Source: Gottschalkiaceae bacterium SANA
GTDB taxonomy: Bacteria > Bacillota > Clostridia > Tissierellales > GPF-1
Assembly (NCBI GenBank): GCA_036323355.1
Contig: AP028876.1
Span: 2,914,001 to 2,978,000 of the forward strand
DNA: 64,000 nucleotides
Reading direction: 5' to 3'
Under the pieces are notes generated by a model. The model had not been told where the DNA came from, did not search any database, and was given only the letters and a program-made list of their open reading frames with translations. Shown piece by piece: positions 1 through 64,000 of this stretch. Numbering within the stretch: the first letter of the stretch is position 1; each line of letters starts with the position of its first letter. Position numbers and translations under genes: made by a program.

Positions 1-84
1 GCCGGACATGTCTTAATCCACCAACAAGAAATCATCTTGAATTTTCTGGACAAGTGCAAAGCGAATAAAAAAACCGGAGTCTGA
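1..84 (+). CDS. C-terminal fragment of an unidentified protein (possibly alpha/beta hydrolase)
   Basis: An open frame runs in from the left edge and ends at TGA 82-84, giving 27 visible residues (starting AGHVLIHQQEI). The GHV...I..FL pattern resembles the catalytic-histidine end of an alpha/beta hydrolase, but the piece is too short to be sure. The stop codon lies inside a strong terminator hairpin, which supports a real gene end here. The start and most of the protein lie outside the window. Confidence 0.35.
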   Translation, partial: AGHVLIHQQEIILNFLDKCKANKKTGV

Positions 85-96
85 TGACTTCGGTTT
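71..96. terminator. Bidirectional rho-independent terminator
   Basis: An 11-bp stem (AAACCGGAGTC / GACTTCGGTTT, one G-T wobble) with a TGAT loop. It is followed by TTTT on the plus strand and by a run of seven T on the minus strand. It serves the plus-strand gene entering from the left and the minus-strand genes on its right. Confidence 0.8.
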
Positions 97-273
97 TCAA
101 CGCAATCCCCTAATATGTTCTTCTTTCTGCTTCTGATCTGCACGGCTAAACTGCAGTAATTTTCTATAATACAGTTCATCTACTTCCTTTGTTGATAAAT
201 TCTTCTCGCAAATCTTACATTCATCTCTATGATCTAAGCTTGATAAATCGTTACTTCTTCATCTTTTACCCAT
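97..273 (-). pseudogene. Small CxxC protein frame with in-frame TGA at codon 5
   Basis: The ATG at 273 overlaps the TAA of the upstream gene (TAATG), giving M-G-K-R-stop. The same frame then stays open for 53 codons to a TGA at 97-99. The downstream residues look like real protein: a CKIC motif followed by charged helix (KEVDELYYRKLL, DQKQKEEHIR). There is no ATG, GTG or TTG after the internal TGA, so it has no alternative start. It is most simply a small gene killed by one base change, or a frameshifted tail of the neighbour. No recognisable ribosome site precedes the ATG, so translation would depend on coupling. I do not recognise the family. Confidence 0.4.
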
Positions 274-530
274 TACAACACATACATCAATTCAACATGG
301 CCTTGAAGAAAATGACTCTCCAAACGCTCTCCATTTACCCGAATCATAGAAAGCAAATCCGAGGCATAATCAAAGGGACCAACCTTAGCTTCATTTTCTT
401 CCCAAAACTGCCACCCTTCAGAAAAATGCGTAATCGTGTGGGCTTTCCCTAAAATCCGAAATTCAATCTCACGGCCTTGCTCCAAATCTCGTATCAAATC
501 CTGAAATTGATATTGCTCACTTTCTTTCAT
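273..530 (-). CDS. Small conserved hypothetical protein (85 aa)
   Basis: Unknown function. The 85-aa protein is acidic and soluble, with an N-terminal helix (QFQDLIRDLEQGREIEF), a GK-containing strand and an aromatic segment (EGWQFWEE). The REIEF...GK...GW pattern resembles small uncharacterised Firmicutes proteins, but I cannot name a family. The start is set at ATG 530 because GAGGAG lies 7-10 bases upstream; a longer frame to 578 has no ribosome site. It begins 10 bases after the stop of the PD-(D/E)XK-like gene, so the two are almost certainly co-transcribed and may work together. The stop overlaps the ATG of the broken CxxC frame downstream. Confidence 0.65.
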   Translation of the reverse strand: MKESEQYQFQDLIRDLEQGREIEFRILGKAHTITHFSEGWQFWEENEAKVGPFDYASDLLSMIRVNGERLESHFLQGHVELMYVL

Positions 531-540
531 CCTTTTCTCC

Positions 541-1536
541 TCATTCAATCCAACTACGATCATTGTATACCTTGTCAAAGGAAAATGCTTTGCATAATTG
601 TTTCAACTGTTTTCCCTTGGCTAAAAACAAATATTTTTTATATTCCGTAATCGCTTCATTCCGTATATTTTTCAATAAGATATAACCGCTCAACTTTGCC
701 TGAAACTCTTCTTCATCCATCAAGCCATTAGTTTCACGTACAATCTCCCTCTCCATGCCAATAGCCCTTGAATTGTCTTCATCTCCATAAAACACATTAC
801 CAATATCAATAGGATCGACATCGTGGTTGGCTTCAACAGCAATCAAATTCACATTCTCCTCATCGGCTCTCCAATTGATGGAACGAATTGCTGTATAAGC
901 CGAATTCGTCAATTGTTCCCTCCGCTCATCGCTAGTCATCCGTACGCCACCCATGGTATAAACCGGTGTCAAATGTTTTAAAATTTCTTGGTCAGTTTTA
1001 TAAAAAACAAAGGTCATATGCCGATTCGTCGGCAGGTCTACACGAATCGTCTGCCCCTCAGTAATTTCAACAATACGACTAAAGACTTCGTCAATACTTG
1101 CTACATCTTCAAAATCTAAATATGCACTATGATGCAGATCGTAATTCAGTCCAATGGGTACTAGCGCCAATACTTCATGAATCTCGCTAATAATTCTTCG
1201 ATTGATCTGCTCCATATTCATTTCGTTTAAATGCTTGATTTGTATCCAGTACTGCACCCCGTCAACAATAATTTTCAAATCTGGTGCTCCCATTCGATTG
1301 GGCTCTTCATACACCATCTCAAACTCAGCTACGCTATCGCCTAGTTCACGATACAATTGCCCAACCAAGTTCAATTCCGTCATATAGTCCCGGCGGTTCC
1401 GTTGATCCTTCTCAATTTTTTCAAGAATTCGTTCAAACCCAAGCCTCTTTATAATATCGCAATTCAACTGAAGCAGCCGAGTCTGAACGTCATCAAGCTG
1501 ATATTCACTTTTCAAAATTTTGAGTATTTTTTCCAT
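541..1536 (-). CDS. Hypothetical protein with a PD-(D/E)XK nuclease-like motif
   Basis: A 331-aa soluble protein that I do not recognise by name. Around residues 80-102 it reads GAPDLKIIVDG then YWIQIKHL. The PD-L...(10)...IQIK arrangement matches the PD-(D/E)XK nuclease signature, with Gln in the place of the second acid as in several members. A conserved Glu (EFEMVYEE) lies shortly before. The rest is mixed alpha/beta with no membrane segment or signal peptide. AAGGAG precedes the ATG at 1536. It is followed after 10 bases by the 85-aa gene. A DNA-processing, restriction or defence role is possible but is inference from one motif; a non-catalytic member of the fold is equally possible. Confidence 0.6.
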   Translation of the reverse strand: MEKILKILKSEYQLDDVQTRLLQLNCDIIKRLGFERILEKIEKDQRNRRDYMTELNLVGQLYRELGDSVAEFEMVYEEPNRMGAPDLKIIVDGVQYWIQIKHLNEMNMEQINRRIISEIHEVLALVPIGLNYDLHHSAYLDFEDVASIDEVFSRIVEITEGQTIRVDLPTNRHMTFVFYKTDQEILKHLTPVYTMGGVRMTSDERREQLTNSAYTAIRSINWRADEENVNLIAVEANHDVDPIDIGNVFYGDEDNSRAIGMEREIVRETNGLMDEEEFQAKLSGYILLKNIRNEAITEYKKYLFLAKGKQLKQLCKAFSFDKVYNDRSWIE

Positions 1537-1711
1537 TCTCGGCTCCTTTCTAATTATCTATTTATAACTATTATATCCCATAAAAATTCTCTCTCTCACT
1601 AGATTCCCTCTCCCAATCAAATTTTCCTCGCCATATAAGGAGTTAACTCTCTTTCATACCATCATTTAGCATTTCAATTGTCTAGATGATTCCAGTGGGC
1701 GGACAACTAAC

Positions 1712-1747
1712 AAAACAATCAAAGCCGACGCAAATGCGCCAGCTTTT
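1712..1747 (-). terminator. Rho-independent terminator after the DUF1232 gene
   Basis: On the minus strand an 11-bp stem with two G-T wobbles (AAAGCTGGCGC / GCGTCGGCTTT) closes a short loop and is followed by a GATTGTTTT tract. It begins immediately after the stop at 1748. Confidence 0.6.
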
Positions 1748-2113
1748 CTATACAAAGATTCCACTTATTTTCCAAATAATAAAACACCATAATAAAACAA
1801 TCGGAAGTGCATAAACCCATCTTTTTCGTAAAGGCTCTCCTTCTCGATTCTCCACTGCAACTCGAGACTCTTCCATCACATTTTCTGGGATTAAACGAAT
1901 ACAACCTGCAATCATCAAAGGCAAAAGAATCAAATCGTCAAGGTAACCCAATACCGGTATAAAATCGGGAATCAAATCGATGGGTGAAAGAGCATAAGCA
2001 AGTGTTAAAAGAATCGCTCCCTTTGCAACAAGTGACATATCCTTGTGCTTGCTTGCATAAGCAAGAACAGAAATCTCCAATTTAATTTTTTTCGCCCATT
2101 CTCTAATTCGCAT
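1748..2113 (-). CDS. DUF1232 (YkvA-like) membrane protein
   Basis: A 121-aa protein carrying the DUF1232 signature: a hydrophobic stretch with ALSPIDLIPDFIPVLGYLDD followed by a second hydrophobic helix (LILLPLMIAGCIRLI). The family consists of small membrane-associated proteins of unknown biochemical role. A third hydrophobic segment near the C-terminus (VYALPIVLLWCFIIW) makes a membrane location likely. The start at ATG 2113 is preferred because GGAG lies 8 bases upstream; the in-frame ATG at 2134 has no good site. It is a short single gene behind the ComEC-like gene, with its own terminator. Confidence 0.8.
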   Translation of the reverse strand: MRIREWAKKIKLEISVLAYASKHKDMSLVAKGAILLTLAYALSPIDLIPDFIPVLGYLDDLILLPLMIAGCIRLIPENVMEESRVAVENREGEPLRKRWVYALPIVLLWCFIIWKISGIFV

Positions 2114-2163
2114 CCTCTGTTCTCCAATTTTCATTCAATGACTTTATCATACTGATCATTAGG

Positions 2164-3585
2164 CTAATCTTGAAAAAAGTCGACTTCAACTCCCTCATCG
2201 TCTATTAATTGAGCGGGGTCCGATGTATCATTGTTCCACACATATACATTCGCCATAATAAAGTCTCCGCTTCCATTCGCCTTATGCGAGGTGATCTTCA
2301 ATAACTGATTCGCCTCAATCATAGATCCTTCTGGAAAATCAAAGGTCTGAGAGCCTGCAACAGAGATCAACTGCCATCCACCAAGTTCAACAGCCTCACT
2401 TGAAACATTTTTAATGACCACAAACTCCGCATTCTTATCGAGTTCCGTAATTACAACCGGTGATCCAATTTTTCTTCCTGTACGTTTAACCTGCGGTTCT
2501 ACAGCTTGCAAATCTGCAGCTTCTTGTTCTTCCTTACCGTTTTTCTCGTCATAATCTACTCCAACATCCTCAGACAGCATACCTCTTGCAACACCTTCAA
2601 AGGTCTCAACGAAAATTCGAGATTCATCCAAAGTCATGACAATCGTTCCATCTAAATCTGTCTCATAGGTAAAAATCCCCATATTCCGCAAGCGATCTAG
2701 AATCGTCGCATCAGGATGTCCGTATCGATTGTCTGCACCTACACTGATCACCGCATAATTCGGATTTATTTTTGATAGATACTGAATCGTATTTGATGTG
2801 GAAGATCCGTGGTGGCTCACTTGAAAAACATCTGCCTGTAAATCGACACCCGCTTCCACCAACTCATGCTCCGAAATAGCCTCTGAATCACCAACCAATA
2901 ATACGCTTTGATTTGCATTTTTAATCTTTAGGATCACAGAGTAATCATTGGTATTAACATAGTCTGAACCCAATGGGCCCAATACTTGAATTTCTAATTT
3001 TCCCAAATTATATCTTGTGCCCGCTTTCGGATATATAGCCTCTACATGACCTTCTTCCAATGCATGCATGACATCTTCATAGGCCTTAGAATCGTATTCT
3101 TTTGTTGACAGAAATACCTGCTCCACTTCAAAGGTCTCTAAGACCCGATCCATGCCACCAATATGATCTTCGTGAGGGTGGCTATTTACCACATATTCCA
3201 ATCGATCGATGCCCAGTTCATCCAAATAGGAACAAATAAACTCCGCATCCCCTTCATTGCCAGCATCATAGAGCAGCTCATTCCCTTGACCATCCATCAC
3301 CAATACGCTTAATGCTTGTCCAACATCCAGAAAATGAACTTGCATAACCGAAGTGTTTCCCATCCCAGCTTCCTTGGAATCTTCTGTTTCAATGTCTTGA
3401 GTCGATTCAAGCTTTATGGGCTCATTTTCATTTGTCCGAATTTCTTCCATGTCTTGTTCAGATGCTTTGGTGCTAGCTGTTGCCGCTGAAGCATCAGCGT
3501 TACCTATGCGAACGCCCAAACTCACAAATAAAATAAAAGCAATAATGATCGCCTTTTTCTTCCCAAATTTGCCCTTATTTTTCAC
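2164..3585 (-). CDS. Secreted ComEC/Rec2-like metallo-hydrolase with C-terminal lamin-tail domain
   Basis: A 473-aa exported protein. Residues 1-30 are a Lys-rich start and hydrophobic segment (signal peptide or anchor). About 80-330 is a metallo-beta-lactamase fold of the ComEC C-terminal type, with FLDVGQ, metal-binding HPHEDHIGG near 136, VGD near 245 and SHHGS. About 370-473 matches a lamin-tail domain (EFVVIKNVSSEAVELGGWQL...FPEG). Stand-alone enzymes of this pair are common in clostridia and are thought to act on extracellular nucleic acid or other phosphoesters; the substrate is unproven. The start is GTG 3585 with GGAGG 7 bases upstream. It lacks the ComEC membrane channel domain, so it is not a full DNA-uptake protein. 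Confidence 0.85.
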   Translation of the reverse strand: MKNKGKFGKKKAIIIAFILFVSLGVRIGNADASAATASTKASEQDMEEIRTNENEPIKLESTQDIETEDSKEAGMGNTSVMQVHFLDVGQALSVLVMDGQGNELLYDAGNEGDAEFICSYLDELGIDRLEYVVNSHPHEDHIGGMDRVLETFEVEQVFLSTKEYDSKAYEDVMHALEEGHVEAIYPKAGTRYNLGKLEIQVLGPLGSDYVNTNDYSVILKIKNANQSVLLVGDSEAISEHELVEAGVDLQADVFQVSHHGSSTSNTIQYLSKINPNYAVISVGADNRYGHPDATILDRLRNMGIFTYETDLDGTIVMTLDESRIFVETFEGVARGMLSEDVGVDYDEKNGKEEQEAADLQAVEPQVKRTGRKIGSPVVITELDKNAEFVVIKNVSSEAVELGGWQLISVAGSQTFDFPEGSMIEANQLLKITSHKANGSGDFIMANVYVWNNDTSDPAQLIDDEGVEVDFFQD

Positions 3586-3691
3586 TTATGCCTCCAATTA
3601 TGTTTTCTTTATTTTACCATTTTTTGCTTAATAAAATCATTTTTTATTATTTGTCCACATTTCTAACTTTTCAAGCGAATGGTAGTGCTCA

Positions 3692-3717
3692 TAAAAAAGG
3701 AGCCCATCGGCTCCCAT
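3692..3717 (-). terminator. Rho-independent terminator after the DUF2254 gene
   Basis: Minus strand: GGAGCC, GATG loop, GGCTCC, then TTTTTTA. It lies 18 bases beyond the stop of the DUF2254 gene. Confidence 0.85.
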
Positions 3718-3734
3718 ATATGGTGGCAATACAA

Positions 3735-5009
3735 TCAACTCAAATATTCCTGTTTGATGGTCTTAATTTCAAACTCATCAAAGTGATTGCTTTCAATCTT
3801 TCGAAGCAAGTATTCTCGGTAACCAGCTACCGCTTGATGATTTTCATCAATGCTGCGTCTCTTTAGAAGCTGCAGGGCATGAAGCACCGCGCGCATCACC
3901 TTAATATCCGACTCCCCATAATGGACAATCTGATCAAAAGCATCGTGCAGCATCAATTCAAAACAATAGGCTTCAAGCAGCACATAGCCCGCTTCCTCTG
4001 GGTCATGATCCACTTTAATATATCCGTATTTTTCATCACTTAAAAGCTCCAGCAGTTCCCCAATGCTGCGGATGCATTGAACTGCAGTAAAGGGATCGTT
4101 AATGCCTGGCGAAAGTGCTCGCAAAGCGACTTCCACAATCTTTTGAATGGTGTAGGCAAAATCCTGTTTCTCTGTTTTATGATCTCCAATGGAAACAAAT
4201 CCTCGGATCCCATCGGCCATGCTCTGCACCTCTTCTGTTTTTTCACTGTAATAGACCGTAAATAAGACCTCTCCCATCGTTACATATTGCCCAACGACCT
4301 TTTGAAAGACAACAACCAATTTTTTTCTGTCCACCATATCAAAGAGTTTGCGATCTTGAATCTGCTGGATATACCCATTCTTCTCACAGTGAATGGAAAA
4401 GCTTCCCTCGTAATCTTCCACCCTCGGTCTTGCTACAACCGGATGTGTTGTCAATAAGGTCTTGTATGTCGCTATTTTTTCCTTTGATTCGTAATACAAG
4501 CGATCAATCACATTTCCAGTTTGAATAAAAGTCGCTACATTATTGATGAAAAGCACAAAATACACAAGCCCCACTCCGATATACACAACACCAATGCTTG
4601 CTGATATGACTGTATATCCTGCAACTGTATTGCGCGTAAACAACAAGGATACAATGGAGTAGGTAAAGCCGCCAACGAAAACGCCGAAGGACTGCATGGT
4701 ATTTTTCTGGGTTAAAAAATTTTCAACAACCCGAGGAGAAAGCTGCGACATATACATGGTCAATACAACCATAGTAATGGAAAAAGTAAATGTCGTGATG
4801 GTAATAAACGCACCTGCGATAATCCCATGGATCGTTCTTGCCAATTCCGTACTCGTCAGAAAGAAAGAAGGTATGGATTCTTGATAGTTCACCAAGTAAC
4901 CAGAATCAATCTGAATGACTAAAAGCGCCCCAAGCAAGGAAAAAATCGAATAGATTGCTGGGTACAGCCAAATACTTTGGCGAACTTTCTCTAATTTTTT
5001 TCGAATCAT
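3735..5009 (-). CDS. DUF2254 predicted membrane protein
   Basis: A 424-aa protein with about four N-terminal membrane helices (YPAIYSIFSLLGALLVI; GIIAGAFITITTFTFSITMVVL; GVFVGGFTYSIVSLLF; VISASIGVVYIGVGLVYFVLFI), followed by a soluble C-terminal half. The SPRVVENFL and ALSPGINDPFTA motifs are typical of the DUF2254 family, whose function is unknown. Length and layout agree with full-length members. GGAGG precedes the ATG at 5009. It stands between two minus-strand genes, each with its own terminator, so it is probably monocistronic. Confidence 0.85.
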   Translation of the reverse strand: MIRKKLEKVRQSIWLYPAIYSIFSLLGALLVIQIDSGYLVNYQESIPSFFLTSTELARTIHGIIAGAFITITTFTFSITMVVLTMYMSQLSPRVVENFLTQKNTMQSFGVFVGGFTYSIVSLLFTRNTVAGYTVISASIGVVYIGVGLVYFVLFINNVATFIQTGNVIDRLYYESKEKIATYKTLLTTHPVVARPRVEDYEGSFSIHCEKNGYIQQIQDRKLFDMVDRKKLVVVFQKVVGQYVTMGEVLFTVYYSEKTEEVQSMADGIRGFVSIGDHKTEKQDFAYTIQKIVEVALRALSPGINDPFTAVQCIRSIGELLELLSDEKYGYIKVDHDPEEAGYVLLEAYCFELMLHDAFDQIVHYGESDIKVMRAVLHALQLLKRRSIDENHQAVAGYREYLLRKIESNHFDEFEIKTIKQEYLS

Positions 5010-5122
5010 TTTCTTTCCTCCAATCGATCGCCTCTAGGGCATCAACCCGCTCTTTTTTCCTTCTTCGAATCCGATCTGTTTTAACCAGTATACCCCATTT
5101 GCAAGGTGGTTTTGCTCTTCCA

Positions 5123-5152
5123 TTAAAAAAAGCCCTGCCCTTTTGGGCAAGA
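5123..5152 (-). terminator. Rho-independent terminator after the 214-aa membrane protein
   Basis: Minus strand: CTTGCCC, AAAA loop, GGGCAGG, then GCTTTTTTT. It lies 18 bases after the stop at 5170. Confidence 0.85.
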
Positions 5153-5169
5153 CTGATCATACACACGAC

Positions 5170-5814
5170 CTACATCCATTTTATCCATGAAAACCAAGAG
5201 AGATCAAACCAATACGCCGAAAGCCAGGCAAAGAGAAAAGCGCCAGCCATGGCGTAGATCAATGATCCCAAAACACCCATCAGGTAAAATTCAGACTCCT
5301 CTTTATTGGGATGCAAATGAGTCGTCAAATACGAGCGAATCCCCACAACAATACCAATTAAAAATAAGTTTCTTGAAAAAAAGGCACCCATATAAATCAT
5401 TGATTCCAAAATCCCAAGCATCTTGCCGTTGGGGCTATTGGGAACAAAAACAACTTCTTCTTCCAAACTCCAATCATTCTTTCTCAACTTCTTAATTTTT
5501 TTGCCAACAACGCGGTAGTATTCCTTCATATAGGGTTTCTTCCACCGAAAGATCACGCGGTTAAACCAAGGATCACGCAATAACAAAAATCCTAGAAACC
5601 AAATGGTCGCTAAAGCAGGATAAGCCCATTTCCCCAAATCATAGAGCACACTCGGGGTGTATTGAACAGCAAGAATAAGGACACCAAAGTAAAGCAAGGC
5701 AAAAAAGCAAAAAAGACTAACCGCTATGCGATATTCACGGCTATAGTCCATCTGCTCATCCTTCTGCTTATTTTCACCCATTTTAATGGGGATATAATTC
5801 TTAGACTTATTCAT
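5170..5814 (-). CDS. Unknown four-helix membrane protein
   Basis: A 214-aa protein with four hydrophobic segments: about residues 30-50 (VSLFCFFALLYFGVLILAV), 62-80 (YPALATIWFLGFLLL), 137-158 (MIYMGAFFSRNLFLIGIVVG) and 178-200 (LMGVLGSLIYAMAGAFLFAWL). A basic cytoplasmic loop with KKIKKLRK lies in between. I do not recognise a family. GGAG lies 7 bases before the ATG at 5814. It is flanked by terminators on both sides and is probably transcribed alone. Confidence 0.6.
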   Translation of the reverse strand: MNKSKNYIPIKMGENKQKDEQMDYSREYRIAVSLFCFFALLYFGVLILAVQYTPSVLYDLGKWAYPALATIWFLGFLLLRDPWFNRVIFRWKKPYMKEYYRVVGKKIKKLRKNDWSLEEEVVFVPNSPNGKMLGILESMIYMGAFFSRNLFLIGIVVGIRSYLTTHLHPNKEESEFYLMGVLGSLIYAMAGAFLFAWLSAYWFDLSWFSWIKWM

Positions 5815-5920
5815 GATTGATCTCCATCTTGGCTTAAATTAAAAATCACATTTTCTATTATATCAAAGTTTCCCCTTAAACCCCATCGCTTTCAAACAAA
5901 TCTAAAAATACCGCTTTCGA

Positions 5921-5948
5921 TAAAAAAACTCCGACAAAAGTCGGAGTC
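5921..5948 (-). terminator. Rho-independent terminator after galE
   Basis: Minus strand: a perfect 8-bp stem ACTCCGAC / GTCGGAGT with a TTTT loop, followed by seven T. It starts 4 bases after the galE stop. Confidence 0.9.
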
Positions 5949-5951
5949 TAC

Positions 5952-6947
5952 TTATTCCTTGAAGTTTTTTTCGAAATTCCAGGAATCACGGCACATTTCA
6001 ACAATACCACGGCTGGCTTTCCATCCCAGTTTTTCTTCCGCTTTTGAAGCGTCTGCATAGCAGGAAGCAATATCCCCCGCTCGGCGATCTACAATCTCAT
6101 AAGGCACTTTCAATCCGTTGGCTTGCTCAAAAGCATGAACCAGTTCCAATACAGATGTCCCTCTCCCAGTTCCCAGATTATAAATATGGACCCCTTGTGT
6201 CAACTGATTCAAGGCATCAACATGACCCAGTGCCAAATCCATCACATGAATATAGTCCCTCACGCCAGTTCCATCCACTGTATCGTAGTCATTGCCAAAT
6301 ACGCGAAGTTTCTTTAGTTTTCCCTTAGCTACCTGTGCCACATAGGGCATTAGATTGTTGGGGATCCCATTTGGCGCTTCGCCAATCAGTCCACTTGGAT
6401 GTGCACCCACAGGATTAAAATATCGTAGCAAGGTAACAGCGAGTTCAGGATGAGCAGCCACGGCATCTGTTAAAATTCGCTCACTCATTGCCTTGGATTC
6501 ACCATATGGATTTGTCGTTGGCAACAATTCCATAGTTTCAACAAAAGGAACTTGGTTGTCTCCATAAACCGTTGCTGAAGAACTGAATACAAAACGAGCC
6601 ACCCCATGCTTTACACAAGCCTGAATCAACACCATGGTGCTGACCAAATTGTTATAATAATACGCAACGGGTTTTTCGGAGGATTCTCCCACCGCCTTCA
6701 AGCCCGCAAAATGAATCACGCCGTCAAACCGATGATCGCCAAACAAACCATCAACCAATCTAGCATCAACAACATCCATCTCGTAAAAAGTCACTTTCTT
6801 TCCAGAAATCTCTTCGATGCGATCCACAGTTTTACGCTTACTGTTACATAAATTATCTGCAATCACCACAGAATGTCCCGCTTTTAATAATTCGACACAG
6901 GTATGGGACCCAATATAGCCGGTTCCCCCAGTCACTAAAATATTCAT
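5952..6947 (-). CDS. galE: UDP-glucose 4-epimerase
   Basis: A 331-aa NAD-dependent extended short-chain dehydrogenase that interconverts UDP-glucose and UDP-galactose in the cytoplasm. It shows the Rossmann motif GGTGYIGSH at residues 7-15, FSSSATVYG with the catalytic Ser, YGESK (Tyr-x-x-x-Lys) and LRYFNPVGAHPSG, all typical of GalE. The start at ATG 6947 is chosen because GGAGG lies 8 bases upstream and the Rossmann fold begins there. It is divergent from the glycosyltransferase operon across a 239-base intergenic region, which fits a supply of UDP-galactose for surface polysaccharide. Confidence 0.95.
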   Translation of the reverse strand: MNILVTGGTGYIGSHTCVELLKAGHSVVIADNLCNSKRKTVDRIEEISGKKVTFYEMDVVDARLVDGLFGDHRFDGVIHFAGLKAVGESSEKPVAYYYNNLVSTMVLIQACVKHGVARFVFSSSATVYGDNQVPFVETMELLPTTNPYGESKAMSERILTDAVAAHPELAVTLLRYFNPVGAHPSGLIGEAPNGIPNNLMPYVAQVAKGKLKKLRVFGNDYDTVDGTGVRDYIHVMDLALGHVDALNQLTQGVHIYNLGTGRGTSVLELVHAFEQANGLKVPYEIVDRRAGDIASCYADASKAEEKLGWKASRGIVEMCRDSWNFEKNFKE

Positions 6948-7186
6948 TTTCCGCCTCCACCTATCTATAATAACGACCTTTGCTTCTTTATATATCCTAA
7001 CATAAATTAATTTCATTTTGTGAATCAAATAAAAAAGAATAGGACTGCTCATTGTTTATTTTTATAAATATATAGATGAAATAAAAACGAAAAAAATGGC
7101 ATGTCCCATAGGTGTACGATATAATTCATTTAACGGTCCCTATCATTTTATTCATTTCTACTCATATTCAAAATAGGAGCAAAAGT

Positions 7187-8329
7187 ATGAAAATCGGAGT
7201 AAATCTTTCATTTATTATTGATCATGTCGATTTTGGAATCGGCTCATATATAGCCAACATTCTGCGCGGTTTTCAAGAACTTAACCGGTTAGACGCTTAT
7301 TATTTAATTGTCAGAAAAAGTTTTTACCCCCGAGCGAAAACACTTTATCCGGATGCAAATTTTATTATCCTAAAAGAAAAAAAATGGATGTATCGATGTG
7401 GAAGATTCCAGAATTTCTTAATCAGCCATGATTGTGATATGATCCAAATTTCAAAAATTACGCGACAAGAAAATTTAGATCTTATGTTTTATCCCTTTCA
7501 TGCTATTTCTAACAATATGAACCTAAAAATTCCTATTGTAATGACCGTTCATGATCTCTTTCATTGTAATTACCCAGAGAATCTATCGCGTAAATATTTG
7601 ACTTATGTAAAATTACGATATCGATCCTTGATGCATCATTCGGACCGTATGATCACAATCTCTGACTTTGTGAAAAGTGACGTCCTAAAATACTTTCCGG
7701 AAGTTAATCCGGAACATATCCATCGCATCTACAATTCCATCATATTTGATACAAACAAAATCACGCCAATGGCCATAGAAGAGCCATTTATTCTTTGCGT
7801 CAATTCCATGCGAACTCATAAAAACTACATTACACTGATTAAAGCCTTTCACAGAATCAAAGATCAGATTCCCCACAAATTAATTCTGGTGGGTGGATGG
7901 GGCGAAGCCTCTCAAGAAATTCAAGATTTTATCAGAGCCAATCAATTAGAAAGCCGCGTGAAAATAAGGAGTGGCCTTTCCGAAGGAGAAAGAAATTTTC
8001 TATATCGCGAAGCAGATCTCTTCGTTTCCCCTTCTCTCCATGAGGGATTCGGGATGACACCCATTGAAGCGATGCTGGCTAAAACATCGGTAATCACCAC
8101 CAAAGAAACCAGTCTTTATGAAGTGACCCAGGGGCTAGCACACTATTATGAATCCCCACAGGATGATCACCAGCTGGCAAAGAAAATTATACAGGTGCTT
8201 GAACGAAAGGAATCCAAAGATTTACTTTCACTAAAAGCAGAACAAGTAGCAAAATCCTATCACTATTTAACCATTGCAAAGGAATACGACAAGTTCTTAA
8301 AAGGAGTTCTCGATGAAAATCGGCATTGA
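7187..8329 (+). CDS. Glycosyltransferase family 4
   Basis: A 380-aa GT-B fold retaining glycosyltransferase, predicted to act at the cytoplasmic face in polysaccharide assembly. The C-terminal donor domain has VNSMRTHKNYITLIKAF, KLILVGG and the E-x7-E type motif HEGFGMTPIEAM. The N-terminal half holds GIGSYIANIL and a TVHDLFH acceptor-domain strand. ATG 7187 is chosen because AGGAG lies 8 bases upstream and the fold starts there. Its last 17 bases overlap the next gene. Closely similar in layout to the next gene product, suggesting tandem duplication. Donor and acceptor sugars cannot be read from the sequence. Confidence 0.85.
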   Translation: MKIGVNLSFIIDHVDFGIGSYIANILRGFQELNRLDAYYLIVRKSFYPRAKTLYPDANFIILKEKKWMYRCGRFQNFLISHDCDMIQISKITRQENLDLMFYPFHAISNNMNLKIPIVMTVHDLFHCNYPENLSRKYLTYVKLRYRSLMHHSDRMITISDFVKSDVLKYFPEVNPEHIHRIYNSIIFDTNKITPMAIEEPFILCVNSMRTHKNYITLIKAFHRIKDQIPHKLILVGGWGEASQEIQDFIRANQLESRVKIRSGLSEGERNFLYREADLFVSPSLHEGFGMTPIEAMLAKTSVITTKETSLYEVTQGLAHYYESPQDDHQLAKKIIQVLERKESKDLLSLKAEQVAKSYHYLTIAKEYDKFLKGVLDENRH

Positions 8330-9431
8330 TCTCACCTCTTTTCATAAAAAACATGACGGCGGCAAAGAACAAGTGCTCTTCAATCTCCTCAAAGGATTCA
8401 ATGAATTAGGCGCAAGCAAAAAGATTAGCATATTCTGCTATGCCTACATGATTGAAACGATTCGTCAGATAATTCCTGATGCAGAAATTATCACCATTAA
8501 AGCTAGCAAATTCCCTAAAAAACTGATCGCAGACTATTGGGTGAAAACCTTTCGACTGCCGAAGATCGTCAAAAGGCATGGCATTTCTATTTTATTCTTT
8601 CCCGTTTCCCATACAGGTCTAATGCGTTTTTCAATCCCAACGGTCGTTTTGCCCCATGATATTCAGCCTATTTCCAGACGTGAAAACTACTCAGTCTTGG
8701 AAGGTCTTAAATATCAATGCATTTATCATTTTGATTTTTTACTAAGAGACCATATCGTTTCAATTTCGAACTTTGATCTTGCTCAATTGGAAGCCCATTA
8801 TCCGCAGCATACGCATAAATTCAAACAAATCTATAATCCCATCGCAATGAAGCCAAAAGTCGATCATCCTAAAAAAAAGCAAGAAATTATCGCGATCAAC
8901 ATCCAGTATCCACATAAAAATATTAAGACCTTGATCAAGGCTTTTTCCATAATTCAACATCAAATTCCCCATACCCTCGTCCTGGTAGGCAGCAAGAATA
9001 AAATGACAAGCCCTTTATTGACTTGTATCACAGAGGAAAAGGTAACCAATCGCGTCCAGTTTACAGGCTTTCTATCGGATAAAGACTTACATCAACGCTT
9101 GGAAGAAAGTGCCTTGTACGTCAACCCTTCTTCATTTGAAGGATTTGGCATGACAGCAATCGAAGCCATGATACTTAAGGTTCCCGTCATCGTTGCTGAC
9201 ACCACTGCTTCCCCAGAAGTTACCAAAGGACTCTGCACGTATTATTCTCCTGTATCCGATGAAAGGGCATTGGCGAGAAAAATGCTAGCCAACTTGCAGG
9301 ACCCACCGAATCAAGCCACCTTGCATGCCATCAGCAATCAAATTGAATCCGCTTATTCCTATAGAAAAATCGCTAATGAGTATCTGGAATTCTTCCAGAC
9401 AATCCATGAAAAACAAAATCAGCCGAGGTAA
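8313..9431 (+). CDS. Glycosyltransferase family 4
   Basis: A 372-aa GT4 enzyme. It starts MKIGIDLTSF, parallel to MKIGVNLSF in the preceding gene, and shares QYPHKNIKTLIKAFSII, QIPHTLVLVG and the catalytic-region motif FEGFGMTAIEAM, followed by PVIVADTTASPEV. The start codon overlaps the upstream gene by 17 bases with AAGGAG just before, so translation is probably coupled. It is the second gene of a plus-strand set of three glycosyltransferases and a GDP-mannose pyrophosphorylase. A mannosyltransferase role is plausible given that neighbour but is inference. Confidence 0.85.
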   Translation: MKIGIDLTSFHKKHDGGKEQVLFNLLKGFNELGASKKISIFCYAYMIETIRQIIPDAEIITIKASKFPKKLIADYWVKTFRLPKIVKRHGISILFFPVSHTGLMRFSIPTVVLPHDIQPISRRENYSVLEGLKYQCIYHFDFLLRDHIVSISNFDLAQLEAHYPQHTHKFKQIYNPIAMKPKVDHPKKKQEIIAINIQYPHKNIKTLIKAFSIIQHQIPHTLVLVGSKNKMTSPLLTCITEEKVTNRVQFTGFLSDKDLHQRLEESALYVNPSSFEGFGMTAIEAMILKVPVIVADTTASPEVTKGLCTYYSPVSDERALARKMLANLQDPPNQATLHAISNQIESAYSYRKIANEYLEFFQTIHEKQNQPR

Positions 9432-9435
9432 ACAT

Positions 9436-10572
9436 ATGAGAATTCTATATATTTATCAAAACAAAGTGTATGGCATGAATGGCGGATCTCTCGAGAGCCG
9501 CAAGGTTTACGAATCCCTATTGGAACTCCAAGAAGAAGGTCTAGACCTGCACGTCGAACGTCTTGCCCTTGAAGATACGCGAGTGAAAAAGACAAGATGG
9601 AAGGATATTGTCAGCCGGATTCTGGGGCATTCCAATTACTTCTATCTCGAATGGCTAAAAATTAAAAAAAGCGTCCTCGATGAAAAATATGATCTGATCG
9701 TCCTCGGCCACTCCCGTCTGGGTTTTATCGCAAAGGATTTTCGCTTTGAGAAAGCCACCACAGTCATGACACAATTTCATAATATTGAATATGATTATGT
9801 CAACGTATATCAATCAAAGTATCAGGGCTTTAAACGCTTTTTCTTCACCACCCTGGAAAAAAGATCCACAAAAAGAGATGAAGCCGATGCCTTACGCTAC
9901 TCCCATCACACTCTCTTTATGACAGAAGAAGACTTACAACGGTCCAAGGAACTTTATCAACACAATGTTCCATTTTCCATCATTCCGATTTGCACCAAAG
10001 CAATTCAGCACGAGTCGATGAGCGCAAATACAAAAAAACTGAACTTGGTCTTTATTGGCGCTTTAAACTACCCTAGCAATATCGATGGTTTGAAATGGTT
10101 TTTGAAAGAGGTTTGGTCAACCTTGCAGAACGATCCACAGATTCAATTGATAATTGGTGGCAGCAATCCAACAATAGAAATCAAAACTTTGCTTAATCGT
10201 TATCAGAACCTAGAATGTCATTATAATTTTCACCATTTTGAGGATATTGTTCCATCTAACTCTGTCTTTCTTTCCTTCGTCACTTCCACTGCAGGAATGA
10301 AAACCAAGGCAGCAGAGGCCTTGGCTGCGGGACTCGTTATTATTGCTACAAAAGAAACCTTTATTGGCTATGGGGAAGCGATCCATGATCCGATGGGTAA
10401 AAACATATTAATAGAAGCCAATAATTCACAAGACTTTCTAACTCAAATTCAACGTAGAAAAGATAGTGTTCCCACTCAAGAGGCAAAAAATCGATCCCTC
10501 TTGCTCTGGGAAAAATACTATTCTACAGAACGAACCAAAAGAGAATTAAAGTCGATCCTCTCGCAACTTTAA
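9436..10572 (+). CDS. Glycosyltransferase (GT4-like)
   Basis: A 378-aa protein with a GT-B layout more divergent than its two neighbours. The N-terminal domain has MRILYIYQNKVYGMNGGS, FHNIEYDYVNVY and a basic helix region. The C-terminal domain has NLVFIGALNYPSNIDGLKWF and GMKTKAAEALAAGLVIIATKE, the usual nucleotide-sugar binding region of GT4 enzymes. ATG 9436 follows the previous stop by 4 bases with GAGG upstream; the longer frame starting at 9325 lies inside the previous gene and is not used. It is probably co-transcribed with the surrounding polysaccharide genes. Confidence 0.75.
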   Translation: MRILYIYQNKVYGMNGGSLESRKVYESLLELQEEGLDLHVERLALEDTRVKKTRWKDIVSRILGHSNYFYLEWLKIKKSVLDEKYDLIVLGHSRLGFIAKDFRFEKATTVMTQFHNIEYDYVNVYQSKYQGFKRFFFTTLEKRSTKRDEADALRYSHHTLFMTEEDLQRSKELYQHNVPFSIIPICTKAIQHESMSANTKKLNLVFIGALNYPSNIDGLKWFLKEVWSTLQNDPQIQLIIGGSNPTIEIKTLLNRYQNLECHYNFHHFEDIVPSNSVFLSFVTSTAGMKTKAAEALAAGLVIIATKETFIGYGEAIHDPMGKNILIEANNSQDFLTQIQRRKDSVPTQEAKNRSLLLWEKYYSTERTKRELKSILSQL

Positions 10573-10602
10573 TGACAATTATTTTTCAAGAAAGGATTTC
10601 CC

Positions 10603-11625
10603 ATGAAGATTATCATTCTTGCCGGCGGCAGCGGAACCCGTCTTTGGCCTTTGAGCCAAGAAAATCATCCTAAACAATTTGTAAAATTTCAAGAGCAGGA
10701 AAACTCTCTCTTTCAAGAAACAATCTTGCGTAGTCTTCTCTTGGTATCAATGAAAGATATCTTTATTGTTAGTAATATGCAATACAGCGGCTTTATTTTA
10801 AAAGATTTAAAAGAAATCAATCAAACCCTTCCCCTGGAAAATATCATTCTGGAGCCAGAAGCAAAAGGCACTCTGCCTGCCATCTATGCAGGTGTTCATA
10901 CTTGTGCCGCAAAACATGAGGAAACGGTCTTAATCCTATCTTCCGATCATCTAATTAAAGATAACACCACATTTATTCAGTTGATTCGACAATCGGAAAA
11001 ACTTGCTCAAAACCATTTGGTCACTTTTGGCATTCAACCCGATCATCCCCACACAGGATATGGATATATCTCTCCTGGAAGATCAATTGAACATGGCTTC
11101 AAAGTCAATTCTTTCCACGAAAAGCCCAACGCCAAAAAAGCACTTTCCTACATTCAAAAAGGCTATTATTGGAATGCAGGGATCTTTTTGTTGAATTCCA
11201 CACTCTTCAAAGAAGAGGTCCGCACCCTCGCTCCCAGCGTTCATCAGGCCTTTGCAAATAGTCATAAACTTGATGATGCTTTCTGCAAGATCCATGAGAA
11301 AACTTCTATTGATGTAGGCATTATGGAAAAAAGCCAATGCGTAGCTGTTGTGCCCGCTACAATTCAATGGACAGACTTAGGCAGTTTTGACGCCCTCTAT
11401 GAACAGAGACTAAAGGACGCTAGCAAGAACGTAACAGAAAATCGTCATATCCATCTTAGCTCGACCCATAACCTTGTCATCGCACCGTCGAATAAAACCA
11501 TCGCGACCATCGGAATCGACAATTTACTCATTGTTGATCATGAAGAGTACTTATTGATATGCAAAAAAAACCACTCCCAACGTGTAAAGGAAGTGGCTGA
11601 AATCATAAGGAAAAATAAAAGTTAA
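10603..11625 (+). CDS. manC: Mannose-1-phosphate guanylyltransferase
   Basis: A 340-aa nucleotidyltransferase predicted to make GDP-mannose from mannose-1-phosphate and GTP. It begins with the pyrophosphorylase signature LAGGSGTRLWPLS at about residues 5-17 and PKQFVKF, with FHEKP and WNAGIFL further on. It is shorter than bifunctional AlgA/ManC proteins because the C-terminal cupin phosphomannose isomerase domain is absent, so isomerase activity must come from elsewhere. AAAGGA precedes the ATG. It closes the glycosyltransferase operon, and implies that the polysaccharide contains mannose or a GDP-mannose derived sugar. Confidence 0.85.
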   Translation: MKIIILAGGSGTRLWPLSQENHPKQFVKFQEQENSLFQETILRSLLLVSMKDIFIVSNMQYSGFILKDLKEINQTLPLENIILEPEAKGTLPAIYAGVHTCAAKHEETVLILSSDHLIKDNTTFIQLIRQSEKLAQNHLVTFGIQPDHPHTGYGYISPGRSIEHGFKVNSFHEKPNAKKALSYIQKGYYWNAGIFLLNSTLFKEEVRTLAPSVHQAFANSHKLDDAFCKIHEKTSIDVGIMEKSQCVAVVPATIQWTDLGSFDALYEQRLKDASKNVTENRHIHLSSTHNLVIAPSNKTIATIGIDNLLIVDHEEYLLICKKNHSQRVKEVAEIIRKNKS

Positions 11626-11738
11626 ATAAGAACTTCTAGCAATTTCCTGCTAAGACAGTCACTTATCTTTGTGCGCAAGCATAGACTCCACCAGCAGATA
11701 CCAGGAAAACCTATATCCAGATCAAGACCGCTCTTTCT

Positions 11739-13097
11739 TTAATCAAATGTCCGAATTACCGTCTTAATCTTCCCAGATGGAGATTTTTCAATTTTTTTAA
11801 CCACTTCCCAAGTTATATTCATGTCACCAATTATTCTTTTTGCATTTTTATGAACCATTTCCATTTTTTCCGGTACAAAGCCCTCACGCACCTCAAGGCG
11901 AATATGTAATTGCCCCGGCTCATCTTGAATATATTGGAAGGTACGAATGCCTGGTATCCCTAGAACAATTCTGGCCGTATGATTTATTTTTCGCCCTTCC
12001 CCCGTTACAATATAATCCCGTACACGACCCGTCAGCTTTTCTAGATAGGGACTCTTCCACCCACAAGGACACCCAGACGAGCGTAAAATTCCCCGATCCT
12101 CGGGACAATAGCGAATAAAGGGCGCATCTAAAGACCACAAATCTGTGACCACAATTTCACCATCTATTCCATCGGGCACCACCTTGCCCTGATCATCAAC
12201 AATTTCTACATGCACCCGGTCCAAAATATGATAATGGCCGTGATCACATTGAACTGCAATCATGCCCAATTCACTCGTTCCATAGGTTTGAAACACCTTG
12301 CAGTCAAAAGCCTTTTTTACGACCCGCTTTTCTTCTTGCGTTAATCCTTCACTGTCAAACACGACTGCAGACAAACTCAACCGTTTGTCACAATGGGCGA
12401 TCGCTTCTTCCGCCAATCGATGCCAACAAAAAGCATATCCAGTTCCAAGATCTGGTCCATATTCGACTATTGCCTGCAGATACTCCCCATAGGAGTTCTC
12501 ATCCAAATGATAAATCGAGCATTGTAATTGATTCATCCTGGCTACCTCCATCCAAAAGGGAGCTTTATGAGAAGTAACATCCTTGATTGGTACATTGGAA
12601 AATCGCGCCTTTTTCCCCTTCTGTTTTCCACCTGCAAAATCATAGAGGCAGTCATAGAAAGCATATTCATAATGCAGGCTTCTTAGATCCCTAACAAATT
12701 TCAAGCTCCCCGAAGTCCCTCCCGTCGTTCCATGCCAATATCCAAGAGCAGGTTTGGGATTTCGATGGCTTTTCGGATCATTTCGCAAGTCGTCCTTTCT
12801 TAACAAGGGCAACTTGACAATTTCCTCTAACCCCTTTAATTCACCAGCCAAGATCAGCCCCTGATAATAAGGAACATGCTTTCTACACGAAGCTAGTAAT
12901 CGATTCAAACGTTTCAGCTTTTCTATGGAATGGTCTTCCGAAAGAATACGAAGCACATCGATATTTTCATAATGCCTCTGATATTCGCCGCCATGACGTG
13001 TCTTATTTCTCTTCACGGCTTCCAAGTTCGCCAATACTTTTCGAATGTCTAACGGGGCAAGTTTAAAGATCGCTCTTTTCCACGGTTTCATTCCCAC
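11739..13097 (-). CDS. CapK/PaaK-like AMP-forming ligase
   Basis: A 452-aa protein of the phenylacetate-CoA ligase / CapK branch of adenylate-forming enzymes. It shows the phosphate-binding loop GTTGGTSGSLKF near residue 124, QTYGTSELG in the middle and RYCPEDRG plus KLTGRVRDY towards the C-terminus. CapK relatives occur in capsule and polysaccharide loci and are thought to activate an acid for decoration; the substrate is unknown here. The start is GTG 13097 with GGGAGGG 6 bases upstream, although ATG 13091 is also possible. It is convergent with the glycosyltransferase operon and probably belongs to the same surface-polysaccharide region. Confidence 0.75.
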   Translation of the reverse strand: MGMKPWKRAIFKLAPLDIRKVLANLEAVKRNKTRHGGEYQRHYENIDVLRILSEDHSIEKLKRLNRLLASCRKHVPYYQGLILAGELKGLEEIVKLPLLRKDDLRNDPKSHRNPKPALGYWHGTTGGTSGSLKFVRDLRSLHYEYAFYDCLYDFAGGKQKGKKARFSNVPIKDVTSHKAPFWMEVARMNQLQCSIYHLDENSYGEYLQAIVEYGPDLGTGYAFCWHRLAEEAIAHCDKRLSLSAVVFDSEGLTQEEKRVVKKAFDCKVFQTYGTSELGMIAVQCDHGHYHILDRVHVEIVDDQGKVVPDGIDGEIVVTDLWSLDAPFIRYCPEDRGILRSSGCPCGWKSPYLEKLTGRVRDYIVTGEGRKINHTARIVLGIPGIRTFQYIQDEPGQLHIRLEVREGFVPEKMEMVHKNAKRIIGDMNITWEVVKKIEKSPSGKIKTVIRTFD

Positions 13098-13202
13098 TTC
13101 GATCCCTCCCTTGTCTTCTTATAATGACCGTCATTATTGATTTAATATTATCATCTTTTTATAGGTTAATGAATAAAATTCATTTTTTCCCGATACTCGA
13201 CT

Positions 13203-13212
13203 CCCCCCCCCC
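13203..13212. repeat. Poly-C tract (C10)
   Basis: Ten consecutive C in an AT-rich intergenic region, 210 bases upstream of the MORN gene and 106 bases upstream of the CapK-like start. Tracts of this length can change length by slipped-strand pairing. Confidence 0.9.
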
Positions 13213-13336
13213 TCATGCCCTTCACCATACAATAAAAAGAAACCAATCCTGACTATTTTCATTGAATGTTTATCTGCGTCATTCAACCTATAATCCAATA
13301 AAAGATGACCTTCTGCGCTGAAACGATGATTGTCTA

Positions 13337-13365
13337 TTCACAATAGTCGAGAAAAGGGATAGAAT
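13337..13365 (+). promoter_or_regulatory. Sigma-A-type promoter of the MORN-repeat gene
   Basis: TTCACA at 13337-13342, a 17-base spacer, then TAGAAT at 13360-13365, 57 bases before the start codon. Sites were read by eye. Confidence 0.5.
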
Positions 13366-13421
13366 TAGATTATAAATTACCGAGAATTATTGTTCTACAA
13401 ATTATCGTCGAGGAGGAGCAA

Positions 13422-14972
13422 ATGAAAAAAATATCGATTGTACTATTGATCACAACTCTACTATTTGCCTCTTTCACACCGGGCTTTGCCGCGATGGAAA
13501 GAGCAACCCTGCCAGACTCTCCAGTAACCTTCAATGGAACTCCCATTGATAATCAAAGAGCTACCTATCCACTAATCGTATACAAGAACATTACCTACTT
13601 TCCAATGACTTGGGATTATGCAAGCGCCTTAGGTCTATCTTCAAACTATACAGAAGCCCGGGGATTGGTAATTGAAAAAAGCAACTCTTCCGTTAATCTG
13701 GTACAAAGTGTAACTGCAAATAACAATCCAAACGCATCTTATGCAGTCAGTCTTCCCTACTTCCCAATTACAGTAAACGGAAAGAAAATTAATAATGCAA
13801 AAGAACCCTATCCATTGTTGCTTTTCAGGAACATTACCTATTTCCCTTTGACTTGGGCATTTGCCGTAACAGAGTTTGGATGGGAATACTCATACAACAA
13901 TGTAATTGGACTCAAAATTGAAACCCATCCGTTCCAGCCAACCAGCCCATTGCACGAACAAAAAACAATCAACTACGGAAATGGCGATGTCTATAAAGGC
14001 GAAATGCTGAACACTTACAAGGATGGAACGGGAACCTTTACTTGGGCGAACGGCGATTATTATTCTGGTGAATGGGCAATGAATAAAAAAGAAGGAACAG
14101 GAATCCTCATGCGATCAAATGGCAATTCCTATTCTGGCGAATGGAGAAATGATGACAAAAATGGATTCGGAACCTTTTCCTTTTCCAACAGCGATCGTTA
14201 TCAAGGTGAAGTAACCCAATCAAGATATCATGGAATTGGTACTTTCACTTGGGCCAATGGCAACCAATATCAAGGTACTTGGATCCACAGCAAACGTACA
14301 GGACATGGAATTATGACTTATGCAAATGGCGACCAATACGAAGGAGACTTCCTTGACGACCTTTATGATGGCTATGGAAAAACGACTTTAGCAAATGGAA
14401 CGGTTAAAGAAGGCATCTGGAAAGCAGGTAAACTTGATAAATCCTTGCCAGCCCCACCAACAAATATATCTGTAGAAGCAACTACAGACAAGACGATTGG
14501 TATTCACTGGACCCCTGCAGAAAATGTCAATTACGCAACCCTTTACTACACAACAGACCCTGCCGGAAAATGGGTTGAAATGAAGCATGCCGATGGATTG
14601 ACACTAAAACTGAGAGGGACAGGATATACCTTTGGACAAGCACTTCCAGGTCAAGTTTATTATTTTAAACTCACTTCAACTTACAGTGGCAACGAGTCAA
14701 CAGATAGTATAATTGTCAGCATTCAAGCAAATGGGGGGCCAAAATCCATGACCACCCACGTCATACAATCGCAAATCAAACAGGTCTTCGAAGGATTCAA
14801 AAGTGAAAGAAGCTTCGAACTTGCCAATGGTCAAGTTTGGAAACAAACATCCTTTGAAAACGAAAACTCGCATCTATTCAAGCCAGATGTTTTAATCTAC
14901 CTTGATGATAATGAGTATAAAATGATCGTAGAAGGATTGGATCAAGAGATCACCGTTATCCGTGTGAAATAG
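13422..14972 (+). CDS. Secreted MORN-repeat protein with duplicated N-terminal module and FN3 domain
   Basis: A 516-aa exported protein. Residues 1-24 are a signal peptide ending GFAA. Two copies of a module follow at about 30-88 and 108-166, sharing NG...YPL, (K/R)NITYFP and TW, similar to copper-amine-oxidase-N/stalk-type repeats. From about 185 there are six complete 23-residue MORN repeats and part of a seventh (NGDYYSGEW, GTGTFTWANG), then a fibronectin-III-like domain (about 345-435, APPTNISVEA to YYFKLTS). The rest is an unassigned C-terminal region. GAGGAGGAG precedes the ATG. There is no sortase motif or C-terminal anchor, so it may be released or bound through the repeats. Its role is unknown; the location beside polysaccharide genes suggests a cell-surface function. 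Confidence 0.8.
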   Translation: MKKISIVLLITTLLFASFTPGFAAMERATLPDSPVTFNGTPIDNQRATYPLIVYKNITYFPMTWDYASALGLSSNYTEARGLVIEKSNSSVNLVQSVTANNNPNASYAVSLPYFPITVNGKKINNAKEPYPLLLFRNITYFPLTWAFAVTEFGWEYSYNNVIGLKIETHPFQPTSPLHEQKTINYGNGDVYKGEMLNTYKDGTGTFTWANGDYYSGEWAMNKKEGTGILMRSNGNSYSGEWRNDDKNGFGTFSFSNSDRYQGEVTQSRYHGIGTFTWANGNQYQGTWIHSKRTGHGIMTYANGDQYEGDFLDDLYDGYGKTTLANGTVKEGIWKAGKLDKSLPAPPTNISVEATTDKTIGIHWTPAENVNYATLYYTTDPAGKWVEMKHADGLTLKLRGTGYTFGQALPGQVYYFKLTSTYSGNESTDSIIVSIQANGGPKSMTTHVIQSQIKQVFEGFKSERSFELANGQVWKQTSFENENSHLFKPDVLIYLDDNEYKMIVEGLDQEITVIRVK

Positions 14973-14980
14973 TCCAGCTC

Positions 14981-15020
14981 AAGGACCAGAATTGAAGTTC
15001 TTTCAATTCTGGTCCTTTTC
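14981..15020 (+). terminator. Rho-independent terminator after the MORN gene
   Basis: A perfect 16-bp stem (AAGGACCAGAATTGAA / TTCAATTCTGGTCCTT) with a short loop and a following TTTTC. It starts 9 bases after the stop. Confidence 0.9.
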
Positions 15021-15079
15021 TATCACCGCTTCTTTTTCAAATCAACATCCTCTCCTTTTTTTGCATGATACAACTGCAC

Positions 15080-15104
15080 AAAAAAAAGGATCAAGCTTGA
15101 TCGC
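15080..15104 (-). terminator. Rho-independent terminator after kdgK
   Basis: Minus strand: the palindrome GATCAAGCTTGATC forms a hairpin and is followed by CTTTTTTTT. It lies 14 bases after the kdgK stop. Confidence 0.8.
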
Positions 15105-15117
15105 TTAATCCCTTTCC

Positions 15118-16062
15118 TTATTGGCAATGTTGAGCCATAAAGCTTTCCATTTCATCTCGAGACGGTAATCCAGAATTGTCGCCTTCTGACATAACAGCCA
15201 AAGCACCAATGGCATTCCCGCGGCAAACTGCATTTTCAATGGTATACCCTTCCAATAGACTGCTCATCAAACCAACAGCAAATCCATCACCAGCTCCCAC
15301 CGTATCTACAACTTCCTTTACCAAAAACCCTTTGATTGTTCCAGATTCTTCCTTCGAAGCAAAATAAGCGCCCTCTGCACCCAACTTAATCACAATGTTT
15401 TTTGTTCCATGAATTAAATAATGTTGTGCAATCTTTTCTGCCGATTGAAGGCCCGTTAGCCGCTGTGCTTCAGATATACCCGGCAGAAAGTAATCACTCA
15501 TATAAGCAAATTCATTGATGACTGTCTTCATCACTTCTTCTGATTCCCATAGTTGCGGTCGAAGATTTGGATCGAAGAAGACCGGCACCTCATTGATTGC
15601 AGCTTCCTTCACTAGATACTTTTCTGCTTGAAGAATCGACTCAGACAAGGCCAAACTGATTCCCGTTACATGAAGGGCATTCACATTTCGAAAGGAAAGT
15701 TGCATTACATCCTTTACTTGAATCGTGGAAGCAGCTGAACCCTTTCGGTAGTAGGCGATATCTGGATCCCCGCTTGCAACCTTCGACTTCATATAAAAAC
15801 CCGTTTGATGACTATTCACCATTTGGATTTTCTCTGTCGCAATCTGATGCTCTGCAATGGATTCCTTAATATATTCACCAAAAGGGTCGGCCCCTACCTT
15901 TGAAATATACTCTACCTGATGATCCAAACGAGACAAACCGATCGCTACATTCAATTCCGCCCCTGCCAATCCTTTCTCAAACAATGAAACATCTTTCAAT
16001 AGCCCTTCTTCTTTTGCGATGAAAACCACAAGCGGTTCTCCCATCGTGACAAACTTCGCCAT
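15118..16062 (-). CDS. kdgK: 2-keto-3-deoxygluconate kinase (PfkB family)
   Basis: A 314-aa ribokinase-family sugar kinase, predicted to phosphorylate 2-keto-3-deoxygluconate (KDG) to KDPG with ATP. It has GEPLVVF at the N-terminus, the GLAGAELNVAIGLSRL substrate-binding segment, VVDTVGAGDGFAVG (PfkB signature 2 with the catalytic Asp) near residue 250 and the FFDPNLRP motif seen in KdgK. ATG 16062 is preferred because the fold begins there and AGGGG lies just upstream. It is the last gene of the IclR-linked sugar-acid cluster, and its product KDPG is the substrate of the Eda aldolase encoded upstream. Confidence 0.85.
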   Translation of the reverse strand: MAKFVTMGEPLVVFIAKEEGLLKDVSLFEKGLAGAELNVAIGLSRLDHQVEYISKVGADPFGEYIKESIAEHQIATEKIQMVNSHQTGFYMKSKVASGDPDIAYYRKGSAASTIQVKDVMQLSFRNVNALHVTGISLALSESILQAEKYLVKEAAINEVPVFFDPNLRPQLWESEEVMKTVINEFAYMSDYFLPGISEAQRLTGLQSAEKIAQHYLIHGTKNIVIKLGAEGAYFASKEESGTIKGFLVKEVVDTVGAGDGFAVGLMSSLLEGYTIENAVCRGNAIGALAVMSEGDNSGLPSRDEMESFMAQHCQ

Positions 16063-16124
16063 CTTCCCCTCTTTTCTGTCTATGGAAAGCAGCATGATCA
16101 AAATCAATCATGCCACAATCTATA

Positions 16125-17369
16125 TTACGCAGCTTTGGAATTCGTATCGCCAACTGCTGCTATGCTGTTATATTTCTTTTCATCCAACATGCCTTCCGTT
16201 TTGGCTGCAATTGTCGTACTAATCATATCGCCCCAAACGTTTATCGCTGTTCCAGTTACATCCAAGTAGAAGAATACGGCTGCAATCCAACCTACGATTT
16301 CAACAGGAAGACCAAATGTATTGACGAGGATGACAGCAATTGCAATTCCACCACCCGGTACACCGGCACAACCAATAGAGAACAATACACCTAGCAAAAC
16401 GAATTGAAGAATTTGTGGCACCGTTGGATTTGCTCCAATTGCGTACATGCCCAGCATGATATAAAGTGGGATTTCCAAGGCCATGGAGTCCATGTTAAAG
16501 GTTACTCCTAGAGGAATACCAAAATCCGCCAACTCTTCATCAACACCCATATCCTTTGTCGCTTGAAGGGAGACTGGCATAGTACCGGCACTGCTCGTTG
16601 TTGCAAATGCAGTGATTAATGCTGGCAATGCTTTCTTAAAGAATGTAAAAGGATTCAATTTTGTAATTGCCCAAAACATAACGAAATACACGAGGATAAT
16701 ATGTAGAACAAATGCTACCGTATAAGCCGTTAAGAAACTAGACATCTCAGAAAGTAATGATCCTTTAAATGCCGCTACTGAACTAGCCATCAAGGCGAAG
16801 ATTCCGATTGGCGCATAATACATCACGTATTTGATAATTGTTAAAAATAGATCTTGGCCCGCATTCAGCATCGTCTTCAAAAAATCTTTATGTGATTCAT
16901 TTTTCATCAGAACGATCGCAATGCCTGCAAAAATTGCAAAGAATACAATTTGAATGATATTACCATCCGCTAAAGCGCCAAAGGCGTTACTCGGAATCCA
17001 TTCGATGTAGTTTTGAGCAGAGACCTTTGTTACTTCATAGCTTGCGTCGGGCAATGTAATACCTTGACCCGGCTTAAAGAACAAGCCTGTTGCGGTACCG
17101 ATCACTGTACCGATGACGGTTGTCAGCATAAACCATCCGATGATTTTACCAGCCCATTTGCTCAATTTTCGAATATCGGCAATGTTGGCAAACGATGATG
17201 CGATAGAAAAGAATACGAGTCCTGGCACCAACATAAATAGCAAACGAGTAAATAATGTACCAAGAGGTTTAATTACCGCGATCGGTTCTCCAACCACATA
17301 ACCTGCAATAACCCCCAATGCAGATGCCGCTAATAGCAGCATCGCAAAACTTACCTTTTTCTTTTTCAC
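16125..17369 (-). CDS. DAACS-family dicarboxylate/amino acid:cation symporter
   Basis: A 414-aa polytopic membrane protein of the glutamate/dicarboxylate symporter family (DctA/GltP fold). It shows the HP1 motif TAFATTSSAGTMPVSL, the NMD-containing helix GVTFNMDSMALEIP in the place of the NMDGT motif, and the HP2-type GVPGGGIAIAVILVN. GTG 17369 is the start, with GGAGG 7 bases upstream. The position inside a sugar-acid operon, between an aminotransferase and kdgK, suggests that it brings in an organic anion or amino acid used by that pathway. Substrate choice cannot be read from the sequence, and the variant NMDSM motif may reflect an unusual one. Confidence 0.8.
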   Translation of the reverse strand: MKKKKVSFAMLLLAASALGVIAGYVVGEPIAVIKPLGTLFTRLLFMLVPGLVFFSIASSFANIADIRKLSKWAGKIIGWFMLTTVIGTVIGTATGLFFKPGQGITLPDASYEVTKVSAQNYIEWIPSNAFGALADGNIIQIVFFAIFAGIAIVLMKNESHKDFLKTMLNAGQDLFLTIIKYVMYYAPIGIFALMASSVAAFKGSLLSEMSSFLTAYTVAFVLHIILVYFVMFWAITKLNPFTFFKKALPALITAFATTSSAGTMPVSLQATKDMGVDEELADFGIPLGVTFNMDSMALEIPLYIMLGMYAIGANPTVPQILQFVLLGVLFSIGCAGVPGGGIAIAVILVNTFGLPVEIVGWIAAVFFYLDVTGTAINVWGDMISTTIAAKTEGMLDEKKYNSIAAVGDTNSKAA

Positions 17370-17451
17370 TACAATACCTCCTCTTTCTCTTTTTTTATCA
17401 TTGAATCGAACAGTGAAACGCTTGTTTGAAGCTAGGAAACATCATAATCGG

Positions 17452-18603
17452 TTAGATGAAATGCTTCTTCAAACGTTTCAGTGCCTCTTCAATATCTTCA
17501 GTACTGGATGCGAATGAGATACGCAAGTATCCTTCTCCTGCTTTTCCAAAAGCACTTCCCGGAGTTGTTACCACTTGGATCTCTTCCAAGATTTGTTCCG
17601 CCGCACGTGCGGAATCTACCCCCAAACCTTGTATGTTGACAAAGGCGTAAAAAGCTCCCTTTGGTGCCATACATGAAAAACCAGGCAATTCATTAATTCC
17701 ATTTACCAAAAGATCACGTCTGTTTTTATACTCGGCAACCATTTCATCCACCGCAGATTGCGGACCGGATAAGGCTTCTATACACGCTTGCTGCGCTGCC
17801 GAATTTACACAAGAAGAAAGGTTCTCTTGCAACTTCACCATAGGTTGAATCACTGACTCTGGACCAACTGCATATCCAACACGCCATCCCGTCATGGAAT
17901 AGGTTTTTGAAAAACTGTTCACAGTGATCACATAGTCTTTAAACTCTTCTACTGAACCCAAACTAAAATGTTCATTTCCATCGTAGATCAGTTTTTCATA
18001 AGGCTCGTCAGAAACAATCATAAAATCATGTTTTTTAGCCAAGCCACCAATTTTCAACAATTCATCCTCTTCAATCACAGCCCCAGTTGGGTTGGAAGGC
18101 GAATTGATAATCAACACCTTTGTCTTATCGGTAATTACTTTTTCAATTGCTTCAGCAGTAAGGGCAAATCCATCCTTTTCATAAGATCTTGCTGGAACGG
18201 CTACACCTTCTGCAATACCGATATGTCCATAGTAATTCGGCCAGCAAGGATCAGGAATAATGACTTCATCTCCAGCATTCACAAGTGTCAGCATGGAAAG
18301 CATAAGTGCTTCACCTGCACCCGTTGTTACAACGATATTCTTCAAAGGATCGACAAAAATACGGTTATCTTCCGCCAATTTTTTTGTTAACGCTTGCCGC
18401 AACTCTAAAACACCTGCATTGGATGTATACTTGGTATGTCCTTGGTGTAGAGCCTCACATGCAGATTCGATGATATTGCTTGGTGTGCCAAAACCCGGTT
18501 CTCCAATACAAAGATTAATCACATTTTCATAGTTTCTTGCCAGTTCAAACATATGACGAATACCTGATGCCGGACCACTTAAAGCACGATTACTAATTTT
18601 CAT
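17452..18603 (-). CDS. Class I/II PLP-dependent aminotransferase
   Basis: A 383-aa fold-type I aminotransferase, close to the aspartate/aromatic (AspC-like, subgroup I-gamma) enzymes. Seen: NLCIGEPGFGTP at the N-terminus, TTGAGEALMLSML, DPCWPNY, NSPSNPTGAV, SDEPYEKLIYDG and the PLP-lysine motif SFSKTYSMTGWRVGY. Arg in YLRISFA near the end is the usual carboxylate-binding residue. Its ATG overlaps the TAA of eda by one base and GGAGG of its ribosome site lies inside the end of eda, so the two are translationally coupled. Its specific amino donor and acceptor are unknown, and its presence in a KDG/KDGal pathway is unusual. Confidence 0.85.
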   Translation of the reverse strand: MKISNRALSGPASGIRHMFELARNYENVINLCIGEPGFGTPSNIIESACEALHQGHTKYTSNAGVLELRQALTKKLAEDNRIFVDPLKNIVVTTGAGEALMLSMLTLVNAGDEVIIPDPCWPNYYGHIGIAEGVAVPARSYEKDGFALTAEAIEKVITDKTKVLIINSPSNPTGAVIEEDELLKIGGLAKKHDFMIVSDEPYEKLIYDGNEHFSLGSVEEFKDYVITVNSFSKTYSMTGWRVGYAVGPESVIQPMVKLQENLSSCVNSAAQQACIEALSGPQSAVDEMVAEYKNRRDLLVNGINELPGFSCMAPKGAFYAFVNIQGLGVDSARAAEQILEEIQVVTTPGSAFGKAGEGYLRISFASSTEDIEEALKRLKKHFI

Positions 18604-19259
18604 TATTTCTCCTCCTTAACGATTTTCACTTGCTTCACAATTTCACAAAACTTTCTAGCAGTCTCTTCCACTGCATGGTAATCTCCAGTCTTTACACCAA
18701 CTGTCAATTGTCCTCCAATGCCTAAAGCGTCGGCTCCATTGGCCAGCCAGTCTGCTGCATTGTCCAAGGATACACCACCCGTTGGCATCAGCAAAGCTTG
18801 AGGCAAGGGTGCTTTCACCGCTTTTAAATATTTCATCCCCATGGCACTTGCCGGGAAAATCTTCAAGAGTTCAACGCCTGCATCCATGGCTGTCATAATT
18901 TCATTCAAAGTCATCACACCTGGCGTATAAAGCTTGCTGTATCGATTGCACATTTTGGCAACTTCTATATGGAAGGTTGGACTGACAATAAACTCCGCAC
19001 CGCTTAAAAGGGCAGCTCTTGCTGTTTCTGGATCCAAGACGGTTCCTGCTCCAATCAGCACATCAGTATCCTTATACTTTTTCGAAAGTGTGCGAATGAT
19101 CTCCTGAGCATTAGGCACCGTAAAGGTGACTTCCAAACAATGCATCCCACCACGAATACAAGCCTCACTAGCCAGTATTGCCTCTTCTGCTGTTTCGGTT
19201 CGGATAATCCCAACCACTTGATTGTCTAACATTCGTTTCAAAATTTCATGCTTTCTCAT
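18603..19259 (-). CDS. eda: 2-dehydro-3-deoxy-phosphogluconate aldolase (KDPG/KHG aldolase)
   Basis: A 218-aa class I aldolase, predicted to split KDPG into pyruvate and glyceraldehyde-3-phosphate. The Schiff-base Lys lies in LLKIFPAS, the general-base Glu in CLEVTFTVPNA, and GAGTVLDPETA and TGGVSLDN form the phosphate site. Length agrees with the family. GGAGG precedes the ATG at 19259. A tandem IclR-type operator ends two bases upstream of this ribosome site. It connects both KdgK and DgoK products to central metabolism; enzymes of this family differ in how well they accept the galacto epimer. Confidence 0.9.
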   Translation of the reverse strand: MRKHEILKRMLDNQVVGIIRTETAEEAILASEACIRGGMHCLEVTFTVPNAQEIIRTLSKKYKDTDVLIGAGTVLDPETARAALLSGAEFIVSPTFHIEVAKMCNRYSKLYTPGVMTLNEIMTAMDAGVELLKIFPASAMGMKYLKAVKAPLPQALLMPTGGVSLDNAADWLANGADALGIGGQLTVGVKTGDYHAVEETARKFCEIVKQVKIVKEEK

Positions 19260-19271
19260 AAGTTCCTCCTC

Positions 19272-19308
19272 GTTTCACATTATGAAACACCGTTACCGTA
19301 TTATGGAA
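19272..19308. promoter_or_regulatory. Tandem IclR-type operators upstream of eda
   Basis: Two 17-bp sites exactly 20 bp apart: GTTTCACATTATGAAAC (19272-19288, near-perfect palindrome) and GTTACCGTATTATGGAA (19292-19308). The second overlaps the probable -10 box. The first is 13 bases from the start codon, the same distance as at iclR and dgoK. Confidence 0.7.
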
Positions 19309-19329
19309 AGGAATAAATTGCTTGCGCAA
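19300..19329 (-). promoter_or_regulatory. Probable promoter of the eda operon
   Basis: On the minus strand TTGCGC, an 18-base spacer and CATAAT. The -10 box overlaps the second IclR-type operator. Confidence 0.4.
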
Positions 19330-19330
19330 T

Positions 19331-20095
19331 CTATCCTTGATAACCCATCCGTAATGAAATCTGATAAGCCGCATCCTTAACCAGGTCAACTACCTTTTCT
19401 TCTAAATACTCATAGGTGTAAATCTCCAGGGGTCCCGTTGAACTGATAGCAGCAATTACGTTGCCCGTATAATCATAAACCGGAACTGCTACACATCGAA
19501 TGCCCATCTCATTTTCCTCATCATCAATCGCCCAACCACGGCTTCGAATTAAGCGTAACTCTTCCTTTAATACCTTGGGATCCGTAATGGTATTTTCTTT
19601 CACCTTTGGCATTCCCTTCTCTCGAAGAATTTTATCGACATCCTTTTCGGACATAAATGCCATCATGGCCTTGCCTAATCCTGTATTATGGCACATGGCA
19701 CGTTTTCCAATTTTCGAATACATGCGAATCGTGGAAAAAATTTCAATCTTATCCAAATACACAACATCCCCATTTTCGACAATTCCAAGATGAACCACCT
19801 GACTCGTACGATCCTTCAACTTATGCAGATAAGGCAATGCTTCGGTTTTCAATTCAATATTGTTCAGATATACGCTGCCCAGATTAATGATTTTAGGACC
19901 CAGTCGATAGCGCTTTTCTTCATTGTTCTTTTCAACATATCCCCAGGCAATCAGTGTCGCCAGTATTCTGTGAACCGTGCTTTTGTTCAAGGTTAGTCGT
20001 TCACTTAGTTCCTTAATCGACATCCCCCGCGATTCCATTGACAAGGTTTCTAAAATCTCAAATGCTCGATCAATTGATTGAATGGTATTATTCAT
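19331..20095 (-). CDS. IclR-family transcriptional regulator
   Basis: A 254-aa regulator with an N-terminal winged helix (about 1-65: AFEILETLSMESRGMSIKEL, LNKSTVHRILATLIAWGYVEK) and a C-terminal IclR effector domain (about 75-250: VVHLGIVENGDVVYLDKIE, GLGKAMMAFMS, RGWAIDDEENEMGIRCVAVPV, ISSTGP). It lies between dgoK and eda on the same strand. Tandem palindromes stand in front of dgoK, iclR itself and eda, so it most likely controls all three transcripts, including its own. A KDG- or KDGal-type effector, as in KdgR, is a reasonable guess from context. Confidence 0.9.
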   Translation of the reverse strand: MNNTIQSIDRAFEILETLSMESRGMSIKELSERLTLNKSTVHRILATLIAWGYVEKNNEEKRYRLGPKIINLGSVYLNNIELKTEALPYLHKLKDRTSQVVHLGIVENGDVVYLDKIEIFSTIRMYSKIGKRAMCHNTGLGKAMMAFMSEKDVDKILREKGMPKVKENTITDPKVLKEELRLIRSRGWAIDDEENEMGIRCVAVPVYDYTGNVIAAISSTGPLEIYTYEYLEEKVVDLVKDAAYQISLRMGYQG

Positions 20096-20108
20096 ATCTT
20101 CACCTTCC

Positions 20109-20145
20109 GTTTCGTATTATGAAACTGCGTTATAATACCATATTA
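20109..20145. promoter_or_regulatory. Tandem IclR-type operators upstream of iclR
   Basis: GTTTCGTATTATGAAAC at 20109-20125, and a weaker copy GTTATAATACCATATTA at 20129-20145, again with exact 20-bp spacing. The pair lies 13 bases upstream of the iclR start, consistent with autoregulation. Confidence 0.65.
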
Positions 20146-20168
20146 CCGTCTGAAAGCGACCTCGTCAA
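20140..20168 (-). promoter_or_regulatory. Probable iclR promoter
   Basis: Minus strand: TTGACG, 17-base spacer, TAATAT. The -35 box lies in the last codons of dgoK and the -10 box overlaps the weaker operator copy. Confidence 0.5.
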
Positions 20169-21151
20169 CTTCGAATCGACAAACCTTCAAACAGCTTAAT
20201 CGCCAATGCAGAAGATGCTTTTTCTCTTGCTTCAGAATTTAACATGCAAATGCGGTCTTGTGTCCATCCGTAGCTAAGAAAAACCTCATAATACAATTCC
20301 TGTAGAATTCGATTCCCACCAATCAATATGTCCATATTCATTTCCGCGCGACTCAAAAGCGCCAGTAAATCATTATAGGCCAATGCCCCTGCCAAAAAAT
20401 TAGCTCGCTCATTGTCACTGGTATCTCGAAGTGTATCTAAAACTCGAACCAAAAAACAGGCCTTAGTCAAACCATACTTTTTTGCTGCATCCATTCCCAT
20501 CTTAATAAAATCTGGGTCAATCGTTTGAATCAAACTTTCCGATAACGAATCAGAAAGAATTGTATGTCCGCTGATTGCAGCCAACAACTCGCCCGTTAAG
20601 GTCGTACAGCAGCTTTGAATTTTTTGGTTCTCATCGACAAATACAAACTTGGTATGAGATCCTGGAGAGACAAAAACAAAGGCCTCTTCCATCTCTTGAA
20701 TAATACCTGCACCCAAGGCTTCAGCCTCTTCGCCTCTCATCATATCCAGTTGTCCAACCAAATCGACTACTTTGGGATCGATCTTATTTTTCACTCCTGG
20801 AATGAAGTAAATCGGCTTTTCCACAATCTCAAGAAAAACGATTGCCTCCATGCCGGATGCAAGTTCTTCAATTCCAACCGGTGTTGGCAAATGAGGAATC
20901 TCGATTAAACCCAAATTTGATGTGATCATACCTGATGCCAAAATGGCATGGGTCTCTTCTAATGTTTTTTCTGCCTTCTCTAGACATTCTGTAATTGCAT
21001 CACGCAAAGCAACTTTCAATCGCTTATTGTTGCCATCTATAGCTGTCATCCGTACCCCGGCTTTTACCTTCACGCAAGATCGGATTTTCCCTTTTTCTAT
21101 GTAACGGACTCTCATGTTCGTCGTTCCAGCATCTATTGTTACATAGCCCAT
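20165..21151 (-). CDS. dgoK: 2-dehydro-3-deoxygalactonokinase
   Basis: A 328-aa kinase of the DgoK family (ASKHA-type ATP fold), predicted to phosphorylate 2-keto-3-deoxygalactonate. The N-terminal phosphate-binding motif IDAGTTNMRVR, ILASGMITSNLGLIEIPHLPTP, MRGEEAEALG, VFVSPGSHTKFV and the TGELLAAISGHTIL segment are all DgoK signatures. No fused aldolase domain is present. CGGAGGG-type sequence precedes the ATG. It is the first gene of the cluster and has the most elaborate operator region, four sites in a row. With kdgK in the same cluster, both epimers of the keto-deoxy acid can be phosphorylated. Confidence 0.85.
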   Translation of the reverse strand: MGYVTIDAGTTNMRVRYIEKGKIRSCVKVKAGVRMTAIDGNNKRLKVALRDAITECLEKAEKTLEETHAILASGMITSNLGLIEIPHLPTPVGIEELASGMEAIVFLEIVEKPIYFIPGVKNKIDPKVVDLVGQLDMMRGEEAEALGAGIIQEMEEAFVFVSPGSHTKFVFVDENQKIQSCCTTLTGELLAAISGHTILSDSLSESLIQTIDPDFIKMGMDAAKKYGLTKACFLVRVLDTLRDTSDNERANFLAGALAYNDLLALLSRAEMNMDILIGGNRILQELYYEVFLSYGWTQDRICMLNSEAREKASSALAIKLFEGLSIRS

Positions 21152-21163
21152 TCGTTTCCCTCC

Positions 21164-21240
21164 GTTTCATATTATGAAACAGCGTTCCTTATTTAGATTT
21201 TAAGTTTCGTAATGCGAAACGCCATTCCGTATTACGAGTT
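21164..21240. promoter_or_regulatory. Four-site IclR-type operator ladder upstream of dgoK
   Basis: Four 17-bp sites start at 21164, 21184, 21204 and 21224, that is, exactly every 20 bp. They are GTTTCATATTATGAAAC, GTTCCTTATTTAGATTT, GTTTCGTAATGCGAAAC and ATTCCGTATTACGAGTT. Sites 1 and 3 are perfect or near-perfect palindromes and 2 and 4 are degenerate. The ladder lies just downstream of the predicted -10 box, so bound regulator would sit over the start of transcription and the leader. Confidence 0.75.
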
Positions 21241-21241
21241 A

Positions 21242-21270
21242 ATACTATCTAATTTTATTTTGTTTGTCAA
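21242..21270 (-). promoter_or_regulatory. Promoter of dgoK
   Basis: Minus strand: TTGACA, 17-base spacer, TAGTAT. The predicted transcription start falls inside operator site 4. Confidence 0.65.
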
Positions 21271-21299
21271 TCGTTTTCCTAAAGTTATTTTTTTATCAA

Positions 21300-21340
21300 T
21301 AAAAATATCACCGATTGCTCAAATAAACAATCGGTGATAT
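21300..21340 (-). terminator. Rho-independent terminator after the GLUG protein gene
   Basis: Minus strand: an 11-bp stem ATCACCGATTG / CAATCGGTGAT followed by ATTTTTATTG. It lies about 30 bases after the stop at 21371. Confidence 0.85.
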
Positions 21341-21370
21341 TCCACTCCCTAAAATTACTAGGAATCTCAA

Positions 21371-24300
21371 TTATTCAATTTCCGAGTTCTTGGCCAATCG
21401 TTTCTTTCTTTTCTTCTTCAAAACAAGTCTTAAAACGATTGCAAGTACAAGCATCGCTGCACCAATATAAATCCGAATATCCGTCGTTTTCTCATACACG
21501 GTAAATACAAATCGCTCCTTTGGCCACTGAAACACAAGATAACTACCATCCTCTACTGTATCTAGCGTTTGCCAGCCATTACCTACCCAAGCATACAATT
21601 CATACTCGTTTTCTTCTGGTAGATGAACTCTGAATGTATAGCCCTCATTTAGAATTTCATTCCCTTTAATCTCTACCTGATATTGACTGATTTTATTCAT
21701 ATCAGTAAGAAGCTCACTCTCAATATCATGATCCCTCTTCATTTCAAGGGATGCACCAGGAGTGAACATCCCCTCTACCAGAAGGTCCGCGATCTTTCCT
21801 TCATCTTTACAGGCAAGAACTTGTTCCAATGGAATATATTCTGCTACAATCGTATCCGGAAATATCAACTGATCAAATTCATATTCCGGCCACTGACCAA
21901 AATACCCAGGCTTATCAGGAAGTTCCGGTAATTCTTCACAAGATATGTTTTCCTTATACTCAAATGGATACTCAGCCACAGTCTCTTGATCGACAACAAA
22001 GGTCAACTTCAGTTGCTTAAATGCTTCAGGCAAGTTCTCATCCTGGAGTAAATACTCATAACTAACCGGTTCTGCTTTTCCTGCATAGCTAATGCCGTCA
22101 ATCCCTGCCCATTGATCACTAACAAACTCATTATTTGAGATAATCGCTTGCGGCTCCGCTTCCTCTGACCCATTTTCTAAATCTGATTGTTTTTCACTTT
22201 TTTCAGACATGCCATCTTGAACATCGCCTGCAATCATACCAATAAATTCCACTGCATTCTCAATTGTTGCCATTGAGCGACAACCAACAATTTCTACTCC
22301 ATATCCAGCAATGCCACCGATATAATCTAGCCCTGACAAATGACTTAAAGAATAACTATTGCGAATCATCGAATAGGAGCCACCTGCAATACCGCCAACA
22401 TAGTTGCCAGCCGTGCTAATAACTTTACTTTTATTAAAACATTCAAATAAACTGCCCAGATCCATACGACCCACAATTCCGCCAGCATAATTTTTTTTCG
22501 CAGTAATGAAACCCATATTTTGACATTCTGCGAGAACACCCTTTGTCTGAAATTGAAAATTGATTACATTGCTTTCCGAAGATGTCAAATCGCCTTCCGG
22601 ATCAAAATCATAATCAATAGCAAGGGCACCCGATATACCGCCGACATTGATATCACCACTAACACTACCTCGATTTGTGCAGTTGAGCACATATCCAAAG
22701 GCCGGTTTCATCTTTTCAAATTTTTCTGCATCAGCTTCTGATAATTCCTCATCCGAAATATCATTAAATATTTCTCGATCTTCGTCCATGGAATTCCGAT
22801 ATCCTTCTTTGATCAAATCGACGACCACAAAAACCTGGTCATTAATGGTGCGAAGATCATTTGATAACTCATCAACGGTATCCGTGGCGACTTCATTTAA
22901 CTTTGACATCTCTATAATCAGTTTGTCACCCGAGACGAAAAGATCTTTTTTTGCAGCATCCACACTTTCGCCTAAGAGAGAGAACTTAGGGGCTCCAATC
23001 GATGCCTCACGATCTAGCGTTTGCTTCATTTGATTGACAGCCAGTGTAAAATGCTTGCTTGCACTTTCAAACTTACGACTTGCCTGAGAGAAGTTATCCA
23101 TCCCATGCCCCATCATCTCCGAAGCATTTTCAAAACGAAGAGCCGCGTCGTGGAAATCTTGAATTCCCCGATTGAACCAATCAAGACTTGTTTGGAAATA
23201 AGAAGATGCCTGGCGAAAGTATGTCATGGCCAGCGAAATTTCTTCCGAGTCTTTTTCATACTCTTTTTGTAAATTCGTAAGGGCTTTATCCATTTCGCTT
23301 GCCGCTAAATCAAAATTAATGCGTGCTGTGTCCAAATCCTCTTTTGTCTGATCAATAATTTCATCTATATCCGTATGAAGAGGGTCTTCAGCCGCTGATA
23401 GAATATCCGTCATCTTCGACAAGGCATCCGTTAGCGCACTCATCCCTGTTTTTATTGCTTCCATACCACTTTGAATCTCTTCAATGGCTTGATCCAGTGA
23501 CTCGTTATTAGTGATAGCTGCGTTCAGATGATCAAAGCCTTCTTGCATCTGATTGGCACCCTCTTTAATTTCATTGATGGCAGCACTAAAATCTGTCAAA
23601 CCTTCATTGATATCTACAATCCCTTTTTCAACTGAATCACCAGCCATAGCCATACAAATAAGCCCTACATTCATGGCATCCAATCCCGATGTAATGTCAA
23701 TCGAACCTGCCTCGACTTCCTCCGTAGCACGTTCAAAGTCAGTCAATACATGGTGTATGCGATCCATTGTATTGTTAATGGTTTCAATATTCTCATCGGC
23801 AAAATTTACGGTTCTATCGGATAAAATCTCCATTCGATCCGCGAGATTAGCAACAGATCGATTAACCGTTTCAATCTGACCGTTTATAGCTTCATTGCTA
23901 CTATCAATATCATTATACGTTTCATCAATATTCCTTTGTAGCGTATCAATTTCTTTCTCTAGCTCCCGAAAAAAATCATCGTCACTTTTAATCACCTGGT
24001 AGGGTTCCATCTGCCCAACGATTCCACCTACGTCTTTACGACCAAATACATCGCCATAATTAACGCTTGAGCCGATAAATCCGTCTTGTCTGCCGGCAAT
24101 TCCGCCTACATTATAGCCAACATGTGGATATCCCACAACACCCTCATTCACACAGCCTTCCATAATTCCACGGTTAAATCCAGCAATGCCGCCAGAGTTT
24201 GTAGAAGTAATGATCTCCTCCGATGCATTCATTTCACTAATGCTAATTTCTTCTAGTTTCAGTGTTGCCGGGGTGACCGTTGTATTAACAGCTCCCTGAT

Positions 24301-24898
24301 TTATGCAGTTCTTAATCAGCCCATAATTCTCGCCGACAATCCCCCCCGAAAAGTTTTCTCCCGTCAGTTTTCCTGTAAATGTAGACCCTATGACCTGGCC
24401 AGTTTCTTCATTTTTGGCCACGATTCCACCCACATGGTTTTTCCCAATCAGGATGCCGTATACTTGACAATTTTCAATAATACCTCGATTTTCACCAGCA
24501 ATTCCGCCGATTCGATTCTCCGTTCCTGTTGGTTGAATATTAACTTCAACCTTTAAATTTTGCACAAAGCCTGTGCTTTGAATATATCGAAACAAGCCAA
24601 AAGTGGAACCCTCATGAGTCAGCTTAAGATTAGAAATGGTATAATCATTCCCATTGAACTCTCCACCAAAAGTCGGGATCCCCCGAAAATCTTCATCACT
24701 GATCTTAATATCCCGATTTAAAACAACCTTTAATTCTTGAGAATATGTGTCTAGGGTACAATTTTCGGCCAGAGCTAGAAGATCAGCTTCATTATTAATA
24801 AAATATACACGTTCTTCAAGTCCAAATCCTTGCGAATGATAAAGAACCATTAAGAGGCAGGCGACTATGAATAACAAAGCTACTTTATTTTTCTTCAT
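21371..24898 (-). CDS. Large surface-anchored GLUG-repeat and coiled-coil protein
   Basis: A 1175-aa exported protein of unknown function. Residues 1-26 are a signal peptide. From about 110 to 290 there are GLUG-type repeats (GGIAGENRGIIENC, GGIVGENYGLIKNC, GGIAGFNRGIMEGC). From about 300 to 710 there is a long, acidic, amphipathic helical region likely to form coiled coil. GLUG repeats resume at about 725-890 (GGIVGRMDLGSLFEC, GGIAGGSYSMIRNS). A Gly/Pro-rich strand domain (LPDKPGYFGQWPEYEFD) follows, then one membrane helix (YIGAAMLVLAIVLRLVL) and a Lys-rich tail, so the bulk faces outwards. The start at ATG 24898 has GAGGAGG upstream and overlaps the transporter gene by 14 bases, so the two are co-translated. 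A coiled coil inserted between two halves of a beta-helix is unusual. Confidence 0.8.
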   Translation of the reverse strand: MKKNKVALLFIVACLLMVLYHSQGFGLEERVYFINNEADLLALAENCTLDTYSQELKVVLNRDIKISDEDFRGIPTFGGEFNGNDYTISNLKLTHEGSTFGLFRYIQSTGFVQNLKVEVNIQPTGTENRIGGIAGENRGIIENCQVYGILIGKNHVGGIVAKNEETGQVIGSTFTGKLTGENFSGGIVGENYGLIKNCINQGAVNTTVTPATLKLEEISISEMNASEEIITSTNSGGIAGFNRGIMEGCVNEGVVGYPHVGYNVGGIAGRQDGFIGSSVNYGDVFGRKDVGGIVGQMEPYQVIKSDDDFFRELEKEIDTLQRNIDETYNDIDSSNEAINGQIETVNRSVANLADRMEILSDRTVNFADENIETINNTMDRIHHVLTDFERATEEVEAGSIDITSGLDAMNVGLICMAMAGDSVEKGIVDINEGLTDFSAAINEIKEGANQMQEGFDHLNAAITNNESLDQAIEEIQSGMEAIKTGMSALTDALSKMTDILSAAEDPLHTDIDEIIDQTKEDLDTARINFDLAASEMDKALTNLQKEYEKDSEEISLAMTYFRQASSYFQTSLDWFNRGIQDFHDAALRFENASEMMGHGMDNFSQASRKFESASKHFTLAVNQMKQTLDREASIGAPKFSLLGESVDAAKKDLFVSGDKLIIEMSKLNEVATDTVDELSNDLRTINDQVFVVVDLIKEGYRNSMDEDREIFNDISDEELSEADAEKFEKMKPAFGYVLNCTNRGSVSGDINVGGISGALAIDYDFDPEGDLTSSESNVINFQFQTKGVLAECQNMGFITAKKNYAGGIVGRMDLGSLFECFNKSKVISTAGNYVGGIAGGSYSMIRNSYSLSHLSGLDYIGGIAGYGVEIVGCRSMATIENAVEFIGMIAGDVQDGMSEKSEKQSDLENGSEEAEPQAIISNNEFVSDQWAGIDGISYAGKAEPVSYEYLLQDENLPEAFKQLKLTFVVDQETVAEYPFEYKENISCEELPELPDKPGYFGQWPEYEFDQLIFPDTIVAEYIPLEQVLACKDEGKIADLLVEGMFTPGASLEMKRDHDIESELLTDMNKISQYQVEIKGNEILNEGYTFRVHLPEENEYELYAWVGNGWQTLDTVEDGSYLVFQWPKERFVFTVYEKTTDIRIYIGAAMLVLAIVLRLVLKKKRKKRLAKNSEIE

Positions 24899-27308
24899 GT
24901 TCTTCCTCCTCTTTTCCGACATTCACAAAGCCTTTCACATTTCCCCGAATCGTTCCCGTCACATTTGCATCCATATATCCATTTACGTATCCCTGTAGTT
25001 TCCCATTTATTTTCATATTGCCCGACTGACTACTGATCAACCGCTCACGTTTGATTACAAATGCTGTTTTTTCAATAATTGTATCCCCCATCAAAAGTGT
25101 TTGTGGCAGTACACCCAAAACCAGAATCAAAGAAATGATCGTTCCGCGGCCTAGACACACACCAATAGACCCAACGGCATAATTTGATGATAAAAATCCG
25201 ATCAAAATGCCCGCTGATGCAAGTATGGTACCCGAGGTGATAATGGTAGGAAAAGCCTGGTTCAAAGACATGGTCATGGCTTCCTTGATACCCATGCTTT
25301 TCTTTAATTCCATATATCGGCTGGTAATAACGATGGCATAGTCAATGGTTGCACCCATTTGGATTGAGGTCACTACCAAATAACTCAGAAAGAAAATATT
25401 GGTTCCCATAATCGGTGGAAAAGAAAAGTTAATCCATATACTCCCTTGAATTGTTAACACCAAGAGTACAGGCAATCCCGCTGATTTAAAGGTAAATAGC
25501 AGAATAAGCATAACAAAGAGAGCGGACAAAACACTGATCAGAACATTATCAAAAGCAAAAAATGTAGCCAAATCCTGATCACTGGTTGATGCACCTACTA
25601 TATAAGCTTCCTCATAGTACTTATCAATCGTTTCATGAAATTCTTCCAGTACGTCAAAGGTTGCTTCTCCTTCTTCAGGTAAATCCGTAATCAATAATAA
25701 CCGCGTATACTTTTCACTTTCCAATTGATTTTTCCCACGAGACATCTCTTCATACAGGTCATTAATTTCCGTTTCCAAGTCCTCATCGAGAGTCACATAG
25801 CCCTCTTCCTTTTGATCGTAGAGATACATAAACATATCAATCAAAGGAACCGAGTAGTCTTTAAGACCATTAATCAATTTACTATAGGTTTCCTCATGAA
25901 CAGCATATGCACCATAGAGCATTTCTGCCACTTCAATATCCATATCCGTCAATTCAGCAAACTGTCTTGGGGTAAGCTTATCCGCGACCATATAACCATC
26001 TCTTGCTTCCGTATTGGCTAGTCCAACCGTTTCTGTCACCATGTCATAAGACTCTAGCTCTGCAAGTAATTGGGCTTCCTTTTCATAGTCTCCAGAAGGA
26101 ATCACCACAGCCATAATATTATCGTCACCAAATGTAGTTTTAATTTTTTTCTCTGCAAGCAATGTTTTGTTTTGTGCAAAGGTCGTAATGGTGCTATCGC
26201 CAAATACATAATTGGTCTGATTGGACATGTAAAAAGCACCGATCAGAATCACAATAAAAATGGGTGGGATAATGTATCTTGTTTTTCCAACAAAAGCACC
26301 CCAAATAGAGATGTCCGGCACAAAATTCTTATGAACGGTTTTGTCCATCAGACCACTGAAGATCATCAAGAGTCCCGGCATCAGTGTAAAGACCACAAGC
26401 AAACTAAAAACCAAGGCCTTAATCAAAACCATGCCCATGTCAAACCCGACCTCGAATTGCATAAACATCAAGGCCATCAGACTGGAAATCGTGGTTAAAC
26501 TACTCGATGAGATTTCCGGAATTGCCTTTGACAGGGCCTGAATCGCTGCTTCCCTTGCCTCAAAATGCTGTCTCTCTTCTGTAAATCGATGACATAGAAT
26601 AATGGCATAATCAATAGCAAGAGCCAATTGCAAGATGATGGCAATGGAATTTGATATAAAGGAGATCTCTCCATAAATAAAATGCGTACCCATATTTAAC
26701 AGGGCAGCCACACCAAACGTCAATACAAGTACAGGAATTTCCATATACGTTTTTGATGTAAAAAGCAGGACCCCAAGTATAATAAATACGGCAATAACCA
26801 AAACCGTTTTTATTTCCTTTTCCAAATCTGCAGCCATGTCTTCAGTGATTTCACTATGAACATAGGTATCATAATCCTCCAGCAATGCACTCACCTGATC
26901 CATTGCTTCTACGGTTTCTTGATCCTTTTTTTCCTTATCAAAGGTAATCGAGAACAAAGCTGACGCCGCTTTAAAATGTTCTGCACTACCATCAAAGCTA
27001 ATGCTATTCACACCAGGAATCATTAGAATTTGTTCTTCTAATTGCTCTGCCTTTTCATAGGTGATATTGCTGACCATAACACTTGCCATGCCATAGGTCG
27101 TAAACTCATCTTCCGAAATATTCAAACCTTGTCTCGTTTCTGTATCTTCCGAAAGATATTTTGTTATATCATCATTAACATCGACCCATGACCGGGTAAA
27201 AAGGCAAAAAATACAGGCAATCATATAAATAAGAATAAATCCTGTTCTTTTGTCCACAATAATTGTGGATAACTTTTCTATAAATCCAACTTCTTCTTTC
27301 TTTTCCAT
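24885..27308 (-). CDS. MMPL/RND-family transporter with bactofilin-like tail
   Basis: An 807-aa polytopic membrane protein with the two-fold RND/MMPL layout: about 12 helices, large extracytoplasmic loops after helices 1 and 7, and the MMPL proton-relay motif twice (LALAIDYAIILCHRF and MGATIDYAIVITSRY). The sequence after the last helix is unusual: the final 43 residues (about 765-807) carry a short-period pattern INGKLQGYVNG, VTGTIRGNVKGFVNVG, like the repeats of bactofilin/polymer-forming beta-helices, ending in an acidic stretch. AAGGAG precedes the ATG. It is the first gene of a two-gene operon with the GLUG protein and is divergent from a TetR gene. Substrate unknown; MMPL proteins export lipids, peptides or drugs. 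Confidence 0.85.
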   Translation of the reverse strand: MEKKEEVGFIEKLSTIIVDKRTGFILIYMIACIFCLFTRSWVDVNDDITKYLSEDTETRQGLNISEDEFTTYGMASVMVSNITYEKAEQLEEQILMIPGVNSISFDGSAEHFKAASALFSITFDKEKKDQETVEAMDQVSALLEDYDTYVHSEITEDMAADLEKEIKTVLVIAVFIILGVLLFTSKTYMEIPVLVLTFGVAALLNMGTHFIYGEISFISNSIAIILQLALAIDYAIILCHRFTEERQHFEAREAAIQALSKAIPEISSSSLTTISSLMALMFMQFEVGFDMGMVLIKALVFSLLVVFTLMPGLLMIFSGLMDKTVHKNFVPDISIWGAFVGKTRYIIPPIFIVILIGAFYMSNQTNYVFGDSTITTFAQNKTLLAEKKIKTTFGDDNIMAVVIPSGDYEKEAQLLAELESYDMVTETVGLANTEARDGYMVADKLTPRQFAELTDMDIEVAEMLYGAYAVHEETYSKLINGLKDYSVPLIDMFMYLYDQKEEGYVTLDEDLETEINDLYEEMSRGKNQLESEKYTRLLLITDLPEEGEATFDVLEEFHETIDKYYEEAYIVGASTSDQDLATFFAFDNVLISVLSALFVMLILLFTFKSAGLPVLLVLTIQGSIWINFSFPPIMGTNIFFLSYLVVTSIQMGATIDYAIVITSRYMELKKSMGIKEAMTMSLNQAFPTIITSGTILASAGILIGFLSSNYAVGSIGVCLGRGTIISLILVLGVLPQTLLMGDTIIEKTAFVIKRERLISSQSGNMKINGKLQGYVNGYMDANVTGTIRGNVKGFVNVGKEEEEHEEK

Positions 27309-27379
27309 CGCTTGCTCCTTGTTTCGTTTCTAGGTGATTACATTCCTTAAATTATATGCTTATCTTCATTTTTAACCAT

Positions 27380-27433
27380 AGACACATTAGAAAATTTGTC
27401 AAAAATACAGACAGATCTGAAAAATTGTCTAAA
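27380..27433. promoter_or_regulatory. Tandem TetR-type operators between the MMPL and tetR genes
   Basis: Two imperfect copies 29 bp apart with consensus AGACAnATnnGAAAAwTTGTC. The first runs from 27380 to 27404 and the second from 27409 to 27433. Each has outward inverted halves (GACA / TGTC). The second copy covers the -35 box of the tetR promoter, which suggests autoregulation. Confidence 0.55.
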
Positions 27434-27453
27434 AACTAGCCTTATGGTATAAT
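27425..27453 (+). promoter_or_regulatory. tetR promoter
   Basis: TTGTCT at 27425-27430, a 17-base spacer, TATAAT at 27448-27453, 45 bases before the start codon. Confidence 0.65.
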
Positions 27454-27497
27454 TTGACGTACGCAAAAAAACGAAATTTTTCTTATAGGAGGCTTGT

Positions 27498-28037
27498 ATG
27501 AAAGGTGATATAACAAAAGACATGCTCTGTGCATCGTTAAAGAAAAGCCTTGCACATAAGACGCTTGATAAGATCAGTATTAAAGAAATTACAGACGACT
27601 GCGGATTAAACCGACAAACTTTTTATTACCATTTCGAAAATATTTACCAATTGATGGACAGACTATTAAAAAATGAGGCCGTTTCAATATTTCTTGATCA
27701 AGGTATGGATTTGAATTGGCAAGATGGCTTGACATTGCTTTTTGACTACCTAACGGCTAACCGAGAAATGTGTTTAAACGCGTTGACTTCAGTTGGAAAT
27801 CAATATGTTTACCGATTCTTCTATGATGAATTGTATGCCATTATTAAAAATAACTTAGAAAAAACAAAAGAAGGCCACGGCCTTAATGAGAAAGAAAAAG
27901 AACAACTAGCCAAGTACACCGTCATTTCATGGGGCTCTTATATCGTTGCCTGGATGATGGGAATTGTGAAAGAGACACCAGAAGAGATCACAGACTTTTT
28001 AATTGGTCGAATCGGACACGATCATGCAAGAGGATGA
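27498..28037 (+). CDS. TetR/AcrR-family regulator
   Basis: A 179-aa regulator. The N-terminal helix-turn-helix covers about residues 8-50 (KISIKEITDDCGLNRQTFYYHFENIYQLMDRLL), typical of the DhaS-type TetR branch. The C-terminal half is a helical effector/dimer domain (YDELYAIIKNNLE, GSYIVAWMMGIVKETPEEI). AGGAGG lies 8 bases before the ATG. It is transcribed away from the MMPL-GLUG operon, and the shared intergenic region contains tandem operator-like repeats, so it probably represses both itself and the operon. The inducing ligand is unknown. Confidence 0.88.
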   Translation: MKGDITKDMLCASLKKSLAHKTLDKISIKEITDDCGLNRQTFYYHFENIYQLMDRLLKNEAVSIFLDQGMDLNWQDGLTLLFDYLTANREMCLNALTSVGNQYVYRFFYDELYAIIKNNLEKTKEGHGLNEKEKEQLAKYTVISWGSYIVAWMMGIVKETPEEITDFLIGRIGHDHARG

Positions 28038-28043
28038 AGCTTT

Positions 28044-28074
28044 AAAAAGCCTGCCAATCATTTGGCAGGCTTTC
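28044..28074 (+). terminator. Rho-independent terminator after tetR
   Basis: A perfect 12-bp stem AAAGCCTGCCAA / TTGGCAGGCTTT with a TCAT loop, 9 bases after the stop. Confidence 0.85.
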
Positions 28075-28144
28075 AATCTATCTATATCCACTTTCCACAA
28101 CACACCAATTCGAGCAGCCATTTATCCACAATCCATCCTCATCT

Positions 28145-28189
28145 ATATATAGCTGTCTTATATATAGCTGTCTTATATATAGCTGTCTT
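28145..28189. repeat. Three perfect tandem copies of a 15-bp repeat
   Basis: ATATATAGCTGTCTT occurs three times in direct succession at 28145-28159, 28160-28174 and 28175-28189, ending two bases before the GNAT stop codon. The unit length is a multiple of three but the array is outside the gene. Confidence 0.95.
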
Positions 28190-28191
28190 AT

Positions 28192-28896
28192 CTATGGCAT
28201 CACGAATGCAACTGATTTACCCGCAATTTGTTTTTCAATATAATCGGTTGCCCGATCCAGTCGATCACTCGTCTTTCCCCCACCATATTCATACAGAAAA
28301 TAGGCTCCTAGCCCGTCCAATAATGCATCCCATTGAAGATTCTTTTCAGTACGTACCCAAAGATTATTATAGACAATAACATCTCCGAATTCATTCTCAT
28401 CACCAAGACCTGGGTTGGCATAATCAATATCTACTTTCCGAAATCCCATCAACTGCCAGAATTTCTCACGCTCTACACAGGTAACACCGCAGAATACCTC
28501 TTCCTCTTCAATTTCTTCCTTCGATAACCCCTTTTGATCCAACACCTCACAAAACCAACACTCATCCGGATAATGCGACAGTAAAGCTTCAATCACAGCT
28601 CTCCCCAAGCCTCGTTTTCGATAGCTTTGATTCGTAAAGGCATACACAATACCATGATACACACGCCCATCTACCCAAAGACGAACAGAAACAGTCCCAC
28701 TCACAAGTCTTCCCTTCTCTTTGGTATAAGCAAAATAGAATTGCGCCTGATCATCGACTGATGATAAAATTTCAAGAAACTCCTCTTTGGTGTCCTTATC
28801 GCTTTCCAATCGAATAGCAGCGTTATAGCCTTCAAACATTTCTTGTATCAATTGATCATCTGCCTCTTTTGCATTCACTATCCTTACTGAATCCAT
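28192..28896 (-). CDS. GNAT-family N-acetyltransferase
   Basis: A 234-aa acetyltransferase. The acetyl-CoA motif A is QSYRKRGLGRAVIEALL at about residues 91-107 (Q-x-x-x-x-G-x-G), preceded by the strand YHGIVYAFT. FWQLMGFRKVD is the usual motif-B region. The first 90 residues form an atypically long N-terminal part with FYFAYTKEKGRLVSGTVSVRL. GAGAGG precedes the ATG. The acceptor substrate is unknown. It stands alone between the tetR terminator and an MFS gene on the other strand. Confidence 0.8.
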   Translation of the reverse strand: MDSVRIVNAKEADDQLIQEMFEGYNAAIRLESDKDTKEEFLEILSSVDDQAQFYFAYTKEKGRLVSGTVSVRLWVDGRVYHGIVYAFTNQSYRKRGLGRAVIEALLSHYPDECWFCEVLDQKGLSKEEIEEEEVFCGVTCVEREKFWQLMGFRKVDIDYANPGLGDENEFGDVIVYNNLWVRTEKNLQWDALLDGLGAYFLYEYGGGKTSDRLDRATDYIEKQIAGKSVAFVMP

Positions 28897-29254
28897 ATTT
28901 TCACCTCTCTTTCACCCTTATCTAGCAAGTTGCGAATTCTTCATCCCAATTATTAGCTCGTTTTCTTGCAACTCTTATTTGATATTCTATTCTACTTCCA
29001 TTATATGGGCTCCAAACCGTCTGTACAATCCTCTTTTCCCCTACCGCAAGCTGAAATCCCAATGCGCCCATTTTTCCACTAAACCTTCCATAAAGCAAAT
29101 GCATCACTTATTTATTTACCTTAATTCTGTTTCCTATTATAAAATTCAACTCAATACAAAATGCTCATTATTCGATATTAAATCACTATATATTGACATT
29201 TATTCATTATAGAGATATTGTGAAAAGGAAGTAGATACAGAAAGGGTGAGAACA
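28897..29254. other. Intergenic region between divergent GNAT and MFS genes
   Basis: A 358-base AT-rich gap. It contains the MFS promoter near its right end; I see no convincing gene. A 61-codon minus-strand frame at 28922-29107 has no ribosome site and was not accepted. Confidence 0.6.
29193..29221 (+). promoter_or_regulatory. Promoter of the MFS transporter gene
   Basis: A consensus TTGACA at 29193-29198, a 17-base spacer and TATTGT at 29216-29221, 33 bases before the start codon. Confidence 0.65.
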
Positions 29255-30523
29255 ATGATGAGTGCTAGAAGAAAAAAAATACAATCCAAACACTATGTTT
29301 TCCTCTTATGCTGGCTAGTTTATGCTTTCGCTTATTTTGCTCGCGTAAACATTTCAATTATCTTGCCTGAATTGCAACATGTTTTTGGTTGGAGCACAAG
29401 TCAAATCGGTTTGATCGGTAGTGGGTTTTTTTGGGTTTATGGCATTGGTCATTTGATCAATGGCTACATTGGCGACAAGGTTTCAGGCAAATGGTATATA
29501 TTTATTGGCGCCTTCCTCATCGCAATATCCAACCTTTTGGCTGGCTTTGCTAAAAGCCTCCCCTTGCTCGTGATCATCTGGGCTGTTCACGGATTTTTCC
29601 AATCCATGATATGGGGACCCATGATCCGAATCCTAAGCAATTGGTATGAAGAAAGCTCTCGGGGAAAAGTAGCGACTGCCATATCAACATCAATGGTTGC
29701 TGGCTATTTTCTAGCTTGGGGATTAATCGGATCCATCATGTCTAGCTGGGGATGGAAATTTGGTTTTTGGATACCTGGATTCACCATATTGCTCTACTCT
29801 TTTTTATGGTTAAGTGGCATTTGCGATTCACCGAATCAACAAAGAACATTCACACCTCATTCCCTGCAAGCAGAAAGTAATGCACATGCAATTTCCTTGC
29901 GCAAATTAATGAAAAAAAACAATCTTCACTATATTATCCTCGCATGTGTTTCAAAAGGGATTGTCAAAGAAGGTATCACCCTATGGGGACCCCTTTTAAT
30001 CATGGAAAAACAAGGCATGAAAATAGGATCAAGCTACCTTTTAATCCTCATGATCCCAGTGATGAACCTAATCGGCATCCTCTTAACCGGTTGGTTGGCG
30101 AATAAACTCAACAACAATGATTCCTTGATTATCTCTATCTCCTTTGCCACAGCAGGCTTGGCTTGTTGCGGTTTACTATTTTTCGACCATAACAGTGTGC
30201 TCCTCAGTGTAATCCTCTTAGGCATCGCCTCTGCGATGCTACATGGTGCAAATACGATCCTTATGGGTTCAATTCCTATGAAATTCAAAAAATACAACCG
30301 TACCTCAGCCATAGCAGGTATTCTTGATTCCATTTCATATATAGCAGCAGGCATTTCAATCACCATCTCTGGTGTCCTCATCGACCAAAATGGTTGGAAT
30401 GGCGTCTTGTTGTTCTGGCTTATCGCTCTTTCTGGCGGCATTTACGCAATGGTTAAATACAATCAAGCTGAAAAAAAATCAGCTCTTCTGATCCCTGCCA
30501 TTAAACCAAATCCTAGCCTATAA
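29255..30523 (+). CDS. MFS transporter, organophosphate or organic-anion type
   Basis: A 422-aa, 12-helix major facilitator protein. Helix 1 has LVYAFAYFARVNISIILPEL, the Arg-containing start shared by the OPA (GlpT/UhpT) and anion:cation symporter branches. GSGFFWVYGIGHLINGYIGDKVSGK holds the loop 2-3 MFS motif, and FQSMIWGPMIRIL resembles helix 4 of this group. The start is placed at ATG 29255 (or 29258) with AAAGGGTGA upstream; the GTG at 29246 is too close to the ribosome site. It is convergent with a PHP phosphoesterase gene and one gene away from an RpiR regulator, which suggests import of a phosphorylated or anionic sugar compound. Confidence 0.8.
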   Translation: MMSARRKKIQSKHYVFLLCWLVYAFAYFARVNISIILPELQHVFGWSTSQIGLIGSGFFWVYGIGHLINGYIGDKVSGKWYIFIGAFLIAISNLLAGFAKSLPLLVIIWAVHGFFQSMIWGPMIRILSNWYEESSRGKVATAISTSMVAGYFLAWGLIGSIMSSWGWKFGFWIPGFTILLYSFLWLSGICDSPNQQRTFTPHSLQAESNAHAISLRKLMKKNNLHYIILACVSKGIVKEGITLWGPLLIMEKQGMKIGSSYLLILMIPVMNLIGILLTGWLANKLNNNDSLIISISFATAGLACCGLLFFDHNSVLLSVILLGIASAMLHGANTILMGSIPMKFKKYNRTSAIAGILDSISYIAAGISITISGVLIDQNGWNGVLLFWLIALSGGIYAMVKYNQAEKKSALLIPAIKPNPSL

Positions 30524-30528
30524 ATAAA

Positions 30529-30561
30529 AGCGAACACCCCGGTTGCTTTCAGGTGTTCGCT
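30529..30561. terminator. Bidirectional terminator between MFS and PHP genes
   Basis: A perfect 10-bp stem AGCGAACACC / GGTGTTCGCT with a 13-base loop; T-rich sequence follows on both strands. It lies between convergent genes. Confidence 0.8.
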
Positions 30562-30572
30562 CTTTACTCTCT

Positions 30573-31511
30573 TTATTTTAAAAGCAAAGGATTGGTCCAT
30601 GCTTTTTTGCCATTCTCATCTATACAAATGATTCTGACAAGTTCTTCTCCCCCTCTTAATTCATACTCCGCCTCTGTAAGCAAGGTCTCATCCGCATGAA
30701 CTGAATACCCTCTCCGCGGATAACACTTAAAGATAATTGTTTTGCACCCTTGGCAAGTTACATAGATCTTCCCATTCCTGATCCCATAATTGTGGATGAC
30801 CGGTCCGGATGATGAATAAAATTTTCCGCTTTTTAATGCGTCAAAAACACTTTCTCTTCTTAGTTCATCCGCCTCAACCATGATCCAGCCACCAAAACTG
30901 TCCCACATGGTAATCCCTGGATTGTATCGATGTGAGTTATGATTGTCATCCGTCGCAATTGCATTGATGATCCTTTGATTCCATAACAAGTTTTCCCAAT
31001 AAACCTCACTATTGCCCACACCCGTTCCGCAGTCGCAATTTTGATTATACACTTCTAAAAAATCATACCCTTGTAGATTCAGAACATTTGACATAAGCGA
31101 GCATGACCAATATGGATGATTAAGTCCAACCAGATTGCCTCTGCCTTTCATTTCATCAATCACCGTTTGAACATCTGAAAGGTCCTTGAATTTTGGCACT
31201 GGAATTCGTTCATCATGGGCATATAAACGGTCATCTCTTGGATCTCCAATTCCAAGGAGATGAAAGGTTTCATACGCATCCGGCGTAATACTCCTCTCAA
31301 TACCGGGCAAAACAATAAAGTCCTCTCGATCAAAGACTTTTGTATTCGTATACAGTTCGTGATCGGTAAAAGCTAAAATCGAATAGCCTTGTTCTCGATA
31401 GGCTTTCACCATCTCCTCTCGATTCAACAATCCATCGGATCTTGTTGAATGAGAATGAAGATTTGCCTTATACTTTCTCTTATTTTCATCAAAGAAATTA
31501 TAATTGTCCAT
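30573..31511 (-). CDS. PHP-domain phosphoesterase
   Basis: A 312-aa protein of the PHP (polymerase and histidinol phosphatase) metal-dependent family. Motif 1 is ANLHSHSTRSDG near residue 17, then AFTDHELY, LPGIERS, LVGLNHPYW and ATDDNHN near 190 as the later metal ligands. Relatives hydrolyse phosphomonoesters or cyclic phosphodiesters. ATG 31511 is selected because AAAGGAG lies 6 bases upstream. It is convergent with the organophosphate-type transporter and divergent from the RpiR gene, so it may dephosphorylate the imported compound; this is inference. Confidence 0.8.
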   Translation of the reverse strand: MDNYNFFDENKRKYKANLHSHSTRSDGLLNREEMVKAYREQGYSILAFTDHELYTNTKVFDREDFIVLPGIERSITPDAYETFHLLGIGDPRDDRLYAHDERIPVPKFKDLSDVQTVIDEMKGRGNLVGLNHPYWSCSLMSNVLNLQGYDFLEVYNQNCDCGTGVGNSEVYWENLLWNQRIINAIATDDNHNSHRYNPGITMWDSFGGWIMVEADELRRESVFDALKSGKFYSSSGPVIHNYGIRNGKIYVTCQGCKTIIFKCYPRRGYSVHADETLLTEAEYELRGGEELVRIICIDENGKKAWTNPLLLK

Positions 31512-31646
31512 CTTTCGCTCCTTTCGACTGTCAGCCAACTCATGACTATTTATGAAAATTTATTCCATCTGCCTGATTCTAGTCTATCCAGAGAATACAA
31601 CTTGATACTACTATATGAGGGAATGATTTTCAATAAGCTTTCATGA

Positions 31647-31668
31647 TATAATGAATATAAATCATTAT
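31647..31668 (+). promoter_or_regulatory. rpiR-like promoter -10 box inside an inverted repeat
   Basis: TATAAT at 31647-31652 overlaps the left arm of ATAATGA-N7-TCATTAT (31648-31668). The -35 box is weak (GATTTT region). The repeat is a reasonable operator for the adjacent RpiR protein. Confidence 0.45.
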
Positions 31669-31696
31669 GCTTTTGTGAAAGAACAAGGAGGACTCT

Positions 31697-32551
31697 ATGC
31701 TGCAACATCAGAACCCCTATCTGCTTGTAAAGAGCTTATATCCCAACATGCATCGCGTTGAAAAGAAAATTGCCGACTTTATCCTCGACAACAAAAATGA
31801 CGTAACCGCTATGACCATCGCAAAAATTGCCAAGCACTGCGAGATCGCTGAATCCAGTGTTGTGCGATTTAGCAAAACCCTCGGCTATTCTGGATTTAGT
31901 GAATTGAAACTAAACCTAGCCAGTCACTCCTCTCATTTGGACACAAAAATATTTGAAAATATTGATTCTAACGATAGCACTGCTTCCATCATCAACAAGG
32001 TGTTTGCGGTAAATATTTCAACCTTGCAAAATACCTTGAATATTTTAAACTATAAGAGTATCGATCAAGCGATCAAGGCAATTGACCAATCCAACAAAAT
32101 TGTTTTCTTTGGAATTGGTACCTCAGCCCCCCTCGCAAATGACTTTTATTATCGATTTATGCGAATCGGCTTGCCCGCGCATGTCGCAACGGACCCACAC
32201 ATCGGCATTCTCTCTGCTAGTATGCTGGATGAACATTCCGTTGCAATTGTCATTTCCCATAAAGGCAGATCCATCGAAACAATTAAAAATATTCGCATGG
32301 CCAAAGAGAAAAAAGCAACCACCATTTGTATCACCAGTTTCTTAAACAGTCCAATGACCGACTATGCCGACATTGTACTCTGTGCCTCTTCCACCGAAAC
32401 GGAAATTTTAGGTGAAGCGATTTCCTCAAGAATTGCCCATATTGCAATCTTAGACTGCATCTATTCAGGGATTGCCTTAAAGAGAAAAGACACAAGTCTT
32501 CCACATATACAAAACATGCAAGAGATTATGGAACAGCATCGTATCAAATAA
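31697..32551 (+). CDS. MurR/RpiR-family transcriptional regulator
   Basis: A 284-aa regulator. Residues about 1-77 form the RpiR winged helix (IADFILDNKNDVTAMTIAKIAKHCEIAESSVVRFSKTLGYSGFSELK). Residues about 120-260 form a SIS sugar-phosphate isomerase-like domain (IVFFGIGTSAPLANDFYYRF, VVISHKGRSIETI). AAGGAGG precedes the ATG. It is divergent from the PHP gene. The family senses phosphorylated sugars, which fits the transporter and phosphoesterase next to it. Confidence 0.9.
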   Translation: MLQHQNPYLLVKSLYPNMHRVEKKIADFILDNKNDVTAMTIAKIAKHCEIAESSVVRFSKTLGYSGFSELKLNLASHSSHLDTKIFENIDSNDSTASIINKVFAVNISTLQNTLNILNYKSIDQAIKAIDQSNKIVFFGIGTSAPLANDFYYRFMRIGLPAHVATDPHIGILSASMLDEHSVAIVISHKGRSIETIKNIRMAKEKKATTICITSFLNSPMTDYADIVLCASSTETEILGEAISSRIAHIAILDCIYSGIALKRKDTSLPHIQNMQEIMEQHRIK

Positions 32552-32602
32552 TTGCTTCTCCACTTCCGTGATTTCACCATGCATCACAATTCGTTCTAAA
32601 AA

Positions 32603-32638
32603 GAAACCGTGTAGTCATCACATGACCACACGGTTTTG
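32603..32638. terminator. Bidirectional terminator between rpiR-like gene and alpha/beta hydrolase
   Basis: A 15-bp stem (AAACCGTGTAGTCAT / ATGACCACACGGTTT, one wobble) with a CAC loop; TTTT-type tracts on both sides. Confidence 0.75.
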
Positions 32639-32702
32639 CTATGCTAAAATCATAACATCCTCTTTGCACTTCTACAGACTTCAATCGATTCTGAATGAAC
32701 GA

Positions 32703-33386
32703 TCATTTCAGTATTTCCATTCTCTCAACAAGATCTTCAATCACTTGATCACTCATATACGCCATCACTTTATGGGGTGAACCCTTTACAACCACTTGGT
32801 CAACTTTGGCTAGAGGACCTGACCGCTTATACAAGTCAACCACTTCATCTGGAATCACTTGATCAAACTCAGCCGTAACCAGCAACATACTTCCACAATA
32901 CTTATCTAAGATCTCCCACGCATCGCTGTCTCGATAACTTTTTTCCCGTCGTATACAAGCAGAAAACCCTTCATTAAATGGTAAATCATAAGCCCTTCGA
33001 TCATAGGCTGCTGGTACAATCAAAACCAGTAAGCGCACATCAAATTCCTCCAAGAGTCGAACGGCCGTATACCCACTCATACTTGCAGCAACAATTACAA
33101 GAGGCTGATCCTTTGCCCTACAAGTCCGAATCACTTCAGCAGCCATTTCCGTACGCTCTCGCAGGGAAGAATGAGTCAATTCCCCTCCAGTTTCACCATG
33201 ACCAACAAAATCAAATGCGCATGAAGAAACGCCCTTCATAAAAAGGCGTTCTCGTAGTCGATCAAATCTAAATCGATCCGATGTACCCGCTCCATGTAAA
33301 CAGAACAGCTCGCATTGATCACTTTTACTCATCATATCCCCTAAAAGACGATTTTGTTGAAAGGGTACAACAATTTTCTTTTTCAT
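32703..33386 (-). CDS. Alpha/beta hydrolase
   Basis: A 227-aa serine hydrolase-like protein. It has FCLHGAGTSDRFRFD at the N-terminus (oxyanion region), AFDFVGHGETGG, the nucleophile elbow AASMSGYTA, Asp in VTAEFDQVIPDE and His in GSPHKVM. The substrate is unknown. Two adjacent ATG codons exist at 33389 and 33386; the second is better spaced from GAGG. The start lies about 20 bases after the TauE stop, so it is probably the last gene of the D-cysteine-type operon or of a TauE-hydrolase pair. Confidence 0.75.
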   Translation of the reverse strand: MKKKIVVPFQQNRLLGDMMSKSDQCELFCLHGAGTSDRFRFDRLRERLFMKGVSSCAFDFVGHGETGGELTHSSLRERTEMAAEVIRTCRAKDQPLVIVAASMSGYTAVRLLEEFDVRLLVLIVPAAYDRRAYDLPFNEGFSACIRREKSYRDSDAWEILDKYCGSMLLVTAEFDQVIPDEVVDLYKRSGPLAKVDQVVVKGSPHKVMAYMSDQVIEDLVERMEILK

Positions 33387-33405
33387 CATCTTCCTCGACT
33401 TTCCA

Positions 33406-34146
33406 TTAAAAGAATAAAGTAACTCCGATTGCAATCAACATCGAATGCACAAGTAGTTGAAACTTCGTCTTGCTGATTCGATCAATTGTCCGATTTCCAA
33501 CGAATAGTCCCAATGCAACTGCAGGAATCAATAGCAAAAACATTTGAAAATGTGAACTGTTGATTTCACCACGAGTCAAGTAGCCGAAGATGATAAATGG
33601 ATTCAACAAACACCAATACAAGGAAATCATACCTCGATACGTCTTCTTATCATGAGTCACCTTGTCCATATAGGTACCAATCAAGGGACCGCCAACCCCA
33701 TATGCCGCCTGCATAAATCCACTTAAAAATGGATAGGTCCGATGATGAAACTTCATCATCTCGCTCGGATGCTGGTCACTCCCCAGTTTCAGCATTCGAA
33801 TGCTGTAAATGGAGTTGATAATGATAAATGCACCTAAAAGTACATTCATTATTTCACTTGGAATTAAATCTCCCATTAAAATCCCCACCGGCATGCCGAT
33901 CATGGCAAGTACAAACATAATCGCAAACTCTTTTTTGATCAAATATTCCCGTTCCTTATATGCGACTGCTAAAGACTGAAACACAGACATAATCAAAAAT
34001 ACCGGCAAAATCTCCAGTCGATCCACAACAAACAAGCTCAACGGAAGAGCAAAAATAATGGCGCCAAACCCTGAAATTGTCTGTATGGTGTACCCGATAA
34101 AAACAATCACGAATAAGTAAATAGAAACATCTAATGCTAAATTCAT
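33406..34146 (-). CDS. TauE/SafE-family anion exporter
   Basis: A 246-aa membrane protein with about eight helices of the TauE/SafE (sulfite/sulfonate exporter, DUF81) family. The N-terminal repeat is IGYTIQTISGFGAIIFALPLSL and the second-half repeat is FMQAAYGVGGPLIGTYM, the typical internal duplication. ATG 34146 follows GGAG by 8 bases. A strong terminator stands only 15 bases upstream of the start, so expression relies on readthrough or its own promoter. Near a D-cysteine desulfhydrase it could export sulfur-containing anions, which is inference. Confidence 0.8.
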   Translation of the reverse strand: MNLALDVSIYLFVIVFIGYTIQTISGFGAIIFALPLSLFVVDRLEILPVFLIMSVFQSLAVAYKEREYLIKKEFAIMFVLAMIGMPVGILMGDLIPSEIMNVLLGAFIIINSIYSIRMLKLGSDQHPSEMMKFHHRTYPFLSGFMQAAYGVGGPLIGTYMDKVTHDKKTYRGMISLYWCLLNPFIIFGYLTRGEINSSHFQMFLLLIPAVALGLFVGNRTIDRISKTKFQLLVHSMLIAIGVTLFF

Positions 34147-34161
34147 ACATCCTTCTCCTTT

Positions 34162-34201
34162 AAAAAAACGCAAAGGTTTTACAAAAGCAAAACCTTTGCG
34201 C
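34162..34201 (-). terminator. Strong terminator after the NhaC-like gene
   Basis: Minus strand: a perfect 12-bp stem CGCAAAGGTTTT / AAAACCTTTGCG followed by seven T. It separates the NhaC-like gene from tauE. Confidence 0.9.
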
Positions 34202-34219
34202 CATTACTCTTTTTACTTT

Positions 34220-35584
34220 CTAAACTGCTATTTCTTCATCTGTTGAAACGTCTACTGTTTTTCTCGCTTTTAACTTTGGAAAGCCAATAAATAAGCAAAT
34301 TAACGCGGATACCATAACCAAGTGCGAATACGTAGAGTACTTAATAATATCAACAGCAATCAACTCACCCGATGTCATGGATGCAGTTGCCGTTGAAGCC
34401 GCTGCCAACATCATGCCGCCCCAAGGAACGTTGGCCATTGTTGAAGTCGCAAACATATCCAGATACGCTGCGGTTCTTCTTGGATCGATACCAAATTTCT
34501 TTGTTGTTTCCATGGCGATCGGTGCTGCAGTTACAATTGCTACTGTCGAGTTCGCTGTAAAAATTGTAACCAAAACAGTCAAACCAATAATACTTAACAA
34601 ACCAGTCTTGGGATCACTTGCTTTCTTTTCAAGCTTTTGAACAATCCAGTCAATTCCACCATTGTACTTAATTAAACCAATAATCCCGCCAACAATCAAC
34701 ACAATTATTGAGATTTTTGCCATTCCCATCATACCTGCATGGGCTGTTGTCAAAACACCTACCAATTGGCCAAACTCATGTTCAAATGCATTGAAGTACA
34801 TGCCGATTCCACCAGCTAATAGAATACCGGAAAGTAGAACATAGAATACATTGGCACCCAATAGCGCAGCAACCAATACAACTGCAAATGGAAGCACTTG
34901 CAACAGATTGAAGTTGCCAGCAACAAAGGTATAATCACTACCCATTGTCATAACTGCAAAGGCAATCATGGTTATTATCCCTGCAGGCAATACGATCAAG
35001 AAGTTGACCCGGAACTTGTCTCTCATCTCAACACCACAAAGTCTTGTTGCCGCGATTGTTGTATCGGAAATAACAGACATATTGTCGCCAAATGCCGCGC
35101 CGCCTAATGTTGCACCAACAACCAATGCGACTGGAATTCCTGTCGCTTCAGCCAAGCCGACTGCAACCGGCGCCATCGCCGTTACCGTGCCCACTGAAGT
35201 TCCCAAAGACAGTGCAACCAAGCAAGCCACAAAAAATAGACCTGGAACGAGCATAAAATCAGGGATATAGGTTAAGAACAAGTTGACGACGCTATCAACC
35301 GCACCACCATCTCGAGCCACTTTTGCAAAAGCGCCTGCCAACAAGAAGATCATAATCATAATAACGGTGTTTTCGTTAGCTGCCCCTCTCGCAAAGGTTT
35401 CAATCTTCGCCATAGTGGTACGTTCTTTGTTCATGAAAATTGCAATAAATGCCGCGATCATAAAGAAGACAAGTGCATCTACCACTTTTGAACTTCCCAA
35501 TGCGATACCAAAGCTAAAAGTTAAAGCGAGAAATATTAAAATTGGTAATAAAGCCGTGAAACTAGGTTTTCTTTGGTTTTTCAT
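34220..35584 (-). CDS. NhaC-family Na+/H+ antiporter-like transporter
   Basis: A 454-aa membrane protein with about 11-12 helices. GATLGGAAFGDNMSVISDTTIAATRLCGVEM is close to the NhaC family signature, and SLGTSVGTVTAMAPVAVGLAEATG precedes it; FTANSTVAIVTAAPIAM and PWGGMML mark the second repeat. ATG 35584 has GGGAGG 7 bases upstream. Members of this family exchange sodium for protons or for organic acids (MleN type). Its position behind a D-amino acid enzyme gene suggests substrate or product transport, which cannot be confirmed from the sequence. Confidence 0.8.
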   Translation of the reverse strand: MKNQRKPSFTALLPILIFLALTFSFGIALGSSKVVDALVFFMIAAFIAIFMNKERTTMAKIETFARGAANENTVIMIMIFLLAGAFAKVARDGGAVDSVVNLFLTYIPDFMLVPGLFFVACLVALSLGTSVGTVTAMAPVAVGLAEATGIPVALVVGATLGGAAFGDNMSVISDTTIAATRLCGVEMRDKFRVNFLIVLPAGIITMIAFAVMTMGSDYTFVAGNFNLLQVLPFAVVLVAALLGANVFYVLLSGILLAGGIGMYFNAFEHEFGQLVGVLTTAHAGMMGMAKISIIVLIVGGIIGLIKYNGGIDWIVQKLEKKASDPKTGLLSIIGLTVLVTIFTANSTVAIVTAAPIAMETTKKFGIDPRRTAAYLDMFATSTMANVPWGGMMLAAASTATASMTSGELIAVDIIKYSTYSHLVMVSALICLFIGFPKLKARKTVDVSTDEEIAV

Positions 35585-35633
35585 GTAATCCTCCCAATTT
35601 ATCATTCTGATCTTGCTATCATCATTTCATCGA

Positions 35634-35666
35634 GCAACGAATTACTGGATCCGAGCAATCCGTTGC
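35634..35666 (-). promoter_or_regulatory. Stem-loop in the leader of the NhaC-like gene
   Basis: Minus strand: a 10-bp stem GCAACGGATT / AATTCGTTGC with a 13-base loop and no T-tract, 50 bases upstream of the start. It may be an RNA processing or stabilising structure, or a protein site. Function unknown. Confidence 0.35.
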
Positions 35667-35760
35667 CTTTGATGAATTTTGAACCATCCATCCATTCCCA
35701 ACTAGCTTTTTATTCTTGATCGTACTTTTATGTTATGCAAATCATAGTGTTTCGCGCAAT

Positions 35761-36864
35761 CTACTTGTAAATATGTGCAATCAACTCCGGACCGAAGGCT
35801 TGTTTCCCTGCAAAAATACCACCAGTTCCTCCGGTATGAATGTAACAAACCTTGCTTCCTTTTGGAATTTTTCCAGATTGAATGTAGCCCAACAATCCCG
35901 AGAAACTTTTACCGGTGTATACCGGATCCAAGAAAAGCCCTTCTTTTTTAGCAACTTCAATAATTGCTGCACTGCCCTCTTTAGTCGGTGCGCCATATCC
36001 ATTTCCAAGGAATGCTTGATCAATATTTATCTCCGCCCAAATTTCATCATCTGATGGCGGTTCGATTTCAAACTTATTAAACAAGTATTTCACCCGATCA
36101 AAGATATCTTGTTCTCCAACAACTTCACCAGGTCCATATCGTCGATTGTTGATTGAAATAATCTTGGTTTTTGCACCCGTCAATAACTTGCCAACAATCA
36201 TACCAGGCAATGAGCCTGCTGACCCATTCGCATGGAAAATATAATCAATTTCTTCTCCCAATGCCTCCGCTTGACTTGTAACCTCAGCAAAAACTTCCAT
36301 ATAAGCAACCCAACCAGCGGGACTCGTACATCCAACAGGAACATTCATCACTTTGTGACCTTCAGCCTCATTCTCTTGAATCAGTGCATTCACTTTCCGA
36401 TCCACTTTCGCCCACAATGGATTCATATCGTAATTTCCTTTTGGTTCATCCCGATGAACCAAATGAATCTCGGTACCGAGCATGCTATTCAATAGCAAAT
36501 TGCCTTTACGCTCTTCTGGATCTTTTTCATTTTTCGTATCACCCAATACTGCGATGCACTTTAACTGATTGATGTTTGAATACTGCGCCAATTGAAGGGC
36601 TGCATTGGATTGATAGCCTCCAACCGTAATCAAGGTGTCAATCCCTTTTTCTTTCGCTTCTCCAACGATATATTCAATCTTTCGCACTTTGTTTCCGCCA
36701 AATGAACTTGGTCCAGACATGTCTTCTCTCTTGATGAAAATATCCACACCATAATCATCCGATAAATTGTTTAGACGATGGAATGGTGTCGGAAAGAAAC
36801 CCATTTTGACTCGTGGGATGTCTTGCAATAACTCAACAACTTCTAATGCTGTATACGTTTTCAT
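35761..36864 (-). CDS. D-cysteine desulfhydrase / ACC deaminase-family PLP enzyme
   Basis: A 367-aa fold-type II PLP enzyme of the DcyD/ACC-deaminase family. It carries IKREDMSGPSSFGGNKVRK near residues 45-63, with the PLP Lys in GGNKVRK, then GYQSNAALQLAQY and HANGSAGSLPGM for cofactor binding, and HTGGTGGIF near the C-terminus. The family splits D-cysteine (or beta-substituted D-alanines) into pyruvate, ammonia and sulfide. Of two adjacent ATG codons, 36864 is better spaced from GGGGGAG. It starts 10 bases after ridA. RidA hydrolyses the 2-aminoacrylate that such eliminations release, so the pairing is biochemically sensible. Confidence 0.8.
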   Translation of the reverse strand: MKTYTALEVVELLQDIPRVKMGFFPTPFHRLNNLSDDYGVDIFIKREDMSGPSSFGGNKVRKIEYIVGEAKEKGIDTLITVGGYQSNAALQLAQYSNINQLKCIAVLGDTKNEKDPEERKGNLLLNSMLGTEIHLVHRDEPKGNYDMNPLWAKVDRKVNALIQENEAEGHKVMNVPVGCTSPAGWVAYMEVFAEVTSQAEALGEEIDYIFHANGSAGSLPGMIVGKLLTGAKTKIISINNRRYGPGEVVGEQDIFDRVKYLFNKFEIEPPSDDEIWAEINIDQAFLGNGYGAPTKEGSAAIIEVAKKEGLFLDPVYTGKSFSGLLGYIQSGKIPKGSKVCYIHTGGTGGIFAGKQAFGPELIAHIYK

Positions 36865-36874
36865 CATGCTCCCC

Positions 36875-37249
36875 CTATTTGACTGCGATCATTTCAATTT
36901 CAACCATTGCCCCTTTTGGCAACTCAGCTACTTCAAATGCAGCTCGTGCTGGAAACGGTTCTACAAAAAATGTTGCATACACTTCATTCATCTCGACAAA
37001 AGTTTTAATATCGGCCAACAATACCGTCGTTTTGCAAACCTTGTCCATTCCACTTCCCGCTGCCTCTAAAATTGCCTGTGCATTCAACAAGGACTGTTTC
37101 GTTTGTGACTTGATATCATCTCCGGCAAACGCACCCGTTTCCGGATCAATTGGCAATTGCCCCGATACAAATAGAAATCCATTGGCTTCAATTGCCTGTG
37201 AGTAAGGTCCAATTGCACCCGGTGCCTGTTCTGTTGCTACTGCTTTCAT
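36875..37249 (-). CDS. ridA: RidA-family enamine/imine deaminase
   Basis: A 124-aa protein of the YjgF/YER057c/UK114 family, full length. It starts [20 protein letters not shown], has [14 protein letters not shown] and ends with [24 protein letters not shown], with the Arg of PARAAF and the terminal Glu typical of active RidA. It hydrolyses reactive 2-aminoacrylate to pyruvate and ammonia. AGGAGG lies 8 bases before ATG 37249; the longer frame to 37327 is not supported. It is the first gene of the operon with the desulfhydrase. Confidence 0.92.
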
Positions 37250-37353
37250 TCTTTTTCCTCCTGTGTAAGAAATCCTTTTCCTGTCTGTCAAAAAAATATC
37301 ATCTTTCCTAGTTACTTTGCAAAACATTTTCTGACAACTCGTTCGATAAACCT

Positions 37354-37381
37354 AGTATAACACATTTTTTTCATGATGCAA
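37354..37381 (-). promoter_or_regulatory. ridA operon promoter
   Basis: Minus strand: TTGCAT (37376-37381), a 16-base spacer and TATACT (37354-37359). The -35 box coincides with an ATGCAA half-site. Confidence 0.6.
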
Positions 37382-37432
37382 ATATATTTTTACAAAGAAA
37401 TGAATTTTATTTTATGCAACAAAATTTGCATC
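37375..37432. promoter_or_regulatory. Inverted GATGCAAAT/ATTTGCATC half-sites between ridA and yheO-like gene
   Basis: GATGCAAAT at 37375-37383 and its exact inverse ATTTGCATC at 37424-37432, with a further ATGCAA at 37414-37419. One arm covers the ridA -35 box, the other abuts the -35 box of the divergent regulator gene. ATGCAAAT recurs upstream of the NhaC-like gene at 35735-35742. Confidence 0.55.
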
Positions 37433-37436
37433 ACGC

Positions 37437-37465
37437 TTGAAAAAGAAACTATTAACCGTTATAAT
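37437..37465 (+). promoter_or_regulatory. Promoter of the YheO-family regulator
   Basis: TTGAAA (37437-37442), 17-base spacer, TATAAT (37460-37465), about 29 bases before the start codon. Confidence 0.75.
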
Positions 37466-37493
37466 GATTAAAAGACATAAAAAGGGTGAAAAA

Positions 37494-38150
37494 ATGATGG
37501 TTTATGAAGAACATATAAAAATGGCAAATTACTTGGCTACTTTGTTGGGCGAAAATACCGAAGTCGTGTTGCATGACTTTACCAATCTTGAGCATTCAAT
37601 TGTATATATCGTCAATGGTCGCATTACCAACCGACAAATCGGAGATACTGTCACCGACTTGTTACTCGACTTTTTGAACAAGAAAAAAAGAATCCCAGAA
37701 GGATTCCTTTGCAATTACACCTCAAAATCAGTAAACGGAAAAACGTTATACTCCTCCACCTATTTTATTCTGGATGACGACGACAAACTTGTCGGTGCAC
37801 TATGTACCAATACCGACTACTCCGATTTTAATGAAGCAGTTACCTTACTGAAGAACTTCTTACCAAACTCGACAGCAATCGGAATTGATACCCCAAAACA
37901 ACAAGCACCTGTTATAGAAAATTTTTATTCCAATCACGAAACGCTGACCCTTGATAAGATACATGAAGAGATTGAAAAACTTAATATTCCGCCATTGAGG
38001 ATGACACCTGACGAAAAAATGACAGTTGTCACTTCACTTTATGAAATGGGTATGTTTATGCTGAAAGGTGCTGTGCAAGCAACTTCTATCCAATTAGAAA
38101 CCTCAGAGGCAACGATCTACCGCTATATCCGAAATGCAAAGAATCAATAA
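37494..38150 (+). CDS. YheO/DauR-type transcriptional regulator
   Basis: A 218-aa protein with the YheO-type PAS-like domain at about residues 5-120 (MANYLATLLGENTEVVLHDF, SIVYIVNGRITNRQIGD, STYFILDDDDKLVGALCTN) and a C-terminal helix-turn-helix (TVVTSLYEMGMFMLKGAVQ, ATSIQLETSEATIYRYIR). AAAGGGTGA precedes two adjacent ATG codons; the first is used. Related DauR regulates D-arginine use in Pseudomonas, so control of D-amino acid catabolism fits the divergent ridA-desulfhydrase operon. Half-sites in the shared region are its likely targets. Confidence 0.85.
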   Translation: MMVYEEHIKMANYLATLLGENTEVVLHDFTNLEHSIVYIVNGRITNRQIGDTVTDLLLDFLNKKKRIPEGFLCNYTSKSVNGKTLYSSTYFILDDDDKLVGALCTNTDYSDFNEAVTLLKNFLPNSTAIGIDTPKQQAPVIENFYSNHETLTLDKIHEEIEKLNIPPLRMTPDEKMTVVTSLYEMGMFMLKGAVQATSIQLETSEATIYRYIRNAKNQ

Positions 38151-38182
38151 TATATAAATGAAGAAATTAAATAATTGGCAAT

Positions 38183-38218
38183 AAAATACACCTTTCGCAA
38201 TAGCGAAAGGTGTATTTT
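38183..38218. terminator. Bidirectional terminator between yheO-like gene and rbsB
   Basis: A perfect 16-bp stem AAAATACACCTTTCGC / GCGAAAGGTGTATTTT with a 4-base loop, between convergent genes. Confidence 0.9.
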
Positions 38219-38227
38219 ATTATTCTC

Positions 38228-39157
38228 TTATTCTGCATTTTCAATTGTAATTAATTTTAATGGAATATTGATTTTTGCTTCTACGGATTCCCCGTCCAAT
38301 ACTTTCATGGCTGTTTCTAACGCCTTATGAATTTGGACATCGGGCTGCTGCATAACAGTTGCTGCCATTTCACCATTTTTAACTGCTTCTACCGCATCTG
38401 CTGTTGCATCGATTCCATAAACCTTGATCTCCGCTAGTCGACCTGCTGCAATTACCGAACGTACAGCGCCCAAAGCCATTCCATCATTATGGGCATAGAT
38501 CGCGTCTAACACGGGGTTGGATTGAAGAATATCATCCGTTACGCTTGCGCCTTCTTCTCGAGAGTAGTTTGCTGTCAACGATGTAACAACTTCAATATCG
38601 GGTGCATTTTCTTTTAAGTAATCTACAAAACCCGCTTGACGATCCAATGCAGAAGGAGCACCTGCAATGCCTTCAAGAATAGCTACTTTCCCTTTTCCAC
38701 CCAGGTCTTTGACTAATTGTTCAGCATCCAACATTCCAGCTTCTTTGTTGTCAATGTCCAAATGTTGCAAGACTTCACCCAAGTTTGAAGGTCTTGTTAC
38801 CGTAATAACAGGAATACCAGCTTCATTCGCTGCCAATACAGCTGTACCAACTGCATCTGAATCTACAGGGTTTACCAATAAAATATCAACTTGTTTGGTA
38901 ATAAAATCTTCAATTTGTGTTGCTTGCGTTTCTGCATTGTCTTGGGCATCCAATGTAATTAACTTGATTCCCATTTCTTCAGCCTTTGCAACCGCCGCAT
39001 CATTCATGGTTACAAAGAAATCATTGGCAAGGGTTGAAACAGCGAAGCCCACAACAACTTCATCCGACTCTCCACCTGCAGAACTAGATTGACACCCTGC
39101 AAAGCTCATGGCACACAGAATACCAACCAACAATAGTACTAACAACCTCTTTTTCAT
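38228..39157 (-). CDS. rbsB: Ribose ABC transporter substrate-binding lipoprotein
   Basis: A 309-aa periplasmic-binding-type protein. The signal peptide ends in a lipobox (SFAGC), so the mature protein is lipid-anchored outside the membrane. The fold is the sugar-binding type I family: VGFAVSTLANDFFVTMNDAA, ITLDAQDNAETQATQIEDFI, ILVNPVDSDAVGTAV, AHNDGMALGAV and VYGIDATADAV, all close to RbsB. GGAGG precedes ATG 39157; the longer frame is inside the gap. It is the last gene of the rbs operon and is followed by a strong terminator. Confidence 0.9.
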   Translation of the reverse strand: MKKRLLVLLLVGILCAMSFAGCQSSSAGGESDEVVVGFAVSTLANDFFVTMNDAAVAKAEEMGIKLITLDAQDNAETQATQIEDFITKQVDILLVNPVDSDAVGTAVLAANEAGIPVITVTRPSNLGEVLQHLDIDNKEAGMLDAEQLVKDLGGKGKVAILEGIAGAPSALDRQAGFVDYLKENAPDIEVVTSLTANYSREEGASVTDDILQSNPVLDAIYAHNDGMALGAVRSVIAAGRLAEIKVYGIDATADAVEAVKNGEMAATVMQQPDVQIHKALETAMKVLDGESVEAKINIPLKLITIENAE

Positions 39158-39191
39158 TTTCCTTCCTCCTTCAAATCTTTCATTACTCATT

Positions 39192-40148
39192 CTAAGCCTT
39201 GCTATTCTTTCTCTTAAGCAATACTGCTGCTAAAATGATCGCACCCTTTACAATCTGTTGAAAAAACGGACTTATACTTAGCATATTCATTCCATTATTA
39301 ATAATCCCAATAATCAATGCACCCAGAGCAGTTCCTGTTATGGTGCCAATTCCGCCAGAAAGGGAAGCTCCTCCTAAAATCACGGCAGACAAGACATCCA
39401 TTTCCATGCCTGTACATGCCGTAGGTGATGCCGTTAACAATTTAGATGTTGTCATAACCCCACCGATCGCACACATCATACCTACAATAACAAAACTCAA
39501 TACCTTATAGCGGTTATTAGGGATCGTCGATAATGTTGCTGCTTCACTATTTGCACCTATTGCCTTTAAATAGACCCCATGTTTGGTCTTATGTAGAATG
39601 AAATATCCAATAATAAGTAGAATTACCGCAACGATACTTGATACGGGAACGCCTAATATATGTTTCGCTCCTATGAATGAAAAACTCTCTGGCAGTCCCG
39701 AAAAAGGTTTTCCCTGCGTCCAGACCAAACCAATTCCTCGAATAATCCCCATAGACGCCAAGGTAACAATAAAAGATGGAATTCGACCATAGACTGTCAT
39801 CACTCCATTAAATGAACCAACCGCAATACCAATAATGATTGCCGCCAGCATCCCCATTGATTGTGATCCTGTCGTGGTGATCACCCAGGCACAAGCGATG
39901 CCCGCTAATGCTGCTGTTGAACCAACAGACAAATCAATCTCACCAACCAAAATCACACAAAGCATGCCGATGGCAATGGTTAATACAACCGAGATTTGAC
40001 GCGTTACATTTAAAATGTTCTTTGCGGTTAGAAAATACTTCGATGAAAAAGAAAATAACACACAAAGAATGACCAAAATCAAAAGCAAACCAACTTCACC
40101 CTTGAGGATTTTCGCTATTTTGTTCCAAGTAGACTTATTCTGATCCAT
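39192..40148 (-). CDS. rbsC: Ribose ABC transporter permease
   Basis: A 318-aa inner-membrane permease of the BPD_transp_2 type with about 8-10 helices. GMLCVILVGEIDLSVGSTAALAG and the GANSEAATLSTIPNNRYKVLSFVIVGMM loop (EAA-like contact with the ATPase) are family hallmarks, as is VLSAVILGGASLSGGIGTITGT. GGAGG lies 7 bases before the ATG. It works with RbsA and RbsB to import D-ribose. Confidence 0.92.
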   Translation of the reverse strand: MDQNKSTWNKIAKILKGEVGLLLILVILCVLFSFSSKYFLTAKNILNVTRQISVVLTIAIGMLCVILVGEIDLSVGSTAALAGIACAWVITTTGSQSMGMLAAIIIGIAVGSFNGVMTVYGRIPSFIVTLASMGIIRGIGLVWTQGKPFSGLPESFSFIGAKHILGVPVSSIVAVILLIIGYFILHKTKHGVYLKAIGANSEAATLSTIPNNRYKVLSFVIVGMMCAIGGVMTTSKLLTASPTACTGMEMDVLSAVILGGASLSGGIGTITGTALGALIIGIINNGMNMLSISPFFQQIVKGAIILAAVLLKRKNSKA

Positions 40149-40152
40149 TGTT

Positions 40153-41652
40153 TCAACCTCCTAAAGACAGGGACAGAAGTTTTTCATTGGTCACTTCTTC
40201 TGGTAGAAGTTGGCCGACCACCTCACCTTTTCTCAATACAAGAATCCGATCGCACAAATCGATTAATTCTTCGAATTCTGACGACATGACAATGACACTT
40301 TTATCATTCTGGCTCAATCCCCGAATTAAATCGTAAATTTCAGTTTTCGCACCAACATCAATGCCGCGTGTCGGTTCATCCATCATAATAATCTCGGGAT
40401 CACTCATTAACCACTTGGCTACAACAACTTTTTGTTGATTTCCGCCCGATAAGTTCTTCACGGGCATATTAACTTGCAATGGATTCACTTTCAATGATTC
40501 ACCCATTTTTTCACTCAATTGATTCTTCTTCTTTTGATCAAGTAAGCCCAATCCATTCTCAATTTTTTCTATACTTGAAATAATCATATTATTAGCAACG
40601 CTATCTTCTAAAAAAAGCCCCTCTTTCTTCCGATCTTCAGGCACAAGCGCGATGCGATATTGCTTGGCATCTCGCGTACTCGACAAGGTCACCACTTTCC
40701 CCTGAATCAGAATTTCACCACTTTCTGCTCTTGCATGACCAAACAAGCTATGGGCCAATTCACTTTTCCCGGCACCCACAATTCCCGTTACACCAAGAAT
40801 TTCAGATTTCTTAACGGATAAGCTGACCGGTGCCTGCATGCAATCTGTTTTGTATGCCCGCAATTCCAACATGACGGCCTTACCGCTTAAATCTTTTGAT
40901 TCTCTACTTCTCTGGCTTCGAATCTCACGCCCAATCATACTCTTAATCAATTGTGTTTGACTCACTTCCTTCATAACGAAGGTATCGATCTTTTCTCCAT
41001 CTCGAAGCACCGTGGCGCGGTCACAAATTTTGAATACCTCCTCCAGATAATGAGAAATGTAAATCATCGTCACCTTGTTTTCTTTTAAATTCTTCATGAT
41101 CTTAAACAAGGTTTCCACTTCGACCTTGCTCATGCCCGTCGTCGGTTCGTCCAACAACAAGATTTGTGAATCAACTGCCAAGGCCTTTACGATTTCAACA
41201 ATTCGCTTTTGCCCCATACCCAAATCAGAAACCATCGCTCTTGGGTTAATATCGATGCCAAACTTGTCTAAATAGGCTTGACTATTGGCATATAGGGTCT
41301 TGCGATCACAAACACCCATAAGACCCTTCGTAGGTTCATTTCCAAGATAAATATTCTCCGCCACGGTTAAGGACTCAATCAAACTCAGTTCTTGATAGAT
41401 TGCTGCAATCCCCTTCTTTCGCGCATCTTTTGGTGTCCTGATCTCTACCTCTTCATCTCGGACAAAAATCTTGCCATCATTGGCTTCATGAACACCTGTA
41501 ATAATTTTTATCAAGGTCGATTTTCCTGCACCATTCTCACCCAAAAGAGCATGTACTTCGCCCCGTTGTAACTCAAAATCTACTCCCTTTAAAGCTTGGA
41601 TTCCGCCGAAGTTCTTTCTAATGTTCTCTAACTTCATTTCCAACTTCGCCAT
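40153..41652 (-). CDS. rbsA: Ribose ABC transporter ATP-binding protein
   Basis: A 499-aa protein with two fused nucleotide-binding domains. The first has Walker A GENGAGKST near residue 38, a Q-loop AIYQELSLIE, the signature DLGMGQKRIVEI and Walker B ILLLDEPT. The second has GIVGAGKSEL and signature LSGGNQQKVVVAKWL with MMDEPTRGIDVGAK. This is the usual sugar-importer layout, with a degenerate second Walker A. GGAGG-like sequence precedes the ATG. It stops 5 bases before rbsC. Confidence 0.92.
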   Translation of the reverse strand: MAKLEMKLENIRKNFGGIQALKGVDFELQRGEVHALLGENGAGKSTLIKIITGVHEANDGKIFVRDEEVEIRTPKDARKKGIAAIYQELSLIESLTVAENIYLGNEPTKGLMGVCDRKTLYANSQAYLDKFGIDINPRAMVSDLGMGQKRIVEIVKALAVDSQILLLDEPTTGMSKVEVETLFKIMKNLKENKVTMIYISHYLEEVFKICDRATVLRDGEKIDTFVMKEVSQTQLIKSMIGREIRSQRSRESKDLSGKAVMLELRAYKTDCMQAPVSLSVKKSEILGVTGIVGAGKSELAHSLFGHARAESGEILIQGKVVTLSSTRDAKQYRIALVPEDRKKEGLFLEDSVANNMIISSIEKIENGLGLLDQKKKNQLSEKMGESLKVNPLQVNMPVKNLSGGNQQKVVVAKWLMSDPEIIMMDEPTRGIDVGAKTEIYDLIRGLSQNDKSVIVMSSEFEELIDLCDRILVLRKGEVVGQLLPEEVTNEKLLSLSLGG

Positions 41653-41688
41653 CGCCCCTCCCTTCTCTCTACACGCTTACACGACTCG

Positions 41689-42621
41689 TCATTGCATGAT
41701 GGATAATACTTCTTCTCGATTTGGAATCGATGATTGAGCACCCTTGCGAGTTGTACTAATGGCTGCAGCCGTCTTTGCGTACTTTAAGCATGCTGTAAAA
41801 GATTCGTCCATGGACAATGCCGCTGTAAACGCACCAATAAATACATCGCCAGCCGCAGTTGTATCTATACTTTCTACCTTTATGGGATCAATCCAGTAAA
41901 AGACCTGATCAACATAGGTGGCAGCACCTTGGCTACCTAAAGAAACGATCGGTGTTTGAAAGCCTTTTGCTTTCAAGGCATCCAAAGCTAACTTTGCGCT
42001 CGCTTCATCCGTCACCTTAATGCCGGTTAAAATTTCTGCCTCTGTTTCATTGGGTTTTGTATAATCAACCAGAGCAGCAATCTCGTCAGGGATCCCTCCT
42101 GCTGGTGCGGGTGCCGGATCTAAAACTACAAGTAGACCTTTGCTCTTTGCCAATCGAATGGCTTCATAGACTGTTTCCGTTTGAATTTCCATCGTAATCA
42201 ACAGAATATCCGCCTGATCAAATATATGAGCGTTTGCTTGTACATCCGCTGGGGACAAGAGCTGATTTGCACCCGGTGTGAAACTGATGGAATTCTGTCC
42301 GGATTCATCCACCCAAATCATAGCAACCCCTGCGGTCGACCCTTCTTCAATCAGAATCGAATGGGTATCAACAGAAGCCTCTTTTTGCTTACTGATCAAT
42401 TCCTGACTAAATCCATCGTCTCCAAGCTTTGTGAAATACGAGACTGCTCCACCTAATCGAGCTGCGGTTACAGCCTGATTTCCACCCTTTCCACCAGGAA
42501 AGGTTTGAAAATTGTCCGTCATAATCGTTTCCCCAGGAGAGGGGAATTGCTGCATAAACATAACCAAATCGATATTGATGCTTCCCATGCATAATATCCG
42601 TTTACCTAAAGTTTGCGTCAT
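41689..42621 (-). CDS. rbsK: Ribokinase
   Basis: A 310-aa PfkB-family kinase that converts D-ribose to ribose-5-phosphate. It shows CMGSINIDLVM, the substrate site FQTFPGGKGGNQAVTAARLGG (PfkB signature 1), NETEAEILTG and DTTAAGDVFIGAFTAAL (signature 2 with catalytic Asp). Its ATG overlaps the TGA of the BtpA/SgcQ-like gene (ATGA), showing translational coupling. Confidence 0.93.
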   Translation of the reverse strand: MTQTLGKRILCMGSINIDLVMFMQQFPSPGETIMTDNFQTFPGGKGGNQAVTAARLGGAVSYFTKLGDDGFSQELISKQKEASVDTHSILIEEGSTAGVAMIWVDESGQNSISFTPGANQLLSPADVQANAHIFDQADILLITMEIQTETVYEAIRLAKSKGLLVVLDPAPAPAGGIPDEIAALVDYTKPNETEAEILTGIKVTDEASAKLALDALKAKGFQTPIVSLGSQGAATYVDQVFYWIDPIKVESIDTTAAGDVFIGAFTAALSMDESFTACLKYAKTAAAISTTRKGAQSSIPNREEVLSIMQ

Positions 42622-43445
42622 TTAATTTCACCTCGCAGACTTTCCACTTCCCTCATAAAGGCTTGTGTTCGCTCTAAGCTGATCGGATTTTTCCATTGCC
42701 CTTCTTCTTTAAACCAGCTACCTACAATAGCACCGTCAGCAACCCGCAAAAGTTCTTTAGCATTCCCTGTAGATACACCGCTGCCTAACAAAATTGGCAG
42801 TTTCACTGCGGCTTTACAGCTTTCAACACGCTCAACGGATGGTGGCTTTCCAGTGTCAAACCCGGTTACAATAATGGCATCTCCACCCTGTGCTTCTACA
42901 TCCATAGCCTGTTCCTCTACGCTTCGATCATGGATAATAAAGTGACTGCCATGCTTTACATTCACATCACACAAGAAAGCAATTTCTTCAGCACGTAAAC
43001 GATTTCTCATGCGTGCCGCCTGCCCTCCCACGGCCTCAATGTAACCCGATTGTGAGATAAATGCATTACACCATTCAAACACGCGTATCCATTTTGCATT
43101 TCCTGCAACACCACATGCCAATGCTGGTAATGCACCATTCATATGACATTCGACTCCAACAGGAATCGATACATGTTTCACAACTTCATGTAGTCCTATC
43201 GCTAATGCTGCGGTTGTTTCAAAAGAAATTTGATCTCCTTTCAGATAAGGGATATCCCACATGTTTTCAACCTGAATACCATCTACGCCAGCAGCTTCCA
43301 GAATCTTCGCTTCCTCAACTGCAATGGATATGATCTTTCTCATATCCATTACCGTTGGATCATAAAGAGGGGAGCCAGGCAATGGTCTCAAATGTACCAT
43401 GCCGATAATCGGTTTCTCGTTCGTAAAAATCGTATTAATTTGCAC
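42618..43445 (-). CDS. BtpA/SgcQ-family protein
   Basis: A 275-aa TIM-barrel-type protein of the BtpA/SgcQ family. PIIGMVHLRPLPGSPLYD at the N-terminus, AGVDGIQVENMWDIPY, GDAIIVTGFDTGKPP and LLGSGVSTGNAKELL are family motifs. The family's biochemical function is not settled; members occur beside sugar and nucleoside genes and in photosystem assembly. The start is placed at GTG 43445, where GGAG is 8 bases upstream; TTG 43451 is too close. Its position between rbsD and rbsK, coupled to rbsK, suggests a role in ribose, or a ribose-containing compound, use in this organism. Confidence 0.82.
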   Translation of the reverse strand: MQINTIFTNEKPIIGMVHLRPLPGSPLYDPTVMDMRKIISIAVEEAKILEAAGVDGIQVENMWDIPYLKGDQISFETTAALAIGLHEVVKHVSIPVGVECHMNGALPALACGVAGNAKWIRVFEWCNAFISQSGYIEAVGGQAARMRNRLRAEEIAFLCDVNVKHGSHFIIHDRSVEEQAMDVEAQGGDAIIVTGFDTGKPPSVERVESCKAAVKLPILLGSGVSTGNAKELLRVADGAIVGSWFKEEGQWKNPISLERTQAFMREVESLRGEIK

Positions 43446-43460
43446 CCTCAAAACTCCTTT

Positions 43461-43904
43461 TTAAAAATTCACACCAGCAACCAGAATAATATAGCTAAAG
43501 GGTGTTCGTTCACCCGTTCGCACAAAGGCTTTCACTTCTTCACCATTCAATGATCCGTTCAACCAAAGATCTTTCATCTCCACGTGAGGGATAACGTTTT
43601 CTATCAACGCATTCCCTTTGTTTTGAAAACCATCAATAGTTTCTTTAAATTGTGCATATGTAGCAGGGCTGACAGATTTTGTTTCTTCAGAAACGATATA
43701 TTGCTCCACTTCCAGTTCTTCCAAAACCACCCGCAAAACATCATTGACGACTGGAATATTTTCTGTCACAGCAAGATCAATGGTTGTCGTCATTTCATGT
43801 CGCGGAAACGGGCATCCCACATCACCAATCAAGATCATATCCCCGTGACCCATCTTTGCAACAACTTCTGATAATTTCGTGTTATAAATTCCTGTTCTTT
43901 TCAT
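43461..43904 (-). CDS. rbsD: D-ribose pyranase
   Basis: A 147-aa protein of the RbsD/FucU family, which converts the pyranose form of ribose to the furanose form for the kinase. MKRTGIYNTKLSEVVAKMGHGD carries the conserved catalytic His, with DVGCPFP and the C-terminal RTGERTPFSYIILVAGVNF typical of the family. GGAGG precedes the ATG, and a perfect LacI-type palindrome lies just upstream. Confidence 0.93.
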   Translation of the reverse strand: MKRTGIYNTKLSEVVAKMGHGDMILIGDVGCPFPRHEMTTTIDLAVTENIPVVNDVLRVVLEELEVEQYIVSEETKSVSPATYAQFKETIDGFQNKGNALIENVIPHVEMKDLWLNGSLNGEEVKAFVRTGERTPFSYIILVAGVNF

Positions 43905-43920
43905 TTCTTCCTCCTTATAG

Positions 43921-43940
43921 TTAGTTAATCGATTAACTAA
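43921..43940. promoter_or_regulatory. LacI-type operator upstream of rbsD
   Basis: A perfect 20-bp palindrome TTAGTTAATCGATTAACTAA with the central CG typical of LacI-family sites, 17 bases before the rbsD start. Its core AGTTAATCG..TAACT recurs upstream of rbsR. Confidence 0.8.
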
Positions 43941-43948
43941 GTTTTCTA

Positions 43949-44968
43949 TTAAAACGGCAGCCGTTCGTCCGATTGCCGTTCTACTAGTTTCGAATTTAAT
44001 ACTACATAATTTCCCTTTAAGCTTTCCTTGCCTTCGATTGCATCCAACAACAATTGTGTGGACATAGCGCCCAACGACTTGGTTGGATTATCGATGGTGG
44101 TTAATCGCGGGTGAATAAAATTAGAAAAGAAGATATTGTCATACCCGATCACTGCAATATCTGCCGGAACTCGAAGTCCCATATCCCTTATGGCTTCCAT
44201 GGCGCCCCATGCCATAATGTCACTGCTTATAAAGGCGGCTAACTGTTGATCCTGCTTATAATTTTCTAAATACTTTTTCATCACTTCATAACCTGCTTCA
44301 AAGGAAAAATCACACTGAAGTATTTCAAGATCCGAGTCTGAAAATCCTTGATCTAGAATAAATTCCTGAAAGCCCATCAATCTTTTTTTCGCATTGGGAA
44401 CGATGTCCACTGGACCAGCCATGCAAAGAAATTTCTTGAACCCCTGATCGATAAACCGCTTGGCAACCTGAGTTCCGCCCTCATAGTTATCTGCAAAAAC
44501 AAAAGCAATATTCTTTTCTGTATCAAATGCGGGCCGGTCAACAATCACCATGGGGACCGGACGTTTTTTGTTCAACTCTCGATCTTTCATTCTAGGAGCA
44601 ACATTGATAATTCCATCCACGCCATTCTCAATAAATGTATTGATGATTTTTCGTTCCTTCTCAACACTTTGATCGGAATCACACAAGGTGATATGATAAT
44701 TTTCTTTATTGGCTACCTTCTCAGCATATTTCACAATCTCGCCAAAGAAAGGGTTTGTAATATCCGGTACAATTAGCCCAAAACGAAAGCTTCGGTTTAC
44801 TTTTAAGCTCCTGGCAATTGTATTGGGTGAATAATCAAGTTCCTCCATTGCCTTGGTGATCTTTTCAATCAACTCTGGACTAACATATTTCTTCCGAGTG
44901 ATCACATTTGATACCGAAGCGGTGGAAACGCCTGCTAGTTTTGCAACATCTTTAATCGTTGCTCTCAT
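43949..44968 (-). CDS. rbsR: LacI-family repressor of the ribose operon
   Basis: A 339-aa LacI/GalR-family regulator. Residues 1-50 are the HTH and hinge (ATIKDVAKLAGVSTASVSNVIT, LDYSPNTIARSLK). The remainder is a sugar-binding type I domain like RbsB (FGLIVPDITNPFFGEI, RPVPMVIVDRP, AVIGYDNIFFSNFIHPRLTT). ATG 44968 follows GAGGA by 8 bases. It is the first gene of the ribose operon. The two palindromes around it with matching cores mark it as the local repressor; ribose is the probable inducer. Confidence 0.88.
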   Translation of the reverse strand: MRATIKDVAKLAGVSTASVSNVITRKKYVSPELIEKITKAMEELDYSPNTIARSLKVNRSFRFGLIVPDITNPFFGEIVKYAEKVANKENYHITLCDSDQSVEKERKIINTFIENGVDGIINVAPRMKDRELNKKRPVPMVIVDRPAFDTEKNIAFVFADNYEGGTQVAKRFIDQGFKKFLCMAGPVDIVPNAKKRLMGFQEFILDQGFSDSDLEILQCDFSFEAGYEVMKKYLENYKQDQQLAAFISSDIMAWGAMEAIRDMGLRVPADIAVIGYDNIFFSNFIHPRLTTIDNPTKSLGAMSTQLLLDAIEGKESLKGNYVVLNSKLVERQSDERLPF

Positions 44969-45001
44969 ATATACCATCCTCATTTTCCTGTAACTCGTTA
45001 T

Positions 45002-45019
45002 CAGTTAATCGTGTAACTG
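45002..45019. promoter_or_regulatory. LacI-type operator upstream of rbsR
   Basis: CAGTTAATCGTGTAACTG, an imperfect palindrome matching the rbsD operator core. It lies just downstream of the -10 box, so it would block rbsR transcription. A further TAACTCGTTA half-pair is at 44991-45000. Confidence 0.7.
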
Positions 45020-45026
45020 TAATTTC

Positions 45027-45055
45027 ACTATACGCCCCACTAGTCTATTTGTCAA
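45027..45055 (-). promoter_or_regulatory. rbsR promoter
   Basis: Minus strand: TTGACA, 17-base spacer, TATAGT, close to consensus and directly upstream of the operator at 45002-45019. Confidence 0.75.
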
Positions 45056-45121
45056 ACTTTTTTCAGAATTTTCAACACTAAGTGAGATACAACATTAACT
45101 TTTGCTCTACTAAAAGTGACT

Positions 45122-45568
45122 CTATATCCACTTTCTAATCTGTGTTTGAACCTTCTGTGTCACACCCAAAATATCTGCATATTCGTATAAATTTCGCATA
45201 TCATTTTTGGGGTCTCTTAGGTATCGCCGGATGGCATGCTCAAAAGTATTCGCATCCAATCGATCTTGATATTTCACAATATCACACACCACACGTTCCC
45301 GATCAAAAATCTTCACCCGTTCATCTTCAATCTTGATCGTAACCAATCCAACATGCAAAAACTTCTTTTCCTGAAAAATAGGCTCAATAAATAGATTGTC
45401 GATACAGTATTGGCTCTGATCACTGTCTTGATCAACTGTAAGCTGCCAGGCAGAGGGTTTTTCATCTATATATCTATAAACGTATAAGGCGCTCTCCAAG
45501 GAGATTACCGCATCAGGAAAATGAGTAGAAATTATGATTTCTTCTTTGATTTTATCGACTTCACACAT
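45122..45568 (-). CDS. AbiEi antitoxin-like protein lacking its N-terminal domain
   Basis: A 148-aa protein resembling the C-terminal domain of AbiEi (type IV antitoxin) proteins: VISLESALYVYRYI near the start, then VKIFDRERVVCDIVKYQDRLDANTFEHAIRRYL and LYEYADILGV, the usual ERT-C-D, Y and L-EYA positions. The winged-helix N-terminal domain (about 50 residues) is missing. GAGGTGC precedes the ATG at 45568, so the short form could be made. Upstream, in another frame, a GTG at 45626 opens 13 codons (IKWNKLLEKSEI) that look like the start of such a domain, suggesting decay. No AbiEii toxin gene is adjacent. It is an orphan or remnant; the assignment rests on motif pattern only. Confidence 0.5.
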   Translation of the reverse strand: MCEVDKIKEEIIISTHFPDAVISLESALYVYRYIDEKPSAWQLTVDQDSDQSQYCIDNLFIEPIFQEKKFLHVGLVTIKIEDERVKIFDRERVVCDIVKYQDRLDANTFEHAIRRYLRDPKNDMRNLYEYADILGVTQKVQTQIRKWI

Positions 45569-45748
45569 CCTTGCACCTCACCATCTAAATTTCACTTTTC
45601 TCAAGTAATTTATTCCATTTTATCACAACAACCTTATATAAATAAACAAAATATGTTTTTTTCTAACATTTATTCTCTTTTATCCATTCGTTGAGGCTAA
45701 AGACCCAAAATACGCTTAAAAAAAGATGAATACCCCTTATTTTCTATC

Positions 45749-45786
45749 AAAAAAAGAGACCAACCCATGGTGAGGCAGTCTCTTTA
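45749..45786 (-). terminator. Terminator at the end of the peptide operon
   Basis: Minus strand: an 8-bp stem AAAGAGAC / GTCTCTTT with an inner partly paired loop, followed by TTTTTTGATAG, about 37 bases after the M20 stop. Confidence 0.75.
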
Positions 45787-45822
45787 ACAACTTGCTGGTC
45801 ATATTGTTTCGATTGACAAGCT

Positions 45823-47004
45823 CTACTTTTTCATTAGTGCCAAAGCACTTTCCACTTGCAAGGAAACCCCAATCGGGATACAGTCCTCATCGGCATCAAA
45901 GCCCTTGTTGTGAAGAGAAACCCTTGTCCCCTTGGCTTCGTTTCCGCAACCCAGATGATAGAAGGATGATGGAACTGCTTGGGCAAAATAAGCGAAGTCT
46001 TCGCCTCCCAAACTGGGAAATTCTACCCATCCAATATTCTCTTCGCCTAAGAGATCACTTGCAAGACCCTTAATGACATCCGTAACTTCTCGGTCGTTAA
46101 CCACGCCGATATAACCCGCTCTAAGCTCAAAATCAACACTTGCTCCAAAGCTTTCCGCAATGGAGGATGATAAATCCTTCATTAGCTTTTCCGCCTTGCT
46201 TCTAGTTTCCCAACTCAGGGTGCGCAAGGTGCCCGTCATCTCCACCTGGTCCGGAATAATATTTGGTGCCGTTCCCCCGTGAATGGAGCCAATGGTTAAC
46301 ACCGCGGAATCCAATGGCCCCACCGCTCGACTCACCACCATTTGCAAGGCCGTCACAATCTGTGCGGCAATCGCAATAGGATCAATCGCCAGTTGCGGAA
46401 CAGCAGCGTGACCGGATTTGCCTTTTACTGTAATCAACAACTTGTCGGTGATCGCTGTTAAAACACCATATTTCATTTCAATTTTACCCGTATCAACATG
46501 GGGCTCAACATGCAATCCAATGACATGATCAACCTTGGGATTTTCCATACATCCTGCAGCAATCATCCGTTTCGCCCCACCAACCGCTTCTTCAGCAGGT
46601 TGAAAGAAGAGCTTGATCACGCCCGAAAAATCTTCTTGTCTTTCTTTTAATATCTTGGCGGCACCTAAAAGAATAGTAGCATGCATATCATGGCCGCAGG
46701 CGTGCATCACCCCATCGTTGAGTGAATGGTAGTCTCGTTTTTTTACTTCCTGAATGGGCAGAGCGTCGATATCCGCTCGCATACCAATGACCTTGCCGAT
46801 ACCCGCCTTCTTGCCTTGAATGATCCCCACAACGCCCGTATCCGCAATACGGGTATGTTCAATGCCCAAAGCATCCAAATGCTTTTCAATCTGCTTTGCG
46901 GTTCGATACTCCTTGCCGCTCACTTCCGGATGCATATGGAAATCCCGTCGAATCTCCACCAATTCCTCAAAGAGTTCCTGCGCTCTTTCCCCTATTTCTT
47001 GCAT
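45823..47004 (-). CDS. M20D-family amidohydrolase (N-acyl amino acid / hippurate type)
   Basis: A 393-aa zinc amidohydrolase. It shows MRADIDALPIQE, HACGHDMHATILLGAA (metal ligands), FFQPAEEAVGGAKRMI (catalytic Glu and ligand), GKSGHAAVPQLAIDPI in the dimer domain and SLGGEDFAYFAQ near the end, all typical of M20D enzymes that cleave N-acyl amino acids, hippurate or amino acid conjugates. AAGGAGG precedes the ATG. The start overlaps the previous gene by 13 bases. It is the last gene of the peptide-uptake operon, consistent with intracellular cleavage of an imported conjugate. Confidence 0.88.
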   Translation of the reverse strand: MQEIGERAQELFEELVEIRRDFHMHPEVSGKEYRTAKQIEKHLDALGIEHTRIADTGVVGIIQGKKAGIGKVIGMRADIDALPIQEVKKRDYHSLNDGVMHACGHDMHATILLGAAKILKERQEDFSGVIKLFFQPAEEAVGGAKRMIAAGCMENPKVDHVIGLHVEPHVDTGKIEMKYGVLTAITDKLLITVKGKSGHAAVPQLAIDPIAIAAQIVTALQMVVSRAVGPLDSAVLTIGSIHGGTAPNIIPDQVEMTGTLRTLSWETRSKAEKLMKDLSSSIAESFGASVDFELRAGYIGVVNDREVTDVIKGLASDLLGEENIGWVEFPSLGGEDFAYFAQAVPSSFYHLGCGNEAKGTRVSLHNKGFDADEDCIPIGVSLQVESALALMKK

Positions 47005-48173
47005 GCTTCTCCTCCTTTTTCGTACACCACTTGACCATCAATGATGGTCAACAGAGGCTCCGATGACATTTCCAAAGGATTTCCACTCCACACAACCACA
47101 TCCGCATCTTTGCCGGCTTCCAAACTACCAATGCGATCATCCAATTCCAAAATTTTTGCCGGGTTAATCGTAATCATTTTTATGGCGTCATCAAAAGTAG
47201 CGCCAGCCTTTACCGCCATGCCAGCCATCATGTTCAACCGCTGAATGGGCGTAACTGGATGGTCTGTCATAATCGCCACCAAGACCCCTGCCTCTTGAAG
47301 AACCATGGGCGTATCAAAACTTTTATTGACAACCTCCATCTTGCCTTGGAATCCAAAGCTTGGCCCGGTAATCGCCGCCACGCCGGCTGCTGCAATATGT
47401 CGAGCGATTAAATGGCCCTCTGTGCAGTGTTCCAGGGTCAACTTGCAATCAAATTCCTTGGCAATGCGAATCGCTGTTAAAATATCGTCCGCACGATGGG
47501 CATGAATCTTCAATGGAATCTGGCGACGAATCACAGGCAACATGGCCTCTAATTTAAAATTAATCGGCGGTCGCTTTAAGGGATCGTCACCTGCATATCG
47601 GATTCGTTCTTCGTACTCACATGTCTTCAACAGGGTTTCCCTCAACACGGCGGCATTCCCCATCCTTGTCATGGGGCTCTTGCCCTTGTCACCATAGGTG
47701 CGCTTAATATTTTCTCCAAAGGCGCACTTCATGGCCAAGGGAGCCTTGACGATCATCTCGTCAATCGAATCTCCATGGGTCTTAATCACACAAAATTGAC
47801 CACCGATGGTATTGGTAGATCCAGGGCCAGAAGCAAGACTAGTCACTCCACCCTCTACGGCATCACGGAAAGCTGGATCCAAAGCATTGATTCCATCGAT
47901 TCCTCGCAAATGCGGAGTCACCGGGTCAGTCTTCTCATTGACATCCAGCCCTGCAAAGCCGACACCCGTCTCAACAATACCCACATGGCAGTGCGCATCG
48001 ACCAAACCCGGTAAGATCCAGGCACCCTGGGCATCAATTACATCGGCTCCAACCGGTGCTTCAATCTCTGCCCCAACAGCTCTAATCTTCGACCCTTCAA
48101 TCAATACGCAACCCTTTTCATACTTTCTATCTGTAGCCGTTATGACTTTTCCATTTTTAATCAACAACATCAC
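46992..48173 (-). CDS. Metal-dependent amidohydrolase (COG1228 type)
   Basis: A 393-aa amidohydrolase-superfamily protein. The N-terminal beta-sandwich is followed by DAHCHVG (first metal-binding His pair) near residue 60. KIHAHRADD and LEHCTEGH give further His ligands, and IMTDHPVTPIQRL supplies the catalytic Asp. The C-terminal part AKILELDDRIGSLEAGKDADVVVW is the standard closing motif. Relatives include imidazolonepropionase-like and dipeptidase-like enzymes; substrate unknown. It may start at GTG 48173 or ATG 48170, with AAAGGAG upstream. It lies between the opp genes and M20 in one operon, suggesting that it hydrolyses an imported peptide-like compound. Confidence 0.82.
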   Translation of the reverse strand: MMLLIKNGKVITATDRKYEKGCVLIEGSKIRAVGAEIEAPVGADVIDAQGAWILPGLVDAHCHVGIVETGVGFAGLDVNEKTDPVTPHLRGIDGINALDPAFRDAVEGGVTSLASGPGSTNTIGGQFCVIKTHGDSIDEMIVKAPLAMKCAFGENIKRTYGDKGKSPMTRMGNAAVLRETLLKTCEYEERIRYAGDDPLKRPPINFKLEAMLPVIRRQIPLKIHAHRADDILTAIRIAKEFDCKLTLEHCTEGHLIARHIAAAGVAAITGPSFGFQGKMEVVNKSFDTPMVLQEAGVLVAIMTDHPVTPIQRLNMMAGMAVKAGATFDDAIKMITINPAKILELDDRIGSLEAGKDADVVVWSGNPLEMSSEPLLTIIDGQVVYEKGGEACKK

Positions 48174-48191
48174 ATTTCGCTCCTTTGCCGC

Positions 48192-48377
48192 TTAAGCACC
48201 TAAGAACTTCATCATAATGAATCCCGCTAAAAAAAGCGCGAGAAGGGTAATGATCAGTTTTGGAAGAACCATTCGGTAGATCGCGATGGATAAGGCAATT
48301 ACATCCTTATAGCCCACAAGAACCTTTCGATTATCATCTTCCTCTATTGAATTATTCTCTTCCTCTTTGAAATTCAT
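48192..48377 (-). CDS. Small single-span membrane protein (61 aa)
   Basis: A 61-aa protein with an acidic N-terminal third (NFKEEENNSIEEDDNRK) and one or two hydrophobic helices (VIALSIAIYRMVL and LIITLLALFLAGFIMM). AGGAG lies 6 bases before the ATG, and gaps to its neighbours are only 9 and 18 bases, so it is a real operon member and not chance. I recognise no family. It may be an accessory subunit of the ABC transporter or stabilise one of the hydrolases at the membrane, which is speculation. Confidence 0.7.
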   Translation of the reverse strand: MNFKEEENNSIEEDDNRKVLVGYKDVIALSIAIYRMVLPKLIITLLALFLAGFIMMKFLGA

Positions 48378-48386
48378 TTTGTCTCC

Positions 48387-49373
48387 TTACTTCACCAAAT
48401 GACACCACACCGTATGCCCAGGCTCCACTTCCACCATGACCGGAGCCACTTGTGAACAAATCGGCATGGCTTGTGGGCATCTTGTATGGAATTTGCAACC
48501 CTTTGGTGGATTCGACGGACTCGGCACATCGCCTTCCAATATAATCCGATCCTTGACTTCCGACGGATGAGACCGCGGAACCGCAGAGAGAAGAGCTTGG
48601 GAATAAGGATGCATGGTATTGCTAAAAAGCTGTTCCGACGTTCCGATTTCCACAAAGGAGCCCAGATACATAATCCCCAAACGGTCGCAAAAATAACGAA
48701 CCAGACTCAAGTCGTGAGAAATAAACAAGTAGGTGAGTCCCATGCTTTCTTTCAGTTCTTGCATCAGTGTCAACACTTGGGCTTGAATGGAAACATCCAA
48801 GGCCGCCGTCGGCTCGTCTGCAATAATAAACTTAGGGTTCAAGGCCAAGGATCTGGCAATGCCAATCCGCTGTCGCTGGCCACCCGAAAACTCATGGGGG
48901 TACTTGGTCACATTACTCTTGTCCAATCCGCAGATTTCCAAGAGTTCTTTGGTTCGCTCCAAGGCTTCTTCTTTTCCCATAATCTTATGTTTGATCAAGC
49001 CTTCCGATACGATGGCGCCAATACTCATGCGGGGATCCAAAGAAGCAAAGGGATCTTGAAAGATCATCTGAATATTTCGTCGCATCTCTTGCATCTTTTT
49101 CTTTTCGATAAAGTATTTCTTATCAACATCAAAAATCACTTGACCGTCAAAGACTACCTTGCCAGCAGTTGGCTTGTAGAGATTGGAAATCGCACGACCC
49201 GCCGAAGACTTGCCGCATCCGGATTCACCGACTAGGCCAAAAATTTCTCCCTCGCCAATGGAAAAGGTGATGTCATCCACAGCCTTCACATCGCCAACTT
49301 TCTTTGAAAAAACGCCACCGTGAATCGGGAAATATTTTTTAAGATTGGTGACTTCAATCAATGGTTTGCTCAT
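48387..49373 (-). CDS. oppF: Oligopeptide ABC transporter ATPase (OppF type)
   Basis: A 328-aa ATP-binding subunit of a peptide/nickel family importer. Walker A is [11 protein letters not shown], the Q-loop MIFQDPFASLDPRM, the signature FSGGQRQRIGIARSLAL and Walker B FIIADEPTAALD; the C-terminal oligopeptide domain has GCKFHTRCPQAMPICS, whose Cys residues are typical. ATG 49373 has GAGGAGG upstream, and its start overlaps the end of oppD by 20 bases. Confidence 0.9.
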   Translation of the reverse strand: MSKPLIEVTNLKKYFPIHGGVFSKKVGDVKAVDDITFSIGEGEIFGLVGESGCGKSSAGRAISNLYKPTAGKVVFDGQVIFDVDKKYFIEKKKMQEMRRNIQMIFQDPFASLDPRMSIGAIVSEGLIKHKIMGKEEALERTKELLEICGLDKSNVTKYPHEFSGGQRQRIGIARSLALNPKFIIADEPTAALDVSIQAQVLTLMQELKESMGLTYLFISHDLSLVRYFCDRLGIMYLGSFVEIGTSEQLFSNTMHPYSQALLSAVPRSHPSEVKDRIILEGDVPSPSNPPKGCKFHTRCPQAMPICSQVAPVMVEVEPGHTVWCHLVK

Positions 49374-50355
49374 TGTTTTCCCTCCTCTCGTCATATAGCC
49401 AACAACGCACCTTGTGATTGGGTGCAAGATCTATCAAGTCTGGCATTTGTTCTTGGCAAATCGGCATGCAATGCTTGCACCTCGGTGCAAACGCACAACC
49501 CTTTGGCAAATTGTTTAAGGGTGGAACCATGCCCTGAATGCATTGAAGAGATTGGCCTTTTTTTACATTCATCACCCGAGAAGAAAACAATCCCCTCGTA
49601 TAGGGATGCTTCATCTCGTCAAAGAGAGTCACCGCGTCCGCTTCTTCCACAATTCTTCCCGCATACATAACCGCAACGTCATCCGCCATTTCGGCAATTA
49701 CGCCCAAATCATGGGTAATGAACATCACAGACATATCAGATTCCTTGGTCAAATTTCTCATCAAATCCAGAACCTGCGCTTGAATGGTTACATCCAGCGC
49801 CGTTGTTGGCTCATCAGCAATCAAGAGTTTTGGACCACAGCTTAAAGCCATAGCAATCATGACACGCTGCCGCATGCCACCACTCAACTGGTGAGGGTAC
49901 TCGTTAATCACCTGTTCTGCTCTGGGAATTTTCACCTTTTTTAAAAGCTCAACACATACCTTTCGATTTTCTTCACCCTTCAATCCCCGGTGAGTCGCTA
50001 GCGATTCTCCAATCTGGTTGCCTATGGTGAATACGGGATTCAAAGCCGTCATAGGTTCCTGAAAAATCATAGCAATGTCGTTGCCTCTTACTTTTTGCAT
50101 ATCAAGTTCATCCAACTGAACCAGGTCTTTTCCCTCAAAGAGCACTTGACCCGTATCGATAAATCCCTGATTCTTGGGAAGCAAGCGCATAATGGAAAGG
50201 CTGGTTACACTCTTGCCACAACCCGATTCGCCTACCACGCCCAGGACTTTTCCCTTTCTAATGGTAATATCGACATGCTGAACCGCTGTCAATTTTCCTT
50301 CAGACGTTTGAAATGAGGTTGTCAGATCCTTCATTTCTAATAAAATTTCAGACAT
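49354..50355 (-). CDS. oppD: Oligopeptide ABC transporter ATPase (OppD type)
   Basis: A 333-aa ATPase that pairs with OppF. It contains [48 protein letters not shown] and [14 protein letters not shown], plus the C-terminal Cys-containing segment [15 protein letters not shown]. It lies between oppC and oppF in the usual order. The start at 50355 is preceded by GGGGTGAGGA-type sequence. Confidence 0.9.
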
Positions 50356-50366
50356 ATCCTCACCCC

Positions 50367-51242
50367 CTATCGTTTCAATTTCGGATCAAATGCATCCCGA
50401 AGCCCATCGCCAAGAATATTAATGGATAAAATGGTCATAAGAACCATCATTCCAGGCGGAATCCATAACCACCAATGAAGTCTGAGCGATCTCAGGCTCT
50501 GTGCTGCCGCCAGCATATTTCCCCAGCTTGGCTGTGGTTGCTTGACACCCAATCCAAGAAAACTCAAGCCTGCTTCAGAAAGAATTCCAACTGCAATTCC
50601 CAATGTCGCATAGACGATGATCGGCGCCAAAACATTGGGCAAGATATGTTTGATAATAATCTCACGCGCTTCCAAACCCAAGGAGATGGCCGCTTCAATA
50701 AACTCTCGTCCCTTGATCGCCATCACTTCCGCCCGCACGATGCGGGCAATCTTGGTCCAACTTAAAACCCCCGAGATCAACATAACATTATAGATACTCG
50801 GCCCCAGCACCGCTGCAATAGCAATAGCAATGACAAAGAAGGGGAAGCACATAAAAACATCCACAATCCGCATAATCAAATTGTCGATCCAACCCCCATT
50901 ATAGCCGGCAATTGCCCCCAATAAAACACCAATGATCAGGGAGATGGCCGTTGATACGAGACCGACACTCAAAGAAACCCGTCCTCCATAGACCAGGCGA
51001 GTAAAGGTGTCACGTCCCAAGTCATCGGTTCCCAGCCAATGTTCCGCGCTCGGTTTTTGATAGCTGTTAGCCATATCGATTTGATCCCGATCATAGGGCG
51101 TCAACAGGGGTGCAAAAATTGCAATGAGCGTTAACAGTATTAAGATGAACAAGGCAGCAACTGCCATTTTATTTCGTCTAAGTCTTTTATAGACAATCCC
51201 CATGGGAGAAAGACTCTTTGCATCAAGTTCTTGTGTACTCAT
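50367..51242 (-). CDS. oppC: Oligopeptide ABC transporter permease (OppC type)
   Basis: A 291-aa permease with an N-terminal OppC_N segment (SPMGIVYKRLRRNKMAVAALFIL) and about six helices. WLGTDDLGRDTFTRLVYGGR is the conserved OppC motif, and the EAA loop is EFIEAAISLGLEAREIIIKHILPNV. ATG 51242 has AAGGAG upstream. It overlaps nothing and follows oppB by 19 bases. Confidence 0.9.
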   Translation of the reverse strand: MSTQELDAKSLSPMGIVYKRLRRNKMAVAALFILILLTLIAIFAPLLTPYDRDQIDMANSYQKPSAEHWLGTDDLGRDTFTRLVYGGRVSLSVGLVSTAISLIIGVLLGAIAGYNGGWIDNLIMRIVDVFMCFPFFVIAIAIAAVLGPSIYNVMLISGVLSWTKIARIVRAEVMAIKGREFIEAAISLGLEAREIIIKHILPNVLAPIIVYATLGIAVGILSEAGLSFLGLGVKQPQPSWGNMLAAAQSLRSLRLHWWLWIPPGMMVLMTILSINILGDGLRDAFDPKLKR

Positions 51243-51261
51243 ACTCAAATCTCCTTCCTCC

Positions 51262-52224
51262 TTATTTGTATCGAATCCGCGGATCAACCAAAGCGTACAT
51301 GATATCCGCGAAGAGATTGGCCATTAAAATCATAAAGGCAAGCACCATGGTCGCATCCATAATCACTGGATAATCGCGATTCATAACAGCTTGAAAGATC
51401 AGTGTTCCCATGCCTGGCCAAACAAAAATCGTTTCGGTCAAAACAGCACCCGAAATCAACTGGCCCAAGGACAAACTAATGATGGTGACAACAGGAATCA
51501 AGGCATTTCGAAGCGCATGCTTGTAAACAACGACTCGCTCACTAACCCCTTTGGCCCTGGCAGTTCGTATGTAATCCTGCTGAATCACTTCCAAAAGTGC
51601 GGTTCTTGTATAGCGCATAAAGGAAGCCATTTGAATAAAACTCAACACGATCACCGGCAGTGCCAAGTGATAAGCCAAATCAATAAACTTCTTCATCCCT
51701 GTATAGCCGCTGGCCAGTGTTTCCATCCCCGAAATCGGGAACAATTTCAGATCGATGGCAAAAAACTTAACCAAAAGGAGGGCAAAGAAGAAGGCCGGTA
51801 TCGAAAGTCCGATAAAGGCGATGATCGTGGCCACATAGTCGAAGACTGAATACTGCCTTGTCGCAGATATCACCCCCAGCGGTATGGCCACCAGTATACT
51901 TAATAAAAGTGCTACCCCTGAAAGCATCAAGGTATTGCCGATTCTTCTGCCAATCATATCAGCAATCGGCTCTTTAAATTTAATGGAATAACCCAAATTT
52001 CCTTGCATCAATCCCCCAACCCATTTCACATACTGGACTGGTAGAGGATCATAATATCCTATGGCTTGCAACATACTCTCAACATCTTCCGCGCGTGCAT
52101 CCGATTCAATCAGATAGGCATATGGATTGCCCGGCATCAAATGAATCAGAGAAAAAACAATAATAGATATACCGATCATAACGGGGATCATTAAGAGAAT
52201 GCGTCGAATTACATAATTTTTCAT
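51262..52224 (-). CDS. oppB: Oligopeptide ABC transporter permease (OppB type)
   Basis: A 320-aa permease. MIGISIIVFSLIHLMPGNPY at the N-terminus, VKWVGGLMQGNLGYSI, the EAA motif YIRTARAKGVSERVVVYKHALRNALIP and TETIFVWPGMGTLIFQAV are all OppB/DppB hallmarks. About six helices. GGGGGAG lies before the ATG. A stem-loop sits between oppA and this gene and may lower its expression relative to the binding protein. Confidence 0.92.
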   Translation of the reverse strand: MKNYVIRRILLMIPVMIGISIIVFSLIHLMPGNPYAYLIESDARAEDVESMLQAIGYYDPLPVQYVKWVGGLMQGNLGYSIKFKEPIADMIGRRIGNTLMLSGVALLLSILVAIPLGVISATRQYSVFDYVATIIAFIGLSIPAFFFALLLVKFFAIDLKLFPISGMETLASGYTGMKKFIDLAYHLALPVIVLSFIQMASFMRYTRTALLEVIQQDYIRTARAKGVSERVVVYKHALRNALIPVVTIISLSLGQLISGAVLTETIFVWPGMGTLIFQAVMNRDYPVIMDATMVLAFMILMANLFADIMYALVDPRIRYK

Positions 52225-52287
52225 CGCTCTCCCCCTTTCCTTTTTCTAATTTCAACCTGTTTACCTAGATTCCTTTAATGAATAAAG

Positions 52288-52330
52288 CCCGCAGACAGCA
52301 AGACCCACCCTTGGGCATTGAATCTGCGGG
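52288..52330 (-). terminator. Stem-loop (partial terminator) between oppA and oppB
   Basis: Minus strand: CCCGCAGA / TCTGCGGG stem with an inner GCCCAAGGGTGGG structure, followed by CTTTATT. Such intercistronic hairpins often give excess binding protein over permease. Confidence 0.6.
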
Positions 52331-52448
52331 ATTCATGAACAAGAGAAAAACCGAATTTCAATGGCGATTAACGAGATCCGATTCTTCTCCTTTGTTCATT
52401 ATACGATCATCTGCTAGCATCATATCTTACTCAAATAAGGGGACAAGC

Positions 52449-54134
52449 CTATTTTTCGTAGTACCAGTGATTCGCATCATACCACAATACGTTTGGTGCC
52501 GATGCACCTCTTAAGTTAGGGCTAACTGCACAACCCAATTCTGGTGTATACAAGAAAATTGAAGGCAGATCTTGGTTCAAGAATACGCCCCACTCTGCAT
52601 AAACTTCCCCACGCGCATCGTTTTCGATAAATGAAATGCCTTTATCCAATAGACGATCGTTTTCAGCGCTTTCATAGTTCATCAAGTTGTATTTTGCTCC
52701 CGTCTTCCAGAAACGGCTTTGATCCGGTTCAACGCCGGCACCGAAACCAATTAAGAACAATTCGAAGTCATCAGCGTTCAATTGATCAAACATGGTTGCA
52801 AATTCCATAATTTGCAATTCAAGCTCAATACCAATATCCTTCAAGTTTTGTTGGATAACGGGTGCTGAACGTTCACGTGTTTTGTTTCCTGATGGGTATT
52901 TTAGTACCCATTTCAATGGCTCGCCGTTTGGTCGGTACATGATGCCATCTTTATATTCGTAGCCTGCTTCTTCAAACAAAGCGATGGCTTTTTCCGGGCT
53001 ATAATCATAGTTTTCAACTAGATCTTCGCCTGGATGAGCCCAGCTTGATGTTGGCAATGGTTGCGTCAAAATCTCGCCGTAACCATACATCAAATTATCA
53101 ACTAAACCTTGTCGGTCAACACCATACATCAATGCTTGTCGAACTTTCATGTCTTGGAAATCTGGGTTCAAATGATTTACACCCATAAACTGATAAGAAC
53201 CGCCTGCAGTTGTCAGCACTTGAATGCCTTCGTCTTCATACAAGCCCATATCATCTGGATTAAAGTCTGATACCGTCATGTAGTTAATCTGACCACTCAA
53301 CAATTCCGCTTGCGCTGTATCTTGGTTGGTCGCTTTGATAATAATGCGATCCAAGTAAGCGCGGCCTTCCCAATACTCTTCAAATGCAACTAGGCTAACA
53401 TATTGATCAGGTGCAAATTCATCCATCATAAATGCGCCAGTTCCAATTGGGTTTCTCAACAATTCTGTTTGCTCACTGGCTGCAGCAACATCAATATCTT
53501 TCCAGACATGTTCTGGAATCAAGTTGGCTTTGGTTCCCACCATTGTCAATACAGAGGCATAAACGTCGTTGAAGGAAATTTTAATTGTGTAAGGATCAAT
53601 GATTTCAACCCCTTCAATCTCTTCTGTTTCTCCATTATGGAAAGCTTCCATGCCTACGATTGGTGCAAAGTTTGAATAAAGCGGTCCTGTGTATCCAGGA
53701 TTCGCGATAAATTTCCAGTTGAACAAAACATCTTCAGCATCGAAGGTTTCGCCGTCATGCCATTTTACGCCTTGGCGCAAATGGAAGATCATGCTTTTTG
53801 AATCATCAGCAATCTCCCAGCTTTCAGCCAATCCCGGTACCAATTCGTTTTTATCTGTAATCTTAATCAATGATTCGAATACGACATCAGTTACCAGAAA
53901 ATCATTGTCCGTTGATGTAATCAAGCTCAAGAAGTTTCCGCTTGGCGGATTCCAAGACGCACGGATCAAAGTTCCGCCGAACTTATCATCTTCTGTTGGC
54001 TCTGCTGCCGGCTCACTTGTTTCTTCACCCGGCGCTGCCGGTTGAGCCGCTTCCGGCGTCTCTGTACCACAACCACTCAACATCGTTGTGAGCATTAGGA
54101 TCACAACCATAAATAAAATTAATCTTTTTTTCAT
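52449..54134 (-). CDS. Peptide ABC transporter substrate-binding lipoprotein (OppA/DppA, SBP family 5)
   Basis: A 561-aa extracellular binding protein. The signal peptide ends in lipobox LSGC at about residue 22, followed by a Glu/Pro-rich linker. The family-5 pattern follows: VFESLIKITDKNELVPGLAESW, FHLRQGVKWHDGETFDAEDVLFNWKFI, IGTGAFMMDEFAPDQYVSLVAFEEYWEGR, VRQALMYGVDRQGLVDNL. The closing part has FARMF-like LNADDFELFLIGFG. GAGGAGG precedes the ATG. It opens the opp part of the operon, about 80 bases after the C26 hydrolase gene. Specificity for peptides or for gamma-glutamyl/acyl conjugates cannot be read from sequence. Confidence 0.9.
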   Translation of the reverse strand: MKKRLILFMVVILMLTTMLSGCGTETPEAAQPAAPGEETSEPAAEPTEDDKFGGTLIRASWNPPSGNFLSLITSTDNDFLVTDVVFESLIKITDKNELVPGLAESWEIADDSKSMIFHLRQGVKWHDGETFDAEDVLFNWKFIANPGYTGPLYSNFAPIVGMEAFHNGETEEIEGVEIIDPYTIKISFNDVYASVLTMVGTKANLIPEHVWKDIDVAAASEQTELLRNPIGTGAFMMDEFAPDQYVSLVAFEEYWEGRAYLDRIIIKATNQDTAQAELLSGQINYMTVSDFNPDDMGLYEDEGIQVLTTAGGSYQFMGVNHLNPDFQDMKVRQALMYGVDRQGLVDNLMYGYGEILTQPLPTSSWAHPGEDLVENYDYSPEKAIALFEEAGYEYKDGIMYRPNGEPLKWVLKYPSGNKTRERSAPVIQQNLKDIGIELELQIMEFATMFDQLNADDFELFLIGFGAGVEPDQSRFWKTGAKYNLMNYESAENDRLLDKGISFIENDARGEVYAEWGVFLNQDLPSIFLYTPELGCAVSPNLRGASAPNVLWYDANHWYYEK

Positions 54135-54213
54135 TCCTTTACCTCCTCTTATTCAGGTTACATGCTGCTTTCTACTATAAAACGCAAGCATACTCTAGCT
54201 TACGAAATTACCC

Positions 54214-54933
54214 TTATGACTGTTTCACCAACCATTGAAAAAGATTGTTCATGACTTCCGATGTGTCAATCATATCCTCTGGATGCCACTGCACCCCAAT
54301 GATTTTTTCTTCTGAATCAGACTCAACCGCCTCAATCACACCATCTCCAGCTCTAGCGCTCACACGCAAACCCTTGCCTAGTTTTCGGATGCTTTGATGG
54401 TGCAGACTATTAACCGCCACCTCCGCTTCCCCAAGAATACCATAGAGCTTTGTGTTTTCTTCAATCGCCACTTTATGCACGCTATGGGTACGTTTCCCGC
54501 TTTGAATATGCTGATAGGAATCAGGAATCTGATTGTTGATATCTTGATACAAATTGCCTCCTCTTACCGTGTTAATAATCTGTAAACCTCGGCAAATACC
54601 TAGAACAGGTTTACCGGATTTCTCCACTTCCGCATACAAGCTTAATTGAAAGGCATCAATCGCCGGATCAATTTCACCCAACCGGCAGTCCGGTTCTTCA
54701 CCGTACTGGCTCGGATCGATATCTCCACCACCAGAAAATAAAAAGGCATCACATATTTCCACTTGCCGCTTAATCACGTCTGGCTCTCCGAAACAAGGTA
54801 TAATAAGAGGCACACCGCCTGCACGAAGTACACCCTTTACATAGGTGCTATTCACATATGCTCGCTCCATCTCTCCAAAAGGAGTATTTGATACCAATGT
54901 GTTGCCCACAATGCCAATCACTTTTTTATCCAT
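54214..54933 (-). CDS. Gamma-glutamyl-gamma-aminobutyrate hydrolase-like protein (peptidase C26, PuuD family)
   Basis: A 239-aa class I glutamine-amidotransferase-like hydrolase. The catalytic Cys lies in PVLGICRGLQIINTVRGGNLYQDI and the His-Glu pair in IIGVQWHPEDM. FLFSGGGDIDPSQYGEEP is a PuuD hallmark, and VNSLHHQSI is the second conserved region. Such enzymes cleave gamma-glutamyl bonds. ATG 54933 has AAAGGAG 10 bases upstream. It is the first gene behind the sigma-54 promoter, so cleavage of gamma-glutamyl compounds and peptide import appear to be induced together. Confidence 0.88.
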   Translation of the reverse strand: MDKKVIGIVGNTLVSNTPFGEMERAYVNSTYVKGVLRAGGVPLIIPCFGEPDVIKRQVEICDAFLFSGGGDIDPSQYGEEPDCRLGEIDPAIDAFQLSLYAEVEKSGKPVLGICRGLQIINTVRGGNLYQDINNQIPDSYQHIQSGKRTHSVHKVAIEENTKLYGILGEAEVAVNSLHHQSIRKLGKGLRVSARAGDGVIEAVESDSEEKIIGVQWHPEDMIDTSEVMNNLFQWLVKQS

Positions 54934-54975
54934 AAACGCACGTCTCCTTTGATTCAGTCTCACACTTGCAATTAA

Positions 54976-54993
54976 TTGCAAGTATCATGCCAA
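54976..54993 (-). promoter_or_regulatory. Sigma-54 (-24/-12) promoter of the peptide operon
   Basis: Minus strand: TTGGCATGATACTTGCAA, that is TGGCAT, five bases, TTGCA, with GG and GC exactly 10 bases between them. It matches the sigma-54 consensus TGGCAC-N5-TTGCA almost fully. The expected start is about 33 bases before the C26 hydrolase start codon, and a sigma-54 activator gene lies immediately upstream. Confidence 0.85.
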
Positions 54994-55012
54994 ATAGATC
55001 AAATCCTGGAAT

Positions 55013-55027
55013 GCATGTAAATCATGC
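55013..55027. promoter_or_regulatory. Candidate activator site near the sigma-54 promoter
   Basis: Inverted repeat GCATG-TAAAT-CATGC, about 20 bases upstream of the -24 box, followed at 55028-55044 by ATTAC-N6-GTAAC. One of these may be the upstream activating sequence of the adjacent activator. Both are short, so confidence is low. Confidence 0.35.
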
Positions 55028-55053
55028 GATTACGTTTCTGTAACAAATAAATA

Positions 55054-55096
55054 AAAGGCTTAACTGGACGCTATCTTTCGTCCAATTAAGCCTTGC
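55054..55096 (-). terminator. Terminator after the sigma-54 activator gene
   Basis: Minus strand: a 16-bp stem AAGGCTTAATTGGACG / CGTCCAGTTAAGCCTT (one mismatch) with an 8-base loop, followed by TTATTTATTTG. It insulates the downstream sigma-54 promoter. Confidence 0.8.
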
Positions 55097-55107
55097 AAGT
55101 CGTCCAT

Positions 55108-57087
55108 TTATCCCATTTCTTCCACCAACTTCAATCCATCGGAAGTTAAACAGCACCCTTGCCGTCCTCGATGAACCTTCATCAGATTCTTATCGGAAAT
55201 TTGCTTACACAACTTTCTAATCTTATATTCGCTAATCTCTGTTCCGCTTGATTTCTCCAATTCCTCCTTCAAGCGTTCCCGCCCGATACTTTGGCCTTGT
55301 GCATGAGCACGATAACAGATCATTAAAATTTCCTCTTCCAAATTGCGTTCAACATAATCTGGTGCCATCACTACAGAATTCAAGAGATAGGCCGGATAAG
55401 GATCATCCGTGTTTTTCATTAATTTAAAGTAATTCGCCACATTCTCAAGTTCCCGTACATTTCCTTCCCACTCATGATCAATCAAAATCTGTCTAAGGGT
55501 TATAGGTAAAACAAAATCAGGTTCTCCCAAAAATAGATTAAAGAGCAGAAGAATATCTTCCTTTCGTTGATTCAGCGGGGGCACTTCTAAAGGAAGCACA
55601 TTGATCCGATAATAAAGATCCTCTCTGAACCGCCCCTGTTCCACTTCTTTTTTTAAATTTTTATTGGTCGCTGCGACAACCCGCACATCGACCCCAATAA
55701 CCTGGTCACTGCCGATCCGCATAATCTGTTTCTCTTGAATCACCCGAAGCAGACGAGACTGCAAATTGATCGGCATATCACCAATTTCATCCAAGAAGAT
55801 GGTTCCGCGGTTGGCCAGTTCAAATAAGCCTCGCTTGCCTTCCTTGCGCGCCCCTGTAAAAGACCCTGCTTCATAGCCAAACAACTCGCTTTCCAGCAAA
55901 CTTTTTGGTAACGCTGCACAGTTAACTGCGATAAAAGGTGCCATATTTCGAGCCGATTCATTGTGAATCGACTGAGCCAACAATTCCTTGCCCGTTCCGC
56001 TCTTTCCTTCAATCATCACCGTCAAATCATTTCTAGCGAATCGCTTTGCCTTCTCGATACACCGCCTCATGATCTGTGACTGTGAAATAATGTCTTCAAA
56101 GGTATAAACCGCCTGCTGCCCCTTGGCCTTGGTCTTTTCCCAAACAGAATTCTCTAACTTTCGAATGTAGGTAACATCTCGAAACAACATCATATACTCA
56201 TCAACAGAAGTCATATGCTTGACCTTCTCACTGGAGACTAACACCCATTTTCCATTGATTTTTACCAACTCATCTGTAAAATTTCCCTTGCTGGCAAGAT
56301 CAGTCCCTGCAAGAAATGGCGCTAAAGTAGTCTGACCATCCAAGATCTCCCATCCCAAATCCTTGGTCACAAAATCATTGTGCATTAAAATCACACCATC
56401 TTTTGAAACCAGCAAAAATCCTTCCTGTGCCATGTTGACGACTGTGCGAAGCTGAGCCTCTCGAAGACTCGTCCTTCGGTACTGCACCTTAATCCCCTCT
56501 TCTAGGTTGGCCGTGCTATTGATATATTTTAAGAGTTTCTTATTAATTTCCCACCGATTCATCTCCAAGAGATTGATAAGATGAATCATGGTTTCCGCAT
56601 CTAAGCAACGGTTGCCGACATCGATAATTCGTTTAATGCCCACCGGCACCAGCCGGCTTTCTCCCGGCGTAATTGCCACACTAAACCGCGAGGTATCCAT
56701 ATCGGTATCATAAGGCGTTAATTTCAGCCCTGTGATCTGCAATCGATAAATCAAGGATACAGTTTCCAAGGTATTTTCAATGCAGTCATTGACCAGCAAG
56801 ATCTCGGACCCTTCCGGCATATCTAAGAGTTTAAAAGCCATATCCTCTTTAATGGTTCGTGATGCAACAACAATATGCGCAGTGGGATCAGCCATTTCTT
56901 TAAATTGCTCCGCTCGATCTTGCATCATAAATAAAACCACATCACCATGAATGGGCTTCTCATGATCCATGGAATTGACAAACAAGTGCTCGATTTCCAC
57001 CTTCTGATCCAGCACTTCCCGCAAATTCCGTTCGATCTCTAAATGAACATCACCATTAAAATCCGTTACCACTACAATCTTCTTCAT
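55108..57087 (-). CDS. Sigma-54-dependent transcriptional activator
   Basis: A 659-aa regulator. Residues about 1-190 form an unassigned sensory region (Rossmann-like start KKIVVVTDFNGDV). About 210-315 is PAS-like (AQEGFLLVSKDGVILMHNDF to YMMLFRDVTYI). About 330-560 is the AAA+ domain, with Walker A GKSGTGKE at 361, the sigma-54 contact loop GSFTGA at 408 in the place of GAFTGA, Walker B GTIFLDEIGD at 428, and R-finger region FREDLYYRINVLPL. The C-terminus (about 590-659) looks like a winged helix (IGRERLKEELEKSSG, YKIRKLCKQISDKNL), not the usual Fis-type HTH. GAGGACGAG precedes the ATG. It lies directly upstream of the sigma-54 promoter and is its probable activator. Confidence 0.88.
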   Translation of the reverse strand: MKKIVVVTDFNGDVHLEIERNLREVLDQKVEIEHLFVNSMDHEKPIHGDVVLFMMQDRAEQFKEMADPTAHIVVASRTIKEDMAFKLLDMPEGSEILLVNDCIENTLETVSLIYRLQITGLKLTPYDTDMDTSRFSVAITPGESRLVPVGIKRIIDVGNRCLDAETMIHLINLLEMNRWEINKKLLKYINSTANLEEGIKVQYRRTSLREAQLRTVVNMAQEGFLLVSKDGVILMHNDFVTKDLGWEILDGQTTLAPFLAGTDLASKGNFTDELVKINGKWVLVSSEKVKHMTSVDEYMMLFRDVTYIRKLENSVWEKTKAKGQQAVYTFEDIISQSQIMRRCIEKAKRFARNDLTVMIEGKSGTGKELLAQSIHNESARNMAPFIAVNCAALPKSLLESELFGYEAGSFTGARKEGKRGLFELANRGTIFLDEIGDMPINLQSRLLRVIQEKQIMRIGSDQVIGVDVRVVAATNKNLKKEVEQGRFREDLYYRINVLPLEVPPLNQRKEDILLLFNLFLGEPDFVLPITLRQILIDHEWEGNVRELENVANYFKLMKNTDDPYPAYLLNSVVMAPDYVERNLEEEILMICYRAHAQGQSIGRERLKEELEKSSGTEISEYKIRKLCKQISDKNLMKVHRGRQGCCLTSDGLKLVEEMG

Positions 57088-57393
57088 CTCGTCCTCAACT
57101 CTAAAAATCGTCCTGTTTTTCTTTTAAGCATACCATAGAATAGCCCTCTTTTCACCGACTCACAGGAAAGAAAAGAGCAATTCTCAAATATAAATATAAT
57201 GGCAGCACTCCATTTACATTCAGGTCGATCACTGCATATATATTCGGCATTCCAGTTTTCTATGTATAAGCTCCTTCATCCATCTATTCGTACAGAGAAA
57301 AACCGTTGAGTGATGTTTCGCACCTTCCACCTCGGGTATCCAAAACTCATAGGTTTTATACCAAACCAATCAACCGACTGAAGGGAGTTTCAT
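57088..57393. other. Intergenic region between the activator and a divergent membrane protein gene
   Basis: A 306-base AT-rich gap. It must hold the promoters of both genes but no strong -35/-10 pair or clear operator stands out. No gene seen. Confidence 0.5.
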
Positions 57394-58368
57394 ATGAATA
57401 AGGAAAGAAAGTTAATTGGGATCAATCTAGCAATCGCCTCCGCCCTTACCCTCTTGGTGTTTTGGATCAGCCTTTCTCTTCGGGGCCAGGCCTTAGCACC
57501 CGACCAAGGAGCCAGCTGGTACTATTGGAAACTGCCGAGTCCAACATTTTGGACTCGTTTCACAGCCTGGGGCGGCTATCTTCTTCATCAATTTGCCCTC
57601 TGGTATGTCATTCTGAACATGCATAAAGATAAACAACCACCCAGCAAAACCCTCACCAAGTACAATAAGCAACTAATTGCCATAAACCTAAGTTTTATTC
57701 TTCTTCATGCCATTCAAAGCTTCATTTGGTACGATGGATTGGCACAAGATGTCTCCGTAGCCAGTTCTCAATACTCGGTGATCCTTATGCTCGTCTTGGT
57801 CTTAATTATGGAGAATGGAAGACGTGGGCTTTTTTTTGGAAAGAAAGTAAAGCTCCCCAAAGAGGGCGTTAAACGGGTATTCGACTATCATGGTTTCTAC
57901 ATCGCCTGGGCCATCACCTACACCTTCTGGTATCACCCCATGGTAGGCACAGTGGGTCATCTTTTCGGATTCTTCTACATGTTTTTACTCTTTGCCCAAT
58001 TGTCCTTTGCCGGCACGAAATTTCACCAAAATAAAATCTGGACCTTTCTCTTGGAGATCATCGTCTTATTTCATGGCACCACCGTGGCCATCCTACAGGG
58101 AACCGGCATTTGGAGCATGTTCTTTTTCGGCTTTGCAACCATGTTTATCGTTACTCAAATGTATGGGCTTCCTATCAGTAAAACTTGGCGGCTTACTGTA
58201 ACCGCTCTTTACGCCCTTGCCGCAGTCATCACTTATAGTGGCTTTCTCTTCGACAAGAGCTTAACCATGATCCACCAGGTGATCTGGATCCCCACCATCC
58301 TCTACGGATTGGTCTTCCTCATCGTCTACACGCTAAAAATCCCCTCGCTATTTAAAACAACATCATAA
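57394..58368 (+). CDS. Unknown polytopic membrane protein
   Basis: A 324-aa protein with about nine hydrophobic segments, for example LAIASALTLLVFWISLSL, LLHQFALWYVILNM, VILMLVLVLIMENGRRGLFFG, GHLFGFFYMFLLFAQLSFAG and VIWIPTILYGLVFLIVYTL. Noticeable His and Trp residues lie in or near helices (DYHGFYIAWAITYTFWYHPMVGTVGH, LFHGTTVAIL), which could bind metal or haem, but no known motif is certain. AAGGGAG precedes the ATG. It ends at a strong bidirectional terminator and appears to be monocistronic. I do not recognise the family. Confidence 0.55.
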   Translation: MNKERKLIGINLAIASALTLLVFWISLSLRGQALAPDQGASWYYWKLPSPTFWTRFTAWGGYLLHQFALWYVILNMHKDKQPPSKTLTKYNKQLIAINLSFILLHAIQSFIWYDGLAQDVSVASSQYSVILMLVLVLIMENGRRGLFFGKKVKLPKEGVKRVFDYHGFYIAWAITYTFWYHPMVGTVGHLFGFFYMFLLFAQLSFAGTKFHQNKIWTFLLEIIVLFHGTTVAILQGTGIWSMFFFGFATMFIVTQMYGLPISKTWRLTVTALYALAAVITYSGFLFDKSLTMIHQVIWIPTILYGLVFLIVYTLKIPSLFKTTS

Positions 58369-58374
58369 ACATAA

Positions 58375-58414
58375 AGAGCCTTGTGACGATGAAATTCTCA
58401 TCCCTCAAGGCTCT
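58375..58414. terminator. Bidirectional terminator between convergent genes
   Basis: A 9-bp outer stem AGAGCCTTG / CAAGGCTCT enclosing a second stem GATGA-N5-TCATC, followed by T-rich sequence on both strands. Confidence 0.8.
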
Positions 58415-58418
58415 CTCT

Positions 58419-59060
58419 TTAACTTTTCAATTCTTGGCAATTATCCAACAAAAATTCCACCCTGCCCCGTAGTGATTTCTCTCGTACTGCACAGATCTCA
58501 ACAGACTTCTCAACCACTTCAACAAAGGAATAGAAATTTTCATATAAAAAGTCCAATTCACCTATTCTTCGCTCTAAAAAAGTGTTCCTACCCCGATTGG
58601 TGTTTCGCTCCAAAATCACGTCTTTGGATACATCAAGGTAATAACCGCCCTTGCAATGAAAATGCTTGAGAATTGTCAAAATCTCTTTTCGATCCCGATC
58701 GGTGATGGGAACCAAGCCATAGGTTCCCCATACCTTATGAAGCATTCCGCCAGCCAAAACATTCCTTTGATTTTTTTCAAAAAGATAAAAATAACCGCGG
58801 TGACAGATATTAAACCAGGTTGCGGGGGTATCCCAAGTCCAACCATGCTTTCGCCACATCATGGCTAACAATCGTATGGAAAAAGGAAGATCATGGGAAA
58901 TAACAAGCAAAACTTTTAACGCCTTCCGTCCATTTCGTCTCAAATAGGAATATTTTTCAATTGAAGCTACAGGCAATTCGATTTTGCACTGTTTTTTTAA
59001 TTCCAAGATCGTCGTCGTCTTCCCCGCTCCATTCATTCCAAACAACTCCATGATCACCAT
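58419..59060 (-). CDS. P-loop kinase-like protein
   Basis: A 213-aa protein starting almost directly with a Walker A motif, MELFGMNGAGKTTTILEL (GMNGAGKT near residue 9). It resembles thymidylate-kinase-like P-loop proteins; YYLDVSKDVILERNTNRGR looks like a lid region with Arg residues. The length agrees with a single-domain nucleoside or sugar-precursor kinase. ATG 59060 has GAGGAGG upstream and keeps the P-loop near the start; the frame to 59078 is less likely. It is convergent with the unknown membrane protein. Its substrate is not clear, and true dTMP kinase motifs (DR-Y/H) are not obvious. Confidence 0.6.
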   Translation of the reverse strand: MVIMELFGMNGAGKTTTILELKKQCKIELPVASIEKYSYLRRNGRKALKVLLVISHDLPFSIRLLAMMWRKHGWTWDTPATWFNICHRGYFYLFEKNQRNVLAGGMLHKVWGTYGLVPITDRDRKEILTILKHFHCKGGYYLDVSKDVILERNTNRGRNTFLERRIGELDFLYENFYSFVEVVEKSVEICAVREKSLRGRVEFLLDNCQELKS

Positions 59061-59253
59061 CAAATATCCCCTCCTCACTCTTTTTTCTATTCTATAAAAA
59101 ATTTCGCCTCGAAAACCTTACGATTTCTTACAATGCCTAACCTACATACTTCTAAAATTCAAAGGGGTTAATTAGAAATAACATCTATAAATAAGATTAT
59201 GATCTCAGCCCATTTTTGAAAGGCTAATCTTTTCACTTTAATACAAGCACAAG

Positions 59254-59284
59254 AATGGACAGAACATAATTTGTTCTGCCCATT
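59254..59284. terminator. Stem-loop, probable terminator
   Basis: ATGGACAGAACA / TGTTCTGCCCAT with a 5-base loop (one mismatch), followed by TTTTTC on the plus strand. It lies in the 293-base gap between the kinase-like and hydrolase genes and probably ends the hydrolase transcript. The rest of this gap shows nothing else. Confidence 0.55.
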
Positions 59285-59353
59285 TTTCTCTATCCATTTT
59301 TATTCACAATGCCTACTATAAACTGACTTTGACAGTACATTTGCCTTTGTGAT

Positions 59354-60256
59354 CTATTCACTCATTATCTTTAAGAAAGACACAATGCGCTCACATAGCA
59401 TGTCTGGCACGTCGATAAAAGGAGAATGCCCCCAATCGCCATGCACATAGATCGCTTTTTCCCCAAGAGCATCCCGAATGCCTTCCCCCATAGTCGGTGG
59501 CACAACATAGTCCCGGTCTCCCTGGAAAACCAGAACCGGACATTGAATCTGATCAATTCTCCCGTTCCCTTCCACAACCCCATTATAGCTATGAGAAATA
59601 TTGAAATGCACCAAAGAATAGTCGACATCAACCAAGTTCCGTTGGGTCATCATGTCGTCCAAATACATGTCATATCGTTCTTCATCCGGTTGATTCTGGG
59701 TGTAAATCACCGCATTCCAAATGGCACGCATCACATCTTTATTTTTTTGTTCATAGGCCTGCAATACAGGAATCACCTGCACAGGATCTGCCGCAATCTC
59801 GTCCTTTGTGTGAATAAACTCGCCAACAATAGGCTGACCTTGTGCATCCTTTTTAAACATTGCATAACCTTGAATACCCACCGATTCAATGGTCACCAGT
59901 CCTAGAACGCGTTTTGGCAGTTTTGCAGCAATCTCCATGGCGATCCCCCCGCCCGTTGACCAGCCACCCAGGTAAAATTCACCTATGCCTAATTGATTAA
60001 TTACTTCTATTACATCATCAGCAAAATCTTCCAAGCTGTTAATTCCATTCTTATAGCTCGATTCTCCAAACCCCCGCAAGTCAGGTGCAATCACCCGAAC
60101 TTCATTCGGCATTCGATCAAATAAAACATCCAAATGCACACTTGAAGTCATGTTTCCATGAAGCATAATAAAAGGAATCTTCCCTGCAGCACTCTCCCGG
60201 TAATGGATTCTTTCACCATTTTCAAGTTCTACCGATCGCAACATCACTTTTTGCAT
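59354..60256 (-). CDS. Alpha/beta hydrolase
   Basis: A 300-aa serine hydrolase. FIMLHGNMTSSVHLD (oxyanion hole), APDLRGFGESS, the nucleophile elbow LGGWSTGGGIAME, VLVFQGDRDYVVPP with Asp and HGDWGHSPFID with His are all present. ATG 60256 is chosen because GGAGG lies 10 bases upstream. It follows the thiolase terminator and may have its own promoter, yet belongs to the same cluster as the CoA-transferase and second hydrolase. It may split a small ester or lactone, but the substrate is unknown. Confidence 0.82.
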   Translation of the reverse strand: MQKVMLRSVELENGERIHYRESAAGKIPFIMLHGNMTSSVHLDVLFDRMPNEVRVIAPDLRGFGESSYKNGINSLEDFADDVIEVINQLGIGEFYLGGWSTGGGIAMEIAAKLPKRVLGLVTIESVGIQGYAMFKKDAQGQPIVGEFIHTKDEIAADPVQVIPVLQAYEQKNKDVMRAIWNAVIYTQNQPDEERYDMYLDDMMTQRNLVDVDYSLVHFNISHSYNGVVEGNGRIDQIQCPVLVFQGDRDYVVPPTMGEGIRDALGEKAIYVHGDWGHSPFIDVPDMLCERIVSFLKIMSE

Positions 60257-60304
60257 TTTCCGTTTCCTCCATTCAATTTTTTGTCCATGGTCATAAACCA
60301 ACGC

Positions 60305-60340
60305 TTAAAAAAGGGGGAGAGGTGCTTTTCGCACCCCTCA
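60305..60340 (-). terminator. Terminator after the thiolase gene
   Basis: Minus strand: GAGGGGTGC / GCACCTCTC 9-bp stem (one wobble) with a short A-rich loop, followed by CCCCCTTTTTT. Confidence 0.75.
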
Positions 60341-60356
60341 AGTAGTCTTTCGTTTT

Positions 60357-61565
60357 CTATTCAACATTCTTAACAATAATCGCAGTTCCCATGCCGCCCC
60401 CAATACAGAGAGAGGCCAAACCATACTCAAGTTTTCTTTTCTTCATTTCATGAATCAATGTAACTAAGATCCGATTGCCAGAAGCACCCAAAGGGTGACC
60501 CAAAGCAATGGCTCCGCCATTCACATTGGTAATGGGCAACAAATGATCTACCCTAACACCATGCTCTTCGGATAGTTCTTTCAAAACACCCAAAGATTGT
60601 GCTGCAAAGGCTTCATTCAACTCGATTAGCTCAATATCTGCCAAAGACATCTTCGCATTTTTCAATACATTGCGAATGGCTGGCACAGGACCCAATCCCA
60701 TAACAGAAGGATCAACTCCACCTTGACCAACCGCCACAATTTCAACGAGTGGATTTAACCAATATTGATCAACCGCTTCTTCCGATGCAAGCAAGGTCAT
60801 ACTCGCACCGTCATTGATGCCCGATGCATTCCCTGCTGTAACGGTGCCATCTTTCTTAAAAGCAGGGCGCAAGCGTGCCAATTTTTCTTCATTGGTGGTT
60901 CGATTCATATGCTCGTCCGCGCCAAACCAAAATTCTTCTTTTCGTTTTTTAATAAGAATCGGTACAATTTCATCGTCAAATCGACCCGAATCCACCGCCG
61001 CAATGGCTCTTTTCTGTGACTCATAGGAAAAAGCATCCTGCTCTTCCCGGCTGATCCCATGCTTAGCCGCGATATTTTCCGCTGTGATGCCCATATGATA
61101 ATTGTTGAACACATCGGTCAGCCCGTCTCCAATCAAGGAGTCCACTGCCGCTAAATTACCCAATTTGCTTCCCGTTCGATTTTTACCAGAAAGCAGGAAT
61201 GGGGCCGCGCTCATCAACTCAACACCACCTGCTACTACCAGGTTTGCACTTCCGCTTTGAATGCCGGCAAGGCCATTCATGACAGCCTTCATCCCACTTC
61301 CGCAAACCATATTCAAGGAATAAGCGGGCGTCTCTACAGGAAATCCCGCATTCAAACTGACTTGCCGCGCAATCCCCTGCTTCAAGCCTGCAGATAATAC
61401 ATTGCCAATAATAACTTCATCTACTTCGGCTACCAATTCCTGATGATCTTTTAGCATTTCTTTAAGCACAGCTCCGCCCAGATCACCCGCATTGGTGTCT
61501 TTCAAGGTTCCCAAAAATTTACCGATTGGCGATCGCTTGGCCTCAACAATATATACTTTTTTCAT
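60357..61565 (-). CDS. Acetyl-CoA acetyltransferase (thiolase)
   Basis: A 402-aa thiolase. The nucleophile Cys lies in [14 protein letters not shown] near residue 88, [11 protein letters not shown] follows, and the C-terminal catalytic pair is [17 protein letters not shown] (His) with [12 protein letters not shown] (Cys). It condenses two acetyl-CoA to acetoacetyl-CoA or runs in reverse in degradation. GGGAGGG precedes the ATG. It is downstream of tetR-like and CoA-transferase genes, which points to degradation of an acetoacetyl- or hydroxyacyl-CoA precursor; a butyrate-synthesis role is the alternative. Confidence 0.92.
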
Positions 61566-61606
61566 ACTTCCCTCCCATTTAATGCGAAAAGAAGGATTAT
61601 CTAATT

Positions 61607-62182
61607 TTACACACGATAATACGATACAAACTGTCGCGCATGTTCCTGTACCAATTCATCAATCGAAAAACGACTAAAGGTATCTTTCGACAGAAGATAA
61701 ATGGTGTAAGCCCCCAAGATGCTATTGATGAAGGTTGACGCCATTTTTTCAGGATCTCCGTTAATCATTCCTTCAGACTCAAGGTGTATAAAATAGGGCA
61801 TAATCCCCTTCTTAAATCCCCTAGACATCTTCAGTTTAACGAATTTTTCCATATTGTCCGGCAACCTCATTTGAATCAGATAAAGGCTCTTGTTTCTCTT
61901 ACAGTATTCCAAATAATCTGCTGCGATTTCGCTCATGCTTTTTTCGAAATCCTGACTGATCAGCCGCTCAATTTCATCATTCAAATGCATTTCTTCCACG
62001 TAATACTCCAGAGTCTCCTGAAATAAGGTTTCCTTGTTGCCAAAATGACGAAAAAGAGTAATTTCATTCACATTCGATTTCTCCGCAATTTGTTTGGTTG
62101 TCGCTCGTGTATATCCCTGCTCAGAAAATAACTGTAGAGCAGTCGACATAATCCTCGTTCTCGTTTCGTCTTTTTTCGACAT
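61607..62182 (-). CDS. TetR/AcrR-family regulator
   Basis: A 191-aa regulator. The N-terminal HTH is LFSEQGYTRATTKQIAEKSNVNEITLFRHFGNKETLFQETL at about residues 17-57. The C-terminal half is helical with a divergent effector pocket. The start at ATG 62182 has GGGTGGA upstream. It lies between the second hydrolase and thiolase genes in the same direction, so it probably controls the surrounding acyl/ester degradation operon. Its operator could not be picked out confidently. Confidence 0.88.
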   Translation of the reverse strand: MSKKDETRTRIMSTALQLFSEQGYTRATTKQIAEKSNVNEITLFRHFGNKETLFQETLEYYVEEMHLNDEIERLISQDFEKSMSEIAADYLEYCKRNKSLYLIQMRLPDNMEKFVKLKMSRGFKKGIMPYFIHLESEGMINGDPEKMASTFINSILGAYTIYLLSKDTFSRFSIDELVQEHARQFVSYYRV

Positions 62183-62239
62183 ATGATTTCCACCCGTTTC
62201 TCTATTGAATTCTTGCAACCCATGCAAGTTCTTTTACGC

Positions 62240-63067
62240 TTATGTGATAATTATATCATGTTCTTGGCTTAAAAAGCCTTCCATAAGTTGATAAAACGCA
62301 TGGGGTTTTTCATACATAGACGCATGCCCACAGTCTTCCAGCTCAACCAACTCGCTTCGCTTTAAGTGCTCATGCAGATATCTAGCTTCATTGATCGGCG
62401 TAATATAATCATGATCCGCACCAACAAGAAGTACGGGGCATTCAATCTCTGTTAGACGTTGGCGAATATCATAGTTCTTTGAACTGTCCGTCAATCTAAT
62501 CATGGCATCCAAAAATTCATTGGTAAAGAACTCCACCAATAAGGCTTTTCTTGCTTGCATCCATTGGATATTCTTTGTATAGAACATATTGGAATAAATA
62601 TAGGGCAATGCCACATAATAATAACTTTCCGGATCATGCAACCTTGCTGTCCGATTCCAAGCCTCTCCAATATCGCTCAACCATGGGCTTGTATACGCTG
62701 ATACATTAAATAAGGCCAGCTTACGAACTCGACCTGGGTGAGCAAGCGCTACTTGCAGTCCCACCTGGGCCCCGTAAGACACGCCACACAGGTCATAGTC
62801 CACGCTTCCTACCACATCCATAACCGCAGCAACCGCTTCAACTTGTATCTCATGATCATAAGCAAGCCCTTGGCATCTCTCCGATTGACCCTGATCAAAA
62901 AAATCCATTAAAATCAATTGTCGATTTTTTGTGATTTCAGGTATGAATTTTTTCCAGGAATTCATGCTCATCATAATCCCATTCAAAATGATCAATGGCG
63001 AATTTCCATTCGGTTGTCCAAATACCTCATAAGCAATTAACTTTCCATTACAAGTACATGTTTCCAT
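62240..63067 (-). CDS. Alpha/beta hydrolase
   Basis: A 275-aa serine hydrolase. LIILNGIMMSMNSWKKFIP is the oxyanion region, LMDFFDQGQSE, nucleophile elbow CGVSYGAQVGLQV, Asp in VLLVGADHDYITP and His in ELEDCGHASMYEKP. It is a different protein from the hydrolase at 59354 (about 300 aa). GAGGTAA precedes the ATG. It lies 27 bases after the CoA-transferase, in the same operon. Together, two hydrolases with a CoA-transferase and thiolase suggest hydrolysis and activation of an ester or short acyl compound. Confidence 0.82.
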   Translation of the reverse strand: METCTCNGKLIAYEVFGQPNGNSPLIILNGIMMSMNSWKKFIPEITKNRQLILMDFFDQGQSERCQGLAYDHEIQVEAVAAVMDVVGSVDYDLCGVSYGAQVGLQVALAHPGRVRKLALFNVSAYTSPWLSDIGEAWNRTARLHDPESYYYVALPYIYSNMFYTKNIQWMQARKALLVEFFTNEFLDAMIRLTDSSKNYDIRQRLTEIECPVLLVGADHDYITPINEARYLHEHLKRSELVELEDCGHASMYEKPHAFYQLMEGFLSQEHDIIIT

Positions 63068-63094
63068 ATGTTTACCTCAATCCGCCCCAAATGC

Positions 63095-64000
63095 CTACAG
63101 GTTTACGGCTTTCTTTTCTTCCACTACCCTTTCTACATCTTCTGGAGCAATATAGTGATATTCCAGTGCCCGTTCAACGAGTTCTGCTCGAAAATCCGGA
63201 TGTGCAATGGCAATTAAACGCAATACACGTTCCCGAATATCGGTACCTTTCAAGGCAGCAACCCCATATTCCGTTACCACATAGTCCACGTCATTTCTTG
63301 ACAAGGTCACGCCGGCGCCCGGCTTCAAAAATGGAACAATTTTACTGATCATTTTTCGCTCGCCCGTTTCTTTGTTTCGAATGTTGGCCGTTGAATAAAG
63401 GGTAATAAAGGAACGACCATTTTTGGATCGTTGCGCCCCAATCGCCGTATCTGCTTGGCCGCCAGTTCCAGAGAACTGAACGTGTCCCAAAGATTCTGAT
63501 CCACATTGGCCCGTCAAATCAATCTCAATAGCAGTATTGATGGAAACCTGATTATCATTTTCACCAATCACGCAGGGATCATTGGTCCAATGTCCATCCA
63601 TTATCATAACGGAAGGATTGTTGTCTAGAAAATCATAGAGCTTTTGATTGCCATAGGCAAAGGCACATACAATCTTGCCCGGGTTGAGATTCTTCTTCTT
63701 GCCAGTGATCACGCCCGCTTCAACTAGATCAACCATGCCAGAAGTCATCATCTCTGTATGCACGCCCAAATCTTTTTTCCCATAAAGGGATGCCGTTACG
63801 GCATTGGGAATGCCTCCGATACCCAATTGAATACAATCACCGTCTTTGATGTATTGTGCAACCAGCTTGCCGATTGCCAAATCCTTTTCATTCGGCTCTA
63901 TATCGGGTACCGTTGGAATATCATAATCCACTTCAACCATATAATCGATGTCTCTCACATGAACTTCCACGTCGCCAAAGGTTCGAGGCAGTTTTTTGTT
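63095..64000 (-). CDS. Acetyl-CoA:acyl CoA-transferase (AbfT/Cat-like), C-terminal part
   Basis: The last 301 residues of a CoA-transferase of the acetyl-CoA hydrolase/4-hydroxybutyrate CoA-transferase family; the N-terminal part lies beyond the right edge. The visible residues show the GIGGIPNAVTASLYGKKDLGVHTEMMTSG region (catalytic Glu in HTEM), GQCGSESLGHVQFSGTGGQADTAIGAQRS and VTEYGVAALKGTDIRERV, typical of AbfT, butyryl-CoA:acetate transferases. The frame continues leftward through the visible edge (NKKLPRTFGD), so the true start is outside. It would activate a short acid using acetyl-CoA. Confidence 0.9.
   Translation of the reverse strand, partial: NKKLPRTFGDVEVHVRDIDYMVEVDYDIPTVPDIEPNEKDLAIGKLVAQYIKDGDCIQLGIGGIPNAVTASLYGKKDLGVHTEMMTSGMVDLVEAGVITGKKKNLNPGKIVCAFAYGNQKLYDFLDNNPSVMIMDGHWTNDPCVIGENDNQVSINTAIEIDLTGQCGSESLGHVQFSGTGGQADTAIGAQRSKNGRSFITLYSTANIRNKETGERKMISKIVPFLKPGAGVTLSRNDVDYVVTEYGVAALKGTDIRERVLRLIAIAHPDFRAELVERALEYHYIAPEDVERVVEEKKAVNL

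Follow-up and report, generated by a model that had tools for sequence, protein, structure and literature searches.

A clostridial MMPL transporter and its GLUG/coiled-coil partner as a candidate two-gene RND export unit

The closest described parallels to the locus reported here are the mycobacterial pumps MmpL4 and MmpL5, from the MmpL exporters of drugs and siderophores, with their small MmpS partners. The coiled coil of MmpL5 is required for efflux and is predicted to form a tube, the MmpL coil being a 196-residue insert in PD2, the second outer domain of the pump (PMC12501195); a second report places the membrane anchor of MmpS4 at its N-terminus (PMC12803245). We have analyzed a 64,000-nucleotide stretch of the genome of Gottschalkiaceae bacterium SANA (the window, by which we mean that whole stretch), in which an MMPL transporter gene overlaps a gene for an exported protein with a long coiled coil. 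A first-pass annotation of the window had described a transporter with a bactofilin-like tail and a partner with a GLUG/coiled-coil ectodomain; MmpL4/MmpL5 with the stalk in the pump, a closer parallel, is not mentioned there. We came across no account of the pair in the literature that we searched. The features of the locus are as follows.

24885..27308, minus strand: MMPL/RND transporter of 807 aa with 12 modelled membrane helices
24918..25034, minus strand: beta tail at the C-terminus of the transporter (residues 759-797), with a period-4 hydrophobic-x-Gly-x pattern
24885..24898, minus strand: overlap of transporter and partner genes, 14 bases
24905-24911, minus strand: Shine-Dalgarno sequence of the partner, GAGGAGG, inside the transporter gene
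21371..24898, minus strand: exported partner with GLUG and coiled-coil parts, 1175 aa when read from the ATG at 24898
24824..24898, minus strand: N-terminal helix of the partner, signal-peptide-like (AlphaFold2 model, and sequence by eye)
23984..24808, minus strand: GLUG beta-helix block 1 of the partner, residues 39-313 (Pfam, AlphaFold2 model)
22787..23980, minus strand: coiled coil of the partner, residues 315-712 (helices in the AlphaFold2 model)
22220..22693, minus strand: beta-helix block 2 of the partner, residues 744-901 (AlphaFold2 model)
21491..22144, minus strand: membrane-proximal beta domains of the partner, residues 927-1144 (AlphaFold2 model)
21386..21478, minus strand: C-terminal membrane helix and basic end of the partner, residues 1149-1179 (helix in the AlphaFold2 model)
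27498..28037, plus strand: TetR-family regulator (TetR_C_8), divergent
27309..27497, no strand: divergent promoter region

A check of the open reading frames in the window returned both genes at the coordinates first given for them. The 14-base overlap is correct if the partner starts at the ATG at 24898, six bases downstream of GAGGAGG; its longest open reading frame starts at 24922, from which the overlap would be 38 bases.

The transporter scores 127.7 bits against the Pfam MMPL domain, above the curated cut-off of 20.5, and its AlphaFold2 model, with helices assigned by eye and folds compared by Foldseek, has 12 membrane helices, two outer domains and an RND fold. Among solved structures it comes closest in fold to the MmpS5-MmpL5 and MmpS4-MmpL4 complexes (8zkp, 9syj), with sequence identity to the best ten structures at 11-14%. 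MmpL3 has an Asp-Tyr pair in each of helices 4 and 10, and the transporter contains the pairs D233-Y234 and D656-Y657; among 69 aligned MMPL proteins the relay residues D233, Y234 and Y657 are conserved in all and D656 in 68. The best NCBIfam match is the HAE3-type TIGR00921, but its score of 111.2 bits against a curated cut-off of 351.9 excludes membership of that subfamily. PD2 measures 210-213 aa in every one of the 69 proteins, which leaves no room for a coiled-coil insert, and the transporter is not placed in the MmpL4/MmpL5 class, in which PD2 carries one.

The partner scores 25.5 bits for GLUG (Pfam cut-off 20.5) in two stretches; a six-frame search of the window's genome with the 28-position Glug model gave no matches at E 0.001. 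Its AlphaFold2 model (pTM 0.58, with pLDDT mostly 56-85 in the coil) agrees with the architecture first described, in which a coiled coil of about 400 residues interrupts a GLUG beta-helix and a single C-terminal membrane helix closes the protein; that helix and the signal helix are the only membrane-type helices predicted. The coil probably turns in a hairpin with its tip at residues 511-518 (23369-23392), and the predicted rod, if straight, would be long enough to span the wall, as had been suggested for the ectodomain. Coil lengths show no steps of 7 or 14 residues such as a conserved hairpin register might give. No PDB fold matches the partner model at E 0.001 (best 5.7e-3), and the matches above that threshold are mostly long-helix proteins together with one beta-helix adhesin. 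Coil-to-coil similarity is likewise weak and generic, with SMC and other coils scoring equally or higher, and curated families return generic coil matches from which no kinship can be drawn.

The pairing extends well beyond the window. A scan of named genomes left 79 loci, and all of them contain transporter and partner, 77 as neighbours and 2 as fusions. The pair has a patchy distribution: the transporter subfamily occurs in 45 of 391 genomes of the class, the window's included, and all 45 also contain the partner. Of the 46 transporter copies, 44 have a partner no more than 600 bases away in the same orientation, and the remaining two run up to the end of a contig. These counts support a dedicated two-gene unit, and its absence from other genomes, the outcome that the first-pass annotation named as telling against it, did not occur. 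A single-protein query of viral contigs found no relative. Fusion of pump and partner is seen in one clade. Identical or near-identical genomes stand under two identifiers in some rows of the data set (L034/L035, L031/L036, L095/L169, L106/L170, L076/L164, L092/L160 and L058/L172), so that the six fused rows in the tree amount to four distinct sequences. A listed open frame of 1284 aa (G068:C25) proved to be two abutting genes with one stop between them and is not counted as a fusion. That the clostridial pump is so regularly encoded beside, or fused to, a coil protein suggests a stalk built as a separate protein. Strict pairing and overlapping genes would also fit an MMPL protein that serves its partner by releasing, folding or modifying it at the surface; some RND proteins have a protein as client, as Dispatched does, and Dispatched (6tbu) is among the fold matches of the transporter. 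The partner, however, brings a signal-like segment and an anchor of its own, and in the fused clade, where it is joined to the pump, its release is unlikely; we consider this explanation improbable.

A second class of coiled-coil partner, probably without GLUG, lies behind the MMPL gene in 30 of 30 fetched loci; three of its members scanned with Pfam (L013, L015 and L028) have no Glug at E 0.01. Because this class keeps the coil, the coil and not the GLUG part appears to be the common element. When the genomes of the window and of two congeners were searched with a second-class protein, the coil of the GLUG partner was the sole match in each. This bears on whether the partner could be a substrate receptor or wall tether, its coil and GLUG part capturing lipids or glycans as cargo at the surface, or passing them on, as the pump moves lipid between leaflets. 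GLUG beta-helices are found in surface and binding proteins, and in the predicted structure the membrane-adjacent beta domains could bind the pump with the rod only spacing the head, but a partner class that retains the coil in members lacking Glug argues against such a role, which we regard as rather unlikely.

Coils of this kind are not confined to MMPL loci. A further match to the second class (G017, E 1.6e-22) is YhgE-like with no MMPL gene at its locus, indicating that they also serve other membrane proteins; one second-class partner (L145) matches TIGR03057 at E 1.6e-15, and the window's coil as query recovers L016 and L030, both YhgE-like in appearance. The X-X-X-Leu-X-X-Gly heptad proteins and YhgE/Pip share a long extracellular coil with the window's partner, whereas L030 contains ABC-2 type membrane domains (Pfam) and the partner has one anchor helix and an MMPL transporter as neighbour. 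ABC-2 type domains do not appear among the best 25 of the 36 Pfam matches, and we do not assign the partner to YhgE/Pip.

The glycine-rich beta-repeat tail of the transporter is real, being present in 62 of the 69 aligned proteins, the window's included. Beyond the search pattern, glycine is found at position 15 in 61 of the 62, at position 27 in 58 and at position 23 in 56, and since most of the proteins compared are about 50-60% identical to the window's, its conservation argues that the repeat is more than chance. AlphaFold2 predicts two long strands (759-775 and 778-797) with moderate confidence (10-residue means 57-72), so that the unstructured tail named at the outset as an adverse result was not obtained. 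RND topology places the tail probably on the cytoplasmic side. Its identification with bactofilin is not supported: the tail has about 36 residues against a 98-position model, matches in a Pfam comparison of 32 tails fall below the cut-off, and a profile search of the PDB lent it no support either. Bactofilin (PF04519) is the family touched by most tails, at E up to 1 in 8 of 32 (best 0.0082); the window's own tail has AFP_2 (E 0.079) as its only listed Pfam match, the whole transporter has no Bactofilin match among the Pfam matches listed, and the tail profile retrieves a pyridoxal kinase (E 0.02), then a bactofilin (E 0.26) and the gp5 spike of phage T4 (E 2.2). The short h-x-G-x beta repeats are shared with bactofilins, but the tail is shorter and joined to a transporter, and the likeness is only a resemblance. 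A tail that polymerises in the manner of bactofilin and so places the transporter in the cell would be consistent with its wide occurrence, its predicted beta structure and that most-touched family; we give this little credence, given its brevity, the sub-threshold scores and its absence from one clade that retains the pair and holds the fused forms. Co-polymerisation with a resident bactofilin was set aside, as no separate one came up at E 0.001 when the window's genome was searched in six frames.

Among open reading frames of at least 100 aa in the fetched flanks of the 79 loci, the TetR gene is the sole widely recurring neighbour, and no linked substrate or biosynthesis genes recur widely. 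It probably controls the pump-partner unit, and TAGACA (27379-27384) and TGTCTA (27426-27431), identical in three aligned sequences, form a candidate operator within 27309..27497.

We lean towards reading the pair as a two-gene RND export unit whose stalk is supplied in trans by the partner. The sequences themselves show the pairing, the co-occurrence, the fusions, the lack of space for an insert in PD2 and the conserved relay residues, and the models predict the MmpL5/MmpL4-like fold, the arrangement of rod and beta-helix, and the beta tail. Counting against the reading are the scores of the partner model and its lack of a PDB match at E 0.001, the generic similarity of the coils, their lengths without heptad steps, the YhgE-like match at a locus with no MMPL gene, the lack of a widely recurring substrate gene and the patchy occurrence of the pair. 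The MMPL protein would be an ion-driven pump, and the partner, exported and held by its one C-terminal helix, would contribute the long coil that MmpL4/MmpL5 carry within the pump. Pumps and partners may join, by analogy probably three of each, with the coils crossing the peptidoglycan as a rod or tube and the GLUG beta-helix forming a collar at its base; the tail might help to oligomerise the complex or hold it on the cytoplasmic side.

Such a unit bears on the passage of lipophilic cargo across the thick wall of single-membrane bacteria; the pair is present in many clostridia, and its fused versions offer a single-chain target for structure work. More tentatively, with somewhat less confidence than an even chance would warrant, the loci may represent a clostridial class of wall-spanning RND exporters in which the stalk is a separate, exchangeable subunit, either GLUG-coil or plain heptad-coil, the Gram-positive answer to the tripartite pumps of Gram-negative bacteria and to the built-in stalk of MmpL5. 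A short tail of a new kind, a beta-prism or solenoid, would hold these exporters together inside, and in one lineage they would be simplified to a single protein of ~1,900-2,000 residues that joins pump and stalk. Like MmpS5-MmpL5 and MmpS4-MmpL4, the window's system combines a predicted RND fold with an operon partner whose beta domain is carried by a single membrane helix, with a long envelope coiled coil and with a regulator gene beside the operon. The partner is no MmpS protein, which would be small and N-terminally anchored with an Ig-like or beta-sandwich domain; it has about 1175 aa, GLUG, a coil and a C-terminal anchor, the opposite end from that given for MmpS4 (PMC12803245). In MmpL4/MmpL5 the stalk is built into the pump, whereas here the pump lacks the insert and a second gene provides the coil, which has about twice the length of the mycobacterial one. 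If the reading is correct, the mycobacterial MmpL stalk solution has a modular version as well, in which the stalk has a gene of its own.

The pump and its partner are encoded in a genome of 3.49 Mb as overlapping genes on one strand, with a regulatory gene facing away from them:

24885-27308, minus strand: ORF for the MMPL/RND transporter, 807 residues
21371-24922 as longest ORF, same strand as the transporter: the partner, an exported protein, downstream of the transporter
from 27498, divergent from the pair: TetR-family gene (TetR_C_8, 64.2 bits, Pfam)

The partner likely starts at the ATG at 24898, with GAGGAGG six bases upstream, a start that fits the 14-base overlap reported in the first-pass annotation. 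Among 77 unfused pairs, 68 have a Shine-Dalgarno match of at least five bases at a start near the transporter stop, a lenient count in which the best of several starts was taken per pair.

A scan of named genomes gave at least 546 stretches with a match, other GLUG proteins probably among them. In the 79 best, which were selected through the partner, the transporter adjoins the partner without exception: 77 are same-strand neighbours (76 overlapping and one a base apart, by longest-ORF limits) and two are single genes. Six of the 77 neighbouring transporters are cut by a contig end, and that of locus L067 is split into two ORFs. As a separate check we searched for each protein across 391 genomes of the class. 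At E 7.2e-270 or lower the transporter subfamily occurs in 45, among them the window's genome, and each of these also has the partner. The partner profile matches 52 at E 1e-20; in the other seven the match is confined to the first beta-helix part, and these are therefore taken for other GLUG proteins. The partner lies on the same strand within 600 bases of 44 of the 46 transporter copies, and the remaining two copies lie 25 and 2 bases from the ends of their contigs. Although paired loci were the source of the transporter profile, scores drop from 895 to 354 bits below the 45-genome set, so close unpaired relatives should have appeared. These observations confirm the two-gene system proposed at first pass and make it likelier that this is a dedicated unit whose ectodomain spans the wall. 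The pair is patchy: of 100 genomes selected as relatives, only four besides the window's have a full-length partner.

The transporter matches Pfam MMPL at 127.7 bits. AlphaFold2, run on 69 aligned sequences including the window's, models it (mean pLDDT 78.9) with two outer domains and 12 long helices that we take to cross the membrane; its tail, which scores 57-72 by block, forms two long strands. The best solved folds are MmpL5/MmpS5 (8zkp, E 3.1e-23) and MmpS4-MmpL4 (9syj), at low identity. Residues D233, Y234 and Y657 are kept in all 69 sequences and D656 in 68. Their second outer domain measures 210-213 residues throughout, so that none of the 69 has the coiled-coil insert that MmpL4 and MmpL5 carry there. 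We note that the window's genome also encodes MMPL/RND-like ORFs at G000:C1 670995-673040, 1000805-1001293, 2681468-2683717 and 2022345-2022773, of which three are 1034-1088 aa long and the fourth 457 aa.

The partner model (AlphaFold2; 67 sequences, window included; pLDDT 78.4, pTM 0.58) consists, in order, of a signal helix, a beta-helix, helices at 315-712, the beta-helix resumed, beta domains and a single C-terminal helix. Most helix breaks are symmetrical around 511-518 (469-475 with 554-559, 428 with 601, 338-344 with 679-684), and the break at 642-653 has no such counterpart. This symmetry would suit a single antiparallel hairpin whose arms, of about 195 residues, would each measure some 29 nm if straight, at 0.15 nm per residue. 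Between fixed flanking anchors, the 67 partners have coil stretches of 353 to 599 residues, with no heptad steps in length.

Coils of this kind are also found in a second class. In a first search for relatives, 13 of 30 loci returned a match in the coiled-coil part. Two of these (L016, L030) look like YhgE/Pip, another group of membrane proteins with a long extracellular coil, and a third (L021) is a 406-residue ORF; none of the three has an MMPL match in its locus. The other ten encode exported coiled-coil proteins, all behind an MMPL gene. With one such protein, from L145, as query (E 1e-20), 40 rows were obtained from 34 of 100 related genomes. In all 30 rows with a locus, a set overlapping with those ten, an MMPL gene precedes the coiled-coil gene on its strand; the two overlap or are at most 28 bases apart in 29, and they are about 350 bases apart at L208. 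Five of the ten rows without a locus are accounted for: G089:C218 and G068:C25 again have an upstream MMPL gene, two rows are fragments of a gene included above, and G017 corresponds to the YhgE-like L030, which lacks MMPL. Pfam finds no Glug in the three members scanned, and we infer the same for the rest. In the window's genome and two congeners the sole match to the L145 protein is the partner coil or that of its ortholog (E 5.3e-8, 1.2e-5, 8.1e-4), so what both classes share is an extracellular coil encoded after an MMPL gene; GLUG and the tail are features of one class. Heptad-repeat exported proteins paired with MMPL and without visible GLUG, as at L145 5139-9384 (directly behind a TetR-type gene), L146 5717-9953 and L148 5201-9236, are widespread in the related order.

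The transporter tail recurs in other genomes, as does the pair: 62 of 69 transporters have it, and the other seven end 14-22 residues past the conserved motif of the last helix. Its consensus has a period of four (G-x-h-x-V-N-G-R-V-R-G-Y-V-S-G-x-V-D-A-x-h-x-G-x-I-x-G-x-V-x-A). Because tails were found with a glycine-containing pattern, glycines 1, 7 and 11 are partly imposed; those free of the pattern are kept at positions 15 (61/62), 23 (56/62) and 27 (58/62). The first-pass idea that the tail is bactofilin-like is weak: of 32 tails, 8 match Bactofilin, more than touch any other family, yet none reaches the family cut-off (best E 0.0082), and for the tail in the window AFP_2 is the sole family listed. 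Chance-level matches of a PDB profile search include a bactofilin at E 0.26 and, at E 2.2, the gp5 spike of phage T4. We read the tail as a putative small beta oligomerisation element rather than a bactofilin, and RND topology would place it in the cytoplasm. Fused proteins agree with this placement, since another signal-like segment precedes their exported part. Such fusions, single ORFs of ~1,900-2,000 residues joining MMPL to a GLUG-coil protein without a beta tail, occur at L126, L128, L129, L138, L095 and L106, and show that pump and partner tolerate 1:1 covalent linkage. In a quick, midpoint-rooted tree built from 83 transporter sequences without their tails, one change separates tail-bearing from tail-less forms (branch support 99), and the fused proteins form one clade (support 100) within the latter. 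Tail loss may thus have preceded fusion, although another root reverses the direction of the first step.

TAGACA and TGTCTA blocks between the TetR gene and the transporter are identical across the three congeneric sequences aligned. TetR neighbours occur at 29 of the 79 loci (phmmer, E 1e-4; nine loci have no upstream flank), on the opposite strand in 28, two of them 0.9-1.4 kb off. In the flanks of the 79 loci no other family occurs in more than 8, and thus no biosynthetic pathway hints at a substrate. Downstream of the pair and in its orientation (17452-21151) lie what we take to be an aminotransferase, a KDPG-type aldolase, an IclR-type regulator and a 2-keto-3-deoxy sugar-acid kinase, in an order kept in G002 (L034); they look like a sugar-acid pathway with no relation to the pair. 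Exported proteins with MORN repeats, named by eye, are near the pair in G001 (L033 3408-4958) and adjoin a second-class pair in G090 (L223 228-1472).

A literature search on MMPL, GLUG, coiled-coil, bactofilin and YhgE themes, which covered titles and abstracts and few subscription papers, found no description of the pair. In MmpL5, efflux depends on a coil of 196 residues that is an insert in the pump itself and is predicted to build a tube of 13 nm in the trimer (PMC12501195); three coils make up the stalk of MmpL4, whose trimer is stabilised by MmpS (PMC12803245). In the window, by contrast, such an insert is missing from the pump, and a coil roughly double that length belongs to the partner, whose linkage to the pump is strict. 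Most simply, the partner would supply a coiled-coil stalk in trans; a complex, its stoichiometry, the direction of transport and a substrate are all inferred. By this analogy the pair would be a variant on the known RND/MmpL theme, with the stalk in a second gene.
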